Assembly: GCF_002844235.1 (NCBI RefSeq)
Contig: NZ_PGTS01000007.1
Coordinates: 124,001 to 188,000 of the forward strand
Source: Thalassospira povalilytica
GTDB taxonomy: Bacteria; Pseudomonadota; Alphaproteobacteria; Rhodospirillales; Thalassospiraceae
DNA length: 64,000 nucleotides
Reading direction: 5' to 3'
The position numbers and the translations under genes are program-made. The notes beneath the pieces are model-generated. The model was not told the origin of the DNA and made no database searches. It was given only the letters and a program-made list of their open reading frames with translations. Of the stretch, positions 1 through 64,000 are shown in pieces; the first letter of the stretch is position 1; every line of letters begins with the position of its first letter.

Positions 1-22
1 CAAATCCGCGGGGGCGCGCCAT
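1..22 (-). CDS. Start of a probable TetR-family regulator (runs off the left edge)
   Basis: Only the first seven codons are inside the window, reading MARPRGF on the minus strand. An AAGGAA ribosome-binding sequence sits 5 bases upstream of the ATG. MARPRGF and close variants are a common opening of TetR-family repressors, and a perfect palindrome lies just upstream, as expected for an autoregulated repressor. The family assignment rests on seven residues plus this context, so it is tentative. Confidence 0.35.
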
Positions 23-44
23 GACATTTCCTTGGGTAGTGACG

Positions 45-66
45 AGAACACTGGAACGAGTGTTCT
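45..66. promoter_or_regulatory. Perfect 8-bp inverted repeat, likely operator
   Basis: AGAACACT (45-52) and AGTGTTCT (59-66) are exact reverse complements around a 6-base spacer. The repeat lies about 22 bases upstream of the left-edge minus-strand start codon. There is no T-run, so a terminator is unlikely. The symmetric site ahead of a TetR-like start suggests an autoregulatory operator. Confidence 0.5.
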
Positions 67-151
67 ATAACTGTTTTAAAGATGGATCGGCTGGCCTGGA
101 AAATCAACCGCTGTGGCATCACGGCAGGGTGCAGCCACACGCATATCGGGC

Positions 152-679
152 CTATATCCGATCAAGGGTCACGAAACTGTAGTCCGGACCATCGGGATTG
201 TCGATCCTTTGACGGGCGGTTTCGCGCCATTCATCTTCTGCCAGCGGATCAAGGAATGTGTCGCCGTCGATCTTTGCGTGAACTTCGGTCAACTCAAAGC
301 GCGTCGTAAAAGGCAGGGCGAGGTGATAAATCTGGGCGCCACCGGCAATGATGACTTCATTGATCCCGTCGCGCAGCGCAATTTCGTCGGCAAGCCTGAT
401 GGCCGTTTCGATGTCATGGCAGACGCGGACATTTTCATGATCAAATGACCAGTCTTTATCGCGGGTAACGACGATATTGGTCCGTTTGGGCAACGGGCGC
501 CCAATGGCTTCAAACGTGACGCGGCCGAGGATCATCGGTTTGCCAAGGGTCAGGGCCTTGAACCGTTTAAGGTCTTCGGGCAGTTCCCACGGCATCCAGC
601 CATCCTTGCCGATGGCGCCATTTTCGGCCGCAGCAACAACCGCAACCCGTTCAATCCGTTCATTGTTGTTTGCAGGCAT
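152..679 (-). CDS. folA: Dihydrofolate reductase
   Basis: This 175-residue protein reduces dihydrofolate to tetrahydrofolate with NADPH in the cytoplasm. It regenerates the folate oxidised by the thymidylate synthase encoded just upstream. The family signature GWMPWELPEDLKRF is near residues 27-40, with the acidic active-site residue in PEDL. The NADPH-binding part follows (MILGRVTFEAIG, then NIVVTRD). The ATG overlaps the thyA stop codon by one base (TGATG), so the two genes are translationally coupled and probably co-transcribed. The N-terminus is about ten residues longer than in E. coli FolA. Confidence 0.95.
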   Translation of the reverse strand: MPANNNERIERVAVVAAAENGAIGKDGWMPWELPEDLKRFKALTLGKPMILGRVTFEAIGRPLPKRTNIVVTRDKDWSFDHENVRVCHDIETAIRLADEIALRDGINEVIIAGGAQIYHLALPFTTRFELTEVHAKIDGDTFLDPLAEDEWRETARQRIDNPDGPDYSFVTLDRI

Positions 680-1473
680 CAGACAGCAACCTTGCCGGCA
701 ATATGCGGGTGCGGGTCATAACCGACCAGTTCGAAATCCTCGAACTTGAAATCAAAGATCGATTTGACATTGGGATTGATTTTCATGGTCGGCAGCGGGC
801 GGGGATCGCGCGAAAGCTGCAATTCAACCTGTTCAAGGTGGTTGGTATAAAGATGCGCATCGCCAAGGGTATGGACAAAATCGCCAACACCAAGATCACA
901 AACCTGGGCAATCATCATGGTCAAAAGCGCATAGGATGCGATGTTGAACGGCACACCAAGGAAGATATCGGCACTGCGCTGATACAGCTGACAGGAAAGC
1001 TTGCCGTCCGCGACATAGAACTGGAACAGGCAATGGCAGGGCGGAAGCGCCATATTGGGCACGTCGGCCACGTTCCAGGCCGACACGATCAGGCGGCGGG
1101 AATCGGGATTGTTTTTGATCTGATCGATCAGGCCGGTGATCTGGTCAATGGTTTCCCCATTGGCCCCGCGCCATGACCGCCACTGGCCGCCATAGACCGG
1201 GCCAAGATCGCCGTTTTCATCGGCCCATTCGTTCCAGATGCGCACACCGTTGTCTTGCAAATATTTGACGTTGGTGTCGCCATCAAGGAACCACAGCAAC
1301 TCATGAATGATTGATTTCAGATGCAGTTTCTTGGTGGTGACCAGCGGGAAACCTTCGGACAGATCAAACCGCATCTGATGGCCGAAAATCGATACGGTGC
1401 CTGTACCCGTGCGGTCTTCCTTGCGCGTGCCGGTGTCGCGCACCAGACGCATCAGATCAAGATATTGCTGCAT
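679..1473 (-). CDS. thyA: Thymidylate synthase
   Basis: ThyA makes dTMP from dUMP using methylene-THF and yields dihydrofolate for FolA. The 264-residue length from the chosen start equals that of E. coli ThyA, and the nucleophile Cys146 lies in PPCHC at the same position. A longer in-frame reading begins 23 codons upstream, but the ATG at 1473 has an AGGA sequence six bases upstream and opens with the conserved MQQYLDLM. It is the first gene of a thyA-folA pair with a one-base stop/start overlap. Confidence 0.97.
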
Positions 1474-1579
1474 GCTCAGTCCTGCGTTTTTCGGAATCGT
1501 CTTTGGGGCAGCATAGTCAGGTCGGCGGTCATCGGCAAGCAACGCAGTGTCCCCTTTGATATCGCGTTTTAAACACGCC

Positions 1580-1603
1580 CCTGCTGACGGTTCCTGTCAG
1601 GAG
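1580..1603. promoter_or_regulatory. Operator-like site resembling the YafY-linked palindrome at 11679
   Basis: The site contains CTGAC, a short spacer, then CCTGTCAGGAG. The 11-base right half is identical to the right arm of the perfect palindrome at 11679-11702; the left half is degenerate. It lies about 80 bases upstream of the glycolipid-binding-type gene at 1684, in the thyA/1684 divergent region. Shared control by the regulator at 11744 is an inference. Confidence 0.4.
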
Positions 1604-1683
1604 AGATCGCGCAAATTCACCCCGTGTGGCTATACTTGATCGCATGAAATTTTGGCGCGTTTAACGCAGGGAGTGTCGGTCAT

Positions 1684-2244
1684 ATGCGAACAGAAGTTCA
1701 GTGGGTTGATTGGGACGGAAAGGGGCTTGAACATTGTGTCTGCGAAACCGACGCCGACGGGATCAAGCTTGAGGGTGTGGTGATTGGCACGCGTGAAGGC
1801 CAGTATGGCGGATCATACCTTGTTGTGACCGACGCGTCATATGCAACGCGCGAAGTCCGGGTAAGCTATGTCGGCGGGGCGCATATGCATGTCACCTCTG
1901 ACGGCAAGGGAAACTGGTTTGACTGTCTGGCTGATCGGGATTTGCCGGCTCTGACGGGCTGTTTTGATGTGGATATCGGCATCACGCCAGCAACAAACAT
2001 GCTTCCGATCCGGCGATTGCAACTGCCTGCGGGGGAGGTGTGCGATATTTCGGCGGCCTATGTGCCGCTTCCAAGTCAGATCGAGGGTGATTTTTTGCCG
2101 TCGCGTGCAGCACAACGTTACAGCTGTCTGATTCCGGGGCGTCGTTATCGTTATGAGGGGCTGTTTCGCAATTTCTCGGCAGAGCTTGAAATCGATGAAG
2201 CCGGACTGGTGATCGATTATCCCGATACGTTCCGCCGTGTTTGA
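1684..2244 (+). CDS. Putative glycolipid-binding family protein (DUF1089-like)
   Basis: This 186-residue soluble protein has no signal peptide or membrane segment. It resembles the putative glycolipid-binding family (Pfam Glycolipid_bind, formerly DUF1089): an opening VQWVDWDGKGLEHCVC, then a beta-rich body, a DCLADRDLPALTGCFDVDI block, and a closing RRYRYEGLFRNFSAELEID. The biochemical role of the family is poorly known. AGGGAG lies ten bases before the ATG. The gene stands alone, divergent from thyA, with a CTGTCAGGAG operator-like site upstream. Confidence 0.7.
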   Translation: MRTEVQWVDWDGKGLEHCVCETDADGIKLEGVVIGTREGQYGGSYLVVTDASYATREVRVSYVGGAHMHVTSDGKGNWFDCLADRDLPALTGCFDVDIGITPATNMLPIRRLQLPAGEVCDISAAYVPLPSQIEGDFLPSRAAQRYSCLIPGRRYRYEGLFRNFSAELEIDEAGLVIDYPDTFRRV

Positions 2245-2327
2245 TGGCGGGGAAAATCGGCAATCCGGCATTGTCCGGATATCGGAATGTTCCGTTCGAA
2301 TGAAAAAAAAAGATTTCCCAAATCCCC

Positions 2328-2357
2328 TTGTGAAAAGGACCCGGTTTGACCTATATA
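2328..2357 (+). promoter_or_regulatory. Probable promoter of the tmRNA gene
   Basis: A TTGTGA box (2328-2333) and TATATA (2352-2357) are separated by 18 bases and sit directly before the predicted 5' end of the tmRNA precursor. Both boxes are near-consensus for the housekeeping sigma factor. Confidence 0.4.
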
Positions 2358-2360
2358 GGG

Positions 2361-2700
2361 GCTGTCGGGGCAACCCGACTACGGCGCTAAACTGCGTGAC
2401 AGAATAGGCTTTACGGACCCGGGGGCGGTACCCGGCGGCTCCACCAAATTTATCGGTTGTCCGACTCAGACAATCTTCGTGGGGCCGAAATAGGATCGAC
2501 GTGAGCAGTAAAAGTCAATGTGGGCGCTCGGCATGGTACCACCGCATCGGGCCAATGTTTGTAAATGCAAACGACAACAATGCTCCGGTTGCTGTTGCCG
2601 CCTAAGCGGTACTAGCACCAAAGCGAAATTCCGGTTGCCGGGAGCGGTAATCTGGTGGGGGACGGGGCACCTAGCAACAGAACGCCCCACTCTTGTATTT
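2361..2700 (+). ncRNA. ssrA: tmRNA, permuted two-piece alphaproteobacterial form
   Basis: tmRNA rescues stalled ribosomes and tags the nascent chain. The gene is permuted: the acceptor piece comes first and ends in CCA at 2446, followed by a short intervening segment, then the coding piece starting GGGGCCGAAATAGG at 2481. The 5' GGGGCCG pairs with CGGCTCC before ACCA, giving a seven-pair acceptor stem with the G3-U pair that alanyl-tRNA synthetase recognises. The tag reading frame at 2567-2605 encodes ANDNNAPVAVAA and ends in TAA. A GC-rich pseudoknot-like segment follows to about 2700. The outer ends are estimates. Confidence 0.88.
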
Positions 2701-2829
2701 ATTCCCCGCTTCGTTATGAATAGAGTCATTATAAGGCACTCCAAGATGCAATTGGCGTGCAGAGATGCTATATGACAATGACGGGATTTGCCGGAAAGCA
2801 CCGGTATCCCGCCAGATACAGGATTACTG

Positions 2830-3372
2830 ATGCAGAAACCGGAAGAATTCCGTTACGATCTTATGGTCGACCAGGCGCTGCGCGGCGTGGTGAAAGATAT
2901 TCTTGCGCGCGTGGCTGAAGAAGGCCTTTTCGGCGAGCATCACTACTATATCACTTTCCAGACCAACCATCCCGGTGTTGCACTGCCTGAAAGTCAGCGC
3001 AAAGCGCATCCCGACAACATCACGGTGGTGTTGCAGCACCGGTTCTGGGATTTGAAGTCCGAAGATGACCATTTCTCGGTTGGAATGAGCTTCGATGGCA
3101 TGCCGACCACTGTGGTCGTGCCTTTTGATGCGATGCTGGCCTTTGTCGATCCGTCTGCCAACTTCATGCTGACCTTCAGCGTCGAAGAAGAAATGGATGA
3201 CGATGATTTCGACTTTGAAGAAGATGATGATCTGGATGCCGATCTGATGGATGACGAAGAAGCGGCACCGACGCTGGTGGCCGAACCGTCAAAATCATCG
3301 CGCAAAAAATCCAAACCCGATGCGGGCGAAACCGGCGAGGTCATCGCACTGGACGCGTTCCGCAAGAAATAA
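2830..3372 (+). CDS. sspB: ClpXP adaptor protein SspB, alphaproteobacterial type
   Basis: SspB tethers ssrA-tagged proteins to ClpXP for degradation. The 180-residue protein has the compact tag-binding domain first (FRYDLMVDQALRGVV to about residue 115). A very acidic linker (EEEMDDDDFDFEED) follows, and the conserved C-terminal ClpX-docking tail VIALDAFRKK closes it. A TTG-started extension from 2788 is possible, but the ATG at 2830 has AGGA seven bases upstream and opens like other SspB proteins. The gene lies directly downstream of the tmRNA gene whose tag it would recognise. Confidence 0.92.
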   Translation: MQKPEEFRYDLMVDQALRGVVKDILARVAEEGLFGEHHYYITFQTNHPGVALPESQRKAHPDNITVVLQHRFWDLKSEDDHFSVGMSFDGMPTTVVVPFDAMLAFVDPSANFMLTFSVEEEMDDDDFDFEEDDDLDADLMDDEEAAPTLVAEPSKSSRKKSKPDAGETGEVIALDAFRKK

Positions 3373-3412
3373 GACCGGCCCGCCTTCGGGCGCATGGCCG
3401 GAACATCGATCG

Positions 3413-3444
3413 CGGGTCTGACACCAATGTGTCGGACCCGTTTT
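3413..3444 (+). terminator. Rho-independent terminator after sspB
   Basis: CGGGTCTGACAC (3413-3424) pairs with GTGTCGGACCCG (3429-3440) with one T-G wobble and a CAAT loop, followed by TTTT. It separates sspB from the convergent transporter gene. Confidence 0.7.
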
Positions 3445-3453
3445 CATTTCCGG

Positions 3454-4389
3454 TCAGGCAATCGCCAAATAGGTCGACAGGGTGCCCACCGACAGGATGG
3501 TGGTGATCAGGATCATGCGTCCGGTCAGTACACTTTCGCGGTTGTAAAATTCGGCCAGCATGAAGGGCCCGGTCCCGGTCGGAAGGGCTGCAAGCAGGAC
3601 CGCAAGATGGGCCATGTGGCCCGGCAGGCCAAGAACCGGCACCGCCATCACCCAGGTCAGGGCCGGTTGGACAACCAGTTTGAGGATCACGAAAATCCCC
3701 GTGGTGCTCCATTTTTCGTGCTTCTGATTGGCGGTGCGATCAGCCAGAAACAGTCCAAGTGCAATCAGTGCGCACGGGGCGGCCGCCCCGCCAACAAGTT
3801 TCAGATAAACATCGACCGGGCCGGGAATTTCCCACGGGGACAGCATCACCACTGAGCCAAGGGTCGGCGCAATCAGAAGCGGGTTTTTGACCAGTGCCTT
3901 GAGGGTCTTGAGAATGATGTCAAAACGGCTGGTTTCCTGTTGCAGGCCAAATTCGATCAGGATGATGGCAATGGCAAACAGCACACAGGCGGTCAGGATG
4001 GTGGCAATCAGGGTTGCGGCCAGACCGCTTTCACCAATCAGGGCCAGAACAAGCGGGAAGCCAAGGAAACCGGCATTGGCGTAACTGGTGGTAAGGCCGT
4101 CAATCACCGCATCGACCAGATGATGGCCGCTGGCAATCCGCATGATGATGGTCAGTATGAAAACCACGCCACAGCCGAAACCAAAAGCCAGAATGAAGTC
4201 AGGTTGCCAGATTTCATGGGGTTCGGCCTTTGCCATGATGTCAAACAACAGGGCGGGCAGGGCAAAATAGACCACAAGCCGGTTGATTTCGCGCGTGGCG
4301 GTCGGACCAAGGGCACCGCCTTTGCGCGCGATCCATCCTGTCAGGATCAGTGCAAAAATCGGCAGGATAATCAAAATCTGGGAAAGCAT
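3454..4389 (-). CDS. AEC-family (auxin efflux carrier type) transporter
   Basis: This 311-residue inner-membrane protein has about ten hydrophobic segments, starting LSQILIILPIFALILTGWIA. It keeps the AEC pattern GWIARKGGALGPTATREINRLVVYFALPALLF at the N-terminus and ALPTGTGPFMLAEFYN in the second half. Members export or import organic acids or auxin-like compounds; the substrate cannot be read from sequence. The ATG at 4389 has AGG eight bases upstream and is preferred over a TTG two codons earlier. A hairpin with a U-run lies in its leader. Confidence 0.85.
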   Translation of the reverse strand: MLSQILIILPIFALILTGWIARKGGALGPTATREINRLVVYFALPALLFDIMAKAEPHEIWQPDFILAFGFGCGVVFILTIIMRIASGHHLVDAVIDGLTTSYANAGFLGFPLVLALIGESGLAATLIATILTACVLFAIAIILIEFGLQQETSRFDIILKTLKALVKNPLLIAPTLGSVVMLSPWEIPGPVDVYLKLVGGAAAPCALIALGLFLADRTANQKHEKWSTTGIFVILKLVVQPALTWVMAVPVLGLPGHMAHLAVLLAALPTGTGPFMLAEFYNRESVLTGRMILITTILSVGTLSTYLAIA

Positions 4390-4404
4390 GGGCAAACCTG
4401 AAAC

Positions 4405-4430
4405 AAAAAACGCACCCGATTGTGGGTGCG
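4405..4430 (-). terminator. Hairpin plus T-run in the leader of the AEC transporter gene
   Basis: Read on the minus strand, CGCACCC and GGGTGCG form a seven-pair stem with a six-base loop, followed directly by six T residues. It ends about 16 bases before the transporter start codon. No minus-strand gene lies immediately upstream, so it may be an attenuator or block read-through. Confidence 0.55.
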
Positions 4431-4678
4431 CAACCTTGATGCACTTTTAGAACGGGTAATGTCTAGGGCAGGATCAATCAGCGCGCTATCAGAATGATCG
4501 TTTACAGGCAATAGACACCCAATAACAGGCTTTGCTTATCCGCAGAACTGCGTATTTGCGGGCAAAAAACGCATATAAGGGCAAAGAACGTGGAAATTTC
4601 TTTGTCGAGGCGCTATGTTCCGCGTCAATTATCGAAAAAAACAATCCCACCTTGTTTTGAGAGAGACGAGAGCCTTCC

Positions 4679-6295
4679 ATGAGTGATTTTGTCTATAAAC
4701 CCATGTTCGATCAGGGGAAGGACACGACCCCGTACCGCAAGATCGGCGATGAGGGTGTTTCCACCGTTGACGTCAATGGCGAGACCTATTTGAAGGTTGA
4801 ACCCGAAGCGATTGAAAAACTGACCCTTCAGGCGTTTTTCGATTGTTCGCACCTTTTGCGTCCGGGCCATCTTGAACAGCTTCGCAAAATCCTTGATGAC
4901 GAAGAAGCCACACCGAACGACAAGTTCGTTGCGATGGATCTTCTGAAAAACGCATCCATTGCCTCGGGCGGGGTTTTGCCGATGTGTCAGGATACCGGAA
5001 CGGCAATCGTCATGGGCAAACGGGGTGGCAAGGTCATCACCGATGGTTCGGATGAAGAAGCGCTGTCCAAGGGTATCTGGCAGGCCTATCAGAAACATAA
5101 CCTGCGCTTCTCGCAGGTTTCCCCGATCAACATGTTCGAAGAAAAGAACACCGGGTCGAACCTTCCGGCACAGATCGATCTTTATGCGACCAAGGGCGAT
5201 GAATATAAATTCATGTTCATGGCAAAGGGCGGCGGGTCTGCCAACAAGACCTTCCTGTTCCAGCAGACCAAGGCGCTTCTGAACCCGGAAAGCCTGCGCA
5301 AGTTCCTTGACGAGAAAATCCGCACCCTTGGGACGTCTGCTTGCCCGCCGTATCACCTTGCCATCGTCATTGGCGGTACGTCGGCGGAAGCCTGCCTTAA
5401 GACCGTCAAAATGGCGTCTGCGCGTTATTACGACAACCTTCCGACCGAAGGTGGCGAGCATGGTCAGGCCTATCGTGACCTTGAATGGGAACAGAAGGTT
5501 CTTGAGATGACCCGCGAAATGGGCATCGGCGCACAGTTTGGTGGCAAGTATTTCTGCCACGATGTGCGTGTGATCCGCCTGCCGCGCCACGGGGCAAGCT
5601 GCCCGGTTGGTCTGGGTGTTTCGTGCTCTGCCGACCGTCAGATTCTCGGCAAGATCACCAAGGACGGTATCTTTATCGAGGATCTCGAACATGATCCGGC
5701 GAAATACCTTCCGCAGGTCACGGACGAGCATCTTGATGACGAAGTGGTCAAGGTTGACCTGAACCGTCCGATGGATGAAATCCGCAAGCAGCTTTCGCAA
5801 TATTCGGTCAAAACGCGCCTGTCGCTGACCGGGACCGTGATTGTGGCCCGTGACATCGCGCATGCCAAAATCAAGGAACGCCTTGATGCCGGTGAAGAGA
5901 TGCCCGAATACCTCAAAAACCATCCGGTTTATTATGCCGGTCCGGCGAAAACCCCGGAAGGCATGCCTTCGGGTTCGTTCGGCCCGACCACGGCGGGTCG
6001 TATGGATGCCTATGTCGAGCAGTTCCAGGCCGCTGGCGGTTCGTTCGTGATGCTGGCAAAAGGCAACCGTTCGAAGGCCGTCAAGGATGCCTGCGCGAAA
6101 TATGGCGGTTTCTATCTTGGATCGATCGGTGGCCCGGCTGCGCGTCTGGCACAGGATTGCATCAAGAAGGTCGAAGTTCACGAATATCCGGAACTTGGCA
6201 TGGAAGCCGTCTGGAAGATCGAAGTCGAAGACTTCCCGGCCTTCATCGTTATTGATGACAAGGGCAATGATTTCTTTGCCGAATTCGGCATCTGA
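4679..6295 (+). CDS. fumA: Fumarate hydratase, class I (iron-sulfur)
   Basis: This 538-residue enzyme interconverts fumarate and malate in the TCA cycle. The N-terminal alpha domain runs to about residue 340 and the C-terminal beta domain follows. Cys103 (PMCQDTGT), Cys222 (TSACPPYH) and Cys316 (GVSCSADR) align with the three 4Fe-4S ligands of class I fumarases. Length and order match the single-chain FumA/FumB form. A GAGAGACGAGAG stretch precedes the ATG. The gene is monocistronic, with a strong terminator just downstream. Confidence 0.95.
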
Positions 6296-6324
6296 TTTCG
6301 ATCCGGCCATCGGGAAAATCAAAA

Positions 6325-6355
6325 ACGGCGCAGGGGCAACCTTGCGCCGTTTTTT
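6325..6355 (+). terminator. Rho-independent terminator after the fumarase gene
   Basis: ACGGCGCA (6325-6332) pairs with TGCGCCGT (6343-6350), followed by six T residues. An A-run on the other side makes it usable in both directions. Confidence 0.85.
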
Positions 6356-6460
6356 CATGGATTTTGCCGCGCATAGCTGACCTCCGGTCAAAGGGGTTGC
6401 CGTATTGGGCGCGGCATGGTCTGATTCGGGCAAAATCAACCCTTTATCGGATAACCTGTT

Positions 6461-7381
6461 ATGTCTGAAACTTCCGCGCTTCGTGCCACCAGTGCGACGG
6501 AAAGCCGACTTGTCGGTGTGACATCTGCCTTGGCGACGGTCTTTATCTGGGCCGGTTGGCTTATTGCGACCCGCTATGCCATGACATCAAGCTTTACAGC
6601 TGTGGATATTGGTCTTTTGCGCTTTGTGGTGCCGTTTGTTCTGCTTGCCCCGATCTGGCTGAAAAAAGGCATCTGGCCCAAGGGGCTTTCGATTGCCAAT
6701 GGTCTTTTGATGCTGGTCGGGTCGGGGGCGTTTTACACGCTGATGGTTGCCAGTGCGCTGAAATTCGTTCCGGCAAGCCATGTGGGCATTTTGTTGCCCG
6801 GTGTGATGGCGGTCTGGGCGGTTCTGATTGCTGTTGTGATGTTTGGCGAACGTCCGGGCAAGCTACGTTTGACCGGGTATGGTGCGGTGATTGTCGGGGT
6901 CTTGTCGCTTGTGGCGCTTAAACCGGCCGGCGAGGTCAGCAGTGACATGTTGCTGGGCTATGGCCTTGTTTCTGCCGGGGCGTTCATGTGGGCGTGCTAC
7001 ACCCATGCCATGCGCCAAAGTGGTCTTGGCGCGCTTGAGGCGGCGGCCTTTGTCGGTTTCTGGTCCTTTGTGATCATGGCCATCATTGCGGTCTTTACCG
7101 GTACCACGCTTGCCGATGCGCCGGTTGGCGATGTCATGATGCTGTTGACCGCCCAGGGGCTTTTGGCCGGTTGTGTTGCGGTGATTACCTATGGCCTTGC
7201 CGTGCGTCATATCGGATCAACCGGTGCGTCGGCATTCGGGGCGATGACGCCGGCCCTGACAGCACTTGGCGGTGTGATCCTGCTGGGTGAGCAGGGCAAC
7301 CTTGCGCTGGCACTTGCCGTGGTGCTGGTGATCCTTGGTGTGATGATCGCATCGGGTGTCTTTCGCAAGGTCAGGGTTTAG
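6461..7381 (+). CDS. DMT-superfamily (EamA) transporter
   Basis: This 306-residue integral membrane protein has ten predicted helices arranged as two EamA repeats. The first runs from about residue 18 to 140 (VTSALATVFIWAGWLIATRYA at the start), the second from about 150 to 300. Members of this superfamily export metabolites and amino acids; the substrate is unknown here. The ribosome-binding site is weak (GGATAA). It is flanked by the fumarase terminator and by a long inverted repeat downstream, so it is probably transcribed alone. Confidence 0.88.
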   Translation: MSETSALRATSATESRLVGVTSALATVFIWAGWLIATRYAMTSSFTAVDIGLLRFVVPFVLLAPIWLKKGIWPKGLSIANGLLMLVGSGAFYTLMVASALKFVPASHVGILLPGVMAVWAVLIAVVMFGERPGKLRLTGYGAVIVGVLSLVALKPAGEVSSDMLLGYGLVSAGAFMWACYTHAMRQSGLGALEAAAFVGFWSFVIMAIIAVFTGTTLADAPVGDVMMLLTAQGLLAGCVAVITYGLAVRHIGSTGASAFGAMTPALTALGGVILLGEQGNLALALAVVLVILGVMIASGVFRKVRV

Positions 7382-7461
7382 GTCCGCTGATTGCCAACAG
7401 CGTGTTTCGCGCACCAGATGGCGTGGCAAAGCACCTTTAGCCCGGTCTAAATGATTGATTG

Positions 7462-7499
7462 TATTGCACACGCGAAATGTTCTTTTCGCGTGTGCAATA
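7462..7499. repeat. Perfect 16-bp inverted repeat with 6-base loop
   Basis: TATTGCACACGCGAAA (7462-7477) and its exact reverse complement (7484-7499) flank TGTTCT. There is no T-run on either side. The element lies between the EamA gene and the GAF/MCP gene. It could be a bidirectional termination hairpin for the upstream gene or an operator for the downstream one. Confidence 0.85.
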
Positions 7500-7628
7500 G
7501 TACGCTAATATTCCCTTGTGACCGGGCAATGGCGCCCGGACATTTCGATGATTGGCAGGCAACGAGGCTTGCATGACCTGTTTGGTTTCCGTGAGGGGAC
7601 CGAACTGTTTCAGCCTCGGAGTTTCAAG

Positions 7629-9062
7629 ATGCTTGCCGGTTTCATCCGTTCTGTTTCCCCCGAAAACGATCCGCAATTCCGTCGCGCGCCCGATGGTTCT
7701 GCACTGGTTGATATTTTGCGTTTGCTGCGCAAGGTCAGCACGGTCGCAGACGAGGCCAGCGCACGCAATGAGGCGATTGGCGATATCCTGAGCGCCGTTT
7801 GTGATTATTGTGCATGGCCGATCGGGCATGCCTATTTGCGATCGGGTGATGAATTGTCATCAGCGGGCATCTGGTCAATCAGTTCATCAATTTCCGGTGC
7901 AAGGATTGCCGATTTCCGGACCCAGTCCGAACAGACTGTTTTTGCCCTGGGGCAGGGACTGATCGGCAGCGTCGCGGCCAATGGCACGGCGGTCTGTATC
8001 GCGGATGTCACGCGAAAGGATGGTTTCCTGCGTGCGCCGTCTGCGGCGCGAAACGGGCTTCGGGGATGCTTTGCCCTGCCGGTCAAGCTGGCAGGCCGCA
8101 CAGAAGGCGTGATCGAATTTTTCAGCCCCGACATTGCCCGGCTTGATGATGAATTGCTGGAACTTCTGGGATTTGTCGGCGGGCAGGTTGCGCGCATTCT
8201 GGAACGTGAACAGGTTTTGAAATCGCGCGAACAGCTGGCATCGGATTTTGAAAATCAGGTTCAGGGCACGGTCGGGATGCTTGGTGCGGCGGTCAGTCAG
8301 GTGCGCAGCGCGCTTGACGTTCTGGGCGACAGCCATGATCAGACGCGCAACTGCAATCAGGGGATCGCGCAGGCGGCACAAAGTGCGCTTCAGCGGATCG
8401 AAAATGTTGCCCAGCAGATGGAAACTCTGAAAAGCCAACTGGTACATGTTGGCGGCGAGGCAGCCGAAACCGTGCGCACCACCCACGAAATCGGGTGTCA
8501 GGCCCGTGACATGCGCGAAACATTTGCCACCCTCCAGGCCCGCGCCGCCGATGCGGAAAAGATGCTGTCATCGATTTCTGCGATTGCTGCACAGACCAAG
8601 ATGCTGGGTCTTAATGCATCGATCGAAGCTGCGCGCGTCGGTGAGGCCGGCAAGGGCTTTGCGATTGTCGCCAAGGAGGTCAAGGCCCTTGCCGGGCAAT
8701 CTGCCAGTGCAACAGACGAGATTTCGCGCTGGATGGAGCTGATGCTTGAAACCATTGCCAAGGCCGGCAATGACATCGATCAGATTGCCCTGGCGATGGA
8801 TACCTTGCAGGCGCGATCCGAAACCACCGCCGCACAAACAGAAGAACAGGCCGAAATCTGTATTTCCGTCGCATCGGGGGCAACCAGTGCGGTTTCCGAA
8901 GCACGGTCGGTCGGGGACAGTGTCGAAGAAATCACCAATGCCATCGCCCATGCCGATGCGGTTGCCGGTGAACTAAGCGATGCGGCTGCAAATCTTGAAA
9001 CCCAGGGAAGCGAACTTCGCACCCGGGTAGAAGGCTTTATCGGCAAGATCCTTGCGATGTGA
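7629..9062 (+). CDS. Cytoplasmic methyl-accepting chemotaxis-type protein with GAF domain
   Basis: The 477-residue product has no membrane segment. A GAF-like domain covers about residues 25-190 (including GQGLIGSVAANGTAVCIADV). A coiled region and the MCP signalling hairpin follow, with the conserved tip reading [25 protein letters not shown]. It should signal to CheA/CheW from the cytoplasm in response to an intracellular cue. A GTG start at 7518 would add 37 poorly conserved residues. The ATG at 7629 has CGGAG eight bases upstream and is preferred. Confidence 0.86.
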   Translation: MLAGFIRSVSPENDPQFRRAPDGSALVDILRLLRKVSTVADEASARNEAIGDILSAVCDYCAWPIGHAYLRSGDELSSAGIWSISSSISGARIADFRTQSEQTVFALGQGLIGSVAANGTAVCIADVTRKDGFLRAPSAARNGLRGCFALPVKLAGRTEGVIEFFSPDIARLDDELLELLGFVGGQVARILEREQVLKSREQLASDFENQVQGTVGMLGAAVSQVRSALDVLGDSHDQTRNCNQGIAQAAQSALQRIENVAQQMETLKSQLVHVGGEAAETVRTTHEIGCQARDMRETFATLQARAADAEKMLSSISAIAAQTKMLGLNASIEAARVGEAGKGFAIVAKEVKALAGQSASATDEISRWMELMLETIAKAGNDIDQIALAMDTLQARSETTAAQTEEQAEICISVASGATSAVSEARSVGDSVEEITNAIAHADAVAGELSDAAANLETQGSELRTRVEGFIGKILAM

Positions 9063-9092
9063 CCTGATATCTGCGTGCGCAGATGTGATCCG

Positions 9093-10223
9093 TCAGGCCT
9101 TTTCGTTTTCGGGGCCGGTCAGATGGGCGGTGCGCCGTGCAACCAACCGGGCAAGCGGCGCACCAAAGGCAAGGACCATGAAAAACCGGGTGGCCTGCAA
9201 CACCAGAATGAATGACAGATCGACATTGGTGCTGGCAGCAATGATTGCGACCGAGTCAAGTCCACCCGGACTTGTCGCCAGATAGGCGGTCAGCGGATCA
9301 ACATCCATGAAGATCACCAAAAGACCGGAAATCCCCGCACAAAAGCCGATCAGCATTATGATCGACAACAAGACCTTGGGAAAGGCATGGGCGGCGTGGC
9401 GCAAGACCGCCGGGGTGAATTTAAGTCCGATCACCCAGCCGATCATCGCATAGGTCAGGCCCAGAAACCATTCGGGCAACACGACATCGATATAGCCGCT
9501 GACATGCAGGATCATGGTGACAATGATCGGTATCAGAAGCGTGCCCGACGGCAGGCGCGATTTTTCCCCGACAAGGCAACAGATCGCTGCCAGCCCAAGC
9601 GTGATCGCAAAGCCCGGCACATCAAGCGGCGGGAACCATTGATGGGCCAATGCCGCGGCGGCGGCAACTTCGGGATCAACCCAGAAATTGGCAACACTCG
9701 ATGCCACGGCAACCACGATCACCACCCGGACATATTGCATGAAGGCAACAAGACGGGCATCCGCGCCAAAGGCCTCTGCCATGATGACCATCGCGGATGC
9801 CGCCCCGGGGGATGAACCCCAGATGCCCGCCGTTCCCGGCAGAACCTGTTTGACGCACAGGATCCAGCCCAGAAAGCTGCTGGCCAGAAGCGTTATGGTT
9901 GTGACCCCGATGATCAGCGGCCAGTCCTGGACAAAGGATGTCAGGATGCCGATGGTCATTGATCCGCCAATCATCACGCCGAGCACGGATTGCGCCCCGA
10001 GATAAAGGGATTTCGGCGGTGTGATGGTGGCACCATTGGTCCCCATGACAATACCGATAATCATCGGCCCGACCAAAAGCGCGGCAGGCACATGCCAGCG
10101 ATGAAGCAGCACCGAAAACACCAGCGATACCGATACCATCACCATCCACTGGACCGGCTTGGGCAATCGGCCAAGGCGTTCTTTTGATGGTATTTCGGGT
10201 GTGTGTTGCGGTTCTGATGACAC
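9093..10223 (-). CDS. AbrB-family membrane protein (ammonia monooxygenase-like family)
   Basis: This is a polytopic membrane protein of about 376 residues built from two similar halves, each with a GPMIIGIVMG/GWVIGLKF-type motif. It matches the AbrB/PF05145 family that is often mislabelled ammonia monooxygenase. Segments PGAASAMVIMAEAFGAD and SPGGLDSVAIIAASTNVD are the typical repeated signatures. The function is unknown, perhaps transport. A GTG at 10223 preceded by AAAGG at good spacing is chosen; an ATG at 10256 lacks a visible ribosome-binding site. Confidence 0.85.
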   Translation of the reverse strand: MSSEPQHTPEIPSKERLGRLPKPVQWMVMVSVSLVFSVLLHRWHVPAALLVGPMIIGIVMGTNGATITPPKSLYLGAQSVLGVMIGGSMTIGILTSFVQDWPLIIGVTTITLLASSFLGWILCVKQVLPGTAGIWGSSPGAASAMVIMAEAFGADARLVAFMQYVRVVIVVAVASSVANFWVDPEVAAAAALAHQWFPPLDVPGFAITLGLAAICCLVGEKSRLPSGTLLIPIIVTMILHVSGYIDVVLPEWFLGLTYAMIGWVIGLKFTPAVLRHAAHAFPKVLLSIIMLIGFCAGISGLLVIFMDVDPLTAYLATSPGGLDSVAIIAASTNVDLSFILVLQATRFFMVLAFGAPLARLVARRTAHLTGPENEKA

Positions 10224-10462
10224 GATGATTGCCTTTGCAAACAAAAGGATCGGCATATCGCGGGTGGCGCGATCTGACAGATATCGGCACAAGGGGCTTG
10301 CCGACCGGGTGGGGCAGGCAATTATAACCTTATAATCATTCGGGAATCGAGCTTTTGCAAAAGAGGTAATCTCTGCAACTGTAATTAGCTGCACTTAGCG
10401 TTACACATCGCAGCCCTGTGGTTCTTGATCTGGTCTGCAATTGACTGTCTGGAGATTGTCTG

Positions 10463-11095
10463 ATGACGACGTATGAGATCCCGTTTCTGTTTGACGGGGA
10501 TGAGAAGGCCGGTTTGACCATCGCGCTTGCACATGGTGCCGGGGCGCCGATGGACAGTCCGTTCATGAATGAAATGGCGGGGGCACTGGCTGCTGGCGGT
10601 TTGCGGGTGGCACGGTTTGAGTTTCCCTATATGGCCAAACGCCGGGAGGATGGCAAAAAGCGCGGACCCGATCGCGCGGCAGTTCTTTTGCCGTTTTTAG
10701 GCGAGGTCGTTCGTCAGCTTGGCGGGCCGGAAAACCTGGTACTCGGTGGTAAATCAATGGGCGGCCGCATGGCCAGCATGGTGGCAGATGATCTTGGGGT
10801 GGCGGGGCTTGTATGTCTTGGATATCCGTTCCATCCGCCGGGCAAACCCGAAAACCTTCGCACCGAGCATTTGGCCAGCCTTGTAACGCCCGCACTGATT
10901 TGTCACGGAACGCGCGATCCGTTTGGTAAACCTGACGAGATCGCCGGGTATGATTTGTCGAAGGCGATCGGGCTGCATTGGGTTGAGGACGGCGAACATG
11001 ATTTCAAGCCGCGCAAAAGTTCCGGACGGACGCAAAGCCAGAACATTATCGAGGCGGCCGGTGTGATATCGGATTTTGCCCGAAAACTGACCTGA
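10463..11095 (+). CDS. Alpha/beta hydrolase of the KANL3/Tex30 type
   Basis: The 210-residue cytoplasmic protein has an alpha/beta-hydrolase core. The oxyanion segment ALAHGAGAPMDSPFM is near residue 22, the nucleophile elbow GKSMGG is near residue 95, the acid lies in GTRDPFG, and the catalytic histidine in GEHDFKPR. These match the small KANL3/Tex30-like hydrolase family, whose substrates are unknown. It is divergent from the AbrB-family gene and followed by a strong terminator, so it is probably monocistronic. Confidence 0.82.
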   Translation: MTTYEIPFLFDGDEKAGLTIALAHGAGAPMDSPFMNEMAGALAAGGLRVARFEFPYMAKRREDGKKRGPDRAAVLLPFLGEVVRQLGGPENLVLGGKSMGGRMASMVADDLGVAGLVCLGYPFHPPGKPENLRTEHLASLVTPALICHGTRDPFGKPDEIAGYDLSKAIGLHWVEDGEHDFKPRKSSGRTQSQNIIEAAGVISDFARKLT

Positions 11096-11100
11096 TGATA

Positions 11101-11130
11101 CCGGCCCGCCATTGAGTGGCGGGCCGGTTT
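11101..11130 (+). terminator. Terminator after the alpha/beta hydrolase gene
   Basis: CCGGCCCGCC (11101-11110) pairs perfectly with GGCGGGCCGG (11118-11127) across a seven-base loop, then TTT. The stem is very stable but the T-run is short. Confidence 0.75.
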
Positions 11131-11181
11131 GGGTTGCATTGATTTGGGGCGTTCAAGTCGTGCGGTTCGGCGCAAGGGGGA

Positions 11182-11619
11182 TCAGGCCAGAATGGCCTGG
11201 GTATCATCAAGGAAGTGATGGGCATATTCCGGTGCGATTTGCCCGGTCTGGCTTGCGATATCAAGGCGCACGCCATTGGGATCAAGCAAGGCAAAATGGC
11301 GTTGTCCCCACGGTTCGTCACGGACATCCATGGCGAATTCGAACCCGGCATCGCGCAGTTCGCTGGCGGCAGTTCCCGCATCTTCGACTTCAAGACACAT
11401 CACGCTGCCTTCGCCAAGGGTGGCGGCATGGAATATGGCCGGCTGGGTTTCGTGGCCCGGTTTCATCAGGCCAAGCTGAACGGACGGAAAATCCGACCAG
11501 ACAAGCTGGCAATACCAGTCGCCATCAAACACCGGGGTAAAGCCAAGCTTTTTGTAAAAGGCACGGCTTTGGGTGAATTTGTCGGTGATGATGATGGGGT
11601 ATGAGTTGGTAACTTTCAT
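11182..11619 (-). CDS. VOC-superfamily (glyoxalase/bleomycin-resistance-like) protein
   Basis: This 145-residue single-domain protein shows two beta-alpha-beta-beta-beta units of the vicinal oxygen chelate fold. It starts NSYPIIITDKFTQSRAFYKKLGF and ends GQRHFALLDPNGVRLDIA, the latter carrying family metal-ligand positions. The substrate cannot be deduced. It is divergently transcribed from the YafY/WYL regulator, with a perfect palindrome between the two start codons, so it is the likely main target of that regulator. Confidence 0.86.
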   Translation of the reverse strand: MKVTNSYPIIITDKFTQSRAFYKKLGFTPVFDGDWYCQLVWSDFPSVQLGLMKPGHETQPAIFHAATLGEGSVMCLEVEDAGTAASELRDAGFEFAMDVRDEPWGQRHFALLDPNGVRLDIASQTGQIAPEYAHHFLDDTQAILA

Positions 11620-11678
11620 TGTCGTGCTCCTGACATTGGCGTTTGATCCTGTCCCGATTTCTCAATGGTTGCACATCC

Positions 11679-11702
11679 CTCCTGACAGGAGCCTGTCAGG
11701 AG
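11679..11702. promoter_or_regulatory. Perfect 11-bp palindrome in the VOC/YafY divergent region
   Basis: Arms CTCCTGACAGG (11679-11689) and CCTGTCAGGAG (11692-11702) are exact reverse complements around two bases. The site is about 60 bases from the VOC start codon and about 40 from the regulator start. Its position and symmetry suggest the operator of the WYL-domain regulator. A partial copy is present at 1580-1603. Confidence 0.65.
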
Positions 11703-11743
11703 CGGTATGATAATTTTCAGGGCAGGATGACGAAGGAGCGATC

Positions 11744-12448
11744 ATGAGAAGGGCCGACCGATTATTTCGCCTTGTTCAAATCTTGCGCCGCCGGAAACTG
11801 TGCCGTGCGTGTGATCTGGCCGAGGAACTCGAAGTTTCCGAACGTACAATTTACCGCGACATTCGCGACCTTGCCGCATCGGGTGTTCCGGTCGAGGGCG
11901 AGGCGGGTGTCGGCTATATCCTGCGCGATGGCTATGACCTGCCGCCCCTGATGTTTGATGCCGACGAGATCGAGGCGCTGGTGGTGGCAGCCCGCATGGT
12001 GCAAAGCTGGACCGATCCGCAGATGGCGCGCGCGGCGGGGGATGCTCTGACCAAGATCGAAGCCGTCCTGCCGGAAAAAATGCGCGGTCTGATTGGCGGG
12101 GTGCCGATTGCCGTTGCCGAAATTGCACAGGAACCGATTTCGATTTCGATGCCTGATCTGAGGCGGGCCATTCGGGAACGCAACCTGATTGATATTGATT
12201 ATACCGATGCCAAGGGCGACGAGACCAACCGTCGTGTCTGGCCGTTGGGGATGCTGTTTTTTGGCAGTACCTGGCTGTTGGCGTGCTGGTGCGAATTGCG
12301 CGAAGCATTCCGGGTGTTTCGGGCCGACCGTATCCGGGGCATGGAAATTTCAACCAGCAAATACCGCCCGGTTCCGGGGCGTTCTTTGCGCGATTACCTG
12401 ATTTCCGAAGGTGTTGAAGGCGAAATCCTTAATGGCATCGGTCGATAA
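11744..12448 (+). CDS. YafY-family transcriptional regulator (HTH plus WYL domain)
   Basis: The 234-residue protein starts with a DeoR/HTH_11-type DNA-binding domain (ADRLFRLVQILRRRKLCRACDLAEELEVSERTIYRDIRDL) over residues 4-55. It ends with a WYL ligand-sensing domain from about residue 135, where the core reads WPLGMLFFGSTWLLACWCELREAFRVFRADRI. GAAGGAG precedes the ATG. It is divergent from a VOC gene across a perfect palindrome and overlaps the next gene by 17 bases, so the TfoX-like gene is co-expressed. Confidence 0.9.
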   Translation: MRRADRLFRLVQILRRRKLCRACDLAEELEVSERTIYRDIRDLAASGVPVEGEAGVGYILRDGYDLPPLMFDADEIEALVVAARMVQSWTDPQMARAAGDALTKIEAVLPEKMRGLIGGVPIAVAEIAQEPISISMPDLRRAIRERNLIDIDYTDAKGDETNRRVWPLGMLFFGSTWLLACWCELREAFRVFRADRIRGMEISTSKYRPVPGRSLRDYLISEGVEGEILNGIGR

Positions 12449-12866
12449 CGAATTTGTTCTGACATTTGCAGAGATCCTTGCGCCTTTGGGCGCGATCCGG
12501 ATCAAACGGATGTTTGGCGGGTTTGGCCTTTATTGCGACGGGGTGTTTTTTGCCATCGTTGCCGATGATGTTGCCTATCTCAAGGGGGATGAACAAACCC
12601 GCAAGGCATATGATGAGATGGGCATGGCGCCGTTTGTTGTGCCATCAGGACGCGCGCAGACACTGTCCTATTTCGAAGTGCCCGGTGAATGGATCGAGGA
12701 TGGCGATCAACTGATGGCGTTTGCCCATATGGCACTTGGCGCGGCCCATCGTGCCCGGGCGATCAAGGATGCCAGGGGCAAAAGAGAGCGCAAAACTGCA
12801 AAGCGCAAAGCAATAGACAAGCCATCACACAAGCCAGTGGTCAAACCGGCCGGAAAAGGCGGCTAA
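12432..12866 (+). CDS. TfoX/Sxy N-terminal-domain protein
   Basis: This 144-residue protein has the TfoX N-terminal domain over about residues 5-105: IKRMFGGFGLYCDGVFFAIVADDVAYLK, then FVVPSGRAQTLSYFEVPGEWIED. A lysine-rich basic tail follows (KRERKTAKRKAIDK). TfoX/Sxy proteins act in competence regulation in gammaproteobacteria, but the stand-alone N-terminal domain has no established role in alphaproteobacteria. The start is the ATG at 12432, inside the end of the YafY gene. The basic tail could contact nucleic acid. Confidence 0.82.
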   Translation: MASVDNEFVLTFAEILAPLGAIRIKRMFGGFGLYCDGVFFAIVADDVAYLKGDEQTRKAYDEMGMAPFVVPSGRAQTLSYFEVPGEWIEDGDQLMAFAHMALGAAHRARAIKDARGKRERKTAKRKAIDKPSHKPVVKPAGKGG

Positions 12867-13032
12867 CGGGCCTGTCGGTGCGCAGTTTTTGTGGTACCGC
12901 CAAAACTGCTTAAAGTGGTAATTTTATAAATAAATACGCGCTTTTGGCGAGTTTGGCGATCAAGGTATGTTATCTAATATAAATTCTGTGTAGTATTTTG
13001 CTACGACAATGAAAGTATTAGGTTCCTGATCC

Positions 13033-14985
13033 GTGGCAGTCGGCGAGTTTGGGCAACGTGTTGCCGATATCTTCAGAATACATACAGAGAAACCGGAACT
13101 GATCCGTGCACAGGTAAGGGCCCTGTCGCGGCAGATACCGGTGCTTTACATGTTGCTGTTGGCCAATGCGGTTGCGCTGGCCTACACCCATTACGGGGTC
13201 GCACCCGACTGGCTGACGATTTACGCCATCGGCATTCTTGCGGTGGTGTGCATTATGCGCGCCATTTCATGGAGCCGGGCGGGGCTTGATGTCAGTGACA
13301 TTGCGGTCTGTATCGGGCATCTGCGCAAAATACGGGTTCTGGCGGCGGCGATCGCCGTGCTTTTCACGGCATGGGCGATCACGATGTTTGGCTATGGCGA
13401 CCCGTATCAGAAGGGGCATGTTGCCTATTTCATTTCGATCACCGTTGTTGGCTGCATCTTTTGTCTGGTCAATTTCCCGCCCGCCGCGATGCTGGTGGTG
13501 GTGATCGTTCTTGGCACCTTTGTCATGTTTTTCGGGCTGAGCGGCAATGAAGTCTATGTCGCGATTGCGGTGAATATGGCACTGGTGTCGGTGATGATCA
13601 TTCAGATCATCCGAAGTTTTTATTCCAACTTTGCCGGTTTGATCGATACCCAGCTTGATCTTGAAGATCAGCACCAGACCACCATCGAGCTGTCGCGCCA
13701 GAATGAGGCGCTTGCACTGATTGACGCATTGACCGGCCTGTCCAATCGCCGCGCCTTCTTTGCCATGCTCGAACAAACGGTCGCGCAGGCCGGTCCCAAT
13801 GACCAGTTCGCCGTTGCGATGATTGATCTGGACGGTTTCAAGCCGGTCAATGACGTGCATGGTCATCCGATCGGTGATGAGTTGCTGATCCAGGCCGGGA
13901 TGCGGTTGCGCCGTATTCTTGGGGATGAAACATTGCTGGCGCGCCTTGGCGGTGATGAATTTGGCGTCATTCTGACCAAAGGCCGCGATGCCATCGAACT
14001 GATCGAACTCGGATGTGAACTGTGCAAGGCGCTAAACCGTCCATTTGTTCTAAGCAACATCACGGTTCAGGTATCCGCATCCCTTGGTTTTGCGACATAT
14101 CCAAGTGTGGCGCGTAATTCGAACGGATTGTTCGAACGTGCGGATTTCGCGCTTTATCACGCCAAGAAAAACTGCCCCGGCGAACCGGTGCTATTTGCAG
14201 CCCATCATGAAACACTGATCCGTCATGATTCCCAGATCGAGCAGGCCCTGCGCAAGGCTGATCTTTCGCGGGAATTGTCGCTTCATTATCAGCCGGTCTT
14301 CAACATCAAGACCGGCCGGGTCAATTCGATTGAAGCCCTGGCACGCTGGGACAGCGAAACAATGGGCCGGGTTTCGCCCGCAACGTTTTTCCCGGTCGCC
14401 GAAAAGACCGGCCAGGTCAGTTTCCTGACCCGTGTGTTGTTTGAAAAGCTGCTTGAAGATATGGCGGGTTGGCCGGGGAATGTGCAGGTATCGTTCAATC
14501 TGTCAGCCCGCGATATTGTTTTGTCCGATACGGTTGAATGGTTGATCGAACAGATTACGCACAAGAATATCGATCCCGCGCGGCTGACATTCGAGGTTAC
14601 CGAAACTGCATTCCTGCGCGATTTCGCTGCGGCACGCACCAGCATCCGTTATTTGCGCCAGCATGGGGCACGTGTCGCCCTGGATGATTTCGGGATCGGC
14701 TATTCCAGTCTGCGCTATGTGCATGAGCTGGAATTTGATGCGTTGAAGGTCGATCGCAGCTTCATCACGCCGCTTGCCAATAACGAACGCAGCCGCCGTA
14801 TCGTTAAAACCGTTGTCGATATGTGTGCCAATCTTGATATCGATTGCGTGCTTGAAGGCATTGAAACCGAAAGTCAGCGCGATGCGGTCATGGCGCTTGG
14901 CGGGCGGTTGATGCAGGGTTATTTCTTTGCCCGCCCGGACCGGGAACCACGGTTGGTCGCACTTTCGGATGCGCTTCGGGCGTGA
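13033..14985 (+). CDS. Membrane-bound GGDEF-EAL cyclic-di-GMP protein
   Basis: The 650-residue protein has an N-terminal membrane region of about six helices (residues 35-205). A GGDEF domain follows with an intact GGDEF motif at 307-311. An EAL domain begins with EAL at about 434 and carries NLSARD, EVTETAF and DDFGIGYSSLRY, all intact. It could both make and degrade cyclic-di-GMP; which activity dominates cannot be read. Translation probably starts at GTG 13033, with AGG ten bases upstream. The 166 bases before it are AT-rich with no recognised motif. Confidence 0.93.
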   Translation: MAVGEFGQRVADIFRIHTEKPELIRAQVRALSRQIPVLYMLLLANAVALAYTHYGVAPDWLTIYAIGILAVVCIMRAISWSRAGLDVSDIAVCIGHLRKIRVLAAAIAVLFTAWAITMFGYGDPYQKGHVAYFISITVVGCIFCLVNFPPAAMLVVVIVLGTFVMFFGLSGNEVYVAIAVNMALVSVMIIQIIRSFYSNFAGLIDTQLDLEDQHQTTIELSRQNEALALIDALTGLSNRRAFFAMLEQTVAQAGPNDQFAVAMIDLDGFKPVNDVHGHPIGDELLIQAGMRLRRILGDETLLARLGGDEFGVILTKGRDAIELIELGCELCKALNRPFVLSNITVQVSASLGFATYPSVARNSNGLFERADFALYHAKKNCPGEPVLFAAHHETLIRHDSQIEQALRKADLSRELSLHYQPVFNIKTGRVNSIEALARWDSETMGRVSPATFFPVAEKTGQVSFLTRVLFEKLLEDMAGWPGNVQVSFNLSARDIVLSDTVEWLIEQITHKNIDPARLTFEVTETAFLRDFAAARTSIRYLRQHGARVALDDFGIGYSSLRYVHELEFDALKVDRSFITPLANNERSRRIVKTVVDMCANLDIDCVLEGIETESQRDAVMALGGRLMQGYFFARPDREPRLVALSDALRA

Positions 14986-15146
14986 ATATCCTGCCTGTGT
15001 CAGAAAAAACAACAAACGGTGTAATCGGTGCGACTCGGTTAATCTTCCCGCAACCAGATGACGTTAATCTGTTCTGAACGGGATCATTGCCATCAGGCCA
15101 AAGTGACGATGGTTCCCGGTTTTTGGCGAGAACGGGGCATCTGGCA

Positions 15147-15761
15147 ATGTCGTCTCAGACACAGATTTCGCAGACATCTGACATCGCAATCGCGGGGGAG
15201 ATTGACCTTGCCCCCGAGATCCGCACGCGTCTGCGTCAACTGATTGACAGTCTGCCAAGCCAACCGGCGCGGCTGCGCGTTTTGGGGCATGTTCTGCTTG
15301 ATCTTGGTTTGGGTGAGCTTGCGCTTAATGCGTTCGGGCGGGCGTTGCTGATTGATGATCTTGATGCCGCGACCCATCTGGGACTGACCCGGGTATATAT
15401 CCAGACCGGCCGTCGTGAGATCGGGCTTGAACATCTGGAAATCGCCATCAGTTTGCGTCCCGATGCCCGTGAGTTACGGGTATTGGCCGCCGATCTTCTC
15501 GGATGCCGGGACAAAATGCGGGCGCTGGATCAGTTGGGTAATGTTCTTGCGGCTGAGCCCGATCATGCCGGGGCGCGCAAGGGGCTTGCCAATCTGGTGC
15601 GCACGGTTATTGCCGGACGCATCGAAGCCAAAAAACGCGATATCGTCATGCGTGACCGGGCCGAACCGATGGTCGATCACAGCCAGTTTGTCTGGAGTGA
15701 CGCCGAACCGTTTGGTGATCTGGTCCATTCATCGCTTGGACGGGCGCGTTACCATTCCTGA
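15147..15761 (+). CDS. TPR-containing protein of unknown function
   Basis: This 204-residue soluble protein is built mainly of helical repeats that fit tetratricopeptide pairs between residues 30 and 145 (for example RVLGHVLLDLGLGELALNAFGRALLIDD, then AATHLGLTRVYIQTG). The tail is not TPR-like and contains MVDHSQFVWSDAEPFGDLVHSS. TPRs usually mediate protein contacts; the partner is unknown. The start chosen is an ATG preceded by GGGG rather than one 20 codons earlier. It converges on the SpoIIE-type gene with a 19-base gap. Confidence 0.62.
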   Translation: MSSQTQISQTSDIAIAGEIDLAPEIRTRLRQLIDSLPSQPARLRVLGHVLLDLGLGELALNAFGRALLIDDLDAATHLGLTRVYIQTGRREIGLEHLEIAISLRPDARELRVLAADLLGCRDKMRALDQLGNVLAAEPDHAGARKGLANLVRTVIAGRIEAKKRDIVMRDRAEPMVDHSQFVWSDAEPFGDLVHSSLGRARYHS

Positions 15762-15771
15762 TGCCCAAATG

Positions 15772-15797
15772 TCCCCTGCATCAAATGGCGCAGGGGA
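15772..15797. terminator. Hairpin between two convergent genes
   Basis: TCCCCTGC (15772-15779) and GCAGGGGA (15790-15797) form an eight-pair stem with a ten-base loop. It overlaps the stop codon of the SpoIIE-type gene. There is no clear T-run, so termination is only likely from its convergent position. Confidence 0.35.
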
Positions 15798-17844
15798 TTG
15801 GCGTTGATTGCAACGAGACAATGGTAAAGTCGTCGGCAAGCTGAGCCGGGGCGCGGTCCATGAACTGATCGGCAATCTGGGCGGCCAGATCAATTTCCGA
15901 CTTACTTTCAATAATGGTTTCACGCAGCATCGACAGCAGCTTTTCCTCGCTCAGGAACTGGCCGTCATCAAGTGTAGTTTCAATCAGCGCATCACTGTAA
16001 AGCAGCAGGAAATTGGCACCGGTAAACGGCACCTCGCGGGTTTCGTAACGTGCATTGCGCACCACGCCAAGCGGGACACCCGATCCGTCAAGATACCGTG
16101 CCTGACCGGTCAGGCTATTGCCGAGAACCGGGGATGTGCAGGCGGCACTGGCATAGGTGAACTTGCTTTCGACACGGTCGATGATCCCATAGAGCATGGT
16201 GGCATATTGCCCGATCGGCAAAAGCCCCTTGAGATGGCGGTTCAGGTTTTCAAGATATTCGCCCGGCTCCCGATCATGGAGCTGATCAGACCAGATCAGG
16301 GAATGCAGGCGGAATGTGTTCAGTGCGGCACCAAGACCATGTCCGGCGAAATCGACGATATAGACACCAAGCCGGTGTTCGTCGATCGGCATCAATCCCC
16401 ACATATCGCCGCCAAGTTCCGATGACATCTGGAAAGTCGCACTGATCCGAAGCCCGTAATCAATACCGGTACCGCGGTAGTTTTCCGGGGTGGGGTTGAG
16501 GTTTTCCTGCATGTCGCGCGCCATGGTCAGTTCAGAACGCGTGCGTTCCTGATAGGCTTGCAACTGTTTGACCAGAAGCCGGTTTTCAAGATGAATGCGT
16601 GTGCGCGCGATCAGTTCCGCCTTGTTAAGCGGCTTAAGGATAAGGTCGGTCGCGCCATCATCGAAAATCCTTGTCCGGCCTTCGTTTTCTTCAAGGGCGG
16701 TCTGGGCGATGATCGGGGTTTCGGCGTAATCCGGATTGGCGCGGATGGCCTTGCACACCCCGTAACCATCAAGTTTCGGCATGATGATATCAAGGATGAT
16801 CAGGTCGGGATTATGGATTTTGACCTGATCAAGTGCATCTTCGCCGTCCTTGGCAAAGACCAGATTGGTAAACCCGTCCGATCGCAGATAGGACGCGATG
16901 ATTTCGCGCGACAACATCGTGTCATCGGCAATCAGAATGGTTGCATTTTGCGGGTTGCGGATATCGGTATCGGGGGCCTGGTCTTTATTACCGTCCAGTT
17001 CGGATACAAAGATATCCGATGTCGTCAGAAGGTCGGCCTTGTCCTGATCAAATTGCAGCTCGATGCTGCGCCCGCTGCGCGAAAAGCTGACGGAATGGCA
17101 AAGGCTTTTGATCAGCGGCAATCCGCGGCCAAATGTTGTTTTGCGCCCGGCCACTGCGGTTGAGCAGGAATCCGATGGCGGGGTAAAGCCATTGCCCTGA
17201 TCATTGACGGTAATCACGATATGGCCGTTCTTTTTACGGCGTGCGGTCAACAGAATGACGCGTGCGCCATGCTTGCTTGACGCCAGACGGCGTTTGGTTT
17301 CTTCGCCCAGTTCGGTGAAGCTGTCCATCGACAGGTGGCCACTGGTATCGAGTTCGAGATTGCCGTGAATAAGCGAATTGGCGAAGGCTTCCTGAACCGC
17401 CATTTCAACGGTTGCCGCGATTTTTTCGGCTATCAGGCCACGATGGCGCAGGGCGGTCACGAATTTGCGCGCGACAGGTAGGTGATAGGCACTCCGCGTT
17501 GACATACAGACCGAAAGCGCATGGCTGCGCCCGCCATTTGTCGGGATCAGCGGTGCCAGATCGGCGAAATCGATTTCAGATGAACATTCAACAAACGTGT
17601 CGCAGTCCAGACGGGTCAGGCCGCCAAGCCATTCCCGTCCGACACCGGATGGCAGGAAACACACCGAAAACCGCCTGTTGTGCGAAAAGTCTTCGGGTGT
17701 TTGCCCCGTAACGCTTTTGACTGAAACACGATCCGGGGCATCCCAGAGAGCACTGCTGGCAAGGAGGGCATCAATGTCGCTTTGGGCAAGCGACTGCGCA
17801 ATGGCGACCGAATGGGCGGTGCGGCTTTCTTTGCCAGCAGTCAT
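15781..17844 (-). CDS. Partner-switching hybrid: HATPase, receiver and SpoIIE-type phosphatase
   Basis: This 687-residue cytoplasmic protein combines three modules. An RsbW-like anti-sigma kinase fold covers about residues 110-265, with an N-box in EAFANSLIHGN and a DQGNGF G1 box. A CheY-like receiver covers 302-420, with the phosphoacceptor Asp352 in LDIIMPKLDG and the Lys in LKPL. A PP2C/SpoIIE phosphatase covers about 460-680 (ELGGDMWGL, DFAGHGLGAA). Residues 18-30 (SLAQSDIDALLAS) resemble the FliM N-terminal CheY-binding peptide. It is encoded just downstream of a STAS antagonist, a likely substrate. Confidence 0.9.
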   Translation of the reverse strand: MTAGKESRTAHSVAIAQSLAQSDIDALLASSALWDAPDRVSVKSVTGQTPEDFSHNRRFSVCFLPSGVGREWLGGLTRLDCDTFVECSSEIDFADLAPLIPTNGGRSHALSVCMSTRSAYHLPVARKFVTALRHRGLIAEKIAATVEMAVQEAFANSLIHGNLELDTSGHLSMDSFTELGEETKRRLASSKHGARVILLTARRKKNGHIVITVNDQGNGFTPPSDSCSTAVAGRKTTFGRGLPLIKSLCHSVSFSRSGRSIELQFDQDKADLLTTSDIFVSELDGNKDQAPDTDIRNPQNATILIADDTMLSREIIASYLRSDGFTNLVFAKDGEDALDQVKIHNPDLIILDIIMPKLDGYGVCKAIRANPDYAETPIIAQTALEENEGRTRIFDDGATDLILKPLNKAELIARTRIHLENRLLVKQLQAYQERTRSELTMARDMQENLNPTPENYRGTGIDYGLRISATFQMSSELGGDMWGLMPIDEHRLGVYIVDFAGHGLGAALNTFRLHSLIWSDQLHDREPGEYLENLNRHLKGLLPIGQYATMLYGIIDRVESKFTYASAACTSPVLGNSLTGQARYLDGSGVPLGVVRNARYETREVPFTGANFLLLYSDALIETTLDDGQFLSEEKLLSMLRETIIESKSEIDLAAQIADQFMDRAPAQLADDFTIVSLQSTPIPCAI

Positions 17845-17847
17845 ATC

Positions 17848-18153
17848 TTAGTCTTCCAATTTGAACAAAGTATCGAAGCGGGCGACTTCAAGCATGCGTT
17901 TGACCTGTCCCTGTGCGCCGCGAATGACCACGGATGTGTTGGTCTTTTCGCCTTCGTCACGGGCAAGCAGCAGCATGCCAAGGCCTGCGGAATCGATGAA
18001 TTCCACACCGGCAACGTCGAGGACATAGGTGTCCGAGCCGTGCGGGCGGATCTCTTCGATCAGTTTGCGAAAACTGGAATGGTCACCAAATGTAAAACGA
18101 CCACTAAGTTCAACTTTTGTGGTCCCGTCGGCGGTTTCTGTCTTGTAGTTCAA
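17848..18153 (-). CDS. STAS-domain anti-sigma-factor antagonist
   Basis: This 101-residue single-domain protein has the STAS fold, with the conserved phosphorylation site Ser55 in FIDSAGLGML. Such antagonists are phosphorylated by an RsbW-like kinase and dephosphorylated by a SpoIIE-type phosphatase. Both activities seem to be encoded in the next gene, whose start lies 3 bases after this stop codon. The two form an operon on the minus strand. No sigma factor is encoded nearby, so the output may be non-transcriptional, as in some motility and biofilm partner switches. Confidence 0.9.
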   Translation of the reverse strand: MNYKTETADGTTKVELSGRFTFGDHSSFRKLIEEIRPHGSDTYVLDVAGVEFIDSAGLGMLLLARDEGEKTNTSVVIRGAQGQVKRMLEVARFDTLFKLED

Positions 18154-18309
18154 AACTGGTACTCCTGGTGGCAGGTAACGGCGTAAAAACTATGCCTTTT
18201 TTAACCTTAGTCTGATTGTGTATGCTTTAGGAAGCCACTGCAAGAATGTTAGCAGTTGTGACGAACACAGCTCTATCGGTATGTTGGGCCATAGTGGCTA
18301 TATCGGGAC

Positions 18310-19920
18310 ATGAACACGAAAATGCCAGATCAGGCACGCATTGTAATTGTGGAAGATACATTGTCGCTTGCGCGTGTGTATCAAGACTACCTGCGTGCGG
18401 ATGGTCATCTGGTTGATCATGTGGTCAATGGCACGGACGCGATTGAACGATTGCGTCAAAACCCGCCCGATGTTCTGGTTCTTGATCTTGTTCTGCCTGA
18501 CATGGACGGGCGTGACGTGCTGCGCAGTGCTGCCCAGATTTGCCCGGATTGCAAAATAGTCGTCATCACCGCGCACGGATCGGTCAATGTTGCGGTCGAA
18601 GCCATGCGCGAAGGGGCATGGGACTTTTTGTTAAAGCCGTTTACTGCCGACAAATTGCGTGAAACCGTGACCAAGGCGCTGGCCGGTGCGCCGTCCATTC
18701 CCGATGGACCTGATGTCGACCTTGCCGGGGCGGACACCGACGAGATGTATTTTGACATCATCGGCGGGTCGGACAATATGCGCGACATTTATCGCATCAT
18801 TGAAAATGCCGCACCAAGCCGCGCGACCGTGTTCATTACCGGTGAATCGGGTACGGGCAAGGAACTTGCCGCCGAAGCCATTCACAGGCGATCAGAACGT
18901 TCCAAGGAACCGTTCATACCGCTGAACTGTGGTGCCATTCCCAAGGACCTGATGGAAAGCGAGATTTTCGGTCACGTCAAAGGGGCCTTTACCGGTGCGG
19001 TTTCCGACCGCGAAGGTGCGGCACACCGGGCCGAAGGCGGTACACTGTTTCTGGATGAAATCTGCGAAATGGATCTGGATCTTCAGACCAAGCTTCTGCG
19101 TTTCATCCAGACCGGCACATTCCAGAAAGTCGGTGGCAGTTCGATTGAAACAGTTGACGTGCGGTTTGTTTGTGCGACCAACCGTGATCCGCTTGAAGAA
19201 GTGCGTGCCGGGCGGTTCCGTGAAGATCTTTATTACCGTCTTCATGTGATCCCGCTTCATATGCCGCCCCTGCGCGACCGCGATAACGACATCCTTCAGA
19301 TCGCCAATTTCTATCTTCAACGCTACACCCGCGAAGAAGGCCGTGACTTCGAACAGTTCAGTCCGGAAGTATCCGCCCTGTTTGCGCGCTATACCTGGCC
19401 CGGAAATATCCGGCAGCTGCAAAACATCATTCGAAATATCGTTGTTTTGAATAACGGTACCGAAGTCACCCTTGCCATGGTGCCGCGTCCGGTCAATAGC
19501 GGGACCGAGGATGACCGTTTCGGGTCTGCGACAATCGAAGCCCCGCCGCCGCATCCGGTGGTCTCGCGTGATTCCGGGGGAAATGGCCGGCTGTGGGAAG
19601 GCGATCCCGAGGCGCTGGCCTTTCTGGCCGGGGCGCGCCAGATGCGCAAGGTTGTTGAAAACCACCAGTCAGACAAAAGCAGCCAGCTTGTCGGCACCAA
19701 CGGTGCATCGAATGACCGCATGAGCATGCCGTCGCAAGGTCTTGGCGCGCCGGGACTGGGGTTTGGTGAAATCCGGCCGCTTTGGCAGGTGGAAAAACAG
19801 GCGATTGAAGAAGCCATCGAACGTTGTGGCGGGTCCATTCCGCGCGCCGCCGATGCGCTTGGCGTCAGCCCATCAACGATTTACCGTAAAAAACAGTCCT
19901 GGGAAGAAAACGGTCTGTAA
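18310..19920 (+). CDS. Sigma-54-dependent response regulator (NtrC/LuxO type)
   Basis: The 536-residue protein has three parts. A receiver domain spans residues 10-125 with phosphoacceptor Asp59 (VLVLDLVLPDMDG). An AAA+ domain spans about 155-395 with Walker A GESGTGKE, the sigma-54 contact loop GAFTGA, Walker B GGTLFLDEI and the arginine-finger region. A Fis-type HTH closes it (IPRAADALGVSPSTIYRKK). A low-complexity linker precedes the HTH. It activates sigma-54 promoters when phosphorylated. Divergence from the STAS operon and the lone HPt gene at 22194 suggest a phosphorelay, possibly LuxO/LuxU-like. Confidence 0.93.
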   Translation: MNTKMPDQARIVIVEDTLSLARVYQDYLRADGHLVDHVVNGTDAIERLRQNPPDVLVLDLVLPDMDGRDVLRSAAQICPDCKIVVITAHGSVNVAVEAMREGAWDFLLKPFTADKLRETVTKALAGAPSIPDGPDVDLAGADTDEMYFDIIGGSDNMRDIYRIIENAAPSRATVFITGESGTGKELAAEAIHRRSERSKEPFIPLNCGAIPKDLMESEIFGHVKGAFTGAVSDREGAAHRAEGGTLFLDEICEMDLDLQTKLLRFIQTGTFQKVGGSSIETVDVRFVCATNRDPLEEVRAGRFREDLYYRLHVIPLHMPPLRDRDNDILQIANFYLQRYTREEGRDFEQFSPEVSALFARYTWPGNIRQLQNIIRNIVVLNNGTEVTLAMVPRPVNSGTEDDRFGSATIEAPPPHPVVSRDSGGNGRLWEGDPEALAFLAGARQMRKVVENHQSDKSSQLVGTNGASNDRMSMPSQGLGAPGLGFGEIRPLWQVEKQAIEEAIERCGGSIPRAADALGVSPSTIYRKKQSWEENGL

Positions 19921-19966
19921 GACATTTGCGATCCCGACAGGTCAGAAGCGGCACAAAGCTTTGCCG

Positions 19967-21055
19967 TTATGAACGAACCTGCCAGTCGTCAAGTGCGCTG
20001 ATCAGGCGTTGCCAGTCATCTGACGTACCGGGAAAGCCAAACCGGATCTTGGCGCCGTCGTGATCAAACAGCCGGACCAGAATGGCGCGCCGCGCCAGAT
20101 GATCGGCCAGTTCGGCACAATCGCCGCCATCATAATATCGAAACAGATCGGACGCCCCGCAAAGGGCAAGCGACGTTTTGGTCGTAACTTCCCGATCCAG
20201 TCGCAGACCATCGGCATGCAGACGTTGTCTGGTTCCTTGCTGCCAGTCTGTATCGGCAAATGCCCGGGTGGCAATTGTCATTGTCGGGCCGGGAATGGCC
20301 CATGGGCCAATGCGTTCGCTTAGCGATGTGACCAGATCGGGGGCCATGACAACACACCCCAACCGAATACCGGCCAGTCCGAAAAACTTGCCAAAGGAAC
20401 GCAGCACCAATGTATGGGGCATATCAGCGATCATCGGGCAGACCGACTGATCGGGCTGACAATCCATAAAGGCTTCATCAATGATCAGCCAGCTATCGGC
20501 CTGCCGGGCAAGCCGGGATAGTTCGCAGATATCCTGTACCGGGATAAGGCCGCCATCGGGATTGTTCGGATTGACAATGATGATGACAGTGCCCGGACCT
20601 GCCGATGCAAGCAGATGTTTTGCATGATCAAGACGCGCATCGGCCGCGGTTTCATGGATATGGCAGATGTGACCGGCCCGGTCCCAGCAACGCGCATGTT
20701 CGCCATAGGTTGGCCCCATGATATGCACGGCAGACACATCGACATGATCCCTGATCCAGAACGGGATGGTCTGGATCAGCGCCTGGGTCCCCGGTGCGCA
20801 GGCAAGATAGGCCGGATCGGGGATGCCGTAATATGCACAGGCAGCATCCCCAAGGGCTGCCAGTTCGGATGCCAGTGGCAGGCGTTGCCACTGAATGGCG
20901 GGGATGACATCAACCTGATAGGGACAGGGATTGATCCCGGTGGACAGATCAAGCCATTCTTCGGCCGGAATGCCGTATTTGCGTGCAGCAGCATCAATGG
21001 CGCCACCATGATTGATGGGCGCGGCCGTCCGGGATGATGTCATGTTGGGTGCCAT
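19967..21055 (-). CDS. cobC: Threonine-phosphate decarboxylase (cobalamin side chain)
   Basis: This PLP-dependent fold-I enzyme, about 362 residues long, is related to histidinol-phosphate aminotransferase. The opening INHGGAIDAAARKYGIPAEEWLDLSTGINPCPY is typical of CobC/CobD decarboxylases, which supply aminopropanol phosphate for cobalamin. The PLP lysine is in SFGKFFGLAG and the phosphate-binding Asn in NPNNPDGG. The start is uncertain: ATG at 21055 or 21043, neither with a strong ribosome-binding site. No other cobalamin genes are in the window. It is divergent from the PhyH-type gene. Confidence 0.86.
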   Translation of the reverse strand: MAPNMTSSRTAAPINHGGAIDAAARKYGIPAEEWLDLSTGINPCPYQVDVIPAIQWQRLPLASELAALGDAACAYYGIPDPAYLACAPGTQALIQTIPFWIRDHVDVSAVHIMGPTYGEHARCWDRAGHICHIHETAADARLDHAKHLLASAGPGTVIIIVNPNNPDGGLIPVQDICELSRLARQADSWLIIDEAFMDCQPDQSVCPMIADMPHTLVLRSFGKFFGLAGIRLGCVVMAPDLVTSLSERIGPWAIPGPTMTIATRAFADTDWQQGTRQRLHADGLRLDREVTTKTSLALCGASDLFRYYDGGDCAELADHLARRAILVRLFDHDGAKIRFGFPGTSDDWQRLISALDDWQVRS

Positions 21056-21185
21056 TGAAAGAGCCAAACTCGTTTTTGAACGGGCAAACCAGTGCCACAG
21101 ACCGTTTTGCCATGGCCGAACGGGACTTGCCAATAGGGCGGGTGCTGCGTATCGTCCGGCCACCTTCAATACCGGACATTTGTCG

Positions 21186-22061
21186 ATGATCACACCGAAA
21201 AACGCCATGCAGCCCGAACAGTGGCAAAAGCTTAATCCGCAATTGTCGATTTCTGATGGCGCACCAATCGGTCACGCGATTGAGGAAATCGGGGCGCGTG
21301 AAGGCGGCTTTGATGGTGGTGTGCTTTCAGACCGTTTCTGGGACGAGGGATATTTCCTGATCGAGGATGTTCTGCCGGTTGCCGAACTTGCCAAATTGCG
21401 TGACGGGATCGAAACCCTTGTTGCCAACGGCATGTCGCCCGCGCTGATCTATCTGTATGACGAGGCATGGCAGGTGTTTTTGCGCCTGCGCCCGTTACTT
21501 AGTCATTTTCTGGGCGACCGGATTGCTTTGTTGCCGCATTTCTGGGCCTGGCATGTTGATCCGGGCGAAGGCGGGCGCGGCTGGCCGCCCCATCGCGATT
21601 ATCAGGGCGAAAGCGTCATTGGCGATGACATGCTGATCAGTCTTTCACTGTGGGTGCCACTGAGCAAGGCAAGCCCGGAAAACGGCTGTATGTACGTATT
21701 GCCGCGTTGTTTCGAAAGGTGTTATGGTGCGCCGGTAATGAGGCCACAAGACGTTTTGTTGCAGGATGTCAGGGCGTTACCGGCTGAACCCGGGGCGGTG
21801 ATGGGATGGCGGCAGGATTTGTATCATTGGGGTGGCCGGGCCAGCAAACATGCCACCGAACCACGGATTAGTCTTTCGCTGGAATTCCAGAATGCGGCCT
21901 TTGACCCGCTTGCCGAGGAGCTTCTTAGTCTTGAATGTCCGCCGGCCTTTGACAAACGGCTTGTGCTGATTGCAAGCCAGTTCGAAAAATACCGGCATAT
22001 GCAGGCCATAGACGACGCCACGGTAAACTGGGCGAAAGCGGTGCTGGAACATGCATCATGA
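21186..22061 (+). CDS. Phytanoyl-CoA dioxygenase (PhyH)-family oxygenase
   Basis: This 291-residue protein carries the Fe(II)/2-oxoglutarate facial triad of the PhyH family: His136 and Asp138 in PPHRDYQGE and His214 in LYHWGGRAS, with 2-oxoglutarate-binding Arg227 in PRISLSLE. The substrate is not predictable; relatives hydroxylate lipids, ectoine or secondary metabolites. The ATG at 21186 is followed by the conserved body; the longer in-frame reading overlaps the divergent cobC start. It stands alone between cobC and the HPt gene. Confidence 0.8.
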   Translation: MITPKNAMQPEQWQKLNPQLSISDGAPIGHAIEEIGAREGGFDGGVLSDRFWDEGYFLIEDVLPVAELAKLRDGIETLVANGMSPALIYLYDEAWQVFLRLRPLLSHFLGDRIALLPHFWAWHVDPGEGGRGWPPHRDYQGESVIGDDMLISLSLWVPLSKASPENGCMYVLPRCFERCYGAPVMRPQDVLLQDVRALPAEPGAVMGWRQDLYHWGGRASKHATEPRISLSLEFQNAAFDPLAEELLSLECPPAFDKRLVLIASQFEKYRHMQAIDDATVNWAKAVLEHAS

Positions 22062-22193
22062 TGCCGCGGGGATGCGGTATTGATGTGGGGTGGTGATCCG
22101 GTTCATGGTCGGATGCAGTATCAATAATGTAGCGTCCCGGATATCGGGGATGTGTACGGTCTGAAACCACGACTTGTGACGAAAGATACATGA

Positions 22194-22535
22194 ATGGATC
22201 TGATCGATAAAAGCCGGTTCGCAGAAGTCAGTTCAGCATTGGGCAAAGAACATTTTGGGATGCTGGTCGGGTTGCTGAGCTCATCCTATCAGGAAGAACG
22301 CGCGCGACTGGTGAGTGCGGCAAGCAATCATGACAGCAAAGCCCTGCACGAAGCGGCCCACACCATCAAGGGGATGGCGGCAAATATGGCAGCAGCCAAA
22401 CTTGCCGAAGAAGCCCGCCGCCTTGAAGGATATGACGGCGCCTTTGGCGACGAGATCACTGCAAGGATTGCCGAACTCGACAAGACGGCCGATGACACGG
22501 TCGCAGCCATGAAGGCCGAACTTGGCCTGATCTAG
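22194..22535 (+). CDS. Stand-alone histidine phosphotransfer (HPt) protein
   Basis: The 113-residue all-helical protein contains one HPt domain with phosphoacceptor His56 in AAHTIKGMAANM. It would shuttle phosphate between a hybrid kinase and a response regulator such as the sigma-54 regulator at 18310; the pairing is inferred from proximity. No hybrid kinase is encoded in the window. A terminator follows about 95 bases later. Confidence 0.88.
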   Translation: MDLIDKSRFAEVSSALGKEHFGMLVGLLSSSYQEERARLVSAASNHDSKALHEAAHTIKGMAANMAAAKLAEEARRLEGYDGAFGDEITARIAELDKTADDTVAAMKAELGLI

Positions 22536-22630
22536 GTCTGATCCCAGCCTGATAAAGATGGCGCGGGGGCGCCAATGTCAGATCGGTGTCAGACCGATAT
22601 CAGATCGGCATAGCGACTGGACAGAAAACG

Positions 22631-22661
22631 CAAAGGGCAACCCGATACAGGTTGCCCTTTG
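22631..22661. terminator. Bidirectional terminator between HPt and M24-type genes
   Basis: CAAAGGGCAACC (22631-22642) and GGTTGCCCTTTG (22650-22661) are exact reverse complements around a seven-base loop, in the gap between two convergent genes. The A and T tracts are inside the stem ends, giving weak U-runs both ways. Confidence 0.75.
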
Positions 22662-22670
22662 TTTGCATGA

Positions 22671-23822
22671 TCAGCGCGTGATCAGATCAAGGCCATGGCG
22701 CGATACGCTGTCATTGCCGGTTTCGGTGACAATGACCGAATGGCCCGGACACATGGCAATCCCGCTTTCGCTGTCCATCAGGATCATATGCAGGAAGAAT
22801 ACCATGCCCGGTTCGGCAATCACCGGGTTGCCGTGATAGAACATCGGCCAGTCCATCCAGTTCGGGGCAAAGGTCGTGCCCATCGAATAGCCACAGGCAT
22901 TGAGCCGGTGGGCGCGCATTCCGGCCTTATCACAGACCTTGGCATAGGCATCAAACACCTTGCCGATCGGTTCGCCGGGGCGAAGTGCCTCGCGGCAGGC
23001 AACCAGCGCATCGGTTGCGACCTTGTGCATTTCAATATGCCGGGGCAGGGCTTTGCCAACCGGGATGGTGCGCATCATCGCCGCATGATAGTGCCGATAG
23101 GCACCCGCCCATTCCAAAGTGATCTGGTCGGTCTGGGCGATATGTTTGCGCCCGGTGAAATACCGGCACAACAAGGCATCGCGCCCGGCACCGATAATGA
23201 ATTCATTGCCCGGATAATCCCCGCCGCCTGCGAAAATAGCGCCCTGCATAGCCGCCAGAATATCGCCTTCGAATGCGCCGGGATGAACCGTATCAAGCGC
23301 AGCATCCCATGCGTCATCAGCCAATTCGGCAGCCTTGCGGATATAATCAAGTTCGGCCGGGCTTTTGACGACGCGCAATTCGGAAACCAGTCCCGATGCA
23401 TCTTTAAGCGTGCAAAAGCCGTCCAGCGCGGTTTCAAGCTTTTTGCCATTGGCCGCGGTCAGGCCATAGGCCTCATACTCGACACCAAGGGTTTTGCCGC
23501 CACAGCCGAATTCAGCCAGCATGTCGCGCAACTGGAAGGCCGGATTGACGTCAGGGCCATCGACCCAGATGCGGATATCGTCGATATCGGATGTATGTTG
23601 CGCCTGTCGCAGATCTGGTGCCCGCGTAATTAGCGCAACCCGACCGTCAACACCAAGATACAGGCACTGGAAAAACACATAGCCGAATGTGTCATACCCG
23701 GTCAGGTAAAACATGCTTTCCTGACGGAACATCAACAGCCCGTCGAGACCGGCCTTTTCGAGTTTTTCAATTGTTCGTGCGCGGCGGTTTGCCAGTTCCT
23801 GGCGTTCAAAATGCAATGCCAT
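22671..23822 (-). CDS. M24 (pita-bread fold) hydrolase with degenerate metal site
   Basis: The 383-residue protein has a creatinase N-terminal domain (residues 1-150) and an M24 catalytic fold (about 155-375), as in Xaa-Pro peptidases. By eye, the usual five metal ligands D-D-H-E-E align with Glu237, Ala248, Tyr312, His345 and Gly360, so a dinuclear metal site looks absent. Non-metal members such as creatinase, and ectoine-hydrolase-like relatives, are therefore plausible functions. The ATG at 23822 has AGGG nine bases upstream. A terminator separates it from the convergent HPt gene. Confidence 0.85.
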   Translation of the reverse strand: MALHFERQELANRRARTIEKLEKAGLDGLLMFRQESMFYLTGYDTFGYVFFQCLYLGVDGRVALITRAPDLRQAQHTSDIDDIRIWVDGPDVNPAFQLRDMLAEFGCGGKTLGVEYEAYGLTAANGKKLETALDGFCTLKDASGLVSELRVVKSPAELDYIRKAAELADDAWDAALDTVHPGAFEGDILAAMQGAIFAGGGDYPGNEFIIGAGRDALLCRYFTGRKHIAQTDQITLEWAGAYRHYHAAMMRTIPVGKALPRHIEMHKVATDALVACREALRPGEPIGKVFDAYAKVCDKAGMRAHRLNACGYSMGTTFAPNWMDWPMFYHGNPVIAEPGMVFFLHMILMDSESGIAMCPGHSVIVTETGNDSVSRHGLDLITR

Positions 23823-24112
23823 ATGACACATCCCTGATCAGTGTTTTGTTCGATGCTATCAGAGATTTCGGGGCCCCCCAACAGAAATGACATTTCAACA
23901 GCAAAGTGACGATAAAATGTAATTGTGGAAATGTTCCCGATACTTATTTTTCGTTCCATATCAGGGGTATGCCGCACATTTCCGGGAAAAACCGGGGAGG
24001 GGGAATAGAAATTCTTCCAAACTCTCCTACATGAATTGTTACGGCACTTTTACAGTTTCGGGGGAAAGCACTGTGCCGAGATCGCTTGGACCGTCCCATA
24101 AAGGAGGCAAGA

Positions 24113-24310
24113 GTGGCGAGCTTTAACAGACTCTCGAAGTCAGAACGGGAAACATCCACGTTTCGTCCCTATAGAAAGCCGGACTTCAACAAATGGCGCC
24201 GGGATGATCTTTATCATCTTGCTCAGCAGCAAGGGATCGAAGATCGCGCCAACATGTCCAACGAGGAACTTGCCCGTGCACTGAGCCGTGCACAATCGGG
24301 TTCCCCGTAA
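24113..24310 (+). CDS. Small basic protein with a SAP/Rho-N-like helical motif
   Basis: The 65-residue protein starts at GTG 24113, preceded at five bases by a full AAGGAGG ribosome-binding site, the best in the window. An alternative ATG upstream has none. The first half is basic (RLSKSERETSTFRPYRKPDFNKW). The second half, DDLYHLAQQQGIEDRANMSNEELARAL, resembles the helix-extended-helix of SAP/Rho-N domains, which bind nucleic acid. The function is unknown. A structured palindromic element lies 17 bases after the stop codon. Confidence 0.72.
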   Translation: MASFNRLSKSERETSTFRPYRKPDFNKWRRDDLYHLAQQQGIEDRANMSNEELARALSRAQSGSP

Positions 24311-24326
24311 GAGTCCCGCCCTTTAA

Positions 24327-24419
24327 CGTCAAAATCGCGTACTGTCAGGCTGTTTCAGCCTGTTTCGTGCGGTGGACAAGATGATTATTCATCTATCCGC
24401 CGACAGTACCGTTTTGACG
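24327..24419. other. Three-way-junction inverted-repeat element
   Basis: Outer stem: CGTCAAAA (24327-24334) pairs with TTTTGACG (24412-24419), and GTACTGTC (24339-24346) with GACAGTAC (24402-24409), across a 4/2-base internal loop. Inside, AGGCTG (24347-24352) pairs with CAGCCT (24356-24361). A second hairpin has GGTGGA (24371-24376) with TCCGCC (24396-24401), topped by GATGA (24380-24384) with TCATC (24389-24393). It lies in the 301-base gap 24311-24611, which holds no other recognised feature. Nature unknown: structured RNA, processed terminator or DNA element. Confidence 0.6.
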
Positions 24420-24611
24420 GTTTGTCATGTGCAAACAACAACTTGGATGGACTGCCAGATCAGGAAGATGTGGCAGTCATCATAATATTATAGGTATTCT
24501 AAATTAAATTCGCGCAGATCATTTGACCTTTGAAGCGAAATTCACTATCCGGTCGTATGGATTGCTGAAATACGGTTTTGGCTGTGGCAGCGTTTCTTCG
24601 GGGAATGAGAA

Positions 24612-25748
24612 GTGCATAGGTTGTTTTGGGCTCTGCTTGGGGTCGGTTTATTGTGTGTTGTGGCAGCGCCATTAAAAACAAACGCACAACAAAATGGGGA
24701 TCAGTCCGACCACATTCGTGTGGCCTTTATCAATCCGGGCTATGGTGATCGCGGGTTCTGGAAAGATGTTCGCGACACCATGCAGGCCGCAGCCGATCAG
24801 TTCGGCTATGAGCTGACGGTTTTTGACAGTGATCGTGACTGGAAAATGATGGTCGAAAGTGCCGAGCAGGCCTTTGCCATGCAACCACCCCCCGATTACA
24901 TCATCGCGGTCAATGAACATCAGCAAGGAACGCGCATCGTGCTCGAAGCCGAAAAGCGCGGCATTCCGGTGATCATGCTGCTGAATGATCTTACCCAGGA
25001 ACAGAAATACACCTATGGCACCCCGCGCAAGGATATCAAAAACTGGATCCTGACGCTGACACCCGATAACGAACGCGCGGGCTATGATATTGCCCAGTCG
25101 CTGATTGATGGCGCGCGCCTGGCACAAGGGGACGCGATGCCCCAGACACTGTGTCTGTTGTCAATTGCCGGGGACCGCAACACCCCGGCATCCTTGCAAC
25201 GCCTTAAGGGGCTTGATCACGCACTTAGCCGCTATCCGGTGTTGCGCGAACAGCGCCGTATCGTTGCAAACTGGTCATATGACGAAGCGTTCCGCCAGAC
25301 CGAGGCGTGGATAAAGCGTGGCGGCTGCATTGATGCGGTATGGGCGGCAAACGATAATATCGCCCTTGGCGCGATCGCCGCATTGAAAGAAGCTGGGCGG
25401 GTTCCTGGCAAGGATGTTTTTGTTGGTGGCCTTAACTGGTCAACAGAAGGCCTCGATGCCGTAACCGATGGCGAGATGACGCTGACCCATGGCGGGCATT
25501 TTTTTGCCGGTGCCTGGGTGATGGTTTTGTTGCACGATTACGTTAATGGCGTTGAATTTCTGAAAGACCATCCCGAAATAACGTTTAGAATGGAAGCTGT
25601 TACGCGCGAAAATATGGCTGACTTTAATGACATATTGTTCACGCGCGACTGGGATAAAGTTGATTTTTCCCGGTTTAGTCTTGTCAACGCGCCCGTGGGG
25701 GCAGAATATCGGTTTGGGCTTTTGTCGCACGACAAAGAACATAATTAA
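24612..25748 (+). CDS. Periplasmic sugar-type binding protein (PBP1/LuxP-like)
   Basis: The 378-residue protein has an N-terminal signal peptide (FWALLGVGLLCVVAAP, cleavage near TNAQ). It then has a two-lobed periplasmic-binding-protein fold of the ribose/LuxP class: VAFINPGYGDRGFWKDVRDTM, PDYIIAVNEHQQG and AVWAANDNIALGAIAAL. No transporter genes are adjacent. Instead a membrane diguanylate cyclase starts 47 bases downstream on the same strand. It is probably a ligand sensor for that cyclase rather than a transport component. The start is GTG. Confidence 0.85.
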   Translation: MHRLFWALLGVGLLCVVAAPLKTNAQQNGDQSDHIRVAFINPGYGDRGFWKDVRDTMQAAADQFGYELTVFDSDRDWKMMVESAEQAFAMQPPPDYIIAVNEHQQGTRIVLEAEKRGIPVIMLLNDLTQEQKYTYGTPRKDIKNWILTLTPDNERAGYDIAQSLIDGARLAQGDAMPQTLCLLSIAGDRNTPASLQRLKGLDHALSRYPVLREQRRIVANWSYDEAFRQTEAWIKRGGCIDAVWAANDNIALGAIAALKEAGRVPGKDVFVGGLNWSTEGLDAVTDGEMTLTHGGHFFAGAWVMVLLHDYVNGVEFLKDHPEITFRMEAVTRENMADFNDILFTRDWDKVDFSRFSLVNAPVGAEYRFGLLSHDKEHN

Positions 25749-25795
25749 CTGAAAGCCCAAAAATCAGGACCACTTAAAAGTGAGGGAATGCAGGC

Positions 25796-27262
25796 TTGGC
25801 TAGGCAATCGGACGAAGATGATAACGATGTGCTGGCCAGCCTGAAACTGGGAAGTACAATTGCCGCCCGGCAATTGAAATATTCCCTGTTGCTTGCTGTC
25901 GGTCTTGGTTTTCTGATCGTTGCATTTCGCGGATATCAGGATTATCGCTGGCTTGCCGAGATCTATCAGCAGGGCAATCAGCGCGTGACCGCATCCAACG
26001 TGCCGGTCGCTGTGCAGGCACTTCAGAAACGTGACCTTGACCTTGCCGATGTGATGGTTGGCGGCATGATGAGCCAGCGGTCCATTCAGCGCGTCACATT
26101 GATGACATCCGACGGTGATGTTTTTTATGAAAGACGCCGCGCGGCGGGGGAAATTCCGACGACTCATTGGGCCGAAGAACTGTTTGGCGGTTTGCAAACC
26201 ATCAGCGTGCCTGTGCGCGACCCTGATGTCGAACCCGCCACCGTCATGGGCGAAATGATCATTGAATTCAGCCCGCAGGTTTTTGTCACCGCCCTGTTTT
26301 CACGTCTGTCCTGGTCATTCCTTGCGACCATGATACTGGCAGTATTGATGGCCATCGTCTTTGCGGGCCTGAGCTATTATATCTTTTCGCGGCCTCTGGT
26401 GCGTCTTGGCAATTATCTGGTTAAATCCGACCCGACCGATGAGTCCAAGCCGATGGAGATGCCGCCATATCACCGGCATGATGATGAAATCCAGTTGCTG
26501 GGGTCTGTCACGGTCGGTCTGTTTGGCATGATCCGCGGGCAACTGGGGCAACTGCGCAAGGCACGCGACGAACTGCTTGATGCCAATGTCAATCTTGAGG
26601 CCCGCGTCGCTGCGCGAACCGAAGAATTGAATGCGGCAATGAAAAAGCTCGAAGTGCTGGCCTCGACCGATCCGCTGACCGGTTTGCCAAACCGCCGGTC
26701 CTATCTGGCGCGGTTTGAAGAAGCGATTTCTGTCTGGCGTCGCCGCGACACGCCGGTTTCGATCATTCTGCTCGATATTGACCGCTTCAAGGCGTTTAAC
26801 GACACACACGGGCATCAGGCCGGTGATGCGGTTCTGGTCGAACTGGCCAAAGTGATGCAGTCAAACCTGCGCGACATTGATCTGCCGGCCCGAATGGGCG
26901 GTGAAGAATTCGCCGTTCTGTTACCCGGCGAAGAAATCGAAGGGGCGATGAAGCTGGCAGAACGTCTGCGCGGGGCCTTTGAAAAGGCTGTTGTTGCTTT
27001 TGGCGGCCATGATCTGCACTTCACGGCAAGTTTCGGGATTGCGGGGCTTCCGTCATCTGCCGGCATGGCGAACCTTGATCACGAAACAACCATGCATATC
27101 GACGGGCTTAAAAGCTGGGACAGTGGCGATATATCGGCTGTGATGTATTCGCTGGCGGACAGTGCGCTGTATGATGCCAAGAAAAATGGCCGAAATCGTT
27201 GCGAACCCTGCGATTTCAAACAGATCCCCGAACATTCAAACCTGTCGGTTTCCGAAACCTGA
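25796..27262 (+). CDS. Membrane-bound diguanylate cyclase with periplasmic sensor domain
   Basis: The 488-residue protein has a first transmembrane helix near residues 28-45 and a periplasmic domain to about 170. A second helix lies near 178-202 (FLATMILAVLMAIVFAGLSYYIF). A HAMP-like/coiled linker precedes a GGDEF domain from about 285, with GGEEF at 368-372. It makes cyclic-di-GMP. TTG at 25796, with GAGGGA upstream, is the start. Its tight linkage to the PBP-like gene suggests the binding protein reports ligand to the periplasmic domain. Confidence 0.92.
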   Translation: MARQSDEDDNDVLASLKLGSTIAARQLKYSLLLAVGLGFLIVAFRGYQDYRWLAEIYQQGNQRVTASNVPVAVQALQKRDLDLADVMVGGMMSQRSIQRVTLMTSDGDVFYERRRAAGEIPTTHWAEELFGGLQTISVPVRDPDVEPATVMGEMIIEFSPQVFVTALFSRLSWSFLATMILAVLMAIVFAGLSYYIFSRPLVRLGNYLVKSDPTDESKPMEMPPYHRHDDEIQLLGSVTVGLFGMIRGQLGQLRKARDELLDANVNLEARVAARTEELNAAMKKLEVLASTDPLTGLPNRRSYLARFEEAISVWRRRDTPVSIILLDIDRFKAFNDTHGHQAGDAVLVELAKVMQSNLRDIDLPARMGGEEFAVLLPGEEIEGAMKLAERLRGAFEKAVVAFGGHDLHFTASFGIAGLPSSAGMANLDHETTMHIDGLKSWDSGDISAVMYSLADSALYDAKKNGRNRCEPCDFKQIPEHSNLSVSET

Positions 27263-27293
27263 TTGCAGAATGTCGATGAAGTTGACGGGCGGC

Positions 27294-28457
27294 CTAGTTC
27301 CGGCCGTCATCATTCCCCTGTCGGGATATGCGAATGTCGCGGTGGATCGAAACACTCATCAACAGTCCGAAACTGACCAGAATGGTCATCATCACGGTGC
27401 CGCCATACGACACCAGTGGCAATGGCACGCCGACCACCGGGATCAGCCCCATCACCATCGCGATATTGATGAAGACATACAGGAAGAAGGTCGATGTCAC
27501 CCCGATCGCAACCAGACGCCCGAACTGGTTGCGACAACGCAGCGCAATCACATAGCCATAGGTAATGACCAGCGCATAAAGAGCCAGCAGCGCCAGACCA
27601 CCGACAAGACCGAACTCCTCACCCAGCATGGTAAAGATAAAGTCGGTCTGCTTTTCCGGCAGGAAGTTCAGATGGCTTTGCGACCCCAGCATGAAGCCTT
27701 TGCCAAACAGTCCGCCAGACCCCAGTGCAATCTTTGACTGGGTAATGTGATAGCCCGCACCCAGCGGATCATTTTCCGGATTAAGAAACGTCAGAACGCG
27801 GTTCTTCTGATAATCGCGCAGGAACTGCCAGCCAATCGGGATCGCGGCAAGCGCACTGCCAAGAATAAGGGCAAATTTCCACATCCGGACACCGGCCAGC
27901 CAGAAAATCACACCACCCCCGGCAATCAGCAAAAGTGCCGTTCCAAGGTCTGGCTGGCGCAACACCAGTGCCGCCGGGGCCAGCACCATCAAAAGTGGCG
28001 GGATCAAAAGGGTAATCCGGCCGGAATCTTCGACCGTCAGACCGTGGAAATACCGAGCCAAAGCCAGCACCAGCGAGATTTTCATCAATTCCGAAGGTTG
28101 CAACTGGAAGAAACCAAGATTGATCCAGCGTTGCGCACCCATGCCAATATCACCCTTGATTTCGACACCAACCAGCAAAACCAGTGCAACGAAATAGGAA
28201 AAATAGGCCAGTTTTAGCCAGACACGGATATCGGTTACCGCAATCACGATCATCAGGGCCGACCCGACCGCAAAACGCATCATCTGGCGTTCGGCCCATG
28301 GTTGGAACGATCCATTGGCCGCGGAATAAAGCATGGCAAAGCCGATCCCCGACAATGCCGCGATCAACAGAACCAGTGTCCAGTTCAACAGCAACAGTCG
28401 CCGTCCGATCGGCACATAGTCCGGATCTTCACCAATGCGATATTTGCTCATGGCCAT
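27294..28457 (-). CDS. rodA: Peptidoglycan glycosyltransferase RodA
   Basis: RodA polymerises glycan strands during elongation, together with PBP2. The 387-residue SEDS protein has ten membrane helices. It carries conserved DLGTALLLIAGGGVIFWLAG, the large loop with NPENDPLGAGYHITQSKIALGSGGLFGKG, and a closing PLVSYGGTVMMT. It is the last gene of the mreBCD-mrdA-rodA cluster, starting 3 bases after the mrdA stop codon, with GAGG upstream of its ATG. It is immediately convergent with the diguanylate cyclase gene. Confidence 0.96.
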   Translation of the reverse strand: MAMSKYRIGEDPDYVPIGRRLLLLNWTLVLLIAALSGIGFAMLYSAANGSFQPWAERQMMRFAVGSALMIVIAVTDIRVWLKLAYFSYFVALVLLVGVEIKGDIGMGAQRWINLGFFQLQPSELMKISLVLALARYFHGLTVEDSGRITLLIPPLLMVLAPAALVLRQPDLGTALLLIAGGGVIFWLAGVRMWKFALILGSALAAIPIGWQFLRDYQKNRVLTFLNPENDPLGAGYHITQSKIALGSGGLFGKGFMLGSQSHLNFLPEKQTDFIFTMLGEEFGLVGGLALLALYALVITYGYVIALRCRNQFGRLVAIGVTSTFFLYVFINIAMVMGLIPVVGVPLPLVSYGGTVMMTILVSFGLLMSVSIHRDIRISRQGNDDGRN

Positions 28458-28460
28458 GGA

Positions 28461-30377
28461 TCAGCCCTCATTACGGTTGTTCTGGGCTGGTCTTGGGCGC
28501 AGCTGGGCGCTGTTGGGCAAGTTGGCAGCCGATATTCCCTGACGGGCGGATTGCAGTTCCTGTGCCTTCAAAAGAAGATCGCGGACAATCGGACCGGCGA
28601 CACTGGATCCACCGCCGCCATGTTCAACCACCACCGTACAGGCATAGCGCGGATTGTCGACCGGGGCGAAGGCCACAAACAATGCATGGTCGCGATATTT
28701 CCATGGCAATTCATCATTGCCCAGAACGCCCGTGGTCTGGCGTTCGCGCATGGTGATACGGCGCACCTGGCTGGTGCCACTTTTGCCAGCCATTTCCATG
28801 CCCTTGATCTTGATCCTGGCGCCATGGCCGGTGCCGCGCAATTCGTTGGTCACACCGTTCATGCCGTCGCGAATACGCGCCAGATTGACACGGCTGACCT
28901 GAAGGTCGGGGAATTCTTCTGCTTCGCGGCTGGTGACACCTTCGGGTGTTACATGATCGCGTGTCAGATGCGGTCGCACGGCCTTGCCCGATGCCAGACG
29001 TGCGGTCATGGTGCAAAGCTGAAGCGGGGTGGCCAGAACATATCCCTGACCGATCGAGGCAATCAGGGTTTCACCACCCTGCCAACGTTTGCCAAGCTGG
29101 ATTTCCTTCCAGTCCTTGGTCGGGATCAGGCCGCTGCGTTCATTGGGAAGATCAATGCCGGTTTCTTCGCCCAGGCCAAGCTTGTGGGCCATAGCGGCGA
29201 TCCGGTCGATGCCGATCTTTTGCGAGATTTCATAATAATAGACGTCGCAGGAATGCTTGAGCGAGTCATGCATGTTCATCCAGCCATGACCACCACGTTT
29301 CCAGCAATGGAACCGGGCATTGCCAAGATCAAGATGGCCGCTGCAGAAGAATTTCTGATTGGGCGTGATGATCCCGGCCTCAAGCCCGGCAAGGGCGACG
29401 CACATCTTGAAGGTCGACCCGGGCGCATAGGTCCCGTTCACTGCCTTGTTCGACAGCGGCGCATAGGTATTGTTGACCAGACTGTTCCAAAGCTTGTGGG
29501 AAATGCCGTTGGTAAAGGCATTCGGGTCATAGCTTGGATGAGATGCAAGGGCCAGGACTTCGCCATTATGGATGTCCATGACAACGGCCGATGCGCTTTC
29601 CTGATCCGAAAGGCGCTGATTGGCATAGCGCTGCAATTCAAGATCAAGCGTCATGACGACCGTATTGCCGCTTTCGCCTTCTTCGCGTTCAAGTTCGCGG
29701 ATCACACGGCCAAGGGCGTTGACTTCGACCTGACTGGTGCCCGCCGTTCCGCGCAGGGCAAGGTCATAGACCTTTTCAACGCCGCTTTTGCCAATGGTAA
29801 AGCCCGGCAGTTCAAGCAGCGGATCACCGGTAAGTTCCTTTTCCGAAACCGCAGCAACATAGCCCAGGGTGTGGGCCAGATGCGGGCCTTCGGGATAGTC
29901 GCGTGACCGCCCGGCATCAATGATCAGTCCGGGAAGATCGGGCGCATTGACGCCAACACGGGCAACTTCATCCCAAGTCAGATTGTCGCGCACAGTCACC
30001 GGCACAAAGGATCGGCGGCGCGAAACATCACGTTCGACCCGTTCGATGGTATCGGGGCCAAGTTCAATAATCTGATCAAGGATTTCAAGCGTGCGGCGCA
30101 CATCAGGCGTCTGTTCGCGGACGATCATGATGTGATAGTTCTGCCGGTTCACGGCAAGCGGTGCGCCGAACCGGTCGGTCACAAGCCCGCGTGGCGGCGG
30201 CAACAGCCGGTGGGAAATGCGGTTTTCATCAGCCAATGTCCGGTAGCGGTCGCTTTCAAGGACCTGAAGATAGTACATCCTTGCGGCCAGCCCCGTCAGC
30301 AAAACACCCTTGCCAGCACCCAGCATAAGGGCACGTCGGGTGAACATTCTGAACCTGTCTGAATCGCGATGCCACAT
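28461..30377 (-). CDS. mrdA: Penicillin-binding protein 2 (transpeptidase)
   Basis: PBP2 is the transpeptidase partner of RodA in the elongasome. The 638-residue protein has an N-terminal membrane anchor (about 15-38). A dimerisation domain follows, with the conserved ISHRLLPPPRGLVTDRFG. The transpeptidase domain has the nucleophile Ser321 in STFK, SCD in HSCDVYYYEIS, and KSGTSQ in the third motif. It sits in the mre cluster after a gap of about 170 bases from mreD, and directly precedes rodA. Confidence 0.96.
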   Translation of the reverse strand: MWHRDSDRFRMFTRRALMLGAGKGVLLTGLAARMYYLQVLESDRYRTLADENRISHRLLPPPRGLVTDRFGAPLAVNRQNYHIMIVREQTPDVRRTLEILDQIIELGPDTIERVERDVSRRRSFVPVTVRDNLTWDEVARVGVNAPDLPGLIIDAGRSRDYPEGPHLAHTLGYVAAVSEKELTGDPLLELPGFTIGKSGVEKVYDLALRGTAGTSQVEVNALGRVIRELEREEGESGNTVVMTLDLELQRYANQRLSDQESASAVVMDIHNGEVLALASHPSYDPNAFTNGISHKLWNSLVNNTYAPLSNKAVNGTYAPGSTFKMCVALAGLEAGIITPNQKFFCSGHLDLGNARFHCWKRGGHGWMNMHDSLKHSCDVYYYEISQKIGIDRIAAMAHKLGLGEETGIDLPNERSGLIPTKDWKEIQLGKRWQGGETLIASIGQGYVLATPLQLCTMTARLASGKAVRPHLTRDHVTPEGVTSREAEEFPDLQVSRVNLARIRDGMNGVTNELRGTGHGARIKIKGMEMAGKSGTSQVRRITMRERQTTGVLGNDELPWKYRDHALFVAFAPVDNPRYACTVVVEHGGGGSSVAGPIVRDLLLKAQELQSARQGISAANLPNSAQLRPRPAQNNRNEG

Positions 30378-30546
30378 GGGCGAAGAATACCTGTCTTTTC
30401 TAGGCGAACCGTTGCAGTGCGAAACTGCTGATTTTTGCCCGTTTTATCCCGGTTGGAAGGGCTTGGAAACCATCTTGTTCAAGCATATCCGATAGCCGTT
30501 GCCAAAACATCAATTTTGCACGGAATTTCGAAGGACACCCGATGCC

Positions 30547-31062
30547 CTAAACATAGCGCAGCAGGCTGTTTTGCGCGCGCGCCAGAACCCAGGCAACAAT
30601 CGGAAACAGCACAGCGGTCAGTACATAGCTGATCATGGTTGCCTTGATCGGCAACAATGCGCCAATCAGGGCGGAACTCAGCAACCACTGGATCAGCAGG
30701 GCCGGTATCGCCACCAGGGCAAAGCCCCACCACATGACGCTGAAGGGCTTGTTATGGAAAAAGCGTCCCTGACTTGCCGAGCCGGTCTGTACCAGAAGCA
30801 AAACCAGCGGGCTTACGCCAAGCGGCAACCCCATCAGAAGATCCTGAAGCAGGCCCAGCAGGAATGCCGCCACCGCTGTCAAAAGATCGGGCCGGTTCAC
30901 CGACCAGTAAAACACCGCCATAAGGGCAAGCGCCGGTGATGCCGTGGACAGCAACGGCACACTGATTGGCAAAAGGTTGATCAGCAGAAGGACGAAAACG
31001 CTGAATGCCGGAAAAAGACCACGTGCGATGACGTCCAGTCGTTGCCAGACGCCGGGCTTCAC
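30547..31062 (-). CDS. mreD: Rod-shape-determining membrane protein MreD
   Basis: This 171-residue hydrophobic protein has five to six membrane helices, typical of MreD. LLQDLLMGLPLGVSPLVLLLV is the recognisable conserved segment. It forms the MreBCD complex in the inner membrane. Its start overlaps the end of mreC by four bases, indicating coupled translation. The 170 bases after it, before mrdA, have no recognised element. Confidence 0.9.
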   Translation of the reverse strand: MKPGVWQRLDVIARGLFPAFSVFVLLLINLLPISVPLLSTASPALALMAVFYWSVNRPDLLTAVAAFLLGLLQDLLMGLPLGVSPLVLLLVQTGSASQGRFFHNKPFSVMWWGFALVAIPALLIQWLLSSALIGALLPIKATMISYVLTAVLFPIVAWVLARAQNSLLRYV

Positions 31063-32051
31063 GGAAGTTCCCCTGCCGGCGGTTTCTGTGCGGACGGGGC
31101 GGGTTCAGCCGGCGCTGCGGGCACCACGCCAACCCCGGCCGGAATTTCGGGCGACAGTTGGGTGGCATTGGTATTTACCGGTGCCTGGCTGTCGCGGATG
31201 CGCTTTTCGCTCAGGATACCTTGCAGGCCGTAATCGGCAACACGCAGATATTCAAGCTGATGGCGACGGAACAGCGGGGCGACACGAACGGCATTTTCCG
31301 ATACCGATGACACGACACCGATCGGAATGCCCGGCGGGAATGCGCCGCCATGGCCCGATGTCAGAATGCGATCACCCGGTGCAACGGCCGCATCGGCGGT
31401 CAGGAATGTCAGAAGCGGACGGTTGGTGTTGTCACCAGACAGGAACGCACGGTCACGGGAATTTTCGACAATGACCGGCACGCGCGAATTGATATCGGTG
31501 ATCAGAAGAACGCGCGATGCCTGATATCCGGCTTCTGCGACGCGTCCAACCAGACCTTCGTCGGAAATAACGGCTTGTCCCTTGGCGACACCGTCACGCG
31601 AACCGGCCGAAATCATCACACTATGGGCATAGGCCCCGCCCATATCGGCGATGACACGCGCTGTCACAAGATGCAGGGCAGGCGGATTGGTGTAATGTGC
31701 GAGTTCACGCAGGCGCACATTTTCATGCGAAAGATTACGGGCGGCTTGCTGCCAGGCCAGCAATTGCTGGTTTTCACGGCGCAGGCGTTCGTTTTCTTCG
31801 TAAAGATGGGCCAGATTGTAAATCTTGTCGGTCAGCTCGTTGATGCTGGCCGCCGGGCGGGAAACAACATTCATGACCGGGGATACGAGATCGGCAGATG
31901 CCGCACGGATACGTTCAATCAGAACCGTATCGGCCTTCCCCAGAAGCATCAGCCCGAAAGCTGTGAATATCAGCAATATGAAAGCGAAGCGGTGAAGCGC
32001 CGTGCGTAACGGCGAAAAGATTCGCTGCTGCGGACCGCCATGCTGTGCCAA
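31059..32051 (-). CDS. mreC: Rod-shape-determining protein MreC
   Basis: The 330-residue protein has a membrane anchor near residues 22-42. A coiled coil (about 68-108, YEENERLRRENQQLL) follows, then the periplasmic beta domain with conserved GLVGRVAEAGYQASRVLLITD and DRILTSGHGGAFPPGIPIG. The C-terminal 60 residues are a Pro/Ala-rich tail. It starts at TTG, with GGGGAA upstream. It lies between mreB and mreD and scaffolds the elongasome. Confidence 0.93.
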   Translation of the reverse strand: MAQHGGPQQRIFSPLRTALHRFAFILLIFTAFGLMLLGKADTVLIERIRAASADLVSPVMNVVSRPAASINELTDKIYNLAHLYEENERLRRENQQLLAWQQAARNLSHENVRLRELAHYTNPPALHLVTARVIADMGGAYAHSVMISAGSRDGVAKGQAVISDEGLVGRVAEAGYQASRVLLITDINSRVPVIVENSRDRAFLSGDNTNRPLLTFLTADAAVAPGDRILTSGHGGAFPPGIPIGVVSSVSENAVRVAPLFRRHQLEYLRVADYGLQGILSEKRIRDSQAPVNTNATQLSPEIPAGVGVVPAAPAEPAPSAQKPPAGELP

Positions 32052-32174
32052 TGTATTCCCCGCGATTTCCCAAAAGTTCGTCTTGTATCCCCAACGGGAT
32101 ATTCAACCATAACGAAATCACCGAGTCGCGTCCAGTACGGATACGACCCGGTGATGATATTTCAGGCCAAAATT

Positions 32175-33233
<1,059 letters not shown>

Positions 33234-33397
33234 TTAATAGTAAAATCTTGAATGCGAATGTACCGGCTTTGATAGCGCAAGGAACAAGCCGATGCACGAA
33301 TAATCTGCGCAGGGGATTGAGGAATAATTAAGGCGCGTAAATTTCCTGAAATAAGGGTGGAAAAACATGATCAGGAATATGGTCTTGGCGGATAAAT

Positions 33398-34318
33398 TCA
33401 ATTTTCTCTGTTTTTGGTGATTACCCCGGATTGGGACAGGAATTCTGTCACAATGCTGACAACCTCCGGGCTTTTTTCTGGTGCGACCACTTTACGAGTC
33501 GCTTGTTTTTCAACTGTTTCACCATTTCCGATCAGCTCGAAACGGACCAATGCACGCGCAGGTGTCAGGTCGCGATCCATCCGCCATTGGCACCAGGCCG
33601 GCGGGTTGAACGGATCACCGCGCAGCGCGATCAGAAGACTTGGCGCAAAATTGTTCATTTCCGACATGCATTGCGGGCGCAACCCGATCAGGGCGCGAAA
33701 CCGTGCGGCAAAATGTTTGGCATGACCATCACGATAAATCGCCAGTTGAGCCGCGCCGCCACCATATCCATACCCGAAAATGGCAATCCGTTCAGGGTCG
33801 ATGTCAGGCTGCTCTGCAAGATAACCAAGCGCGCTTAGCCCATCAAACGCCCAATAGGTCAGACCGTGTTTGGGATTTCCAAGTGACCCTTCGCTGCAAT
33901 AGGCCTGCGATGGATGGGCGCGGTTTGGTGATATCACCAGAATACCGATGCCAAGATCGCGCAGGACATTGATCCAGTCTTCCGGAAAGTGATCATCGCA
34001 ATCAGGAAGGGCTACGATTGCAGGGTGGCGGTCTGCGTCGGGAATGTCCGTGCCGATCTGAGGCGGGGGATAATAGAGGCCCGGAATATCGGCCTGCAGG
34101 CTGTTATCAATGGCGGGAAGTGTTTTCCCGGCATCGGATAACCGTTTGCGCAGCCCGCTTTGCGGATAGGGCAGGGCGGGAACCAAAACGGTGTGTGGCT
34201 GATGGTTTGTTGTGTCACTTGAAGCTTGGCTGATGGTGGTGACACAGATCGACATGGTCGCCATCACAGCAGCGATCCGTAACAGGATGTTCCCGTATCG
34301 TTTGAATGTGCCCGACAT
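33398..34318 (-). CDS. Secreted dienelactone-hydrolase-like protein, nucleophile position changed
   Basis: The 306-residue protein starts with a signal peptide (GNILLRIAAVMATMSICVTTISQA). An alpha/beta-hydrolase fold follows, related to dienelactone hydrolases. The nucleophile elbow, usually G-x-C/S-x-G-G, reads FGYGYGGGAAQ here, with Gly at the nucleophile position, so classic hydrolase activity is doubtful. Four or more cysteines could form periplasmic disulfides. The ATG at 34318 has AGGTGA upstream; a longer in-frame reading runs through tandem repeats and is rejected. It stands alone between mreB and leuA. Confidence 0.75.
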   Translation of the reverse strand: MSGTFKRYGNILLRIAAVMATMSICVTTISQASSDTTNHQPHTVLVPALPYPQSGLRKRLSDAGKTLPAIDNSLQADIPGLYYPPPQIGTDIPDADRHPAIVALPDCDDHFPEDWINVLRDLGIGILVISPNRAHPSQAYCSEGSLGNPKHGLTYWAFDGLSALGYLAEQPDIDPERIAIFGYGYGGGAAQLAIYRDGHAKHFAARFRALIGLRPQCMSEMNNFAPSLLIALRGDPFNPPAWCQWRMDRDLTPARALVRFELIGNGETVEKQATRKVVAPEKSPEVVSIVTEFLSQSGVITKNREN

Positions 34319-34370
34319 GCCATCACCTGATCCGGCTTTCTGGTCAGGATCAAGGATACCACATGGCGGC

Positions 34371-34418
34371 AGCGGGCAAAATAGCGGGCAAAACAGCTGG
34401 CAAAACAGCGGGCCGGGG
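34371..34418. repeat. 12-bp tandem repeat, about four units
   Basis: Units AGCGGGCAAAAT, AGCGGGCAAAAC, AGCTGGCAAAAC and the degenerate AGCGGGCCGGGG follow one another without gaps. They lie 50-100 bases upstream of the secreted hydrolase-like gene. They may be a slippage-prone promoter-region repeat or repeated binding sites. Confidence 0.6.
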
Positions 34419-34512
34419 CAATGCCGGTCCAACGGATCAGGATGCAATGTCGCAAGACATATCGAACCGCGATGAACCGGGACAACCCGGCGTTCGTGAC
34501 CAGCAAAGAAAA

Positions 34513-34534
34513 GGGGCGGCGAAAACGCCACCCC
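34513..34534 (-). terminator. Terminator after leuA
   Basis: GGGG-C-GGCG and CGCC-A-CCCC form a stem with one mismatch around AAAA. On the minus strand it is followed by TTTTCTTT. It lies about 30 bases past the leuA stop codon. Confidence 0.7.
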
Positions 34535-34561
34535 CAATGTCTTGTCAGGCAATAAAGCCGA

Positions 34562-36112
34562 TCAGGATGCCATGGCGTCCGGGGCGGTCTTCTTGCTTTT
34601 CTCGATCAGTTTGTTCACAGCGGTCACATAGGCCATGCAGGACGCAACAACGGTGTCGGTGTCCGATGCATTGCCAACCACAGTGCGGTCTTCGCCGTCA
34701 AGCTTGACGGTGACGGTGCCCTGGGCGTCCGTGCCCTCGGTTACGGCATGAACCTGATAGAGTTTCAGGCGCCAGTCATGCGGATAGATTTCCTTGATCG
34801 CGTTGAAGGTCGCGTCAATCGGGCCGTCACCGGTGGTTTTGGCCGTGCGGATTTCACCATCGACATTCAGTTCCAGTTCCGCGGTCTGCGGACCTTTGGA
34901 ACCACAGGTCACGGTCAGGCCAACGAATTTGATATGTTCATTGTCGCGCATGCCGTCATCGACCAGGGCGACGATGTCATCGTCATAGACTTCTTTTTTC
35001 TTGTCAGCCAGATCCTTGAAGCGGGCGAATGCGTCTTCGATGGCGTTGTCGCCCAAATCGGCAAAGCCCAGCTCCTTGAGCTTCTCACGGAAGGCATGGC
35101 GACCGGAATGCTTGCCCATGACCAGGCTTGATTTGTTCAGGCCGATCGATTCCGGCTTCATGATTTCATAGGTTTCGGAATTCTTCAGGAAGCCGTCCTG
35201 ATGGATGCCGCTTTCATGGGCGAAGGCGTTGGCACCAACGATCGCCTTGTTTGGCTGTACGACAAAGCCCGAAACGGCCGAAACCAGACGCGATGCATTC
35301 ATGATCTTGGTGCTGTCGATCCCGGTGGTGAAGGGGAAGGCGTCGTTACGGGTATTGATCGCCATAACGATTTCTTCGAGTGCGGCGTTGCCCGCGCGTT
35401 CACCCAGGCCGTTGATCGTGCATTCGATCTGACGGGCCCCGGCATTGACCGCCGAGATCGAGTTGGCAACCGCCATACCCAGATCGTTATGGCAGTGAAC
35501 CGACAGGATCGCCTTGTCGATGTTCGGAACCCGGTTAAACAGCATGGTCATCAGATCGGCATATTCGGTCGGGGTGGTGTAACCGACCGTGTCCGGGATG
35601 TTGATGGTGGTTGCACCGGCATTGATCGCAGCTTCGACGCAGCGGCACAGGAAGTCATGTTCGGTACGCGAACCGTCTTCTGCCGACCATTCGACGTCAT
35701 CGGTGAATTTGCGCGCCAGCGTGACGCTTTCGATGACCTTTTCCAGAACGCGTTCCGGCTCCATCTGCAATTTGTATTTCATATGCAGCGGGCTGGTGGA
35801 AATGAACGTGTGGATACGTTTGTTTTCTGCGGGTTCCAGCGCCTCGGCAGCGCGTTCGATGTCGCCCTTGGCCGCGCGGGCCAGCGAACAGATGGTCGGG
35901 CCTTTGACCTGTTTGGCGATCTCGTTGACGGACTGGAAGTCACCATTCGATGCGATGGCAAATCCGGCCTCGATCACATCGACCTTCAACTCAGCCAAGG
36001 CATTCGCCACGCGCAGCTTTTCATCAAGCGTCATCGACGCACCCGGGGACTGTTCACCGTCACGCAGGGTGGTGTCGAAAATGATGACGCGATTGTCGTT
36101 TGCACTAGCCAT
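34562..36112 (-). CDS. leuA: 2-Isopropylmalate synthase
   Basis: LeuA condenses acetyl-CoA with 2-oxoisovalerate, the first step of leucine synthesis. The 516-residue protein has the DRE-TIM barrel signature IIFDTTLRDGEQSPGASM at the N-terminus. The metal-binding HCHNDLG lies mid-barrel (SVHCHNDLGMAVANS), followed by GNAALEEIVM. A C-terminal allosteric leucine-binding domain starts at about residue 395. AGGAAA precedes the ATG. Upstream, a 48-codon leucine-rich leader and a long-range pairing point to attenuation by leucine supply. Confidence 0.97.
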   Translation of the reverse strand: MASANDNRVIIFDTTLRDGEQSPGASMTLDEKLRVANALAELKVDVIEAGFAIASNGDFQSVNEIAKQVKGPTICSLARAAKGDIERAAEALEPAENKRIHTFISTSPLHMKYKLQMEPERVLEKVIESVTLARKFTDDVEWSAEDGSRTEHDFLCRCVEAAINAGATTINIPDTVGYTTPTEYADLMTMLFNRVPNIDKAILSVHCHNDLGMAVANSISAVNAGARQIECTINGLGERAGNAALEEIVMAINTRNDAFPFTTGIDSTKIMNASRLVSAVSGFVVQPNKAIVGANAFAHESGIHQDGFLKNSETYEIMKPESIGLNKSSLVMGKHSGRHAFREKLKELGFADLGDNAIEDAFARFKDLADKKKEVYDDDIVALVDDGMRDNEHIKFVGLTVTCGSKGPQTAELELNVDGEIRTAKTTGDGPIDATFNAIKEIYPHDWRLKLYQVHAVTEGTDAQGTVTVKLDGEDRTVVGNASDTDTVVASCMAYVTAVNKLIEKSKKTAPDAMAS

Positions 36113-36186
36113 TATATTGTTTCCTGATCAAGCGGGCCTTGCCCGGTATGTAAATTCTGTCTGGAAGGAGTGCGGGCCGTCTGGCG

Positions 36187-36275
36187 CGACTTTATTCCCC
36201 TGAGCTGCGGCAAATGGATCGACAATGTGTCCTGTGATCCGGGCCGTCATATTACGCTCAGGGGCGCGTAAGTCG
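36187..36275 (-). promoter_or_regulatory. Candidate leuA attenuator pairing
   Basis: On the minus-strand transcript, the end of the leader reading frame (36256-36275) contains CGACTT and CCCCTGAGC. These are complementary to AAGTCG and GCTCAGGGG at 36187-36205: 6 and 9 pairs separated by an internal loop. A ribosome stalled on the leader's Leu codons would prevent this pairing. No classical U-run terminator was found before leuA, so the output mechanism is open. Confidence 0.5.
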
Positions 36276-36404
36276 TAGCGAGCCTAGGGCTGCAAGACCA
36301 ATAAGACCGAGTAGAAGGTTTAGGGCAGACAGCACAAAGGCGCCCGAAGCATCGGCTTCGGCGCGATCGGCATATGCATCAATGTTGCAAATGTCTGCGG
36401 TCAT
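36258..36404 (-). CDS. Leucine-rich leader peptide upstream of leuA
   Basis: This 48-codon reading frame starts MTADICNID and ends LGSLRLTRP. Its last 24 codons include ten Leu codons, with LLLG in the middle and four rare CTA codons. It lies about 145 bases upstream of leuA on the same strand. Concentrated regulatory codons near the end of a short peptide are the hallmark of attenuation leaders, and Leu fits leuA. The ribosome-binding site is weak (GAAGA). It is shorter than normal gene-finding cutoffs. Confidence 0.7.
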   Translation of the reverse strand: MTADICNIDAYADRAEADASGAFVLSALNLLLGLIGLAALGSLRLTRP

Positions 36405-36751
36405 CGGTCTTCATCAATTGGCTTGGGTGCCAGTCTTGGCTGGCGATGTCCCCAATTTCGTCGGACGACCCGCCGGGGTCAAGTAATTTTTGTACCTTTT
36501 GGCTTCTTTTTGGGGTGGAATTTAGCGGGGCGGCAAAAGCAGGGGGCAAAAGCAGGCTGTATTTTCCCGGTTCCAAAGGCTTTCCGGCACAGATTTCAGG
36601 GAACCTGATTGCGCTTTGTGACGGGAATGAAGCCATGCCAAAAAGACGCTGGTCGGCAATCGCCTTATCGGGTAGTGGTTTTGTCTGATCCTGCCATGCC
36701 CCAAAAATGGCGATCAGAAATGCGCACCACACCAAGCCACAGGAACCTTTG
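36405..36751. other. Divergent gap between the leu leader and the LysE gene
   Basis: These 347 bases hold no convincing gene; readings on both strands are short and composition-poor. The region should contain the minus-strand leuA promoter (a TTGACC is visible on that strand near 36480) and the plus-strand LysE promoter. No operator was recognised. Confidence 0.5.
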
Positions 36752-37375
36752 ATGGTCAGTCTATCCTTGATCGGGGCCTTTATCCCGACGGCCTTTTTTG
36801 TGTCGATTACGCCGGGCATGTGCATGACCCTTGCCCTGACGCTTGGCATGACCATCGGTCTGCGCCGTACCCTTTGGATGATGGCGGGCGAACTTGTTGG
36901 CGTCGGGATTGTGGTGGTGGCATCCGCGCTCGGTGTTGCGACCGTGATGTTGCAGTATCCGGCCGTTTTTGCGGTTTTCAAATATGTCGGTGGTGCGTAT
37001 CTGGCCTGGCTGGGCATTCAGATGTGGCGTTCACGCGGGCGTATGGCACTATCGGCCGAGGTCGACGGGGTCAAGACAGCGAAGGCAACCGCCCTTATGG
37101 CGCAGGGATTTGTGACCGCCATTGCCAACCCCAAAGGCTGGGCCTTCATGATTTCATTGCTGCCGCCATTTATCAGTCTTGAACATGCCATCGCGCCGCA
37201 GCTGTCGGTTCTGGTGGCGATCATTCTGGTGACCGAACTGATTTGCATGACCCTGTATGCCACCGGAGGCCGGTCGTTGCGCCGGTTCCTTGAAAAAAGC
37301 GGCAATGTACGGGTACTGAACCGGGTGGCCGGAACCCTGATGATCGGTGTCGGCATCTGGCTTGCCAGCAGCTAA
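36752..37375 (+). CDS. LysE-family amino-acid exporter
   Basis: This 207-residue membrane protein has six helices and the LysE/RhtB pattern. It opens LIGAFIPTAFFVSITPGMCMTLALTLGMTIGLRRTLW, continues YVGGAYLAWLGIQMWRS, and has the central AIANPKGWAFMISLLPPFI. It likely exports an amino acid or derivative. The start is the ATG at 36752, with AGGA eight bases before it, rather than one 15 codons upstream. It is divergent from the leuA leader, which might couple export to leucine, but the substrate is unknown. Confidence 0.86.
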   Translation: MVSLSLIGAFIPTAFFVSITPGMCMTLALTLGMTIGLRRTLWMMAGELVGVGIVVVASALGVATVMLQYPAVFAVFKYVGGAYLAWLGIQMWRSRGRMALSAEVDGVKTAKATALMAQGFVTAIANPKGWAFMISLLPPFISLEHAIAPQLSVLVAIILVTELICMTLYATGGRSLRRFLEKSGNVRVLNRVAGTLMIGVGIWLASS

Positions 37376-37506
37376 GCCGGATTTCGATCACGGGCGGGCC
37401 AAATGCGCTTGCCCCTGTGCGTGACGCTGCATCGTATCTGTTAATGTTTGTTTTGTGGTTCTGCAGTAACCATATGTAATCAAACAACTGTTACAGGATG
37501 TGCGGC

Positions 37507-37830
37507 ATGCGCGAGATACGCTGTATCGTTTTTGAAGATGGCGAACTGATCAAGGCGCTGGTGGCGCATGGTCGGCGCACGGGAAAGTCGCTGCCGCCGG
37601 GCCAGATCAGCAGTTTTGAAATCGAACGATCAAAAGAAGTCGTCGCCCGCATGACCATCACCTCGGATGAGGGGCAGAAAACCGTCATCCCGACATCCGG
37701 TGCGCAGCTTGCCGCAGCGATGATTGCCTATTGCATTGATCGCAAGGTCCCGGTACCTGCACATGCGGCCAAATCGATTACCGTGATTGATGATCACGTT
37801 GCCCTGAAAATCACCATGGCAGGGGACTGA
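37507..37830 (+). CDS. Conserved-looking hypothetical protein, 107 residues
   Basis: This small soluble protein has alternating strands and helices (IRCIVFEDGELIKALVAHGRR, then SSFEIERSKEVVARMTITSDEG, and SITVIDDHVALKITMAGD). There is no signal peptide or known motif. AGGATG sits ahead of the second ATG, which is chosen. Codon usage matches the neighbours, supporting a real gene. It is followed by a strong bidirectional terminator. I do not recognise the family. Confidence 0.65.
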   Translation: MREIRCIVFEDGELIKALVAHGRRTGKSLPPGQISSFEIERSKEVVARMTITSDEGQKTVIPTSGAQLAAAMIAYCIDRKVPVPAHAAKSITVIDDHVALKITMAGD

Positions 37831-37881
37831 CCGTTGCCCCAAGATTGGGCTTGCCAGGTCGCATCGGGCAGCAGTCAGGAA

Positions 37882-37911
37882 AAAAGGCGCGAATTTGATT
37901 TCGCGCCTTTT
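37882..37911. terminator. Bidirectional terminator between convergent genes
   Basis: AAAAGGCGCGAA (37882-37893) and TTCGCGCCTTTT (37900-37911) are exact reverse complements around a six-base loop, giving U-runs in both directions. Confidence 0.85.
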
Positions 37912-37936
37912 GTGTATCCGAACCGACGGGGTGGGG

Positions 37937-38971
37937 TTACCACTGCATCATCTTGCCCTTGAGCGCGCCCATGCGTTCATCTTCGTTCTTGAAGCTGTGC
38001 TGTTCGGCCACGCCATCCTGCACCTTGGTCATCAGAAGCCATTCCTTGACCTTCATGAAGCGCGGGGCAAGGAACTGATAGGTTTCCTTGACAAGCCTTA
38101 CAGCCGCCGGACCACGTTCAAGCTGAAGGTCTTCCCACAGCTCGATCAGGGGTTGCCATGCGCGCAGGCGTTTGTGCAGGTCATCACGTTTGCTGCGGAT
38201 ATATTGGCGCTGGGATGTGAAGTTGCGCAGCACCGACATGATTTCCCCGGTATTGGCATCAAGTTCGTCAAATGTCGTTTCGAACTTTTTCTTGGCATCA
38301 TCAAGCAGGCGGATGGCCTGGGTGACGGTTTCAAGAACGCCTTTTTCGTGGGCATAGATGCGGCGCAGTTCCTGCAACTTGCGATCAACCATCAGGATCT
38401 TGCGGTATTTCACGCGCAGCGTTTCGATATAGGACAGCTCGTCTGCGACCTGATGGACCAGATTGACGACTTCCTCACGGTTGTTCTTGCCAAGGCCAAG
38501 CTTTTCGGCAACTTCGTCAAAGGCCTGGTTGATCTTTTTCTTGGTGTTGGGGTCCTCGGCGATCTGCATCAATTCGTCCGGGTCGGTAATGAGTTCCTCA
38601 CTGCCGGACATCCAGGTGACGAGCTGCATGGTAATACGGTTATAGGCAATCGCCTGATGTTCTTCGTCGACTTCCCAGGATGCTTCGCCGGTCAGAACCT
38701 CAAGCGGCAAATTGTCGCCGGGGCGCAGCACGTTGATAAAATTCAGGGCCTTGTCGATCAGGCTGATCAGATCGCCATCTTTGGATTCCGGATCGATATC
38801 GAATTCACGGCAGATGGCCTTAAGCGGCAATGACACAACAGATCCTTCTGCCATTTTAAGGACAAAAAGAGCTTCGTCTGAAATATCAGACTTCTGAAAG
38901 TGGCATTCTTCGAACGTTTTGAAAATCTTGTGTTCAAGTTCGATCTTACGTTCGGTCTTTGGTGTCTTCAT
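37937..38971 (-). CDS. Large helical hypothetical protein
   Basis: The 344-residue cytoplasmic protein has no signal or membrane segment. The N-terminal third is mixed, with FVLKMAEGSVVSLPLKAICREFDIDPES. From about residue 150 it is almost wholly helical and charged, with likely coiled coil around TVTQAIRLLDDAKKKFETTFDELDA. GGAG precedes the ATG at 38971. The next gene upstream on the same strand is a diguanylate cyclase, about 200 bases away. I do not recognise the family; a structural or signalling scaffold is possible but unproven. Confidence 0.72.
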   Translation of the reverse strand: MKTPKTERKIELEHKIFKTFEECHFQKSDISDEALFVLKMAEGSVVSLPLKAICREFDIDPESKDGDLISLIDKALNFINVLRPGDNLPLEVLTGEASWEVDEEHQAIAYNRITMQLVTWMSGSEELITDPDELMQIAEDPNTKKKINQAFDEVAEKLGLGKNNREEVVNLVHQVADELSYIETLRVKYRKILMVDRKLQELRRIYAHEKGVLETVTQAIRLLDDAKKKFETTFDELDANTGEIMSVLRNFTSQRQYIRSKRDDLHKRLRAWQPLIELWEDLQLERGPAAVRLVKETYQFLAPRFMKVKEWLLMTKVQDGVAEQHSFKNEDERMGALKGKMMQW

Positions 38972-39178
38972 ATGGTTGCTCCGCCCCGCAAAGCCTTTGC
39001 ACATGTATGTTGTGCATAACAGGGACGATTATAAGGGCTCGAACCTGCTGATTTTGGCCTGTCAGGACACGTGTGTTGGCTCGGTGTCTTTACCTGTTGA
39101 TTATGTGCCCCGGTTTTCTCTTGTGTCAGAGATTTAATGACCCGGAACGTTTGTTTAGTGCCTGTTTATGCGTATGAC

Positions 39179-40204
39179 CTACTGCAGGACACAGGTGTTT
39201 CTACCATCCTGTTTTGCGAGATAAAGAGCCTTGTCCGCGCGATCAACAAACTCAAGTATATTCTCCCCTAGTTGGTAGGACGTCAAGCCAATAGAAACGG
39301 TTAACTTACCGAAATCTTTGCCTGTTTTTTTGTTTATAATCCGCTGGTTTGACACGTTTTCACGCAGCTTGTTTGCCAGTTTTTCAGCGTTTTCACGTGT
39401 TGTATCGGGCAAGATGACCGCGAATTCTTCGCCGCCATATCGCGCGACCGTATCTGCGCCTTTGGTCGAACGTACCAGTACCCGCGAGACCGCCTTGAGA
39501 ACCCCGTCACCGGCCCGGTGCCCGAAATTGTCGTTGAATTCCTTGAAATGGTCGATATCGATCATCAGCAAGGTCAAGGGGGCACCGGTTTCCATGGTCG
39601 AGGTCACGGCTTCGCGAAGCGAGCTGTCAAAATTCTTGCGGTTGGCAATGCCGGTCAGCGTATCGGTCAGGGCGTCACGGCGCACCAGTTCCAGTTCGGT
39701 TCTGACCCGGCGGACTTCCTTGTGATATTCTTCAAGGCTGCCATTGAAGGTGCCGTAACAGTCGCGTGCCTTGTTCGATGTGCCCGACAACTGGCGGCTG
39801 ACCGAACGGGCATCTTCAAGGGTGATGTCATCGGCCAGAAGCCGTTGGGATGCGGTATCGAATTCGCCACAGAACTGTTCGGTGTCGCGCATGACCGAAT
39901 TCACGGCTTCTTCGACGCGTTCAACCGCTGCCTGAAGGCCTTCGACCCCCTGGTTGATATGCTGTTCGACCGCGTGGGTGCCCAGATATTTGTGGTAAAT
40001 CCGGTAAACGGTTTCTTCGTCCAGTTCCTGCGTGTTGCGGATCAGGACCTTTACCAACTGGCTGAGTTCGGGAATCTCGTCTGACAAATAGCTGTAAAAA
40101 ACGTGATAAACCTGAGGTGTCGGCTGCAGGTTAAGCTCGTTTATCAGCGCCATGGCGTTTTGCGCAATGTCACGCGGGTTTGCGATCTTGGTTGTCGCTG
40201 TCAC
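39179..40204 (-). CDS. Soluble diguanylate cyclase
   Basis: The 341-residue protein has an all-helical N-terminal region (1-165), including YHVFYSYLSDEIPELSQLVKVL. A GGDEF domain follows from about residue 175, with DTLTGIANRK and the active motif GGEEF at 257-261. It synthesises cyclic-di-GMP. No membrane segment is present, so sensing is cytoplasmic through the helical region. It begins at GTG directly after an in-frame stop, with GGA about ten bases upstream. Confidence 0.93.
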   Translation of the reverse strand: MTATTKIANPRDIAQNAMALINELNLQPTPQVYHVFYSYLSDEIPELSQLVKVLIRNTQELDEETVYRIYHKYLGTHAVEQHINQGVEGLQAAVERVEEAVNSVMRDTEQFCGEFDTASQRLLADDITLEDARSVSRQLSGTSNKARDCYGTFNGSLEEYHKEVRRVRTELELVRRDALTDTLTGIANRKNFDSSLREAVTSTMETGAPLTLLMIDIDHFKEFNDNFGHRAGDGVLKAVSRVLVRSTKGADTVARYGGEEFAVILPDTTRENAEKLANKLRENVSNQRIINKKTGKDFGKLTVSIGLTSYQLGENILEFVDRADKALYLAKQDGRNTCVLQ

Positions 40205-40962
40205 TTACTGTATTCCGATCCGAAAGTCGTTCCCATTCAAGTATTTTCGGTGTCCCGGTCGCGTTTGCTGCATCTTATGGTCTGATGCATTGATCTTGTG
40301 AATTCGCATCCATTTGATGTGTTTTGGATTCATTGTTCCATAATCAAACCAATTCAGGGGCAATGTCACGTGAAACCGTCCCCGAAAAAATGACAAAATC
40401 AGACATTTCTTTTCATCTGGTCCGTAAGTTACTGCGACATAACAGCTTATTTCATTGCGCCCGAATAACCGCCATTTGGCGCAACAGGATGTGCCGATCT
40501 GAAATTTGAATTCACGCGGGTTCCAAGGCGGATCGGCATTCGGTACGCAGGGAAAAGTCACAAGGATCAGTCGCCTATATGATTTGCCTGTATTGAATAT
40601 GCGGTTCGATGAAAAAAAATATCCCCATGATATAATTGCATTCTTGCATCTGGAACCGTTGCGAGAATTCGTCGTGAAGATTGTTTTATCTAGGGGTGAT
40701 GTGTCCTTGCGGGATTTTCAACCGCACGAAATCATGCATTTTGCCGGTGACATCAGACGGCGAAAAAAGAACTTCATACATGAATCCATTGCACTAAGCC
40801 CAAATTTCGCGTAATTGTTGAAACGATGCAGTGCATCTTTCATGCGCGTGGTTGCTTCCTGGTTGATGGTGATCATGCTCTTAATGGGTGTGTTGCAGGG
40901 ACTGTTTTCTTGCATCTCCTTACTTCGGGGATGCGCCTACTAAACTAAGGACGACTACGGAT
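40205..40962. other. Long AT-richer region upstream of the cold-shock gene
   Basis: These 758 bases are lower in GC than the flanks. They contain two poor readings (minus 40205-40561, plus 40506-40814) whose products resemble nothing I know and which lack good ribosome-binding sites. The last part is probably the 5' leader of the cold-shock gene. A GATGCA/TGCATC palindrome lies near 40830. Nothing else was recognised. Confidence 0.5.
40912..40934 (+). promoter_or_regulatory. Leader hairpin before the cold-shock gene
   Basis: GCATCTCC (40912-40919) pairs with GGGGATGC (40927-40934) around a seven-base loop, with one G-U pair. It ends about 13 bases before the AAGGA ribosome-binding site. Temperature-responsive leaders are common for cold-shock genes; a role here is inferred. 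Confidence 0.4.
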
Positions 40963-41169
40963 ATGGCTACCGGAACGGTTAAGTGGTTCAATGCGACCAA
41001 GGGTTATGGCTTCATCACCCCTGACGAAGGCGGAAAAGATGCATTCGTGCACATCACCGCAGTTCAGCGTGCTGGTCTGCAGGGACTTGATGAAGGGCAG
41101 AAAATTCAGTTTGAGCTGATTGAAGGTCGCAATGGCCGCATGTCGGCAGAAGAACTCGCCATTCTCTAA
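40963..41169 (+). CDS. Cold-shock-domain protein (CspA family)
   Basis: This 68-residue protein is one complete cold-shock domain with RNP1 KGYGFITP and RNP2 DAFVHIT. It opens [16 protein letters not shown] and ends [10 protein letters not shown]. It binds single-stranded RNA or DNA and acts as an RNA chaperone. The in-frame extension upstream to 40888 is rejected because the domain begins exactly at this ATG. A strong hairpin terminator follows. Confidence 0.96.
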
Positions 41170-41207
41170 ATTTCTATCTGGCTTGCAGCTTTTTTGCTGA
41201 CAACCGT

Positions 41208-41233
41208 TAACGCGCCGGGTTCCCGGCGCGTTA
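41208..41233 (+). terminator. Terminator after the cold-shock gene
   Basis: TAACGCGCCGGG (41208-41219) and CCCGGCGCGTTA (41222-41233) are exact reverse complements with a two-base loop. The following sequence has only a few T residues. Confidence 0.7.
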
Positions 41234-41322
41234 TGCGTTTATGGGGTTTTGCTGTAGGTTTGTGACTTCTGTCCATCTGCACATCCTATCCGCTATCCCA
41301 TCTGCAAACTGTGATCGCGCCC

Positions 41323-41994
41323 ATGAGTCTGAATTTGCCAACCCCGCCACAATCGGACGATGAACAAAGCCATTCTGAATGGCGGCAAACCGTTCGGCGT
41401 ATCCTGCTTGGCTGGCGGTCGGAACTCGATAGCGTAACCCATAAAAATCTGTCCGATCAGATCCGCGCGCATTTTGACAGTTTCCTGTCGGCGCGGCGTG
41501 GTGCGACGGTGGGGTTTTACTGGCCGATCCAGAATGAAGTCGATCTGCGCCCGGTGATAACTGACCATATTTCCGAGGGCGGTCGCGCCGCCCTTCCTGT
41601 TGTTCCGGGCAGGGATTTGCCCATGGTCTTTCATGACTGGACGCCTGATACCGTAATGACCCCGGGCTTTGCCCGCATACCCGAACCGCAAGATACCCCC
41701 GAAATTCCGGTGCATGTGTTGCTTGCCCCGCTGGTCGGATTTGATCGGGCAGGGTACAGGCTGGGTTATGGGGGCGGGTTTTTTGACCGCACACTGGCCG
41801 CAATGACGCGCAAGCCACTGGTGGTCGGAATCGGGTTTGAGGCAACCCGCCTTGATGACATCAAACCCCACCAATATGACGTGCCCGTCGATGTTTTGAT
41901 TACCGATGCCGGAACAAGTGTTTTGTCCGATGCGGGCGAGGCGGCCGAAAACAAACCCGATCAGTCATCGCCCCCCTGTCATTTGTGTTCATGA
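41323..41994 (+). CDS. fau: 5-Formyltetrahydrofolate cyclo-ligase
   Basis: The enzyme converts 5-formyl-THF to methenyl-THF with ATP. The 223-residue protein carries the family signature GYRLGYGGGFFDRTLA with the preceding LLAPLVGFDRAG. The N-terminal WRQTVRRILLGWRSEL corresponds to the usual Arg/Lys-rich start. The C-terminus extends about 25 residues past the conserved QYDVPVDVLITDAG. The ATG at 41323 is chosen over GTG 41311; neither has a clear ribosome-binding site. Confidence 0.9.
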   Translation: MSLNLPTPPQSDDEQSHSEWRQTVRRILLGWRSELDSVTHKNLSDQIRAHFDSFLSARRGATVGFYWPIQNEVDLRPVITDHISEGGRAALPVVPGRDLPMVFHDWTPDTVMTPGFARIPEPQDTPEIPVHVLLAPLVGFDRAGYRLGYGGGFFDRTLAAMTRKPLVVGIGFEATRLDDIKPHQYDVPVDVLITDAGTSVLSDAGEAAENKPDQSSPPCHLCS

Positions 41995-42038
41995 CGACCC
42001 GCTTGATGATCCGTTTGGTGCCAGTCGGGCAGGCAGGA

Positions 42039-42431
42039 TCAATCTTCGTTGCGATCGGTTTCCGGGCGATCTTTTTCATAGGAATGACGAAGCGCAAAAT
42101 CCGGTAGCCAGCTTTCGCGCCGGATCGTCCAGAGCTCGTAACTCGGGGTGAATTGATCCGGGGCATCGAGAATGCCGAGATTGACTTCGATCTCGTCATC
42201 CGTGTGGCCATAAATCGATGATCCGCAGGTCGGGCAAAAATGCCGACCATTGAATGATGTGGTTTCACCGGTAGTGGTCACGGCATTTTCGGGAAAGATC
42301 GCGGATGCATGAAACAGCGCGCCATGATGTTTCCGGCAATCAAGGCAATGGCACAAACCGACCCGGTACGGCGCACCGGTTGCCGTGATCGTGACCTTGC
42401 CGCAAAGGCAGCCGCCCGTGACCTGATCCAT
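42039..42431 (-). CDS. GFA-family (CENP-V/GFA) zinc protein
   Basis: This 130-residue protein has the zinc-binding cysteines of the glutathione-dependent formaldehyde-activating family: GGCLCGKV near residue 8, CHCLDCRKHHGALF near 30 and FCPTCGSSIYG near 70. Members range from formaldehyde-glutathione adduct handling to unknown roles. AGGAG precedes the ATG at 42431; a longer in-frame reading has no support. It is convergent with the cyclo-ligase gene. Confidence 0.88.
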   Translation of the reverse strand: MDQVTGGCLCGKVTITATGAPYRVGLCHCLDCRKHHGALFHASAIFPENAVTTTGETTSFNGRHFCPTCGSSIYGHTDDEIEVNLGILDAPDQFTPSYELWTIRRESWLPDFALRHSYEKDRPETDRNED

Positions 42432-42579
42432 CGCCTGTCTCCTGAAAACGTGATCGAGATTACAGATGTATATCAAAGCTGCCATCACGCGCAATTTGCG
42501 TGCGCGCAGGATTGATGATTGATCGACGCCAATTAGAACGACAAAGAACAAAGGTCGAAATCGGGAAGGTCGGGCAAAG

Positions 42580-42653
42580 TGGCTGGGGAACCTGGATTCG
42601 AACCAGGACTGACGGAGTCAGAGTCCGTAGGTCTACCGTTAACCTATTCCCCA
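42580..42653 (-). tRNA. tRNA-Gln (CUG), copy 1
   Basis: The minus-strand cloverleaf starts TGGGGAA and closes with TTCCCCA-G-CCA, so CCA is encoded. The anticodon stem ACGGA/TCCGT encloses loop CTCTGAC, giving anticodon CUG for glutamine codon CAG. The T arm contains CCTGG-TTCGAAT-CCAGG. The 74-base gene is identical to the second copy 154 bases away. Confidence 0.95.
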
Positions 42654-42733
42654 GCAGTACTTTGGTGTGCGTTATTTATACCCCGGACCGCATGTTGTGC
42701 GCAATGTTGGGCCATTGCAACGTCCGGCAAAGT

Positions 42734-42807
42734 TGGCTGGGGAACCTGGATTCGAACCAGGACTGACGGAGTCAGAGTCCGTAGGTCTACCGTTAACCTA
42801 TTCCCCA
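42734..42807 (-). tRNA. tRNA-Gln (CUG), copy 2
   Basis: This is an exact copy of the tRNA-Gln gene at 42580, with encoded CCA and anticodon CUG. Part of the 3' flank, GGCAAAGT, is shared too, pointing to a local tandem duplication. It is transcribed first of the two on the minus strand. Confidence 0.95.
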
Positions 42808-43051
42808 ACAAAACTTGGTCCGCCGCGACACGCGATGCATCGTGGCGTGGGCCGCTATGTATAAAACCCGCCCGGGTTTGGCAACCCCTTTTTTGTTTCG
42901 ATTTATTCAACCATGCGATTACTGCATACGGGATTTGCCTTGTCGGGGATTGTCGTTACACTCATATAGCTGATTCGCGGGATCGTCATATAAATGTCTT
43001 GATGATCCGCGATACAGACAGTGCGATTAACAGAAAGCAGGTTTTCGAAAG

Positions 43052-44242
43052 GTGAAGCAGGTCAATCCCCATAGCAACTCGCACCGGGCAGAAAGCCCCG
43101 CAGGCGGCGCTGCAATGGGCGACCATGCGGTGCTTGAGGTGCCTGACAAACCGGCAATGCCGCAGCCGGGGCAGGCTGTGCATGTGCCCGGTGACCGTGA
43201 AAAACCTGCGCGCATGGTCGATTGCATTACCGTGCCGCTTTATGCCGCGATTGACCTTGGCAGTTCGAACTGCCGGCTTCTGGTGGCGCGTCCGTGTAAT
43301 GACGGGTTCAAGGTTATTGATGCCTTTTCGCGCGTCGTGCGCTTGGGCGAAGGTGTCCGCGAAAAGGGATATCTGTGCGAAGCGGCAATGGAACGCGCGA
43401 TTGATGCCCTTCGCGTCTGTGCCAAAAAATTGCGCCGCCATCCCGGTGCCCGTTTGCGCGCAGTTGCGACCGAAGCCTGCCGGACGGCCAATAACCGCGA
43501 AGAATTCGTGCGCCGTGTCTTTGATGAAACCGGCATCACCCTTGATATCATCAATCCCGACGAGGAAAGCCGCCTTGCGCTTCAAGCCTGCTCGGCGCTA
43601 CTGGATGAACGCCCATATGCGGTGGTGTTTGATATTGGCGGTGGCAGCACGGAAATCTGCTGGATCAAGGTCGACAAAACCGGCAAAACCCAGTGCATTG
43701 AAACGCTTTCAATGCCATGCGGGGTTTTGTGCCTGACCGAACGCTATGCCTCGGTCGAGGAACGGCGCGAACGGTTCGAAGCAATGCGGACCGAAATCCG
43801 TGAACGTCTTGAAGAATTCGCCAAACGCAATTGCTGCACCGATATGCTGGATGATGACAAGGTCCAGATGGTTGGCACATCCGGTACGGTGACGACTTTC
43901 TGTGGTATTGCGCTTGGTCTTGAACGCTATGAACGTCATAAGGTTGACGGATCGGATCTGCGTTTTGACGATGCCGAACGGGTGACCGAATTGCTGTTGC
44001 GCATGGAATCTGACAAGCGCAAGGGACATCCCTGTATCGGGAATCAGCGGGCCGAACTGATGGATGCGGGGGCGGCAATTTTCGCAGCGATTCGTGATAT
44101 CTGGCCTTTGGCGACGCTCAAGGTCGCCGATCGGGGCCTGCGCGAAGGTATTTTGGTCGATTTGATGCGTGCGGACGGTCATGCTATTGACCCGTGCGAC
44201 GCGCGCCGTCATACAGTGTCGCATATTCCGGCTTCATCCTGA
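43052..44242 (+). CDS. Exopolyphosphatase / pppGpp phosphohydrolase family protein
   Basis: This 396-residue protein belongs to the Ppx/GppA branch of the actin-like ATPase fold. Phosphate-binding AAIDLGSSNCRLLVA is near residue 66, TEACRTANN mid-domain, and FDIGGGSTEICW forms the second phosphate loop. The first 60 residues are a low-complexity extension after the GTG start and may be disordered. It degrades polyphosphate and/or pppGpp. It lies directly upstream of rlmE with a gap of about 60 bases, a common alphaproteobacterial pairing. Confidence 0.9.
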   Translation: MKQVNPHSNSHRAESPAGGAAMGDHAVLEVPDKPAMPQPGQAVHVPGDREKPARMVDCITVPLYAAIDLGSSNCRLLVARPCNDGFKVIDAFSRVVRLGEGVREKGYLCEAAMERAIDALRVCAKKLRRHPGARLRAVATEACRTANNREEFVRRVFDETGITLDIINPDEESRLALQACSALLDERPYAVVFDIGGGSTEICWIKVDKTGKTQCIETLSMPCGVLCLTERYASVEERRERFEAMRTEIRERLEEFAKRNCCTDMLDDDKVQMVGTSGTVTTFCGIALGLERYERHKVDGSDLRFDDAERVTELLLRMESDKRKGHPCIGNQRAELMDAGAAIFAAIRDIWPLATLKVADRGLREGILVDLMRADGHAIDPCDARRHTVSHIPASS

Positions 44243-44303
44243 TCGGTAGACGCATCGTCCCGACAGGCCATTGGCCAAAACAGAATTCAGTTCAGGAAAG
44301 ATC

Positions 44304-45110
44304 ATGAGCGAAAATCGCAGCGGAAAAGGCGGGCAGCGCCGCCGCAAGGGTTCAGCCATTGCAGCCATTGATACCGGCGCACGCCGTGGCCTGCGCACGC
44401 GTGTCAAAAGTGCAAAGGGGCGCAAACTGTCTTCGACGCGTTGGCTCGACCGTCAGCTCAATGATCCCTATGTGCAGGAAGCAAAGCGTCTGGGCTACCG
44501 GTCGCGTGCGGCCTTCAAGCTGATTGAAATCAACAACCAGTTCGATCTGCTACGCCCGGGAATGCGCATTGTTGACCTTGGTGCTGCACCGGGGGGCTGG
44601 ACGCAGGTCGCGATTGATATGGTCGGCTCCAAACATGGTAAGGGCCAGGTCGTCGGTCTTGATATTCTTGAATGGGAAGGTCTGTCTGGCGCAACCTGTT
44701 TGCAGGCCGACTTCCTTGATCCCAAGGCACCCGACATGATCAAGCAGGCCCTTGATGGCCCGGTTGATGCGGTAATTTCCGACATGTCGCCGGAAACCAC
44801 CGGACATCGTCAAACCGACCATATCCGCATTATTGACCTGGTCGAACATGCCTTGTTGTTCGCCGAGGAGGTCCTGGCGCCGGGTGGTATTTTCATTGCC
44901 AAGGTGTTCAAGGGCGGTACCGAAAACGATTTGCTTGACCGGGTTAAGAAGAATTTCCGTGTGACCAAACACGCCAAGCCGCCGGCATCGCGCCCCGAAA
45001 GCCCGGAAGCCTATCTGATTGCCACCGGGTTCCGTGGCCAGAACAATGCAGAAGACGACATCAAGAACGCCGAACTGCGTGAAGATGACGGCTGGTCGCC
45101 GGTGGAGTAA
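44304..45110 (+). CDS. rlmE: 23S rRNA 2'-O-ribose methyltransferase RlmE (FtsJ)
   Basis: RlmE methylates U2552 of 23S rRNA. The 268-residue protein carries the SAM loop VDLGAAPGGWTQVA and the catalytic K-D-K-E set: Lys in RSRAAFKL, Asp in ISDMSPETTGH, Lys in FIAKVFKGG, Glu in SPEAYL. A basic N-terminal extension of about 55 residues (SGKGGQRRRKGSA) probably binds rRNA. AGGAAAGATC precedes the ATG at 44304. It follows the Ppx/GppA gene, probably in one operon. Confidence 0.95.
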   Translation: MSENRSGKGGQRRRKGSAIAAIDTGARRGLRTRVKSAKGRKLSSTRWLDRQLNDPYVQEAKRLGYRSRAAFKLIEINNQFDLLRPGMRIVDLGAAPGGWTQVAIDMVGSKHGKGQVVGLDILEWEGLSGATCLQADFLDPKAPDMIKQALDGPVDAVISDMSPETTGHRQTDHIRIIDLVEHALLFAEEVLAPGGIFIAKVFKGGTENDLLDRVKKNFRVTKHAKPPASRPESPEAYLIATGFRGQNNAEDDIKNAELREDDGWSPVE

Positions 45111-45289
45111 TGATCGGGCCGGTCGTGGCAAAGGTTACGACCGGCACCGCCAAATAATCGTCTTTTCCCTTGCGCTACATCAAACCCCGTAATTGGCATT
45201 GCGGGATATAGTTACCCTTTAATCTGCGACGAAATGTTTGTGCGCAGATGGACCGATTGGGGTGGGTCCTTTGTTGTGGGGTGTAACTG

Positions 45290-45814
45290 ATGAAGCAGGA
45301 CAATCTGTTCTTGACCGGCGTCGAACGCTATTTCGACGAACACGAAATTATCGTTTCAAAGACCGACCTTAAAGGTCGGATCACATATGCAAATGATGTG
45401 TTCCTTCGGGTGGCCGGATACCGTGAACGCGACATCCTTGGCCAACCCCACAGCATCATTCGTCATCCCGGCATGCCAAGATGTGTGTTTTCCCTGTTAT
45501 GGCAAACCATCGAAGCCGGTCGCGAAATTTTCGCCTATGTCATCAATCGCTGCTCGAACGGTGACCATTACTGGGTTCTGGCCAATGTAACGCCGACTTT
45601 CGGCCCGGATGGCAAGATCATCGGGTATCATTCAAATCGTCGCGTACCGCGTCGTGATGCCATTGAAAAAGTCATTCCGCTTTATGCCGCCCTTTGCGAA
45701 GAAGAAGCCAAAGAACGCAATCGCAAAGAAGGCATGGCACGCGGAACGGCAATGGTCACGAAGCTTCTGGGGGATGCGGGCGTCGATTATGATCAATTTG
45801 TTTTCACTCTCTAA
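45290..45814 (+). CDS. Aer-like PAS-domain redox sensor, stand-alone
   Basis: The 174-residue protein is essentially a single PAS domain (about residues 15-125) of the Aer type. [33 protein letters not shown] is followed by [28 protein letters not shown]. In Aer, this PAS binds FAD and senses redox state. Here the protein ends after a short charged helix instead of continuing into a membrane anchor. The next gene, overlapping by 26 bases, supplies the membrane and signalling parts. Confidence 0.88.
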
Positions 45815-47117
45815 CCTGCGTCTGGTATTGGCCGGGGGCTGGTGTCTGGGCCTGTTGGCTGTTGTTGCGGGATTTGTCTGGTCATCGCATATGGGCCTTG
45901 TTGTGGCGGGCCTTGCCGGGGTGCTCAGCGTTTGTTGTGCCGCCGGGCTTCTGACCATCTATCGGCAGCAGCGATATCTTGATGAGTTGTGCGACATTGT
46001 TCGTGCGGCGGCCAATGGCAATATGGATGCACGCGTGTCCAACCGGTTGCACCGGGGCAAGCTTGCCAATATGCAAAATGCCGTCAATCAGCTGCTGGAC
46101 CTGACAGAAGCCTTCACCAAAGAAGCCGCTGCTGCGATGAATTGCGCATCGCGCGGGGATTATTTCCGCAAGATCATTCCACGCGGGCTGCGCGGTGATC
46201 TGGTCGGATATGCCCAGAAGGTCAATCAGGCACTTGATGTCATGGATGCGCAGACCAGAACATTTCGCAACAGTGCCGGGCAGATAGGTGATGATCTCAA
46301 GCTTGTTGTCGGCGATTTGTCTGATAGTGCGCGCAAGCTGACCACCAATTCCGACTTCCTGTCGCAGAATGTCGGTAAAATTGCGATCCAGGCGGCGGAA
46401 ATGCGCCGGGCCGCCGATGAAAGCAGTGCCGCACTTGACGGGATTGCGACCGCCACCGAACAATTCAGCGGATCCATCCAGCAGATCGGGTGCCAGATTG
46501 ACGGATCAGCGTCGCTGTCAGAAACCGCTGTTGAACGTGCGCGGTCTGCGGGTGAGCATATGGGGCGTCTTGATGCGCTGGCAGTAAGGGTCACCGGTGT
46601 GGTTGAACTGATCACGGATGTTGCCGATCAGACAAATCTTCTGGCCCTGAATGCATCGATCGAAGCCGCGCGGGCAGGCGATGCCGGCAAGGGATTTTCC
46701 GTTGTCGCATCCGAGGTCAAAAATCTTGCCAGCCAGACCGCCCATGCCGCCGAACAGGTCATTCGTGAAATCGGTCAGATGCAGGAAATGACCCGCGAAG
46801 CCGTGATTTCAGTGCGCGATATCAGTGAAACCATTGCCGAAATAGACAATGGTGCGCGTCTGGTAGCGGGGGCAACCCGCGAACAAACCGCCGCGGTGAC
46901 GGAAATCGGCAACCGTATCGAACAGGCCGTCAAACTGATGCGCGACATTGTCGATAGCGTAACCGAAGTCGCATCGGGCACCCATGCGTCGCGCGATGTC
47001 CTGCTTGCCCTGCATGACGAGGCAACCAGTCTTTTGGGACGTGCGGAAACACTTGATGGTGATGTTCGCCATTTTGTCGGGACGGTTCTTGATACCCGTA
47101 CTCAGGACGTTGCCTGA
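45789..47117 (+). CDS. Methyl-accepting chemotaxis protein, membrane-anchored
   Basis: The 442-residue protein begins with two adjacent membrane helices ([21 protein letters not shown], then a second to about residue 55). A HAMP-like linker and the MCP signalling hairpin follow, with tip [30 protein letters not shown]. There is no periplasmic loop, as in Aer. The start overlaps the PAS gene in another frame by 26 bases, implying coupled translation. The two proteins probably act together as a split energy-taxis receptor. Confidence 0.9.
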
Positions 47118-47365
47118 TCGCAAAATCGGCATCTTGCGCACGGCATCGCACGCAGATCACATAACATTGATGGCAGGGATTTGGCGGCTTTGACAGTTGG
47201 CGGGATGACAACGTTTGTGCGGTGTTGCCTGCCAGAAGCCCCATCGACCAGTTTCTAACGGAATGCGCAAAATAAAGCATCAATAAAATCACAGGGCTGT
47301 TATGGGCGCAGAAAACTTGGCATTTGGGGCGTAACGTGTATAAATTCCGCGCCAACTCAGATTAA

Positions 47366-48844
<1,479 letters not shown>

Positions 48845-48948
48845 GCAATCAGGTTGCTGATCTGGCTGCCGCGATTTCGCTGAGCAGCCCTGCATTCGAA
48901 GCGGTTGGCGAACCGCGCGTGACATGCTATCAGCAGCCCCGTATTTCA

Positions 48949-48985
48949 GATGACGGCAGGTCTTCCTGCCGTCATCGTCTTTTTT
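48949..48985 (+). terminator. Rho-independent terminator after guaB
   Basis: GATGACGGCAGG (48949-48960) pairs perfectly with CCTGCCGTCATC (48965-48976) around TCTT, followed by GTC and six T residues. This shows that transcription of the methyltransferase gene begins downstream. Confidence 0.88.
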
Positions 48986-49066
48986 ATCGTATTTATCGCA
49001 AGCGGTGTTTGCGCTTCCCATATCCGAAGCAGCAGTAACACCCGAAAAACAGGTTGGAAATTCGCT

Positions 49067-50404
49067 TTGAAACCCGGTGCACGTATCGCAGCCGTCATTG
49101 AACTTTATGATGGCTGGACCCATACCCGAGACGACGCAGACCGCGTTGTATCTGGCTATTTCGGATCACGCCGTTACATCGGCGGTGGCGATCGCCGTGA
49201 AATCAGCGAACGTTTCTATAACCTGATCCGGCATCAGGCCCGTCTGGGCTGGTGGCTGGCGGAGATGGGCTATGAGTTCCAGGACGGTCGTGCACGCATG
49301 ATCGCCGAACTGGTTCTGCATGATGGTCTATCAAAGGCCGATATCGAAGACCGTTTCAGCGGCGAACAATTCTGCCCGGAAACGCTTCATCCCAATGAAA
49401 AGCACCTGATCAACAAGCTGGCCGACAAGACCCTTGATCATGATGCCCAGCCCGGCGCGGTCAAAACCGAATTGCCGAAATGGCTGTATGCGGAGCTGAT
49501 GAAGCTTCACCATGAAAACCTGTCTGCCGAAATGGCGGCCTATAATCAGCCGGCCAAACTTGATCTGCGTGTCAACCGCCTGCGCGGAACTGTCGAAGAC
49601 GCGATCAAGTCGCTGAAAGCCGATGGCATCAAGGATATTGAACGCACCCCGTTTGCACCCAACGGCCTGCGTTTGCCGCTGGGCCTCAATATGCTGGTGA
49701 CTGCGGCCTATAAGGATGGCCTGATCGAAATCCAGGACGAAGCATCGCAGATTTGCGTCAAGCTGGTCGATGCCAAGCCGGGCATGACAATCCTTGATAT
49801 GTGTGCTGGCGGTGGCGGCAAGACCCTTGGTATTGCCGCTGACATGCGCGGCAAGGGACGTATCCTTGCCTGTGATACCCATGGGGGTCGTCTGGACAAT
49901 TCGCGCAAACGTGCACGTCGTGCCGGTGCAGGTGATTGCATCCAGCAGCGCATCATTGCCGATGAACGCGACAGCTGGCTGCGCAACAAGTCGGGCTTCT
50001 TTGACCGTGTATTGCTTGATGTGCCCTGTTCGGGGCTTGGGACCTTGCGCCGCAACCCGGCTTTGCGCTGGCGTATCGGTCAGCGTGACCTGCGGACCCT
50101 GATGGCGCAGCAAAGCAAGATCCTTAAGGCCGGTGCGGCCAAAGTCACCAAGGGCGGGCGCCTGATTTATGCGACCTGTTCGATCATGCCCGAAGAAAAC
50201 GAACGCCTGATTGAAACCTTCATGCGCGATCGCAAGGATTTCAAACCGGTGCCGATCAATGAAATCTGGCCTGACGCGCCGAAATCCGTTCCGGTTCCGG
50301 GCGGCAAGGATAAACCGTGGTTGCGTCTGTCGCCGAATGTCCATGGCACGGACGGGTTCTTTGTTGCGGTGTTCGAACGGACCGCCAAAGGCAAGGTAAA
50401 ATAA
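49067..50404 (+). CDS. RsmB/NOP-family RNA cytosine-5 methyltransferase
   Basis: The 445-residue protein has an N-terminal NusB-like/helical region to about 140. The class I methyltransferase domain then shows SAM motif LDMCAGGGGKTLGIA, catalytic PCSGLGTLRRNP and YATCSIMPEENE. It methylates cytosine C5 in rRNA or tRNA; RsmB is the nearest family label. A longer in-frame reading from 48950 would begin inside the guaB terminator, so TTG 49067 (GGA upstream) is chosen as start. Confidence 0.88.
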   Translation: MKPGARIAAVIELYDGWTHTRDDADRVVSGYFGSRRYIGGGDRREISERFYNLIRHQARLGWWLAEMGYEFQDGRARMIAELVLHDGLSKADIEDRFSGEQFCPETLHPNEKHLINKLADKTLDHDAQPGAVKTELPKWLYAELMKLHHENLSAEMAAYNQPAKLDLRVNRLRGTVEDAIKSLKADGIKDIERTPFAPNGLRLPLGLNMLVTAAYKDGLIEIQDEASQICVKLVDAKPGMTILDMCAGGGGKTLGIAADMRGKGRILACDTHGGRLDNSRKRARRAGAGDCIQQRIIADERDSWLRNKSGFFDRVLLDVPCSGLGTLRRNPALRWRIGQRDLRTLMAQQSKILKAGAAKVTKGGRLIYATCSIMPEENERLIETFMRDRKDFKPVPINEIWPDAPKSVPVPGGKDKPWLRLSPNVHGTDGFFVAVFERTAKGKVK

Positions 50405-50471
50405 TGGACCGACCGGTGATGACATATGGCATCCGGCCCGTCATCAGCCTTAGTCCGTCTGCACAAAAAAA

Positions 50472-50505
50472 GGCCCTGCGAGGAATACTCGCAGGGCCAG
50501 TTTTG
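50472..50505. terminator. Bidirectional terminator between convergent genes
   Basis: GGCCCTGCGAG (50472-50482) pairs perfectly with CTCGCAGGGCC (50488-50498). TTTTGTTTT follows shortly after on the plus strand, and seven A residues precede it, serving the minus strand. Confidence 0.85.
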
Positions 50506-50601
50506 TTTTACCGTGAACGCAATATTGCGTTAAGTGGCTCTTCTGCAGATTGCCGGTCCCACGGTGTCGCGGGCGTCAGCCCGTTTGTTGCTCAGAGCAG
50601 G

Positions 50602-50919
50602 TTATTCGGTTTTCTCGGCCGGAATGTCATAGACCGGACCATTGCTGTCCGAACCTTCCGAATTTTCGAGATTGTTCATACCGGGAATAACATCATCCTC
50701 TGCATCGGGGCCGGTCTTCAGGCTTTCGCCGATTTCGGCACTCGGCGCAGCCGGTGCAATGGTTTCGGATTTTTCAGCCGGGGCGGTTTCTTCCGTACCG
50801 AAGATCGGCAGGGCGGAACCGCCATCTTTCTGGGTCATCGCGATTGCGGTTGCAGTACCGGCAACCAGAATAAGACCAGCGACGGCGAGTGCGATTTTGC
50901 TACCTTTGGAAGTGCTCAT
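50602..50919 (-). CDS. Small single-span membrane protein, acidic Pro/Ala-rich exterior
   Basis: The 105-residue protein has a short basic start (STSKGSK), then one hydrophobic segment (IALAVAGLILVAGTATAIA), then an acidic tail rich in Glu, Pro and Ala. The topology suggests an inner-membrane anchor with a disordered periplasmic tail. I recognise no family. The ATG at 50919 has AGGG upstream; the longer reading to 51156 overlaps the guaA leader and is rejected. The 290 bases between it and guaA are divergent promoter region with no clear motif. Confidence 0.65.
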   Translation of the reverse strand: MSTSKGSKIALAVAGLILVAGTATAIAMTQKDGGSALPIFGTEETAPAEKSETIAPAAPSAEIGESLKTGPDAEDDVIPGMNNLENSEGSDSNGPVYDIPAEKTE

Positions 50920-51209
50920 GATTACGTGTCCCTTGCTTCGATCAAAAATGCGTTGCTCATGCTCGGACGCGTTGTTTCCCGCGTTCCGTTGATTGGAATA
51001 CTGCGCGACCATTGCGAAGGAAAAAGGGACCAATTGTGTAATTTTCGGGGGATGATGTGCGCAAAAACGCCGCAATTCTCCGTGCCGGTCCGGCAACAGG
51101 GCACAAGTTTTTTGAATGCATCGTTGGGGGACCGCCTGCGCCGGGTTGCCCATCACGATGGTTTGGCGTATGTACGGCGCAACCCCATCTTCGACGGAGA
51201 TACGGCCCG

Positions 51210-52763
51210 ATGACTGATCGCGTGCTGATTATTGATTTCGGATCCCAGGTTACCCAGCTGATTGCACGTCGCGTGCGTGAAAGCGGTGTCTATAGCGAGA
51301 TCCACCCTTTTAATAACATCTCGGATGCGTTCCTTGATGAATATGCCCCCAAGGCCGTGATCCTTTCGGGTGGCCCGGCGTCTGTCCATTGGGACAAGGC
51401 CCCGTCGGCACCGGCAAAGGTGTTTGAGCTCGGCGTTCCGGTTCTGGGCATCTGCTATGGTCAGCAGACCATGGTCAACCAGCTTGGCGGCAAGGTCGCG
51501 ACATCCGATCATCGTGAATTCGGTCGTGCCTTTGTTGACGTGATCGAAGATTGCGCGCTGTTTACCGGCGTTTGGGCCGCGGGCGCACGCGAACAGGTCT
51601 GGATGAGCCACGGCGACCGCGTTGATGCACTTCCCGACGGTTTCCGCGTTGTTGGCAAATCCGAAGGCGCACCGTTTGCCGCCATCGCCAATGACGAAAA
51701 GAAATTCTATGCGGTTCAGTTTCACCCGGAAGTGGTCCATACCCCGCATGGCGCACAGCTCCTTAAGAACTTTACGCATGGCGTTGCCGGTTGCTCTGGC
51801 GACTGGACGATGAATGCCTATAAGGACGATGCGATCGACAAGATCCGCAAACAGGTCGGTGATGGCAAGGTCATCTGTGGTCTGTCGGGCGGTGTTGACA
51901 GCTCTGTCACTGCGGTTCTGATCCACGAGGCAATCGGCGATCAGCTGACTTGCGTATTTGTTGATCATGGTTTCATGCGTGCGGGCGAGGCCGATCAGGT
52001 CGTCTCCCTGTTCCGTGACCATTACAACATCCCGCTGGTTCATGTTGATGCGTCCGAAACCTTTATCGGTGCGATCGAAGGCGAAACCGATCCGGAAGTA
52101 AAACGCAAAACCATTGGTCGTCTCTTCATCGAGACCTTCGAAGAAGAAGCCAAGAAAATCGGCGGTGCGGATTTCCTCGCACAGGGGACGCTGTATCCGG
52201 ACGTGATCGAAAGTGTGTCCTTCACCGGCGGCCCGTCCGTCACCATCAAGTCGCACCATAACGTTGGCGGTCTTCCTGAACGCATGAACATGAAGCTGGT
52301 TGAACCGCTTCGTGAACTGTTCAAGGACGAAGTCCGTGACCTTGGTCGTGAATTGGGCCTGCCGGACAGCTTTGTCGGGCGTCATCCGTTCCCTGGACCG
52401 GGTCTTGCGATCCGTATTCCGGGCCAGCCGATCACGCGCGAAAAGCTTGATATCCTGCGCAAGGCCGATGCGATCTATCTCGAAGAAATCCGTAATGCCG
52501 GTCTTTATGACGCGATCTGGCAGGCATTCGCCGTTCTGCTGCCGGTCCGTACCGTTGGCGTGATGGGCGATGGTCGCACCTATGACTATGCCTGTGCACT
52601 GCGTGCGGTCACCTCGACCGATGGCATGACCGCGGACTTCTATGCGTTCCCGCCGGAACTGCTTGGCCGCATTGCCAACCGCATCATCAATGAAGTCAAC
52701 GGCATCAACCGTGTCACCTATGACTTCACATCCAAACCACCGGGAACCATCGAGTGGGAATAA
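51210..52763 (+). CDS. guaA: GMP synthase (glutamine-hydrolysing)
   Basis: GuaA aminates XMP to GMP. The 517-residue protein has a class I amidotransferase domain with nucleophile Cys in GICYGQQ and the His/Glu pair in QFHPEV. An ATP-pyrophosphatase domain follows with the P-loop SGGVDSS, then a dimerisation domain ending [10 protein letters not shown]. It ends in a normal stop and terminator. A second, broken copy of its last third lies 1.2 kb downstream, beyond a GSCFA gene. Confidence 0.98.
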
Positions 52764-52785
52764 GTTGTCCGATATCGGAAACAAC

Positions 52786-52821
52786 AAACGGCGCGTCCAT
52801 TGGGCGCGCCGTTTTGTTTTT
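52786..52821 (+). terminator. Rho-independent terminator after guaA
   Basis: AAACGGCGCG (52786-52795) pairs with CGCGCCGTTT (52805-52814) around a nine-base loop and is followed by TGTTTTT. It isolates guaA from the GSCFA cargo. Confidence 0.85.
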
Positions 52822-52964
52822 GAATGTCGTTCCACTCACCTGGACGTGTGGGAGAAAAATATACTGTACCTTGTTGTTAAAAACTTGCACCCTGACCTCA
52901 GGCCCTGCGCCGATCCTTGCAAGGACTGGTTGCTTTCAAGTTATGTCAGAATGCGAGACGACAT

Positions 52965-53915
52965 ATGACGGATGACGATTTCTCATTTCATGCGACGCGT
53001 GAAAAGCCTGTCAGAATCAAGTCTGATGAAGATATCCAGACATTCAATGGGAGCTGGTATCGGGGGGAGTCGACCAATTTCATTCCGTCCAAAAAGATGT
53101 TGCAGTCAAGTAGCGCGTTCAGAAGATTCATCATCAAGGGGTATGAGCCACCGGCCCCGTTCATTGATAAATCGACTGTTGTGACAGCCTTTGGCAGTTG
53201 CTTTGCACAAAACATTTCAAAGTGGTTGCTTGATAATGGCTACAATGTCCTTGGCAAAAAGCTCAATCTCAACTCGCATATCATCCGTTTCGGAGAAGGG
53301 CTGGTAAATACCTTTGCCATTCGCGAACAGCTTGAATGGGCGTTTGAAAATCGAAGCCTGGAAGAAGGGTTATGGTTTGGCGAGAACAAGGAAATTGTTC
53401 TGCCTGATGATGATGTCCGGGACGCGACAAAAACGCTTCTGATGAAAACGGAAACATTGATCATTACAGTTGGCCTTTCCGAAGTCTGGTTTGACAAGGT
53501 TTCCGGACGGGCATTCTGGCGCACAGTGCCCGCAGAAAACTTCGACAATGAAAGACACGGATTCAGATTAACAACGGTCGAGGAAAACCGCGAAAATCTG
53601 GAAAAGATTGTCGAATTGCGAGATCGCTATATTCCGGATTGCAACATCATCTTCACGCTTTCGCCCATTCCACTGATGGCGACGTTTCGAGATATAAACT
53701 GCATTTCGGCAAACACGGTATCAAAGTCGATTTTGCGCATCGCGCTTGACGACCTGATGGGGGAAAAACACGACCGGGTTTATTATTTTCCGTCATATGA
53801 ACTGGTCAAGGAAGTCTATCCGGACCCGTTTGATGACGATAACCGGCACCCCAAGAAACCCTATATCCAGGAAATCATGCAGCTATTTGCCCGCGCTTAT
53901 TGCGAGGATACGTAA
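52965..53915 (+). CDS. GSCFA-domain protein, putative glycan esterase/synthesis
   Basis: The 316-residue protein shows the GSCFA signature FGSCFAQNISKWL near residue 76, the motif that names the family (SGNH-hydrolase-like, found in polysaccharide loci). A long conserved segment FNLNSHIIRFGEGLVNTFAIREQLEWAF follows in similar form, and IFTLSPIPLMATF is a later block. It may modify a surface glycan. Base composition is lower in GC than guaA. It is the only gene between intact guaA and the guaA remnant, so it looks like recombined cargo. Confidence 0.82.
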   Translation: MTDDDFSFHATREKPVRIKSDEDIQTFNGSWYRGESTNFIPSKKMLQSSSAFRRFIIKGYEPPAPFIDKSTVVTAFGSCFAQNISKWLLDNGYNVLGKKLNLNSHIIRFGEGLVNTFAIREQLEWAFENRSLEEGLWFGENKEIVLPDDDVRDATKTLLMKTETLIITVGLSEVWFDKVSGRAFWRTVPAENFDNERHGFRLTTVEENRENLEKIVELRDRYIPDCNIIFTLSPIPLMATFRDINCISANTVSKSILRIALDDLMGEKHDRVYYFPSYELVKEVYPDPFDDDNRHPKKPYIQEIMQLFARAYCEDT

Positions 53916-53948
53916 GCGGCTATTGATTTTCAGGCCGATCCATCCATC

Positions 53949-54589
53949 TTGATGCGTCCCAAACCTTCAAACAAGAGCCAAGAAAATCGGCGGTGCGGAT
54001 TTCGTCGCACAGGGGACGCAGTATCCGGACGTGATCGAAAGCGTGTCCTTCACCGGCGGCCCGTCAGTCACTATTAAGTCACACCACAATGTCGGTGGTC
54101 TTCCGGAACGTATGAACATGAAGCTGGTTGAGCCGCTTCGTGAACTGTTCAAGGACGAAGTTCGTGACCTTGGGCGTGAATTGGGCCTTCCTGACAGCTT
54201 TGTCGGGCGTCATCCGTTCCCTGGACCGGGTCTTGCGATCCGTATTCCGGGCCAGCCGATCACACGCGAAAAGCTTGATATCCTGCGCAAGGCCGATGCG
54301 GTCTATCTCGAAGAAATCCGCAATGCCGGTCTGTATGACGCGATCTGGCAGGCATTCGCCGTTCTGCTTCCGGTCCGTACCGTTGGCGTGATGGGCGACG
54401 GTCGTACCTATGACTATGCCTGTGCACTGCGCGCGGTCACCTCGACCGATGGCATGACCGCTGATTTCTATGCGTTCCCGCCGGAACTGCTTGGCCGCAT
54501 CGCCAACCGCATCATCAATGAAGTCAACGGCACCAACCGCGTGACTTACGACTATACCTCTAAACCACCCGGAACAATCGAGTGGGAAT
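53949..54589 (+). pseudogene. Truncated, frameshifted copy of the guaA 3' third
   Basis: Bases 53977-54588 align without gaps to guaA 52150-52761. A further 19 bases (53949-53967) match 52045-52063. Between them 86 bases of guaA are replaced by 9, a net loss of 77 that breaks the frame. Differences in the aligned part are mostly at third codon positions, with only a few amino-acid changes (for example Ile to Val, Phe to Tyr). The sequence therefore diverged as a working gene before being broken. The stop codon is lost (GGAATTTCG instead of GGAATAAG). Confidence 0.92.
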
Positions 54590-54671
54590 TTCGTGCACAG
54601 GAAACTTCAGGAAAAAGGTTGCCTCGGTTGATAGTGCTCTTTTCGCCCGTATTTAATTTGCCGTACCCTAA

Positions 54672-54700
54672 TTAAAAGAAAAGCACTAGAAACCTATAAT
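54672..54700 (+). promoter_or_regulatory. Promoter-like boxes just before the FkbM-like gene
   Basis: TTAAAA (54672-54677) and a perfect TATAAT (54695-54700) are spaced 17 bases. The latter ends two bases before an ATG, so if active, that ATG cannot be the start codon of this transcript; GTG 54733 fits better. Confidence 0.45.
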
Positions 54701-54732
54701 CTATGCCGTTTCTGATTAAAAGGTCTCTGCGC

Positions 54733-55638
54733 GTGATTTCGAAATTCAAAGCTGTTCTGAAAAGTTTCGCGAGGGCCCGGCGCGCCGAGGCTGCGGCAGA
54801 ACAAATTCTGCTTAATCAGGGTAAAATCCTGACCGGGATGTTTGCACATAAGGATGCAGCCCGACTGTGTGAGTATGAATGGAAAGTGTTCTCGCAATGG
54901 GGCGAGGACGGCATCATTCAGTTTTTGATTTCCGAGATAGAGATTGAACATCATACCTTCATTGAATTCGGCGTCGAAGCTTTCTTTGAAAGCAACTGCC
55001 GTTATCTTTTGCAAGGGTGTGACTGGCAGGGTTTTGTCATCGATGGTTCACAAAAGAATATTGCACGTCTGAGGCAAAGCGACCTTTATTGGCGCCATGA
55101 TTTGCAGTCGGTTGCGGCCTTTGTCGATAAGGATAATATCAATAGCCTTTTGACTGGATCCGGGTTTGATCGTGATCTTGGGGTTTTAAGTATCGATCTT
55201 GATGGTAACGATTATCATATTCTTGAGGCCATCAATTGTTTCGAACCCAGGATCATTATTTGCGAGTTCAATCCTTACTTTGGGCGTGAGCGGGCGGTTT
55301 CCGTTCCTTATGATCCAAAATTTTATCGAACTGAAAAGCATTATTCTAACCTGTATTTCGGCGCCTCGCTCAAGGCATTTATCCATCTTCTGGAAGGCCG
55401 GGGATATCGTCTGATCGGAACCGGAGCGATGGGCGGAAATGCGTATTTCGTTCGAAAAGACCTTGTGAATGCCAAGCTTGAGAAGCTGTCACAAAACCCG
55501 ATCCATTTTAACGGTAACTGTCGTGAAAGCGTTGACCAGAACGGCAATCTCACCTTTCTGCGCGGCGAGGAACGCCTGAAAGCTATTCGAGGGATGCCGG
55601 TGGTTAATGTCATCACCGGCAAATCCGAAGCGCTTTAG
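54733..55638 (+). CDS. Glycan-locus protein, FkbM-methyltransferase-like
   Basis: The roughly 300-residue cytoplasmic protein contains YEWKVFSQWGEDGIIQFL near residue 55, FIEFGVEAFFESNCRYLL, and GVLSIDLDGNDYHILEAI. This pattern is seen in FkbM-like putative methyltransferases of surface-polysaccharide loci. The SAM-binding motif is not canonical, so the activity is uncertain. The start is taken as GTG 54733, with AAAGG nine bases upstream, because a promoter-like TATAAT abuts the ATG at 54703. It lies directly after the guaA remnant. Confidence 0.65.
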   Translation: MISKFKAVLKSFARARRAEAAAEQILLNQGKILTGMFAHKDAARLCEYEWKVFSQWGEDGIIQFLISEIEIEHHTFIEFGVEAFFESNCRYLLQGCDWQGFVIDGSQKNIARLRQSDLYWRHDLQSVAAFVDKDNINSLLTGSGFDRDLGVLSIDLDGNDYHILEAINCFEPRIIICEFNPYFGRERAVSVPYDPKFYRTEKHYSNLYFGASLKAFIHLLEGRGYRLIGTGAMGGNAYFVRKDLVNAKLEKLSQNPIHFNGNCRESVDQNGNLTFLRGEERLKAIRGMPVVNVITGKSEAL

Positions 55639-55869
55639 GTTAGCTGATTTTTGCGCGATCATTTTGTTGCGTCATTTGCCAAACATCATAACCCATTGGT
55701 CGCTGTTGGAGCCGCTCTGATCCATGATTTAGGCGAGATTTTTATTCGGAAGTAAATTATTTAGGGTAAATGATCCTGCCGGGGAATGCCGTTGGAAACT
55801 CTCGTTTCTTTCTCTAAAAATCGCCTGCTGCATTCTTTTCTTTAAAGGTTTTTTTTAAAAGTATTTGTT

Positions 55870-56898
55870 ATGATCATTAGAAAATACACAAAATCATCAT
55901 CTTTTTATCTGGGGACCAAGGCAGGTTTTTTTGAAAGAAATGAGTCAAATCTAAACGAATCCTTGAAAGAGAATGAATTGTACTCGAAACAGCCCAAGAG
56001 AGAGATGTGTAAGATTTGTTCGTCTAGACTTCCCGGGGATGAGGATTTTCAATCTCACAATGTGAGCTATGTTTTTTGTACAGATTGCGGCCATTTAAAC
56101 GGAGTTTTTGAAGATACGATAGAATTTGTTGATAAAATTTACATGGAAGATAGTGGCGCAGAATATGCCAAAAATTATTTGGATGAGGATTTTTTAAATA
56201 GAGTCTCAGATATTTACGCTCCAAAGGTGGATTTTTTGCTATCGGTCGTTCCTGACGGGAATTGCGAAATACTGGATGTTGGATGTGGTGCTGGTTATTT
56301 TGTTTTGGCTTCATTGATGGAAAACCAACAGGCCAGTGGAATTGATGTTAGTGACGTCATGGTGAATTTTGGCAATCAGCAAATTCTGAGCCACCAAGGG
56401 TGCGCACCTTTGCAAAAAGTTAAAGAGGATGGTTTTTTTGAAGAAGTTACCAAGACAGGAGCGGATGTTGTATCTGCAATAGGGGTGATAGAGCACCTTC
56501 GCCAACCGCATAAATTATTTGAGGCCTTCAAAGAAAGTAAGGCAAAATATCTATATTATTCTGTTCCGATGTTTTCGTTGTCTGTCGTATGTGAGAATGT
56601 TTTCAAAAATGTGTTTCCGCGCCAGCTTTCTGGTGGGCATACCCATCTATTTACAGAGAAATCCATTTCCAGGATGCACGAATTACTTGGTGTCCGTCCT
56701 GTTGGGGAATGGAGATTTGGCACCGACTTTATGGATTTGTATCGGCATCTAAACATTTATCTTCGGGCTAACAACGTCTCTCAGAAGATGCTGGATTATT
56801 TTCACGCAGGGTTCGCAACAAAGATAGATGACCTTCAAGCCGCATTGGACAAAAACCACTTTTGTTCGGAAATACATGTGGTTGCGGTTAAGGATTAG
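55870..56898 (+). CDS. SAM-dependent methyltransferase with N-terminal zinc-knuckle
   Basis: The 342-residue protein has a CKICSSRLPG...FCTDCGHLN four-cysteine zinc motif near residues 47-76. A class I methyltransferase domain follows (ILDVGCGAGYFVLASL near 135, VIEHLRQPHKLFEAF later). This architecture is typical of sugar C- or O-methyltransferases in polysaccharide and nucleotide-sugar loci. Its DNA is strikingly AT-rich against the GC-rich genome, with oligo-T runs and no clear ribosome-binding site: a sign of recent transfer. The 231 bases before it are also AT-rich and empty. Confidence 0.86.
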   Translation: MIIRKYTKSSSFYLGTKAGFFERNESNLNESLKENELYSKQPKREMCKICSSRLPGDEDFQSHNVSYVFCTDCGHLNGVFEDTIEFVDKIYMEDSGAEYAKNYLDEDFLNRVSDIYAPKVDFLLSVVPDGNCEILDVGCGAGYFVLASLMENQQASGIDVSDVMVNFGNQQILSHQGCAPLQKVKEDGFFEEVTKTGADVVSAIGVIEHLRQPHKLFEAFKESKAKYLYYSVPMFSLSVVCENVFKNVFPRQLSGGHTHLFTEKSISRMHELLGVRPVGEWRFGTDFMDLYRHLNIYLRANNVSQKMLDYFHAGFATKIDDLQAALDKNHFCSEIHVVAVKD

Positions 56899-57030
56899 TC
56901 GGGGACAAAACTGGCAAAATTCGTAATTTTGTCAGTCTCTGCGTTGCAAAGACTTTAGTGCAATTTCCGTTTGGCGGGCCTGATGTCATTGCAATCAATT
57001 CAATTGATTGATGGGCTGGTCTTTACCTGG

Positions 57031-57180
57031 TCAGTCGACTGGTCCGGATGATCCGCAATCACTTGTCGCGTTGCACGCACCCGAAAGCACGCTTTGAAGG
57101 CTGCGCTGCCAATTGAATGTCAGACAGGATGACAGTGAAATAACCGCTGTCAGCATGACGATTATTCGAAGGCAGCGCAT
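57031..57180 (-). CDS. Small putative lipoprotein, 49 residues
   Basis: The product begins MRCLRIIVMLTAVISLSSC, a signal sequence with lipobox LSSC. A short exterior of about 30 residues has two more cysteines in SGACNATSDCGSSG. AGGAAAAGGAAA immediately upstream is a strong ribosome-binding site. It starts 10 bases after the SDR stop codon on the same strand, so the two are probably one transcript. The function is unknown. Confidence 0.58.
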   Translation of the reverse strand: MRCLRIIVMLTAVISLSSCLTFNWQRSLQSVLSGACNATSDCGSSGPVD

Positions 57181-57190
57181 TTTCCTTTTC

Positions 57191-57943
57191 CTATTTCCGA
57201 AGGGCGGGCAGGCCGACACCCGTGCTTTCAAATCCGCCATCGGTTGCGATGGTTTGTCCAGTCACAAAACTTGCCTTGTCACTGCATAGGAAAAGGATGA
57301 CTTCGGCGATTTCATTTTCCGTGCCATATCGGCCAAGCGGCATAGCATCAAGGTAGGCTGATATGATGTCGGTTGAATGGACTGCCATCGCCAGTTTGGT
57401 TTTGACCGGGCCGGGGCAGACGCAATTGGCGCGAATGCCGTATTCGCCAAGTTCGGCAGCCTGTTGTTTGGTCATGTGAATGACGGCAGCCTTTGACGTA
57501 CCATAGGCCACCCGAAGGGTCGATGCACGCAGGCCTGAGATCGAGCCGATATTGACAATTGCGCCTTTGGTTTCCTTTAGCGCCGGAATGGCTGCCTGCG
57601 ACACCAGGAACACGCCATCAAGGTTGGTTTCCATGATCCTGCGCCAGGTGGCAAAGCTGGTTTCTTCGACCGGAAGGAAATCGGCAACCCCGGCATTGTT
57701 GATGACTGCATCAATCCGGCCGAATTCAGAAAGAACATCGTCAATCATCTGATCGACCTGTTGGGGGACGGAAACATCAAAGATGAATGCCTTGCCATCC
57801 GTCATCGCGCTTGTGGCCTGTGTCAGTTCATCCCCGTCACGATCAATCATTGCCACTTTCCAGCCCTGTTCGATGAACAGTTTGCTGGTGGCAAGTCCGA
57901 TCCCGCGCGCAGCCCCTGTGACCAGGGCGATCTTTTGTGTCAT
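57191..57943 (-). CDS. Short-chain dehydrogenase/reductase
   Basis: This 250-residue classical SDR has the cofactor motif TGAARGIG near residue 9, NNAG at about 82, the catalytic Ser in GSISGLRAS, and YxxxK as YGTSKAAV. It ends in the ATDGGFESTGVG pattern of FabG-like oxidoreductases. An Asp after the second strand (MIDRD) favours NAD. The substrate is unknown. GC content matches the core genome, unlike the methyltransferase next to it. It is followed by a small lipoprotein gene. Confidence 0.9.
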   Translation of the reverse strand: MTQKIALVTGAARGIGLATSKLFIEQGWKVAMIDRDGDELTQATSAMTDGKAFIFDVSVPQQVDQMIDDVLSEFGRIDAVINNAGVADFLPVEETSFATWRRIMETNLDGVFLVSQAAIPALKETKGAIVNIGSISGLRASTLRVAYGTSKAAVIHMTKQQAAELGEYGIRANCVCPGPVKTKLAMAVHSTDIISAYLDAMPLGRYGTENEIAEVILFLCSDKASFVTGQTIATDGGFESTGVGLPALRK

Positions 57944-58012
57944 CTGTTCCGTCCTCTCCTGAAGCATTTGGTTTTTTTACGATGGTGCCATCGCTTTATT
58001 GGCTTCATTTAG

Positions 58013-58167
58013 GCAAAACAATCACGTTGCGGCAAGTGCCGCATCGTTTCGGGTGGAACCCGGCATTGTGTCAGGCATGGAGAAACAACTGTGCGGCATA
58101 GACCAGCATGGCAGACAGGCTAACGAAATAGGCAATGGACCGCACACCGTGTACATGGGGGGACAAC
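58013..58167 (-). pseudogene. Diverged remnant of the MAPEG gene 3' end
   Basis: Bases 58013-58138 match 60448-60573 without gaps, with about ten mismatches by my count. They include the last codons, stop and hairpin of the MAPEG gene at 60506. On the minus strand the remnant still reads GVRSIAYFVSLSAMLVYAAQ against GVRTIAYFVSLLAMLVYAAQ in the intact gene, and then stops as it does. Upstream similarity fades near 58167, where the PseI cargo begins. Confidence 0.85.
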
Positions 58168-58206
58168 GGGCATATTAGTTTCGCATTTCTGAGTAGAGTT
58201 TGTTGC

Positions 58207-59250
58207 TCAAATCTCTAAATCACTCCATTTGACGGGTTCACCTCGCGCGATATCTCTTTTCACCGTTTTGCCAATGACTTCAGAGTAGTGCTTGGAAGCT
58301 AATCCAAATCCAGGGCGAATTCTGCGGACATCATCTTTTGAAATAGTTGTCCCAGAGGGGAGGTCTCTTACGAAATACAATGATCGACGGAATGCTTTGT
58401 TTGCTGTTTCCGCGTCAGGACGAGAAAACTCTTCTCTTCCCAAGGCGAGCCATGCGTCACGTGTGTCATTGACCAGTGCCGACAACTCGTCTGGTTCCAG
58501 GGAGAATGTGCTGTCTGGTCCTTTTTCCAATCGACTCATGGTGAAATGTTTTTCGATCGCGACTGCTCCCAAAGCAACGGCAGAAATTGCCGCAGTATTC
58601 GTCAGTGTGTGGTCTGACAAACCCACTTCGACGTTAAACGTTTTCTTAATATAGACCATATTGTTTAGGTTGCATTGGTCAAGAGGAGCTGGGTAGCTGC
58701 TAATGCAATGAAATAACAAGATGTTCTTAATCCCGCTGCGTCTGGCAACTTCGACGGCGTCACCAATCTCGCTTTCGCTTGCCATCCCTGTCGACATTAG
58801 GATTGGCTTTTGGGTCTCGGCTATTCTTTCAATTAACGGGTGATCATTAAGCTCAAAGGAGGCAACTTTGTATGCGGGGGCATCAAGCCTCTGCAGCAAG
58901 TCAATAGCTGTTTCATCAAATGGAGAGGAAAAAATAGTAATACCGATTTCCCTAGCGTAACGGAACAGTTCCTCGTGCCATTCATAAGGAGTATGAGCCT
59001 CTGTATAAAGCTGATATAGCGTGTAACCATCCCACAGTCCTCCAGTGATTTTAAAGTCGTCACGGTCACAATCAATGGTCATACTATCGGCCGTATAGGT
59101 CTGCAATTTAACAGCATGAGCTCCAGATTTCTTGGCCGCTAATATACTTTGTTTTGCTCTGTCAATTGAGCCGTTATGGTTGGCGGACAATTCTGCAATT
59201 ATGTAGGGAGGGTATGATTGGCTCAGCTCTCGGTTTGCAATCTTGTACAA
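58207..59250 (-). CDS. pseI: Pseudaminic acid synthase / NeuB-family sugar synthase
   Basis: The 347-residue protein condenses a hexose with phosphoenolpyruvate to a nonulosonic acid. It has the NeuB barrel (IIAELSANHNGSIDRAKQSI, VKLQTYTADSMTID, LSDHT, AIEKHFT). The C-terminal SAF antifreeze-like domain starts with RRSLYFVRDLPSGTTISKDD; SLYFVRDLPSG and RPGFGLA favour PseI over sialic-acid NeuB. The start is TTG, with GAGG upstream. The remaining Pse pathway genes are not in the window. It is AT-rich and sits inside the MAPEG-flanked cargo. Confidence 0.88.
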   Translation of the reverse strand: MYKIANRELSQSYPPYIIAELSANHNGSIDRAKQSILAAKKSGAHAVKLQTYTADSMTIDCDRDDFKITGGLWDGYTLYQLYTEAHTPYEWHEELFRYAREIGITIFSSPFDETAIDLLQRLDAPAYKVASFELNDHPLIERIAETQKPILMSTGMASESEIGDAVEVARRSGIKNILLFHCISSYPAPLDQCNLNNMVYIKKTFNVEVGLSDHTLTNTAAISAVALGAVAIEKHFTMSRLEKGPDSTFSLEPDELSALVNDTRDAWLALGREEFSRPDAETANKAFRRSLYFVRDLPSGTTISKDDVRRIRPGFGLASKHYSEVIGKTVKRDIARGEPVKWSDLEI

Positions 59251-59273
59251 TTTTGCCTCGAATGAACGAAAAA

Positions 59274-59702
59274 CTACGTAAGTGAAAAGGTGGTCTGTAT
59301 TTCAGTCCAGCCTAACTTTGCTACTTGCTCTTTCATTAGAGCATTATTTGTTGGGATATTGATGTAAAAATTTGGTGGTCTAACAGATTTTATTTCTTTG
59401 AGAGGGCTGTGGTTTTGAATGATGAAGTCAAGTACGGTGCTTAAGAATTTTTCTGATCCATCAATCAATGATACGGATATGCAATTGCTATCCATTACAT
59501 AGCAAGACCCAATGCATTTAAAATTTTCATAGATAAGGTACCAAGCTATATAAGGGTTTTTCATCACAAATTCATAATGTTCATCGTAGCTTGGTGTTGA
59601 CTTGTGACTTATGTTAAAGGAGCGATTTTTTAATAGATTGTACAAATCGTTAACTTGTTGTTCTGTTCCTTCAACTTTGGTGAACGTTATTTCATTTGTC
59701 AT
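59274..59702 (-). CDS. Possible GNAT-like protein in the PseI cargo
   Basis: This 142-residue protein is very AT-rich in coding sequence. The order WYLIYENFKCIGSCYVMDSNCISVSLI, then the C-terminal NIPTNNALMKEQVAKLGWTEIQTTFSL, resembles the strands and last helix of N-acetyltransferases. However, the acetyl-CoA-binding loop is not evident. It lies between the PseI gene and a clear GNAT gene on the same strand with short gaps. A role in nonulosonate modification is inferred from context only. Confidence 0.55.
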   Translation of the reverse strand: MTNEITFTKVEGTEQQVNDLYNLLKNRSFNISHKSTPSYDEHYEFVMKNPYIAWYLIYENFKCIGSCYVMDSNCISVSLIDGSEKFLSTVLDFIIQNHSPLKEIKSVRPPNFYINIPTNNALMKEQVAKLGWTEIQTTFSLT

Positions 59703-59734
59703 GTAGTTACGTCTGTCGTTTCAGTTTTATCAAT

Positions 59735-60193
59735 TTAATTTAGCGTGTAGTATAAGATACCATGTTCCGGTTTTGATTCAACTTCGAGAAAGCCGGCGGA
59801 CTTGAAAGTATTATTGCTTGCTGCGTTGTCAATCCGAACGACGGCAATGATCTCGTGCGAATGAATCTGTCTAAATTTCTCTACACAGGCCCTCAATAGA
59901 GGAACTGCTTTCCGTTGTCCTCTATGCTTGGGGTTTAGGTTGATGGAGACTTTGGCGGAGAGCTGTCCCGAAACTCTGTCGAATCTGACCATGCCGACTT
60001 TATCGCCATCTATCTCTCCGATGAATATGAAACTGTCAGGTGCTGATAATGTTTGAGTGAACCATTTCTCATGTTGTTCAATTGTTATTAGGTCAGAATT
60101 TAGTGACATGGCACGAGTTGTTGGATCATTCCGCCAAGAAAGAATATCTAAACTATCTTCTGCTCGGCATTCTCTAATCTTGATGTGAAGCAT
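59735..60193 (-). CDS. GNAT-family N-acetyltransferase (PseH-like)
   Basis: This 152-residue GNAT domain reads IRECRAEDSLDILSWRNDPTTRAMSLNS, FIGEIDGDKVGMVRFDR, and the acetyl-CoA loop NPKHRGQRKAVPLLRACVE. It closes VVRIDNAASNNTFKSAGF. The pattern matches acetyltransferases of amino-sugar pathways such as PseH or the C-terminal domain fused to PseG. A 39-codon longer reading exists but is AT-rich and unconserved in appearance. It precedes the PseI gene in the same direction, so the three genes probably form one transcript. Confidence 0.78.
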   Translation of the reverse strand: MLHIKIRECRAEDSLDILSWRNDPTTRAMSLNSDLITIEQHEKWFTQTLSAPDSFIFIGEIDGDKVGMVRFDRVSGQLSAKVSINLNPKHRGQRKAVPLLRACVEKFRQIHSHEIIAVVRIDNAASNNTFKSAGFLEVESKPEHGILYYTLN

Positions 60194-60505
60194 TCGGGGA
60201 ATCCAGTCAAAATACTGATGTTCGAAATGGGGTAAATTTATCCTAATTCGCGAGATAGACAGTGAGGATAACTCATTAAGGTGGAAATATAGCTGCCATA
60301 GGTGGACCACTCGAATAATCTTGTTGCGATGTTGGCTTAAAATTTCCCGGTGCGGGATGATTCTTAACTTGGTAAAGCCTTAAACGCAAATCTAGGACGG
60401 TGGAAACCTAGTAATCGGACTGCGGTTCTGTTTTATCTTGTCTGCTAGCAAAACAATCACGATGCGGCAAGTGCTGCATCGTTTCGGGCGGAACCCGGTA
60501 TCGTG

Positions 60506-60925
60506 TCAGGCATGGACAAACAACTGTGCGGCATAGACCAGCATGGCAAGCAGGCTGACGAAATAGGCGATGGTTCTCACGCCTTTTACCGGGCCGAGAT
60601 GTTCGATCCCGGAAAGATACCATCCGCCATGCGCAAGACGGGCAAGAAGAAATACAGTCGCACAGGCGATGGTGACCGTATTCGAAACACCGGTTGCCTG
60701 TGCGACAAGAGTGATGATTGCAAACGGTACGAGGTTTTCCAGATGGTTCTGATGTGCGCGCAACCCGCGGGCGGCCATGCCCGCACGTTCCGGAAGGCCG
60801 TCACGATTGCCCATCAGCTGTGTGCCACCAACACCGGGTTGTTTGGCATAGGCGTAATTGTAGGCCCACGGAAAGGCCAGGCACAGCAGGGCATTTAACA
60901 GCAGAATGAAAAGCTCGTATGTCAC
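60506..60925 (-). CDS. MAPEG-family membrane protein
   Basis: The 139-residue protein has four membrane helices in the MAPEG arrangement, with the conserved GMAARGLRAHQNHLENLVPF after the first helix and LARLAHGGWYLSGI later. Family members act in glutathione-linked membrane detoxification; the bacterial role is unclear. The start is GTG. The 3' end plus about 60 flanking bases (60448-60573) is repeated at 58013-58138, beyond the PseI cargo. This copy is the intact border gene of the mosaic region. Confidence 0.88.
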   Translation of the reverse strand: MTYELFILLLNALLCLAFPWAYNYAYAKQPGVGGTQLMGNRDGLPERAGMAARGLRAHQNHLENLVPFAIITLVAQATGVSNTVTIACATVFLLARLAHGGWYLSGIEHLGPVKGVRTIAYFVSLLAMLVYAAQLFVHA

Positions 60926-61004
60926 AGGGCACCCGTAAAGTTATGAGAATGTTGGCTTTACGTTAATTGCAGGCATTCCGGATCAGCTAGTCTGGCGCCG
61001 GAAG

Positions 61005-61214
61005 TCAGTCATCCGCAACAAATTCAAGCAGATCACCGGGCTGGCAGTCCAGTTCCTTGCAGATCGCAGCCAGGGTTTCAAAGCGTACGCCGCGCACCTT
61101 GCCCGATTTCAAAAGCGACAGGTTCTGTTCGCTGATTCCGATCCGGGCGGCAAGATCCTTGGATTTCATTTTGCGGGTGGCCAGCATCACGTCAAGTCGG
61201 ACAACAATCCCCAT
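61005..61214 (-). CDS. Cro/CI-type XRE regulator, 69 residues
   Basis: This small HTH protein has helices RLDVMLATRKMKSKDLAARIGISEQNLSLLKSG and the closing LAAICKELDCQPGDLLEF, typical of YozG-like XRE regulators. The start overlaps the stop codon of the DUF2975 gene upstream. This XRE/DUF2975 pairing is common. It probably autoregulates the two-gene operon. Confidence 0.92.
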   Translation of the reverse strand: MGIVVRLDVMLATRKMKSKDLAARIGISEQNLSLLKSGKVRGVRFETLAAICKELDCQPGDLLEFVADD

Positions 61215-61783
61215 CAGACGAAGCTCCGGTTTTCATCATCAATCCGTGCCGCTTCGCCAAGCACCCAGGCAATCACGATAATCAGCGCGCCAAGGAAAAG
61301 CGTGCTGGCCTCGGCATTGCCAAGGCCAATGGACAGCATCCGTTCACCGGCCGGGCGGTGGAAGGTCGCCAATACCGATGTCACAGCCCCGGTCAGCGGT
61401 TTGGCCAGTGTTTGTACCAGAAGCGCGACGCCAAACAGTTTAAGATGACGGATCGTTTCAGGCTGGAAAATCGCGTTATGGGCAAAGGCCCCGAACATCT
61501 TGCGCAGGTGAAGCAGCCCATAGGCCATGATCAATGACGGGATCATCATTACCAGCATGGTGGCATATTTCTGCCATCCCGAAAGCGCGTGCAATTCCGC
61601 AAGGCTGACCGTCATCTGGCTGGTGCTGGCTTCGACCCATCCCGGCAGATACCAGACCATTGGAATGGCAAGAAACTGAACAACGATCGCAACCGCACAT
61701 CCCCAATAAAGCAGGGTGCTGAGCCTGCGAACATTTTTAAGGGTATCGGGCTTCATGGCATGTGACGTGGATGGGGTGGACAT
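61214..61783 (-). CDS. DUF2975 membrane protein
   Basis: The 189-residue protein has four membrane helices (near residues 18-45, 68-90, 115-140 and 160-180). The loop LRKMFGAFAHNAIFQPETIRHLKLFG marks DUF2975. The function is unknown; it is usually paired with a small XRE regulator, as here. AGGAG lies eight bases before the ATG at 61783. It is divergent from the zinc-sensor gene. Confidence 0.86.
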   Translation of the reverse strand: MSTPSTSHAMKPDTLKNVRRLSTLLYWGCAVAIVVQFLAIPMVWYLPGWVEASTSQMTVSLAELHALSGWQKYATMLVMMIPSLIMAYGLLHLRKMFGAFAHNAIFQPETIRHLKLFGVALLVQTLAKPLTGAVTSVLATFHRPAGERMLSIGLGNAEASTLFLGALIIVIAWVLGEAARIDDENRSFV

Positions 61784-62044
61784 GGTGGGGCTCCTGTCAG
61801 GGATATTCACGAATCGATTTATATAATTAATGTAAAACATGAATAAATTGTCGAAATGAGTCAATACGAAATTGACCGATCGCTGTGGGGTATCGGCGCA
61901 GGTCGCGGGTGTCGAACTTGCGGTGTCGGGCGTTCCCTTGTGATTTTTTCAACCGGGCAGGGGCCGGGGCAATTGGAAATCGGCGCTGTCGTGGATCGTA
62001 TCACGGTGTTTTGGTTCAGTTCCCCTTGCCTTGGATCGGCTGTC

Positions 62045-62530
62045 ATGGAAAATAGGGGCATGTCAGAAAGCAAAACCAAATCCCCGATCGCCAAATCCCC
62101 GGTTGGCAAAGCCCCGGTCAGTAAGGCCATGTCGTCGCCAACCGAAACAGATTGCCAGGAATGCGATACGGCAGCCCGTCTTGGTCTGAGCACCGAACAG
62201 GGTGAAGCCGTCACGCGCGATGCGTCACGTGCTGTGGGGGCGAACCTGTCGCTGCCCCATATCGAGGCCGCGGCAAAGATCTTTGCGCTTTTGGGGGATG
62301 CCGGGCGGTTGCAGCTGGTTTTGCGGTGTATGGAACGCCCGCAGACCGTCAGTGAGCTGGCCGATGCGACCAACATGTCGCAGTCGCTTTGCAGCCATCA
62401 TTTGCGCCATTTGCGCGATCAGCGGATTTTGGCATCCGAGCGCCGCGGACGGCATATTTTCTATCAGATCGATGATGAACATATTTCGCGCGTGGTGCGT
62501 GATGTCTTTGCGCATGTGACGCACGACTGA
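62045..62530 (+). CDS. ArsR/SmtB-family zinc-type metalloregulator
   Basis: The 161-residue repressor has a Lys/Ser/Pro-rich N-terminus with CQEC, then a winged helix domain (EAAAKIFALLGDAGRLQLVLRCM, then recognition helix MSQSLCSHHLRHLRDQRIL). The C-terminal helix DEHISRVVRDVFAHVTH keeps the alpha-5 zinc-site spacing D-x-H-x10-H-x2-H. It should derepress the ZntA-type ATPase gene 176 bases downstream when zinc or cadmium binds. The ATG at 62045 is preferred, with GGAT eight bases upstream; 62060 is possible. Confidence 0.88.
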   Translation: MENRGMSESKTKSPIAKSPVGKAPVSKAMSSPTETDCQECDTAARLGLSTEQGEAVTRDASRAVGANLSLPHIEAAAKIFALLGDAGRLQLVLRCMERPQTVSELADATNMSQSLCSHHLRHLRDQRILASERRGRHIFYQIDDEHISRVVRDVFAHVTHD

Positions 62531-62607
62531 TCTGACTTTGTTTTAATTCAGCTGCTTGAAGAATGGTTGCCGGGCAGGTGACCGGCCGGTCAGGCATGGC
62601 ATTTCCA

Positions 62608-62633
62608 AACATTCAAATCCGTATTTGAATGTT
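62608..62633. promoter_or_regulatory. Perfect 11-bp palindrome, probable ArsR/SmtB operator
   Basis: AACATTCAAAT (62608-62618) and ATTTGAATGTT (62623-62633) are exact reverse complements around CCGT, with the TGAA/TTCA core typical of SmtB-family operators. It abuts the TTGACA box at 62635. Confidence 0.68.
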
Positions 62634-62634
62634 C

Positions 62635-62663
62635 TTGACAGATAAATATATGAAGCATAGTTT
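62635..62663 (+). promoter_or_regulatory. Promoter of the P1B-ATPase gene
   Basis: A perfect TTGACA (62635-62640) is followed 17 bases later by TAGTTT (62658-62663), a poor -10 box. The palindrome immediately upstream would allow repressor binding to block polymerase. An AGGTGA ribosome-binding site precedes the ATG at 62707. Confidence 0.5.
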
Positions 62664-62706
62664 GAATATAACATATGAATGAAAATTTGATTTTATGAGG
62701 TGATGA

Positions 62707-64000
62707 ATGTCCTTCGTCGCAAAATGGGAAGACCTTCCGGCAATTGGTGACTGTGCGCAGTGCCGCGCATCATTGATTAATGTTCTTTCGCGGGCCATTC
62801 CGGGGCGTGGTATTTCCGGGGATGGGCAGGGCATATCAACATCATCACCGATCAGTGCGGATGAAGACGCCACCTTGCGGGACATTCTTGCCCGTCAGGC
62901 TGATGCCAAACGCCATTACCATTGGCAGGTGTCGGGCATGGATTGCGGATCCTGTGTTGCCAAGATCGAAGCCGCCCTTGGCAAAATGGATGGCGTGTCC
63001 TGTGTCGATGTCTCGATGTTGCGCGAAACCGTTACTCTTGGCATTGTTGATGATCACCAATCTGATCGCGCCGCGGTTACTTCGTTACTGAACAAGCTGG
63101 GCTATCCGGCCCGCGAGAAAACGACACCGGGCATGACGCGCACCCAGCGCAATACATCCTGTTGTGCCGGTGACGCATGCACGCAGGATGGCGCCCCCAA
63201 TTCGACCAGTCGCAGTCACAGTCACAGTCACGACGCGACCGCAAAAGTTGCGGATGTTGATGCTGATGCCGGTACCGGTATCAAACGGCGGTTTGTACCC
63301 TGGTCGTCTGAAAATGATGAAATTGCCTTTGCGGCCATTTGTCTGGCGCTGGGCGGTCTGGCGGGGGTGATTATCCCGTCATTCGGGTCTTATGCCATGT
63401 CTGTTGCATCGGTTCTGGCTGCCGTGCCGGTAATGAAAAAAGCGATGCGACTGGCACAAAGCGGCGCGATTTTCTCGATCGAACTTCTGATGTCGGTTGC
63501 CGTCATCGGGGCGGTGGCGATAGGCGAAAGTCTTGAGGCCGGTATGGTCGTGCTGCTGTTTGCGATTGGCGAACGGCTTGAAGGTGTTGCGGCCGGTCGC
63601 GCACGAAGCGGGGTCAAGGCCCTGATGAAGCTGGCCCCCGAACAGGCGCGGCGCATAACCGGCGATGGCGTGCAGACCGTTTCACCAGCAGAACTTGCAT
63701 TGAACGACCTTGTTGAAGTCCGCCCCGGGGAACGGGTCCCGGCCGATGGTGTGGTTGCATCGGGGGCGGCTGATATTGATAACAGCCATCTGACAGGGGA
63801 ATCTGTTCCGGTCTATTGCAAGGCGGGCGATGACGTCTTTGCCGGTGCGATTGTCACAGACAGCCCGGTGCGGATCACGGTTACCCGTGCTGCCGGGCAG
63901 ACCATGCTTGATCGCGTGATCGAGCTGGTCGAACAAAGCGAAAAGCACAAGGCACCGGTCGAACGGTTTGTGGCAAAATTTGCCCGTATCTATACACCGA
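62707..64000 (+). CDS. zntA: ZntA-type P1B heavy-metal ATPase (N-terminal part)
   Basis: The first 431 codons are present and the gene runs off the right edge. An extra N-terminal cysteine pair (CAQC) precedes an HMA domain with metal motif GMDCGSC near residue 80. A metal-binding linker with CCAGDACTQ and SHSHSHD follows, then the first membrane helices. The actuator domain carries the conserved LTGESVPV. The catalytic DKTG and the CPC lie beyond the window. It exports Zn, Cd or Pb from the cytoplasm, and is regulated by the SmtB-like gene upstream. Confidence 0.95.
   Translation, partial: MSFVAKWEDLPAIGDCAQCRASLINVLSRAIPGRGISGDGQGISTSSPISADEDATLRDILARQADAKRHYHWQVSGMDCGSCVAKIEAALGKMDGVSCVDVSMLRETVTLGIVDDHQSDRAAVTSLLNKLGYPAREKTTPGMTRTQRNTSCCAGDACTQDGAPNSTSRSHSHSHDATAKVADVDADAGTGIKRRFVPWSSENDEIAFAAICLALGGLAGVIIPSFGSYAMSVASVLAAVPVMKKAMRLAQSGAIFSIELLMSVAVIGAVAIGESLEAGMVVLLFAIGERLEGVAAGRARSGVKALMKLAPEQARRITGDGVQTVSPAELALNDLVEVRPGERVPADGVVASGAADIDNSHLTGESVPVYCKAGDDVFAGAIVTDSPVRITVTRAAGQTMLDRVIELVEQSEKHKAPVERFVAKFARIYTP

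Follow-up and report, generated by a model that had tools for sequence, protein, structure and literature searches.

Displaced 3′ ends of both border genes suggest stacked additive insertions in the guaA-MAPEG interval of Thalassospira povalilytica

We examined the interval between guaA and a MAPEG gene in Thalassospira povalilytica (GCF_002844235.1, NZ_PGTS01000007.1, 124,001-188,000 of the forward strand; this 64,000-nt stretch is called the window, and positions are window positions) and compared it with 28 other Thalassospira genomes, one per species, designated by G-codes (29 with the window's own). The left border gene, guaA, is highly conserved, with 91.5-99.4% amino acid identity across the 28 same-genus genomes, and the cargo consists largely of putative glycan-related genes (Table 1). 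The PseI gene belongs to the NeuB family and scores above the cut-off for the PseI equivalog, while the GNAT acetyltransferase is PseH-like but under the cut-off (TIGR03585, 42.7 bits vs 93.1). The designation “lip”, given by eye, refers to a short ORF with an LSSC lipobox.

Table 1. Features of the guaA-MAPEG interval in the window
Feature	Position	Strand	Basis
guaA (GMP synthase), intact, left border gene	51207..52763	+	Pfam GATase + GMP_synt_C; 518 aa
guaA terminator region, conserved	52764..52831	+	91% to G021 over 68 nt
GSCFA-domain gene, cargo	52917..53915	+	PF08885, 6e-41
Short stretch weakly resembling GSCFA-to-lip junction of G002/G012	53919..53942	+	shuffle P
Second guaA 3′ end, pseudogene, without guaA stop codon	53943..54589	+	sequence comparison with guaA
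GAGTGGGA at right edge of guaA copy	54580..54587	+	identical to guaA integration core published for GIsul2
FkbM-like methyltransferase, cargo	54703..55638	+	PF05050, 20.3 bits, just under Pfam cut-off 22.7
SAM methyltransferase, cargo	55870..56898	+	PF13489, 2e-10
Remains of conserved lip stretch preceding SDR	57050..57135	-	76% over 86 nt to G021
SDR oxidoreductase, core gene of locus	57191..57967	-	Pfam + cross-genome comparison
Second MAPEG 3′ end (last 84 nt + 58 nt downstream)	58013..58154	-	88.7% to 60448-60589
PseI (pseudaminic acid synthase), cargo	58207..59250	-	TIGR03586, 490 bits, cut-off 340
142-aa protein, cargo	59274..59702	-	no Pfam or NCBIfam match
GNAT acetyltransferase, cargo	59735..60310	-	PF13302
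Outer copy of 142-nt repeat	60448..60589	-	repeat search
MAPEG gene, intact, right border gene	60506..60925	-	PF01124

The original prediction held that each border gene is followed, reading inward, by cargo (GSCFA on the left, PseI/GNAT on the right) and then by a diverged copy of its own 3′ end, and both orders were borne out. A general repeat search returned direct repeats at 52148-52447/53976-54275 (94%) and 58013-58154/60448-60589 (89%), and in self-comparison the guaA pair extends over 628 nt at 93.2% identity (E 0) and the MAPEG pair over 142 nt at 88.7% (E 2e-48), which is far beyond chance for both. Since the copies are 5-11% apart and lie inside a 234-kb contig, mis-assembly of the locus is unlikely. 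By tblastn, the coding part of the MAPEG copy measures about 96 nt; the intact MAPEG gene is a diverged allele, with an end branch of 0.31 in the tree.

The guaA copy starts near 53943, positions 53943-53966 matching guaA at about 725-701 nt from the gene end, and terminates with the first base of the guaA stop codon, directly after GAGTGGGAA. Between two ACCTT repeats 75 nt are gone, and one further base is missing nearby. The terminator region that follows the intact guaA is missing after the copy, as judged by eye. In the gene tree, the copy is sister to the local guaA (support 99/93), with only moderate discrimination against other placements in AU tests (p = 0.019, 0.042, 0.047 and 0.122). 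It is 94.7% identical to the local guaA, which in turn is 94.6% identical to that of the next species, G021, and the copy-specific changes are 20 silent and 3 replacing ones, with 73% replacing expected in the absence of selection (P = 3e-9). Because its divergence equals that of the next species' guaA and its changes are mostly silent, the copy represents an allele from another lineage, a close relative, that was functional until lately and is now eroding; the MAPEG copy is too short to be dated. Local tandem duplication of the gene ends, followed by decay, would agree with the sister position of the guaA copy and with its incipient erosion, but the 5% divergence and the predominance of silent changes, unexpected for a decaying duplicate, leave this explanation with hardly any likelihood, and in line with the original prediction the guaA remnant is not a recent tandem copy.

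Across the genus, the distance from the guaA stop to the MAPEG start ranges from 1.2 to 12.3 kb. The interval is nearly empty in some genomes, carries glycan genes (FkbM, PseI, Wzz) in others, as had been anticipated for related strains, and contains defence-like genes (Thoeris, DRT3, GmrSD-like) in further ones; it is hypervariable, with differing cargo between the same core genes, as in a hotspot. Like a hotspot, it also has few mobility genes: when 40 of the 46 listed interval ORFs (37 from the genus and 3 from G035 and G047) were sent to Pfam, a single integrase was found, in G023. The double architecture of the window is present in none of the 28 other genomes, i.e., the arrangement is not shared by all relatives, and strains with the inner block alone, suggested earlier as a check, were not found among these 28 either. 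Repeats of border sequences occur in 5 of the 29 genomes, the window's own included: G018 has a 143-nt repeat of the guaA end (76%), G012 a 144-nt repeat of the lip stretch (87.5%) and 70 nt of guaA tail plus terminator (74%), G020 two MAPEG genes (90.7%), and G002 53 nt of the SDR start beyond MAPEG (79%). A second SDR gene in G003 and G006 was weighed as another example of this pattern and rejected, as the tree identified these as unrelated SDR paralogues. Because G018 has the left type of scar alone, with a single MAPEG gene, the left and right scars are separable. The predicted nested mosaic of several arrivals is supported. The idea that the inner block is an earlier allele of the interval holds in part: the SDR gene between the remnants is a core gene and not cargo, so on the right side of the block the lip-like stretch, SDR and MAPEG end keep their native order.

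We then consider the relatives of the cargo. G018 and G002 carry relatives of the GSCFA protein with 84% amino acid identity and G012 carries a fragment, in each case within the guaA-MAPEG interval; relatives at 28-29% are found at other places in G005 and G024. The gene adjoins lip-SDR in G002 (as does the fragment in G012) and a guaA remnant in the window and G018. The FkbM-like protein has matches in 27 of 297 genomes of the order, its own included, its best relatives (41-52% amino acid identity, 52% being the best other match) residing at other genomic places. At the DNA level, searches of the 29 same-genus genomes found, besides the window's own, only ~120 nt (G025 and G010) or 31 nt (G024) of the inner cargo, and for the outer right cargo nothing but partial PseI sequences in five genomes; neither these searches nor that for FkbM yielded an intermediate or donor genome.

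Insertion of one linear ~4.2-kb fragment from a sister strain, running from guaA end to MAPEG end, into the outer allele would place both remnants inward, as observed, and both are indeed closest to the window's own alleles. Such an event would require two homology-free joins, yet Ku protein (PF02735) was found in none of the 29 genomes (Bacillus control positive); the gene-transfer-agent marker GTA_TIM (PF13547), the one marker used, was likewise absent from all 29 (Caulobacter control positive), and G018 carries its left-type scar alone, making this scenario very improbable. Fragments packaged by gene transfer agents are near 4.2 kb in size; such packaging of the ~4.2-kb inner block, as well as Ku-dependent end joining, was rejected on the absence of the respective marker.

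The arrangement is probably best explained by repeated, homology-anchored additive insertions at a guaA-(lip)-SDR-MAPEG hotspot, with old gene ends left behind. DNA from close relatives would enter through homologous recombination with a border gene as the anchor; at the far end of this DNA, illegitimate recombination would make the join before the old gene end is reached, so that a new border-gene end and its cargo would be added while the old 3′ end stays behind, inward. On the left, a recipient in which guaA ran straight into the FkbM/methyltransferase cargo would have gained guaA-terminator-GSCFA from a sister lineage; on the right, a recipient with SDR-MAPEG would have gained PseI-142aa-GNAT beside a MAPEG end. 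A displaced old end of the anchor gene behind new cargo is present for both guaA and MAPEG. Among the points against this account, the joins show only weak stretches of short homology. No ancestry switch is visible within the intact guaA, where the expected crossover was not seen on comparing identity before and after the copied part (95.3% and 94.9% to G021; 94.9% and 93.3% to G018), and in the right flank, where own-to-G021 identity is on the whole lower than in the left, no clear edge of a recombination tract was seen. What we infer is the anchor-and-join mechanism, the direction, with the inward copy being the older one, and the number and order of events.

The initial model invoked single-crossover integration of circles, each with cargo attached to a border-gene end, and two such circles would indeed yield the gene-cargo-gene-end repeats on both sides. 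They are not needed, as linear DNA anchored in a border gene gives the same result; moreover, the model has to postulate two circles with chromosomal ends, none of the ten ORFs examined in the window's interval was identified as a replication or transfer gene, and the joint after GSCFA weakly resembles chromosomal GSCFA-lip DNA (P = 0.005 for G002 and 0.023 for G012, 1000 shuffles). We regard the circles as improbable. Other than at this joint, circle integration and linear additive insertion would leave the same sequence product.

The original prediction also dispensed with integrases and IS elements, and a Pfam search with ten ORFs from the window's interval turned up no integrase or transposase; the point at which the guaA copy ends on its right qualifies this claim. 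Because the guaA copies of the window and G018 both end after GAGTGGGAAT, where a tyrosine-integrase-bearing element starts in G023, past integrase activity at guaA may have contributed to the origin of the locus. The genomic island GIsul2 uses GAGTGGGA in guaA (PMC9376610). In G012, non-guaA DNA is followed by TTGAGTGGGAATAG and then by the native terminator, like an attR. Of the 4 occurrences of GAGTGGGA on the + strand in 119 kb of intervals, 3 are in these scars and 1 in G019, and the last 60 nt of the window's guaA copy are more diverged (11/60) than its body (29/549; P = 8e-4, with the border picked after looking). Thus, GIsul2-like islands could have made the left part, the copy edge being an attachment-site scar, the integrase having been lost, and the FkbM/methyltransferase genes being its cargo. 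Besides the lack of an integrase among these ten ORFs, the native terminator stands behind the intact guaA and not behind the copy, which is the reverse of a plain insertion; the ~650 nt of guaA far exceed an attachment core; the MAPEG side shows nothing comparable; and homology may merely stop at the gene end, as G002, G003 and G013 also depart from guaA within a few bases of it. The window's interval has only one GAGTGGGA after guaA, and no distal attachment site followed by native guaA downstream DNA was found in it. We therefore see such islands as a minor possibility.

Additive insertion has counterparts among known systems. In Vibrio cholerae, stacked T6SS effector-immunity arrays are attributed to homology-facilitated illegitimate recombination (PMC5361080), with a module anchored in a conserved stretch, an old gene or 3′ end displaced downstream and a mosaic of multiple arrivals, as here; those arrays involve effector-gene ends and one-way additions, whereas the window has core-gene ends on both sides and glycan cargo. 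Hotspots of horizontal transfer with homologous exchange at flanking core genes (PMC5635113) have in common with our locus the constant core neighbours, cargo turnover and few mobility genes, but the double crossover proposed there means clean replacement, while at our locus gene-end scars mark the additions. Replacement flexible genomic islands of aquatic bacteria (PMC4033161) similarly exchange surface-glycan cargo by homologous recombination with mostly silent border changes, except that whole clusters are replaced rather than stacked. GIsul2-type islands (PMC9376610) share the edge at GAGTGGGA of guaA and differ in having an integrase and a distal attachment site followed by native DNA, neither of which was found in the window's interval. 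In one open-access library, searched with limited wording, we found no paper on partial copies of flanking core genes or on guaA and defence hotspots in alphaproteobacteria, and judging by title none of the Thalassospira genomic-island literature there treats the guaA-MAPEG locus.

Hotspots without integrases are common, but they rarely show how cargo comes to be added instead of swapped. It is conceivable, if unlikely, that cargo moves here as units of border-gene end plus cargo, the 3′ end of an essential gene serving as a landing anchor without an integrase, and that each arrival, from either side, restores the border gene while the old end stays on the inner side, building up a layered record at a site shared by glycan and defence genes. 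The displaced ends of conserved genes are markers that a close relative was involved and that additions stack, at a spot used by surface-glycan and anti-phage genes alike. If hotspots were scanned for border-gene ends copied inward, additive insertions could come to light at many of them.

The interval between guaA and MAPEG is hypervariable in the genus. guaA DNA was present in 56 of the 60 genomes searched, the window's own counted, including all 28 other same-genus genomes, whose guaA regions were fetched and gene orders read from match tables (G and L numbers denote compared genomes and fetched loci). Half of them (14/28) have the order guaA - SDR - MAPEG; SDR and MAPEG lie less than 180 nt apart in 13 of these, and MAPEG is degraded in G009, where a methyltransferase gene lies between SDR and the broken MAPEG (L043:6275-7362), a possible parallel to the window's right side. 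MAPEG stands between guaA and SDR in 5/28 (G005, G010, G015, G025 and G028; L034, L035, L038, L039 and L041), and G003, G013 and G024 have SDR with no MAPEG match. The locus SDR was not found in the fetched stretches of G011, G019, G020, G023, G026 and G027, that of G023 stopping at the contig end. In most genomes of the genus SDR thus belongs to the core, so that the block from guaA remnant to MAPEG remnant, originally predicted to be an earlier guaA-MAPEG allele, does keep the native order on its right side, but its SDR is not cargo.

From guaA stop to MAPEG start, where both could be placed, the interval spans 1,165-12,344 nt (G020 being taken to its farther MAPEG). A Pfam search of 40 of the 46 listed ORFs gave FkbM and PhyH with GSCFA in G018, FkbM-Wzz in G012, acyltransferase-SGNH in G009, and formyltransferase-PseI-DUF218-SDR-DAO, with additional GSCFA, in G002; the same five-gene series was assigned to G013 by clustering. 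PseI was above cut-off in 6/29 genomes, and three of the six genes lie within this interval (own, G002 and G013). The window's GSCFA, methyltransferase, PseI and PseH-like acetyltransferase genes presumably point to surface-glycan modification. Six intervals (L037, L047, L055, L056, L057 and L058) have defence-profile matches in the stretch after guaA. A second variable spot lies nearby on the same contig, at window coordinate ~65150 (L065/L066), with ~4.5 kb in G021 and G018 that is absent from the window's genome.

Features of the window interval, and defence-profile matches after guaA in other genomes
Feature	Position or genome	Description
Intact guaA	51207-52763	followed by conserved terminator region, GSCFA gene, second guaA 3' end
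Left start of guaA copy	53943-53966	matches guaA ~725-701 nt before its end
MAPEG copy		142 nt: last 84 nt of gene plus 58 nt beyond
Cargo flanked by intact MAPEG and MAPEG copy		PseI, 142-aa protein, GNAT
Intact MAPEG	60506-60925	right border gene
Defence-profile match	G027	Thoeris ThsB + ThsA
Defence-profile match	G011	DRT3 a + b
Defence-profile match	G008	NsnA/GmrSD-like, adjoining HEPN-like gene
Defence-profile match	G019	PDC-S73
Defence-profile match	G004	FRG/PDC-S15
Defence-profile match	G026	kinase like Mads6 and PD-T4-6

Repeat search and self-comparison of the interval confirmed the repeated gene ends on both sides. The guaA copy matches intact guaA over 628 nt at 93.2%, but extends beyond the left limit that an ordinary search reveals: its leftmost segment scores 33-38 against guaA of six genomes, versus shuffle maxima of 24-27 (300 shuffles each), and to its right 75 nt are gone between two ACCTT repeats. 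On the right it reaches just one base into the guaA stop codon. The MAPEG copy, too short for a tree, is closest to the window's own MAPEG (87% within the gene); its 58 downstream nt, taken alone, had no match at E 1e-3 in the other fetched loci, although a longer G021 alignment (78%) crosses them. No end branch in the MAPEG tree is longer than that of the window's intact MAPEG (0.31 versus a median of 0.047). This gene is at most 74% identical to any other MAPEG, whereas the HTH gene next to it reaches 91% to those of G018 and G021.

To judge from its substitutions, the guaA copy is a piece of a formerly working guaA from a close relative, later truncated. A tree of 552 columns places it and the intact guaA of the window as sisters (99/93), in a group with G021, and the copy's identity to intact guaA (94.7%) is about that of intact guaA to G021 (94.6%). 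Forced alternative groupings gave p-AU of 0.042, 0.019, 0.047 and 0.122, making the placement moderately firm. Copy-specific changes comprise 20 silent versus 3 replacing, with 73% replacing expected without selection (P 3e-9); together with the divergence, this silent excess indicates that the copy diverged within a working guaA, truncation following later. An old decayed duplicate is ruled out by the same counts, and a recent local tandem copy, which the original prediction had named as one of its possible refutations, by divergence and silent-dominated changes.

Self-comparison of all 29 intervals found border-sequence repeats in five (own, G018, G012, G020 and G002). G002, G020 and G021 have further repeats, of 35, 51 and 32 nt respectively. 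The window's interval has them on both sides, and left and right scars together were found in none of the 28 other genomes. G018 combines a left-type scar, a frame-broken guaA end of 143 nt (76%), with a single MAPEG, showing that left and right events are separable. G020 carries a pair of intact MAPEG genes (90.7%) separated by other genes, the likeness being limited to the coding stretch (L059:3658-7459 region). In G002, a 53-nt piece of the SDR start (79%) lies on the far side of MAPEG (L044, guaA-forward 10293-10345), where G004, G008, G017 and G022 have DNA homologous to this stretch; this remnant and the guaA-MAPEG-SDR order of five genomes hint at an older SDR rearrangement. G012 is another stacked interval (L048:2851-3079 and 5777-6507), with an attR-like guaA scar (a guaA-tail-plus-terminator piece, 70 nt at 74%), a doubled lip, the conserved stretch before SDR (144 nt at 87.5%), and a GSCFA fragment between the two right-hand copies. 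In other families, guaA-end copies occur in G035 (L061:6546-6631; 86 nt, stop codon included) and G047 (L060:7250-7355; ~106-110 nt from inside the gene).

Integrase insertion at the guaA 3' end may have shaped the left side, with the copy edge as a possible trace. The copies of the window and G018 both stop after GAGTGGGAAT, the very point at which G023 diverges from its relatives, and G023 carries a tyrosine integrase gene ~260 nt after guaA (L050:2241-3488, minus strand; far end off contig). In G012, non-guaA DNA is followed by TTGAGTGGGAATAG and the native terminator, an attR-like arrangement. The GIsul2 insertion site in guaA is given as GAGTGGGA in PMC9376610. On the plus strand of 119 kb of intervals the motif occurs four times, three in the scars of the window, G018 and G012 and one in G019. 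However, homology may stop at GAGTGGGAAT merely since the gene stops, and the points at which G002, G003 and G013 depart also lie only a few bases away; moreover, the window's terminator follows intact guaA rather than the copy, an order that plain integrase insertion fails to explain.

Additive, homology-anchored insertion would explain the locus most simply: incoming DNA would pair with a border gene, its far end would be joined elsewhere, and the old border-gene end would stay behind. On the left, a guaA-terminator-GSCFA-lip allele would have been joined onto a guaA-FkbM-MT-lip-SDR-MAPEG allele (MT, methyltransferase cargo); the DNA that follows GSCFA is similar to the GSCFA-lip junctions of G002 (P 0.005) and G012 (P 0.023), as if such a joining had occurred. 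Counting against this account, no ancestry switch is visible along intact guaA, and no donor genome for the cargo was found. Less probably, the originally predicted circles carrying a border-gene end plus cargo may have been involved instead, their integration yielding the same product. One inserted fragment of 4.2 kb fits less well, given the left scar alone in G018 and the absence of Ku and of the GTA marker in 29/29 genomes. Evidence for exchange at the core genes on either side of hotspots comes from 80 species (PMC5635113), and the same additive mechanism, with the old end left behind, is proposed for Vibrio T6SS arrays (PMC5361080), which the window's interval resembles in this respect. 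Transfer hotspots and T6SS-array stacking were thus known before; the window's interval is a real and unusually legible stack at a transfer hotspot, a variant of the stacking already described that is here two-sided.
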